Part shown: positions 1 through 7,480 of the stretch, one piece after another | Layout: the number at the start of each line of letters is the position of its first letter | Position numbering within the stretch: position 1 is the stretch's first letter | Assembly: GCA_900755865.1 (NCBI GenBank) | Contig: CAAEHZ010000276.1 | Span: 1-7,480, forward strand | Direction: 5' to 3' | DNA: 7,480 bases | From: Lachnospiraceae bacterium | Lineage (GTDB): Bacteria > Bacillota > Clostridia > Lachnospirales > Lachnospiraceae | Made by a program: the position numbers and the translations under genes | Notes under the pieces: generated by a model | Told to the model about the DNA's origin: nothing | The model's input: the letters and a program-made list of their open reading frames with translations, nothing else | Database searches by the model: none

Positions 1-469
1 GATAGGAAGGCATGACTGGAAGGGAAAGCTTGATTTACTGAACATAGTTATGATAGGATTAGCAAAAGAGCTTCCAGAGCACAGCGAGATGTATGAGCTG
101 CACCGGCTGCTGGGGGCGCTGTTGTCGAACAGACTTAGCCTGGGAGAGAAGTTGGATATCATCGGAGGAGAGTATGCAATCCCGATGGAAGAAGATTTGA
201 GGAAGGACGTGAGTGCTATGTGTAACCTGAGTCAGGGGATAGAGGAAGAAGGAATCGCGATAGGGCACGCCGCCGGATTGGAAGAAGGACGGACAGCCGG
301 ATTAGCAGAGGGACATGAAGCAGGTTTGATAGAAGGTGAAGCCGGACTGATTCTGAAAATGTATAAAAATGGCTTTACAGCGGAGCAGATAGCGGCGGGC
401 ACAGATAAGGATATAAAAGAAGTGGAAAGGATGATTACGGAAAGGAAATCCGCAGTGTCCCGTGATTAA
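1..469 (+). CDS. Rpn family PD-(D/E)XK nuclease/putative transposase, 3' part
   Basis: The frame is open from the left edge, so this is the C-terminal part of a longer protein; the ATG at 50 is internal, because in-frame codons from position 2 continue a plausible protein (RHDWKGKLDLLNIV). Rpn proteins are nuclease-fold proteins of the PDDEXK transposase family, linked to recombination and, in some bacteria, to phage defence; the catalytic core would lie upstream of the window. Counting from the ATG at 50, the visible part has a helical segment (about residues 1-56), then the GxxxG/GxxEG repeat run (about 64-100: GIEEEG, GLEEG, GLAEG, GLIEG), then a C-terminal helix pair (KMYKNGFTAEQIA...DIKEVERMI). 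This tail pattern is characteristic of the family. The gene ends at TAA 467-469 and is followed by a terminator. Whether the full gene is intact cannot be judged. An internal ATG at 218 has a fair ribosome site (see findings). Confidence 0.85.
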   Translation, partial: IGRHDWKGKLDLLNIVMIGLAKELPEHSEMYELHRLLGALLSNRLSLGEKLDIIGGEYAIPMEEDLRKDVSAMCNLSQGIEEEGIAIGHAAGLEEGRTAGLAEGHEAGLIEGEAGLILKMYKNGFTAEQIAAGTDKDIKEVERMITERKSAVSRD

Positions 470-527
470 TGTACCTCAAATGGCATAAGATGTAATAGGA
501 ATAAGAGATAAGAAATAAATGATAAAG

Positions 528-577
528 AACCTCCTAAGCAGACAAGGCAAAAGCCAAATCTGTCCGGGAGGTTTTTG
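528..577 (+). terminator. Rho-independent terminator after the Rpn gene
   Basis: An outer stem AACCTCC (528-534) pairs with GGAGGTT (567-573). Inside it are a small GGC-AAAA-GCC hairpin (546-555) and a possible CAGA/TCTG pairing. A T-run follows at 572-576. It lies 59 nt after the nuclease stop codon and before the promoter at 610, so it separates the two transcription units. Confidence 0.8.
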
Positions 578-599
578 TTATAAGAACAAAAAAGAAATA

Positions 600-620
600 G
601 ATGTAACTATTGACATTACA
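600..620. promoter_or_regulatory. Upstream operator-like inverted repeat overlapping -35
   Basis: GATGTAAC-N7-ATTACA, containing the dyad TGTAA-N9-TTACA (602-620). It covers the -35 hexamer (610-615). The same arrangement recurs at 643-663 with an identical left half, centre to centre 43 bp apart (about four helical turns). This is a typical layout for a dimeric repressor binding both sides of a promoter. The regulator is not encoded in the window and cannot be named. Confidence 0.6.
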
Positions 621-638
621 ACAAGGGAATGATATATT
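610..638 (+). promoter_or_regulatory. Sigma-A promoter of the PNPOx-remnant/SirTM/macrodomain unit
   Basis: TTGACA (610-615), a 17-nt spacer, TATATT (633-638). The -35 box is perfect, the spacing is optimal and the -10 has one mismatch. Transcription should start near 645, giving a leader of about 94 nt before the ATG at 739. The promoter sits between the two copies of the GATGTAAC-N7-ATTACA dyad. Confidence 0.8.
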
Positions 639-642
639 CCAT

Positions 643-663
643 GATGTAACAAAGATAATTACA
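643..663. promoter_or_regulatory. Downstream operator-like inverted repeat at the start site
   Basis: Second copy of GATGTAAC-N7-ATTACA. Here the dyad extends to ATGTAA-N9-TTACAT (644-664). It covers about +1 to +20 of the predicted transcript, so a bound protein would block initiation. Its left half is identical over 8 nt to the copy at 600-607. Confidence 0.6.
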
Positions 664-676
664 TTAAAAGCATAAT

Positions 677-713
677 GTGCATTTAGGAGGACTGGAAGCT
701 TCCGGTTATGCAC
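677..713 (+). other. Leader hairpin with an embedded Shine-Dalgarno-like sequence
   Basis: GTGCAT (677-682) pairs with ATGCAC (708-713), enclosing the 10-bp palindrome GGAAGCTTCC (694-703). An AGGAGG at 685-690 lies in the left arm loop but has no well-placed start codon: the nearest ATG, at 708, is 17 nt away. The structure is in the predicted 5' leader, before the working ribosome site at 724-728. It could be a regulatory fold or just a leftover of the ancestral leader. Confidence 0.4.
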
Positions 714-738
714 GAAACAAAATGGAGGAAGAAAAGAA

Positions 739-852
739 ATGGAAAAAGTAGTAGAATTTTTACAGGAAAACCCGGTACAGTATCTGGCAACCGTAGGACG
801 TGATGGAAAGGTGGGTTCGGTATGTTTGGCTGGAGAACAGAAAAAGCGATAA
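739..852 (+). pseudogene. N-terminal remnant of a pyridoxamine 5'-phosphate oxidase-family protein
   Basis: A 37-codon ORF with a good ribosome site (GGAGG 724-728, 10 nt before the ATG). The protein starts MEKVVEFLQENPVQYLATVG and continues RDGK. That is the opening helix and first beta strand (YLATV) of FMN-binding PNPOx-like split-barrel flavoproteins, which usually run to about 130-140 residues. After RDGK the match is lost (VGSVCLAGEQKKR) and a stop follows at 850-852. The ORF overlaps the first 31 nt of the sirtuin gene in another frame. I infer that a deletion joined the start of a flavoprotein gene to the start of the sirtuin gene. The surviving ORF may now act as a translated leader that feeds ribosomes to the sirtuin start. 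It is too short to fold as a flavin-binding barrel. The family assignment rests on remembered family patterns. Confidence 0.6.
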
Positions 853-1772
853 ATACGGCAGATGGAATCCAGAAGCTTCAAAGAGCGCTGCAGGAGGTAG
901 ATACGGTTATTATTGGTGCGGGGGCAGGCCTGTCTACATCAGCCGGATTTACCTACAGTGGAGAAAGATTCCGGAAATATTTTTCGGATTTTGCGGAGAA
1001 ATATGGATTTTCGGATATGTATTCCGGGGGATTTTATCCTTATAAAACGCTGGAGGAACACTGGGCATACTGGAGCCGCTATATCTGGATTAACCGATAT
1101 CAGAATCCGCCGAAGCCGGTTTACGATAAACTTTATGAACTGGTCAGGGAAAAGGACTATTTTGTGCTGACTACCAATGTAGACCATTGCTTTCAGAAAG
1201 CGGGGTTTGATAAGCATCGGTTGTTTTATACGCAGGGGGATTATGGACTGTTCCAGTGCAGTGAGTCCTGCTGTCAGGAAACCTGGGATAATGAAGAAAG
1301 CATCAGAAATATGCTGCTGGCGCAGGGATATAAGATTAGTGAGAGTGGCGAGCTGTTTGAACCGGAGGGTGAGAACCCGGAAGGCTTCAGGGGAACAGGA
1401 ATCCGTGGGACAATTCCCTCGGAGCTGGTTCCTCATTGTCCCCATTGCGGGAAACCGGTGAGCATGAATCTCCGGGCAGATAATACCTTTGTGGAGGATG
1501 CGGGCTGGAACAGGGCAGCGGAAAGATATTCTGAGTTTCTGCGCCGGCATAAAAATACCAGAACTTTGTTTTGGGAAATAGCCGTAGGGTATAACACCCC
1601 GGTTATAATAAAATATTCGTTCTGGCGTATGACGGCAGAATGGAAGGATGCAGCCTATGCCTGCCTGAACAATGGAGAAGCCTGCGCGCCGGATGAAATT
1701 CTGGTTAAAAGTATTTTGATAAACGGGGATGCAGGGAGCGTTATTTCAAGAGTCATGGAACACAATATTTGA
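822..1772 (+). CDS. Class M sirtuin (SirTM), likely NAD-dependent protein ADP-ribosyltransferase
   Basis: A 316-residue SIR2-family protein. Seen in sequence: the Rossmann NAD motif GAGAGLSTSAGF (32-43), TTNVD (117-121), and a zinc-ribbon insert with Cys146, Cys150/151 and the pair CPHC (206-209). In the position of the usual catalytic HG motif there is QGDYG with Gln138. Class M sirtuins characterised in Streptococcus and Staphylococcus have this Gln in place of His, and act as protein ADP-ribosyltransferases rather than deacylases; they use the Asn of TTN and this Gln. The substrate there is a lipoylated GcvH-like protein, which is not encoded in this window. The start at ATG 822 is chosen because the same frame has a stop at 801-803 and AAGGTGGG (808-815) lies 6 nt upstream. 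That ribosome site is formed by codons of the truncated flavoprotein ORF 739-852, which overlaps by 31 nt and may couple translation. The partner macrodomain gene follows after 78 nt. Function by family is firm; the target protein is unknown. Cytoplasmic, with no signal peptide. Confidence 0.9.
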   Translation: MFGWRTEKAINTADGIQKLQRALQEVDTVIIGAGAGLSTSAGFTYSGERFRKYFSDFAEKYGFSDMYSGGFYPYKTLEEHWAYWSRYIWINRYQNPPKPVYDKLYELVREKDYFVLTTNVDHCFQKAGFDKHRLFYTQGDYGLFQCSESCCQETWDNEESIRNMLLAQGYKISESGELFEPEGENPEGFRGTGIRGTIPSELVPHCPHCGKPVSMNLRADNTFVEDAGWNRAAERYSEFLRRHKNTRTLFWEIAVGYNTPVIIKYSFWRMTAEWKDAAYACLNNGEACAPDEILVKSILINGDAGSVISRVMEHNI

Positions 1773-1810
1773 TATTTCTTTACACCTTTATAGATATTTG
1801 CATGGGAACA

Positions 1811-1819
1811 TGTTATATT
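1811..1819 (+). promoter_or_regulatory. Possible extended -10 promoter for the macrodomain gene
   Basis: TGTTATATT is a full extended -10 (TGn plus TATATT, 1814-1819), in the 78-nt gap after the sirtuin. No good -35 box stands 16-18 nt upstream. The 8-bp palindrome AACATGTT (1807-1814) overlaps it. It could let the ADP-ribose-removing enzyme be made independently of the sirtuin. Weak evidence. Confidence 0.35.
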
Positions 1820-1850
1820 TTGAACAGATAGAATTTGTTGGAGCAGACAG

Positions 1851-2630
1851 ATGGAGCACATGGAACAGAGAAGGTGGCTGATTCAGAAGCTGCTGGATGA
1901 AGATACTTATTATAAGAATTACAGGATTCCGGAGGATGAAAAAGAGCAGAAAAATCTGCTGCGTTCTCTGATGAATGTCCGTATGCCAATGGCAATCAGT
2001 CAGGAATTTTTAGCGGTTCAGGACGAATATCTGAGGGAGGAGAACCGGAAAGCCGGGATTACGGATATCGCGGAGCTTTCTCCGGTAAAGCCGGACGGAA
2101 GAATCTATCTGTGGCAGGGAGATATTACTGCACTGAAAGTAGATGTAATTGTAAATGCCGCCAACAGTCAGATGTGCGGGTGCTTTCATCCCATGCATAA
2201 CTGCGTGGACAATATTATTCATTCAAAGGCGGGGATTGAACTGAGGCTTTGCTGCAATGATATTATGCAGAAGCAGGGGCATGAGGAGCCCACCGGGCAG
2301 GCAAAGATTACACCGGCTTTTAATCTGCCCTGCAAATATGTGATTCATACAGTAGGCCCTATTGTTCAGGGGCGGCTGCAGAAAAAGCATGAGGAACTTC
2401 TGGCATCCTGCTATCGTGCCTGTCTGGAGCTTGCAGAGAAAAATCAGGCTGAAAGTATTGCCTTCTGCTGTATTTCCACAGGAGTATTCTGTTTTCCGAA
2501 CCAGCGTGCCGGGGAAATTGCGGTGGAAACGGTTCAGAAATATTATGAGGAAACGGGAAGCAGGATGAAGGTTGTTTTCAATGTATTTAAGGATGAGGAT
2601 TTTGCCATTTACAACAGAATCTTACGATAA
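1851..2630 (+). CDS. SirTM-linked zinc macrodomain, protein-ADP-ribose hydrolase
   Basis: A 259-residue protein. An N-terminal helical extension (about 1-80) precedes a macrodomain (about 84-259). Motifs seen: QGDIT (89-93), NAANSQ (102-107), then GCFHPMHNC with Cys111, His116 and Cys118, DN(x)IH (120-124), AG (127-128), and the phosphate loop ISTGVFCFP (208-216). In the zinc-dependent macrodomains that accompany SirTM, this Cys/His/Cys set replaces the GGGVD-type loop of MacroD enzymes and holds a catalytic zinc. The expected reaction is removal of ADP-ribose from the protein modified by the sirtuin. The ATG at 1851 has TTGGAG 7 nt upstream; a second in-frame ATG (1860) is less well placed. 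Length and C-terminus (VVFNVFKDEDFAIY) are normal, so the gene appears complete. It directly follows the sirtuin gene in the same direction and is probably co-transcribed. Confidence 0.9.
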   Translation: MEHMEQRRWLIQKLLDEDTYYKNYRIPEDEKEQKNLLRSLMNVRMPMAISQEFLAVQDEYLREENRKAGITDIAELSPVKPDGRIYLWQGDITALKVDVIVNAANSQMCGCFHPMHNCVDNIIHSKAGIELRLCCNDIMQKQGHEEPTGQAKITPAFNLPCKYVIHTVGPIVQGRLQKKHEELLASCYRACLELAEKNQAESIAFCCISTGVFCFPNQRAGEIAVETVQKYYEETGSRMKVVFNVFKDEDFAIYNRILR

Positions 2631-2815
2631 GAACCTGAGTATAAACATATCAATTCAGATACGGGCAGTTATAATCTGGGGTATTTTCCGGTAAATAACG
2701 GGGCGCTGCCCAGAGAGAAAAGTACTCGCAGGAAAGTCAGAAGGCGTGGGAAGATACCCTTGATATTATCTTAAAAGCATTGAATGCATGCGAAGTGTTG
2801 GATTGTAGAGTATGA
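2631..2815 (+). pseudogene. Frameshifted 3' remnant of an unidentified gene
   Basis: Between the macrodomain stop and the next gene, two frames give protein-like text. From 2631 to about 2705 the frame in phase with the macrodomain reads EPEYKHINSDTGSYNLGYFP. From 2711 another frame reads QREKYSQESQKAWEDTLDII and on to LDCRV, stopping at 2813-2815. Joined through a frame change near 2705-2711 they look like the C-terminal 60 or so residues of one protein. The AWEDTLDIIL ending is faintly like the last helix of alpha/beta-hydrolase (dienelactone-hydrolase type) proteins, but I do not recognise the family. No start codon with a ribosome site is visible. It may mark the scar of a deletion behind the macrodomain gene. 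Confidence 0.4.
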
Positions 2816-2860
2816 TAGTCAATAAATGTATAAAAACCATAACAGAAAGGACCTCACCTT

Positions 2861-3814
2861 ATGAAAACAGAAAAAACAGTACCTGCTCCCCTTTATCGTG
2901 ACCCGATTTATGATGCTCCCACAGACCCGGTCATTATCTGGAACAGGGAGGAAAAATGCTGGTGGATGTTGTATACCCAGCGAAGGGATGCCCGTAACAG
3001 TATCGGGGTGGCGCATATTCACGGAACGGCTATCGGGGTAGCCTCTTCTCAGGATGGTTACAGATGGCTGTACCGGGGAACCCTGCCAAATCTGGAATTT
3101 GAGCCGGGACATAATACCTTCTGGGCGCCGGAGGTGATTTTTGAACAGGGAAAGTACCATATGTATGTAACCTATGTGCGGGGGATTCCCACGGACTGGA
3201 GCTGGCAGAGGTTTATTGTGCATTACACGGCGGAAAATCTGTGGGACTGGCATTTTGAGAGTATTCTGGAGCTTTCCTCGGACAGGGTAATCGATGCCTG
3301 TGTTTATAAAATCAATGAAAATACTTATAAAATGTGGTACAAGGATGAAGAGCATGATTCCCATACCTGGAGCGCGGTGAGCAGTGATTTATATCACTGG
3401 GACGTCTGTGGGGAGGAAATCAGCTTTAATTCCCATGAGGGACCGAATGTATTTGAATTTGGCGGAAGCAGGTGGATGATTACAGACGAGTGGAACGGAC
3501 TTGGCGTCTATAAGACAGAGGATTTTACGAACTGGGAAAGAAATGGTGTGATTTTGCGGGACGGGGGAAGCCGCCCCTGTGACGGAGTTATGGCAAATCA
3601 CGCAGACGTTGTGGTAAGCGGCGAAAATGCCTATATTTTTTATTTTACCCACCCCTATCACAGCAATGAAAACCGTCTGAAGCATATCGACAGCGGCGAG
3701 GATGCCTATCGTGCCTGTATTCAGGTGGCAAAGCTGGATACAGACGGTAAGGTTCTCACCTGTGACAGAGATGCGGAATTTGAGCTTGTATTACTTCCAG
3801 GGGAAGGTAATTAG
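2861..3814 (+). CDS. Cytoplasmic five-bladed beta-propeller glycoside hydrolase (GH43-like)
   Basis: 317 residues, no signal peptide and no membrane segment. The layout fits clan GH-F (GH43-type) glycosidases, which act on arabinose-, xylose- or galactose-type linkages: an early aspartate in APTDPVI (Asp22, expected general base), WAPEVIF (88-94) at the second blade, a central aspartate in VIDACVYK (Asp145, expected pKa modulator), and an acid glutamate in SHEGPNVF (Glu193). NHADV (His247) falls where these propellers often have a metal- or substrate-contacting histidine. Repeated W/Y-rich blade strands (YRWLYRG, WDWHFE, YHWDVCG, NWERNG) support the propeller. The ATG at 2861 has AGAAAGGA upstream at a 9-10-nt distance. 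No sugar transporter or sugar regulator is next to it, so the substrate cannot be inferred; related propeller families (GH117, GH32-like) are possible. The end of the gene overlaps the convergent transporter gene by 24 nt. A promoter is likely in 2790-2835 (TATAAA at 2829-2834), but no convincing -35 is visible. Confidence 0.75.
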   Translation: MKTEKTVPAPLYRDPIYDAPTDPVIIWNREEKCWWMLYTQRRDARNSIGVAHIHGTAIGVASSQDGYRWLYRGTLPNLEFEPGHNTFWAPEVIFEQGKYHMYVTYVRGIPTDWSWQRFIVHYTAENLWDWHFESILELSSDRVIDACVYKINENTYKMWYKDEEHDSHTWSAVSSDLYHWDVCGEEISFNSHEGPNVFEFGGSRWMITDEWNGLGVYKTEDFTNWERNGVILRDGGSRPCDGVMANHADVVVSGENAYIFYFTHPYHSNENRLKHIDSGEDAYRACIQVAKLDTDGKVLTCDRDAEFELVLLPGEGN

Positions 3815-5164
3815 TCCGTAAATATAAATGAAAAGGATGGCGCCGGGTACGATAAACCGGAAAAGGGGTTTCATCCAGGGCTTTATCTTTAGCCCCTTTC
3901 CGGTGTTTGCCTCCTTTACAAAGTTGTTCCAGCCCCAGCCCAGTCCGGTACAGCAGAACAGTGCCAGCACAAGAGAGCCCAGGGGCAGGACATTGGTGGA
4001 CACAATGAAATCCCAGAAATCCAGCCAGGTTGTACCTGCGGCGAAGGGCTGAAAATGCAGGACGCTGGAGCCGAGGGCGGTTGTCAGGGCAAGCAGGAAC
4101 AGAAGGCTTCCGCAAAGCGGGCAGCTTTGGGGGCGGGACCAGCCGGTCAGCTCCCGGAGCATTGCGAGAATATTTTCGCAGACACCAAGTACAGTGGACA
4201 TGGCGGCGAAAATCATAAACAGGAAGAACAAGGTTCCCCAGATGCGTCCGCCGGACATATTCTGGAATACCGTTGCCATAGTATCAAAAAGAAGGCTTGG
4301 CCCGGCATTTACCTCAAGTCCGTAGGTGAAGCAGGCGGGGAACATAATAATTCCCGCGATGATGGCAACAAAGGTGTCCAGAAAAATAACATGGACGGAT
4401 TCTCCCATGAGAGAGTGGTCTTTGCCGATATAGCTGCCGAAGATAGCCATGCCGCCCATGCCCGTAGACAGAGTAAAAAATGCCTGATTCATGGCGTTTA
4501 CAATAACGGAACCGTTGATTTTGGAAAAATCCGGTTTGAGGTAAAAGCGGAGTCCCTCCGCCGCACCGCTTAAGGTAATGCTGTGAATTCCGAGAATCAG
4601 CATCAGGACAAGCAGGGCAGTCATGATATATTTTGTGACCCGTTCCAGACCTCCCTGCAGGTCAAAACAGAGGATAATAAAGGCAATCAGGATAGTCACA
4701 AACAGAAAAATGACATTGATGTCAGGACGGGTAATCATTTCGGAGAAGCCCAGAGATGCGCTCTGCCCGGAAAGGAACTTGACAAAATAGTAAATAATCC
4801 ACCCGGTAACAACCGTATAAAATGCCATCAGGGAAACATTTCCCAACAGGCAAATCCATCCGAAAGGTCCCCATTTCTGACCGGGCTTCTGCAGCTTCTT
4901 ATACATATAGAGCGGACTGGTCTGAGCCGACCTGCCCACGGAAAATTCCATTACCATCGCAGGAAGTCCCAGCAAAATAAGGCAGAGGAGATATACCAGC
5001 ATAAAGCTGCCGCCTCCGTTCTGACCGCACATCCATGGAAATTTCCATACGTTTCCGCATCCGATGGCACATCCGGCGGAAAGCATAATAAACCCCATCC
5101 GGCTGCCAAGCTTTTCCCGGCCTCCCTGGTCTTGAGTTGTAAGATTATTTTCAGGCATGCTCAT
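3791..5164 (-). CDS. Neurotransmitter:sodium symporter (NSS) family amino-acid transporter
   Basis: Predicted 457-residue inner-membrane protein with about 11-12 membrane helices and a LeuT fold, importing an amino acid with sodium. Seen motifs: TM1 with GxGNVWKFPW and NGGGSF (36-54), the substrate/Na+ unwound region; LPAMVMEFSVGR (67-78) in TM2; TM6 with QAFFTLSTGMGGM and GSY (227-244); TM8 with AAMSTVLGVCENI (320-332). The substrate (aromatic, branched or other neutral amino acid) cannot be read from this. The reading frame is open up to a GTG at 5209, but that GTG lies in the terminal repeat of the element at 5198-5340. The ATG at 5164 (MSMPENN) is preferred because GGAGA stands 7-8 nt upstream, with a second GGAG slightly further; another ATG at 5158 is possible. 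The next gene upstream, putP, is divergent and also a sodium-coupled amino-acid carrier. The 3' end overlaps the glycosidase gene tail-to-tail. Confidence 0.92.
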   Translation of the reverse strand: MSMPENNLTTQDQGGREKLGSRMGFIMLSAGCAIGCGNVWKFPWMCGQNGGGSFMLVYLLCLILLGLPAMVMEFSVGRSAQTSPLYMYKKLQKPGQKWGPFGWICLLGNVSLMAFYTVVTGWIIYYFVKFLSGQSASLGFSEMITRPDINVIFLFVTILIAFIILCFDLQGGLERVTKYIMTALLVLMLILGIHSITLSGAAEGLRFYLKPDFSKINGSVIVNAMNQAFFTLSTGMGGMAIFGSYIGKDHSLMGESVHVIFLDTFVAIIAGIIMFPACFTYGLEVNAGPSLLFDTMATVFQNMSGGRIWGTLFFLFMIFAAMSTVLGVCENILAMLRELTGWSRPQSCPLCGSLLFLLALTTALGSSVLHFQPFAAGTTWLDFWDFIVSTNVLPLGSLVLALFCCTGLGWGWNNFVKEANTGKGLKIKPWMKPLFRFIVPGAILFIYIYGLITFPWK

Positions 5165-5197
5165 GCAATTTTCTCCATTCTCCAATATTTGTAAAAT

Positions 5198-5340
5198 GTA
5201 ACTATTCACAACCCCATTCGCAAAACCACCTCTGCGAGGCTTCCCTTTTGCTCATGTGGTTACTTCGCCATATAAAACTGCTTATCTGCCTGAATGCTTG
5301 CATTCGCAGAACGCAGTTTTGCATGGCTCCGAATAGTTAC
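5198..5340. repeat. 143-bp MITE-like element or structured leader with 10-bp terminal inverted repeats
   Basis: GTAACTATTC (5198-5207) and its perfect complement GAATAGTTAC (5331-5340) bound a segment packed with internal inverted repeats: AACCAC/GTGGTT (5224-5229/5256-5261), GCAAAA/TTTTGC (5220-5225/5246-5251), CCTC/GAGG (5229-5232/5236-5239), and the long hairpin at 5267-5327. CATTCGCA occurs twice (5215 and 5301). No ORF of note lies inside. It has the form of a small non-autonomous mobile repeat. No clear target duplication is visible: the flanks are AAAAT and CATTATA. Alternatively it is the folded 5' leader of the leftward transporter mRNA, whose predicted promoter lies just outside its right end. 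I match it to no known riboswitch class. Confidence 0.55.
5267..5327. repeat. Long imperfect hairpin
   Basis: Nested pairings: GCCAT (5267-5271) with ATGGC (5323-5327), AAAACTGC (5274-5281) with GCAGTTTT (5313-5320), TCTGC (5285-5289) with GCAGA (5306-5310), and GAATG/CATTC (5292-5296/5301-5305) closing a CTTG loop. About 23 base pairs interrupted by small bulges. It folds equally well on both strands. Only four T residues follow on either strand, so it is not a clear terminator. Confidence 0.75.
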
Positions 5341-5341
5341 C

Positions 5342-5371
5342 ATTATATACTACCGGAAGAGCATTAAGCAA
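5342..5371 (-). promoter_or_regulatory. Candidate promoter of the NSS transporter
   Basis: On the minus strand: TTGCTT (5371-5366), an 18-nt spacer, TATAAT (5347-5342). The -10 is perfect and the -35 weak. Transcription would begin near 5335, at the inner edge of the terminal repeat, giving a leader of about 170 nt that carries the hairpin at 5267-5327. Confidence 0.5.
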
Positions 5372-5485
5372 ACAGAAAAACAAAAATAAATCAAGTCAGT
5401 GAAAAGGCATAGTAACATTGTTCGATGTGGATACTATGAAGAAACAAAGCAGGAAGCAGTGAAAACGTAGAATGGATATAAAATA

Positions 5486-5527
5486 ACGATTTTGCAGGAA
5501 ATCAGCAAAATGAAATTGACGATTTTG
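5486..5527. repeat. Direct repeat pair ACGATTTTG with an inverted repeat
   Basis: ACGATTTTG occurs at 5486-5494 and 5519-5527, 33 bp apart (about three helical turns). ATTTTGC (5489-5495) also forms an inverted repeat with GCAAAAT (5505-5511) across 9 nt. It lies upstream of the putP promoter, where an activator or repressor could bind. The remaining sequence of 5372-5578 is AT-rich with no gene I can support. Confidence 0.4.
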
Positions 5528-5578
5528 TAGAAAGCGGAAGAATAGTAAATATAAAAGTGCATAAAAATACAGAAAATA

Positions 5579-5607
5579 TTGCATAAATACTCATTAAATG
5601 ATAGAAT
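5579..5607 (+). promoter_or_regulatory. putP promoter
   Basis: TTGCAT (5579-5584), a 17-nt spacer, TAGAAT (5602-5607). Start predicted near 5614, with a short leader of about 40 nt that contains the palindrome at 5618-5633. Confidence 0.65.
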
Positions 5608-5617
5608 ACAAAACAGA

Positions 5618-5633
5618 TTGAAGTTAACTTCAA
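5618..5633. promoter_or_regulatory. Perfect 16-bp palindrome, putative operator at the putP start site
   Basis: TTGAAGTTAACTTCAA, perfectly symmetrical, covers about +4 to +19 of the predicted putP transcript and ends just before the ribosome site (AAGGGAG, 5637-5643). The half-site resembles dyads bound by MerR-family proteins. Those normally lie in a long -35/-10 spacer, which is not the case here, so a roadblock repressor or an RNA hairpin next to the ribosome site is equally possible. Confidence 0.55.
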
Positions 5634-5652
5634 CAAAAGGGAGAGAGTGGGT

Positions 5653-7194
5653 ATGCTATCAACAATTAATTTCTGTATTATTACTGCTATTGTAATTTAT
5701 CTGCTTGCCATGCTTGCTGTGGGATTTCTTTTCAGCAAGGGAAATTCCGACAGTACGGATTTTTACCTCGGAGGCAGAAAGATGGGGCCGCTTGTCACCG
5801 CCATGAGCGCGGAAGCAAGTGATATGTCAAGCTGGCTTCTGATGGGGCTTCCGGGGGTTGCTTATTTAAGCGGAATCTGTGACGCTGCATGGACAGCAAT
5901 CGGTCTGGGAATTGGAACTTATTTGAACTGGCTGTTTGTGGCAAAGCGTCTGCGCCGTTATTCCAGCAATCTGGATGCAATCACAGTGCCGGATTTCTTT
6001 TCCAAACGGTTTCATGACAAAAAGAATATCCTAAACGCTATTGCAGCATTGGCAATCATCATTTTCTTTATTCCCTATACGGCTTCCGGGTTTGCAGCCT
6101 GCGGAAAGCTGTTTAACAGTCTGTTCGGTGTGAATTACATGACGGCAATGATTGTTTCTGCTTTTATTATTGTAGGTTATACCATTATGGGCGGCTTTAA
6201 GGCGGTATCTACCACAGATTTGATTCAGAGCTGCGTGATGACGCTGGCTCTGTGTATTGTTCTTGGGTTTGGAATTCATACAGCCGGCGGGTTTGATGCG
6301 GTTATGGATAATGCAGGAGCATTGCCGGGATATCTGAGTATGAACGCGACTTACAGTGTGGCAGAAGGAACAGCAAAGCCGTACAGCTTCATTACGATTC
6401 TTTCCACCCTTGCCTGGGGACTTGGATATTTTGGTATGCCTCATATTTTACTTCGGTTTATGGCGATTGAGGATGAGAAAAAGCTGGTGATTTCCCGTCG
6501 GGTGGCAACTATCTGGGTGTTTATTGCCATGGCAGCAGCTATTTTTATCGGTGTTGTAGGACTTGGCATGACAAAGGCGGGTGCGCTGGAATCTCTGGAG
6601 GGAAGTGCGAGTGAAACAGTCATTGTAAAGATTGCAGGGCTTATCAGTTCCCATGGTGTTTTCCCGGCGGTTATCGCGGGTGTGATTCTTGCCGGTATCA
6701 TGGCAGCAACCATGTCCACCGCAGACAGCCAGATGCTTGCGGCAGCTTCCAGTGTGTCCCAGAATATTTTACAGGATTTTCTACATATTAAGATGGACGG
6801 AAAAAAGAGTCTGGGAGCAGCCAGAATTACCATTCTTGCCGTCAGTGTCATTGCTGTATTTCTGGCAAGGGACCCGGACAGCAGTGTTTTCGGAATTGTA
6901 TCCTTCGCTTGGGCAGGATTTGGCGGTGCCTTTGGCGCGGCGATGCTCTGCGCGCTGTTCTGGAAGCGCTGTAATTTACAGGGTGCGCTGGCAGGCATGG
7001 TTGCCGGCGGCGTGATGGTATTTGTCTGGAAATATCTGGTGCGCCCGCTGGGAGGAGCCTGGAACATTTACGAACTCCTTCCCGCGTTCTTAATTTCCCT
7101 GTTTGCAATCATTGTGGTAAGCCTTTTGACAAAGGCACCGGACGAGAGCATTGAAAAGGAATTTGAAGCGGCAAAAACCGCAAAGACAAAGTAA
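5653..7194 (+). CDS. putP: Sodium/proline symporter PutP (SSS family)
   Basis: 513 residues, about 13 membrane helices; imports proline with sodium, for nutrition or osmotic protection. Motifs seen: DFYLGGRKMGP (36-46), SAEASDMSSWLLMGLPG (52-68), with Asp57 and Ser59 matching the sodium-site Asp55 and Ser57 of E. coli PutP; GYTIMGGFKAVSTTDLIQ (175-192); GYFGMPHILLRFMAI (258-272); AATMSTADSQMLAA (351-364), with Ser355-Thr356 matching the second sodium-binding pair Ser340-Thr341. Length is close to the 502 residues of E. coli PutP, so the gene is complete. The charged C-terminal tail (EKEFEAAKTAKTK) is normal for the family. The start at ATG 5653 is preferred over GTG 5647 because AAGGGAG lies 9 nt upstream of the ATG but only 3 nt from the GTG. 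It has its own promoter and a palindromic operator candidate. No proline-catabolism gene is adjacent. It is divergent from the NSS transporter. Confidence 0.95.
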   Translation: MLSTINFCIITAIVIYLLAMLAVGFLFSKGNSDSTDFYLGGRKMGPLVTAMSAEASDMSSWLLMGLPGVAYLSGICDAAWTAIGLGIGTYLNWLFVAKRLRRYSSNLDAITVPDFFSKRFHDKKNILNAIAALAIIIFFIPYTASGFAACGKLFNSLFGVNYMTAMIVSAFIIVGYTIMGGFKAVSTTDLIQSCVMTLALCIVLGFGIHTAGGFDAVMDNAGALPGYLSMNATYSVAEGTAKPYSFITILSTLAWGLGYFGMPHILLRFMAIEDEKKLVISRRVATIWVFIAMAAAIFIGVVGLGMTKAGALESLEGSASETVIVKIAGLISSHGVFPAVIAGVILAGIMAATMSTADSQMLAAASSVSQNILQDFLHIKMDGKKSLGAARITILAVSVIAVFLARDPDSSVFGIVSFAWAGFGGAFGAAMLCALFWKRCNLQGALAGMVAGGVMVFVWKYLVRPLGGAWNIYELLPAFLISLFAIIVVSLLTKAPDESIEKEFEAAKTAKTK

Positions 7195-7218
7195 CAGCAA
7201 CAAAGACGAAATTCAAAC

Positions 7219-7320
7219 TTAATGCTTGCGCAGATACTTGACCGCACACAGGATGACAAGAATGTGTGCGGTTATTTCTATAATATTGGACAAAACAGTT
7301 CCGGCAAATAAAAAGTTCAT
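7219..7320 (-). CDS. 33-residue putative single-span membrane protein
   Basis: A small ORF. The ATG at 7320 is preceded, 5 nt upstream, by the near-perfect ribosome site AAGGGAGG (complement of 7326-7333); stop at 7221-7219. The protein begins MNFLFAGTVLSNIIEITAHI, continues as the hydrophobic stretch LVILCAV, and ends with the basic tail KYLRKH. This reads as one membrane helix with Glu15 and His19 inside it and a positively charged, probably cytoplasmic, end. Two overlapping promoter candidates lie upstream (7351-7391). I do not recognise the family. Options are a small regulatory membrane protein for a transporter (the stop is 25 nt from the convergent putP stop) or a type I toxin-like peptide. 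The coding sequence contains a perfect 10-bp inverted repeat (7241-7272). Confidence 0.65.
   Translation of the reverse strand: MNFLFAGTVLSNIIEITAHILVILCAVKYLRKH
7241..7277 (+). terminator. Probable terminator of putP, inside the small convergent ORF
   Basis: ACCGCACACA (7241-7250) pairs perfectly with TGTGTGCGGT (7263-7272) across a 12-nt loop, followed by TATTTCTAT. The stem is strong and the T-tract weak. It lies 47 nt after the putP stop. On the minus strand no T-run follows, so it would act only for putP, while being translated as part of the small ORF on the other strand. Confidence 0.6.
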
Positions 7321-7350
7321 AAGAGCCTCCCTTACAATTTTTTTGTGTAT

Positions 7351-7391
7351 AATATATGGTTATAATACCATGTAGACAATCAAAAATGCAA
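7351..7391 (-). promoter_or_regulatory. Overlapping promoters and palindrome for the 33-residue ORF
   Basis: On the minus strand, TTGTCT (7379-7374), 17 nt, TATATT (7356-7351), and also TTGCAT (7391-7386), 18 nt, TATTAT (7367-7362). The inverted repeat ATGGT-N6-ACCAT (7356-7371) sits over both -10 regions and could be an operator. Either promoter gives a short leader of roughly 20-35 nt before the strong ribosome site. Confidence 0.55.
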
Positions 7392-7394
7392 CGA

Positions 7395-7423
7395 TTGATA
7401 TTATACCCGAGATAAGATATAAT
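7395..7423 (+). promoter_or_regulatory. Strong rightward sigma-A promoter at the window edge
   Basis: TTGATA (7395-7400), a 17-nt spacer, TATAAT (7418-7423): one mismatch in total. Transcription would start near 7430 and leave the window. It is divergent from the small-ORF promoters. The first 50 nt contain no clear ribosome site or start codon but do contain a small hairpin, AAGCAC/GTGCTT (7457-7462/7470-7475). The product, protein or RNA, is not visible. Confidence 0.6.
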
Positions 7424-7480
7424 GAGCGCAGGCAATGAGCAGTGCCATACAATAAAAAGCACATATGCCGTGCTTGCACA

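Follow-up and report, generated by a model that had tools for sequence, protein, structure and literature searches.

How is a class M sirtuin (SirTM) controlled, and on what does it act, when it stands next to a zinc-dependent macrodomain (Zn-Macro) and away from lipoyl-protein genes? The locus that raises this question lies in a window of 7,480 nucleotides from a Lachnospiraceae bacterium, the whole stretch of DNA analysed here (Table 1). The same two enzymes belong to the extended operon of Staphylococcus and Streptococcus, together with GcvH-L, LplA2, OYE and LLM, and a link to redox stress has been published for that operon. The available text of PMC11490716 (2024) names GcvH-L as the sole SirTM target known so far and leaves open what the other SirTM/Zn-Macro pairs act on. 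The first-pass annotation had singled out the pair for its lack of the usual lipoyl-protein partners. A lone pair as such is not new, since adjacent SirTM and Zn-Macro genes, with QG in place of HG and a zinc loop, are the published 'minimal operon' (PMC4518038, PMC11490716), for which the 2015 paper (PMC4518038, available text) already lists Lachnospiraceae among the hosts. The window differs from the minimal operon in its gene order, SirTM then Macro, and in its operators and truncated first gene, which the main text of PMC4518038 or PMC11490716 does not describe (Rrf2, HxlR and quinone: 0 occurrences).

Table 1. Positions of the features discussed in the text
Feature	Position	Strand	Remarks
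Operator 1, TGTAA-N9-TTACA (TGTAACTATTGACATTACA)	602..620	.	exact match to SifR/HypR operator consensus
Promoter-like TTGACA-17-TATATT	610..638	+	TG before -10; -35 inside operator 1
Operator 2, TGTAA-N9-TTACA (TGTAACAAAGATAATTACA)	645..663	.	perfect site
Truncated PNPOx-type flavoprotein ORF	739..852	+	37 codons; codons 1-24 (739-810) homologous; overlaps SirTM start
Class M sirtuin (SirTM)	822..1772	+	intact ORF, 316 aa
Zinc-dependent macrodomain (Zn-Macro)	1851..2630	+	intact ORF, 259 aa

The enzyme pair and its surroundings

The sirtuin ORF matched SpySirTM (PDB 5a3a; 2.1e-60, 207.9 bits) and stayed under the cut-off of the general SIR2 Pfam model (20.6 vs 24 bits). Its HG catalytic motif is replaced by QGDYG (Gln138), and the QG-for-HG change is present in 80 of the 81 rows compared (80 loci and the window). 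In the alignment to 5a3a (chain numbering offset 10, letters checked), Asn118, Gln137 and Arg192 of SpySirTM correspond to Asn119, Gln138 and Arg218 of the window protein, so that the catalytic Asn, Gln and Arg are kept. SirTM is common in Lachnospiraceae, being found in 177 of the 397 genomes sampled, none of which has a SirTM more than 72% identical to that of the window; a tree of 81 SirTMs gave the latter no settled place. A PutP search gave one protein at 100%, and the nearest hits with a host name, 'Lachnospiraceae bacterium' and 'Gemmiger sp.', stood at 81%.

The Zn-Macro gene is linked to it, on the same strand after a gap of 78 bp. Its product was recognised by the protein-ADP-ribose hydrolase model NF003163 (365.6 bits, cut-off 272) and by PF01661 (2.8e-39), and the solved relatives that score best with it are MorMacro (267.3 bits), SauMacro (259.5 bits) and SpyMacro (192.4 bits; names from PMC11490716, available text). 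It carries NAAN at 102, a Cx4HxC zinc loop (Cys111-x4-His116-x-Cys118) and an N-terminal extension, NF003163 having aligned with residues 3-258 and ordinary macrodomain models from 84 on. The sirtuin with QGDYG for HG and the macrodomain with a Cys111/His116/Cys118 loop, as both had first been described from the sequence, are thus confirmed, and together they are predicted to form an enzyme pair that adds and removes ADP-ribose. By tblastn, Zn-Macro was found in 50 of 80 related SirTM loci, with the order SirTM then Macro in 8 of those 50, and it is present in 47 of 50 genomes with close SirTM relatives. The PADLOC anti-phage defence models gave 0 families for either protein, and an anti-phage defence sirtuin was rejected on this ground. 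A plasmid origin of the window was also rejected, for want of any plasmid match, as was a phage origin, the lone match being one of 84 bp (88%) to a faecal contig that was deposited as phage and carries no annotation.

The flavoprotein remnant reported upstream is real. Indeed, the first 24 codons of the truncated ORF share 83-88% identity with a standalone PNPOx-type gene in three related loci (L075, L049 and L021); the ORF is 62% identical over 39 aa to its counterpart in L046, and tblastn retrieved the remnant at 80% over 25 aa (2e-10). It looks like the leftover of the first gene of the operator-bearing promoter. As the promoter, the two operators and these 24 codons persist upstream, a rearrangement at the locus is likely, of an operon other than that of GcvH-L. 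Downstream, positions 2631-2860 contain stops in all three forward frames and have no blastn match above 20 bp among the 81 fetched loci. Of the glycosidase proposed on that side, a GH43 match does exist, but it is only borderline (32.5 bits for a cut-off of 32.2). The absence of lipoyl partners from the neighbourhood was borne out: with Pfam and NCBIfam, the window's seven main ORFs gave no match to GcvH-L, LplA or LLM/OYE, and in this lack of a lipoyl carrier, a ligase and OYE/LLM they differ from the extended operon.

Operators and the genes that accompany them

The operator consensus of SifR/HypR is TGTAA-N9-TTACA (PMC9218516, available text). The window contains two perfect copies of it, for a mean of 0.01 in shuffled sequences, of which 0/200 had two. 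The promoter-like site, which overlaps operator 1, fits 11 of 12 consensus positions; as the window scan returned 6 promoter-like sites vs 4.3 expected, their number alone is no evidence. The same 19-mer occurs at 31 places in 29 of the 397 genomes, and a reversed-pattern control at 0. Of the 30 sites that were fetched, 21 are followed within 100 bp by another perfect TGTAA-N9-TTACA, and all 30 are when up to 2 mismatches are allowed; a -10 with at least 4/6 positions at a spacer of 16-18 is found at 29. The operator is nonetheless a minority feature among SirTM loci: of the 80 closest, only 5 have a TGTAA-N9-TTACA in the 1.8 kb that precede the sirtuin gene. In one locus, L003, an operator lies directly 5' of SirTM.

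Genomes with the 19-mer carry SirTM more often than the others (22/29 vs 155/368; odds ratio 4.3, p 7e-4). At the fetched sites, SirTM or Zn-Macro stands within 1.5 kb in 15 cases, and the other 15 operator loci have neither. A SifR/YwnA-like Rrf2 gene was found at 17 of the 30, together with YwnB/NmrA (6), SnoaL-like (7) and PNPOx-type (8) genes, and 4 sites had none of the ten query genes. The control of 49 stretches more than 6 kb from SirTM, devoid of SirTM or Zn-Macro partly by construction, gave one Rrf2, one NmrA and one nitroreductase gene. The build of the window, with a truncated first gene, recurs in L109 (YwnB, 32 aa) and L120 (SnoaL C-terminus, 35 aa), the SirTMs of which are only 42-43% identical to that of the window.

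These associations recall the SifR/YwnA regulon, through the shared operator and through the Rrf2 and YwnB-type genes that accompany the 19-mer; YwnB, a quinone reductase, is among the targets of SifR (PMC9218516, available text). The regulon members published there are catechol/iron genes, yhdA and ywnB; those of the present locus are putative binding sites. The SifR-type Cys-Pro-(Val/Ile) signature (PMC9218516, available text) is kept in 17/17 operator-adjacent Rrf2 proteins, which have further cysteines at column 16 (16/17) and column 84 (13/17); judged from their alignment, these Lachnospiraceae proteins differ from SifR in not being cleanly one-cysteine. By tblastn, the window has no Rrf2 gene. 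SirTM and Zn-Macro as putative members of a SifR-type regulon are new from this analysis.

A predicted redox switch and its possible targets

We lean, at somewhat better than an even chance, towards the view that SirTM and Zn-Macro behind two exact operators constitute a quinone/electrophile-induced ON/OFF switch, which would ADP-ribosylate and then release a predicted non-lipoyl target. This model proceeds from the observed gene identities, residues, operators and genomic associations to repressor binding, induction, transfer activity and a substrate, which we infer as follows. In unstressed cells both operators would be occupied by an Rrf2 repressor of the SifR/YwnA type, the gene for which would lie elsewhere. 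Electrophiles would react with its conserved cysteine, the repressor would leave the DNA, and SirTM and Zn-Macro would then be produced together. SirTM would move ADP-ribose from NAD+ onto the target, from which Zn-Macro, a member of a class that can hydrolyse links to acidic residues and to cysteine, would remove it; Zn-Macros are reported to cleave Cys-ADP-ribose (PMC11490716, available text). The redox-stress link, published for the extended operon, would thereby be extended to the window pair. The best candidate targets would be redox stress proteins bearing thiols or flavin/Fe-S groups, and in genomes with ACGX the cysteine-rich ACGX-repeat peptide beside the pair could take the place of the staphylococcal lipoyl-GcvH-L. 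With quinones/electrophiles proposed as the inducers, an operator to work on and a short substrate list headed by a cysteine-rich peptide, the question of the SirTM target would become directly testable.

That the pair is simply the known GcvH-L/LplA2 switch, with its partners elsewhere in the genome, appears improbable. The minimal-operon enzyme MorMacro, the best-scoring solved Zn-Macro, does not demodify SpyGcvH-L (PMC11490716, available text). An LplA/LipB-type gene does occur in 38 of the 177 SirTM-positive genomes, and in 7 of the 50 with close SirTM relatives, but none was found in 139/177, and across the sampled family (397 genomes) the presence of LplA does not depend on that of SirTM (p 0.37). 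A full GcvH is present in 6/50; in these six it is on a contig other than that of every listed Zn-Macro match, and in three of them within 5 kb of LplA. Lipoylation is therefore not the usual link of SirTM in relatives, in most of whose genomes, unlike the extended operon, lipoylation genes were not found; these absence counts, like those on the operator and on ACGX, come from related, not independent, genomes of unstated completeness. Most relatives having no GcvH or LplA found, and GcvH standing on another contig in 6/50, the suggestion that the pair was separated from a GcvH-L operon is not supported, and the accompanying inference, that its target is probably something other than the known lipoyl protein, was right. 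The count of six is that of the full-length matches (E <1e-30): GCV_H at E 0.001 was matched in 22/50 genomes, in 16 over the cut-off, and the other 10 of these, excluded from the GcvH count, matched only in part, with 21-26 bits, and one of the matches contains three stops. The frames concerned may presumably encode biotinyl-domain proteins, and they lend something to the idea of a target structurally related to lipoyl domains, for instance the biotin carrier of a carboxylase/decarboxylase. We hold this to be equally improbable, as the neighbour clusters shared by 3 or more loci, some of which were put to family models, yielded no recognisable gene for such a carrier.

A substrate within the stress operon itself, namely a PNPOx + 2x[4Fe-4S] protein, a YwnB-like reductase or a nitroreductase, is less remote though still unlikely. 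PNPOx-type genes stand near SirTM in 31/80 loci and nitroreductase genes in 14/80, and a PNPOx remnant was kept in the window; none of these genes, however, is found at all the loci, and the window has an intact pair with only 24 codons of PNPOx, which is thus not needed in cis. The truncated gene upstream and the non-coding stretch downstream might also suggest an orphan fragment left by rearrangement, with a pair no longer functional. This is highly improbable: neither ORF is interrupted, every catalytic and zinc residue tested is in place, both operators are perfect, and the 99%-identity protein clusters span several contigs (P0001: 4, P0121: 14).

ACGX-repeat peptides as candidate substrates

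The switch model would find its most specific candidate in the ACGX-repeat peptide and its radical-SAM partner rSAM_ACGX (TIGR04340, TIGR04341), a system absent from the window, where a six-frame scan found no ACGX frame and tblastn no rSAM_ACGX match. SirTM is present in 48 of 53 genomes with rSAM_ACGX and in 129 of the 344 without it (odds ratio 16, p 1.3e-13), and a listed SirTM lies within 4.3 kb at 29 of 55 rSAM_ACGX places. Of 80 related loci, 25 carry the peptide or rSAM_ACGX no further than about 6 kb from SirTM, usually with PNPOx-Fd, Zn-Macro and SirTM following downstream. Since 129 of the 177 SirTM genomes are without rSAM_ACGX, the peptide cannot be the general substrate. A literature search returned no paper pairing ACGX with radical SAM and none naming the TIGR04340/TIGR04341 models.

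From these associations the ACGX-repeat peptide is a possible cysteine-rich substrate. We advance only tentatively, and think rather unlikely, the fuller proposal that in Lachnospiraceae SirTM/Zn-Macro would reversibly ADP-ribosylate the cysteines (or acidic spacer residues) of radical-SAM-matured ACGX-repeat peptides, the thiol-rich peptide replacing lipoyl-GcvH-L as redox carrier and S-ADP-ribosylation capping its thiols until redox stress. If true, this would be the first sirtuin-controlled RiPP.

On a 62-row tree the ACGX label required 15 changes, for a mean of 19.8 after shuffling (6/500 as low), and its linkage to SirTM was thus probably gained or lost several times; this tree dropped 19/81 rows, that is the window and 18 loci with at most 5 kb upstream of SirTM and without ACGX or rSAM, and the bootstrap had not settled. 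ACGX operons are accompanied by a divergent HxlR-type regulator. Such a regulator was rejected as the protein that reads the operators of the window, since none of the 31 regions upstream of HxlR genes (from 29 loci) contains the site. Since rSAM, HxlR and nitroreductase genes were also found at 0/30 operator loci, these counts point to two regulatory settings, not one.

The gene pair and its promoter

The first-pass annotation had described a sirtuin-macrodomain pair preceded by a flavoprotein remnant and lacking adjacent lipoyl-protein partners, and had raised the possibility of an undescribed substrate; the pair and the remnant hold. Open reading frames, family models, solved relatives and residues show that the class M sirtuin (SirTM) and zinc-dependent macrodomain (Zn-Macro) genes are real and intact. 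When published residues were mapped, SirTM was found to keep Asn119, Gln138 and Arg218 (Asn118, Gln137 and Arg192 of the Spy enzyme), and Zn-Macro Cys111, His116, Cys118 and the NAAN at 102; among solved relatives the latter scores best with MorMacro (267 bits) and SauMacro (260), versus 192 for SpyMacro. A lone pair is an already known arrangement: passages of PMC4518038 describe bacterial SirTM and macrodomain genes in either independent or extended operons, and list Lachnospiraceae among the hosts. What is new here is the presence of stress-sensor operators at such a pair, together with the association with a cysteine-rich ACGX-repeat peptide (TIGR04341).

Features of the window
Feature	Position	Strand	Remark
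C-terminal piece, possible Rpn-like (recombination-promoting nuclease) protein	2-469		weak match below cut-off
Putative operator 1	602-620		perfect TGTAA-N9-TTACA palindrome
Predicted promoter	610-638		TTGACA-17-TATATT; -35 inside first palindrome
Putative operator 2	645-663		perfect TGTAA-N9-TTACA palindrome
Remnant ORF	739-852		starts with 24 codons of a PNPOx gene
SirTM	822-1772	+	
Zn-Macro	1851-2630	+	
SNF-family sodium-dependent transporter	3791-5209	-	
143-bp stretch	5198-5340		between two transporter genes; inverted ends GTAACTATTC and GAATAGTTAC, by eye
PutP-like sodium/proline symporter	5647-7194	+	

According to PMC9218516, the quinone sensor SifR has this palindrome as its operator, and the HOCl sensor HypR has it as its motif. 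It occurs twice in the window; 200 shuffles gave a mean of 0.01 and never reached two. A counterpart of the truncated PNPOx (flavoprotein-type) gene lies upstream of Macro/SirTM in four related loci (L075, L049, L021 and L046). In two others, L109 and L120, the arrangement recurs with different genes: the operator is followed by a YwnB or SnoaL remnant, SirTM and Zn-Macro, and the SirTMs are only 42-43% identical to that of the window. In L003 SirTM directly follows the operator. The simplest reading is that the first gene behind the promoter was replaced more than once by SirTM pairs, the control being kept.

Two redox settings of SirTM genes

The exact 19-mer of operator 1 was found at 31 places in 29 of the 397 genomes of a family sample (family of Blautia sp. 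An249), and the reversed control 19-mer at none in the same 397; 22 of the 29 genomes are SirTM-positive (p 7e-4). Thirty of these places were fetched with up to 1.5 kb on each side. The -10 is at the right spacing in 29, with the layout of the window, and the second palindrome is perfect at 21 and present with up to two mismatches at all 30. SirTM or Zn-Macro lies near 15 sites, a SifR/YwnA-like Rrf2 gene near 17, YwnB/NmrA near 6, SnoaL-like near 7 and PNPOx types near 8, while four have none of the ten query genes nearby. By our estimate of one or two SirTM genes per ~3 Mb, about one random 3-kb stretch in a thousand would carry one. Rrf2, NmrA and nitroreductase were each found in one of 49 yardstick stretches more than 6 kb from SirTM; part of the reason that these lack SirTM and Zn-Macro is that they were chosen away from SirTM. 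All 17 Rrf2 proteins beside the operator have the SifR-type cysteine, and further cysteines occur at columns 16 (16/17) and 84 (13/17); from these residues they are therefore predicted to be SifR-like, not strictly one-cysteine. In locus L009, the same double operator (2232-2293) precedes a YwnB/NmrA-like gene ~7.7 kb from SirTM.

A contig scan gave at least 587 relatives, and the analysis went on with the 80 best loci. Their SirTMs are the closest ones, mostly from Lachnospiraceae judging by title, and the counts of neighbouring genes apply to these loci only. The window's own species is not among them (best identity 69%; 72% in the family sample). By tblastn, Zn-Macro is present at 50 loci, in the order Macro-SirTM at 42 and in the window's order at 8, and was not found within the fetched stretch at 30 (e.g. 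L006, L013, L020, L074). A Zn-Macro match with an E value of 1e-20 or below is present in 47 of 50 genomes searched (45 pass the cut-off). These include 15 of the 18 genomes without one at the SirTM locus; it was not found in the other three, G032, G049 and G050.

Clustering and tabulating the ORFs within 6 kb of SirTM revealed a recurring operon order: a divergent HxlR-type regulator, the ACGX peptide, its radical-SAM enzyme (rSAM_ACGX), a nitroreductase or quinone-oxidoreductase-like gene, a PNPOx with two [4Fe-4S] motifs, Zn-Macro and SirTM. Few loci have every part together. The regulator (RrpB-like, below that model's cut-off with 133.8 of 175 bits) is found at 29/80 loci, the small peptide at 22 (TIGR04341, 79 bits in L018), rSAM_ACGX at 23 (TIGR04340, 605 bits in L018), nitroreductase at 14, the quinone-oxidoreductase-like gene at 6 and PNPOx-type genes at 31. 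The peptide has 4-8 cysteines in the 20 copies not cut by a contig end. Peptide or rSAM occurs at 25/80 loci (20/57 with more than 5 kb upstream), and 14 of the 25 have Zn-Macro.

In the family sample, rSAM_ACGX (E 1e-90) is found in 53/397 genomes, and SirTM in 48 of these versus 129 of the 344 others (odds ratio 16, p 1.3e-13, inflated by relatedness); five have rSAM_ACGX without a SirTM match. SirTM lies within 4.3 kb at no fewer than 29 of 55 rSAM_ACGX places, a physical linkage independent of relatedness among genomes. Mapping the ACGX label onto the SirTM tree (62 rows) requires 15 changes, and well-supported branches force at least 7 of them; the association is therefore recurrent, not a single inheritance. 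In the literature searched, ACGX together with 'radical SAM', the model names, and 'ACGX-repeat' or 'ACGX system' were not found; the bare string concerned other subjects by title among the matches listed.

Several counts speak against a single or general regulon for SirTM pairs. Among the 80 closest loci, no more than 5 have a TGTAA-N9-TTACA site within 1.8 kb upstream of SirTM. None of the 30 operator loci has rSAM, HxlR or nitroreductase, and none of 31 HxlR upstream regions has the operator site. Thus the comparison of neighbourhoods proposed in the first-pass annotation places SirTM pairs in no fewer than two redox settings, one with HxlR and ACGX and the other with Rrf2 and the operator; many loci show neither. 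The window belongs to the Rrf2/operator setting.

Lipoylation and other possible targets

In staphylococci and streptococci the pair acts with the lipoyl carrier and ligase GcvH-L and LplA2. Among 50 genomes from 50 of the best 80 loci, with assembly completeness not given, 6 yielded a full-length GcvH and 7 an LplA/LipB catalytic domain; of 14 control genomes, 13 (10 over cut-off) were positive in the same GcvH search and 12 in the LplA/LipB search. GcvH and Zn-Macro share a contig in none of the 6, among the Zn-Macro matches listed. In the family sample, SirTM (E 1e-30 or better) occurs in 177/397, LplA (E 1e-15) in 77, and 38 genomes have the two together (odds ratio 1.27, p 0.37). The lipoyl link is therefore not the rule in these relatives, although 38 of the 177 SirTM genomes could have it. 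Passages of PMC11490716 report that SpyGcvH-L is not demodified by the minimal-operon Zn-Macro MorMacro or by fungal fusions, that Zn-Macros cleave cysteine-linked ADP-ribose, and that the targets of other SirTM/Zn-Macro systems are unknown.

Our favoured reading is that the window pair forms an ADP-ribosylation switch that electrophiles would induce and whose target is predicted not to be a lipoyl protein. The genes, their residues, the operator sites and the genomic associations are observed; the repressor, inducer, enzyme activity and target are what we infer from them. In this reading an electrophile would relieve a repressor at the operators and so turn on the SirTM/Zn-Macro switch. The most interesting candidate target is the ACGX peptide, because it is rich in cysteines and Zn-Macros as a class can cleave Cys-linked ADP-ribose. 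It is not encoded in the window, and in 129 of the 177 SirTM genomes, where rSAM_ACGX gave no match, it cannot fill this role.

Other observations

Five loci (L012, L021, L024, L031, L069) hold a second SirTM gene or piece, with pieces also in L025, L038 and L062; the relative proteins P0003, P0004 and P0005 each contain SirTM twice, as whole copies or in large part. A SirTM fragment (1331-1683) lies on MT838206.1 (L001), an unannotated contig from human faeces; although submitted as 'Bacteriophage sp.', it is probably bacterial DNA. A DUF1848 gene follows SirTM in L035, L039, L047 and L076. In the window, the 143-bp stretch looks like a small repeat element, and the two transporter genes are oriented away from each other.
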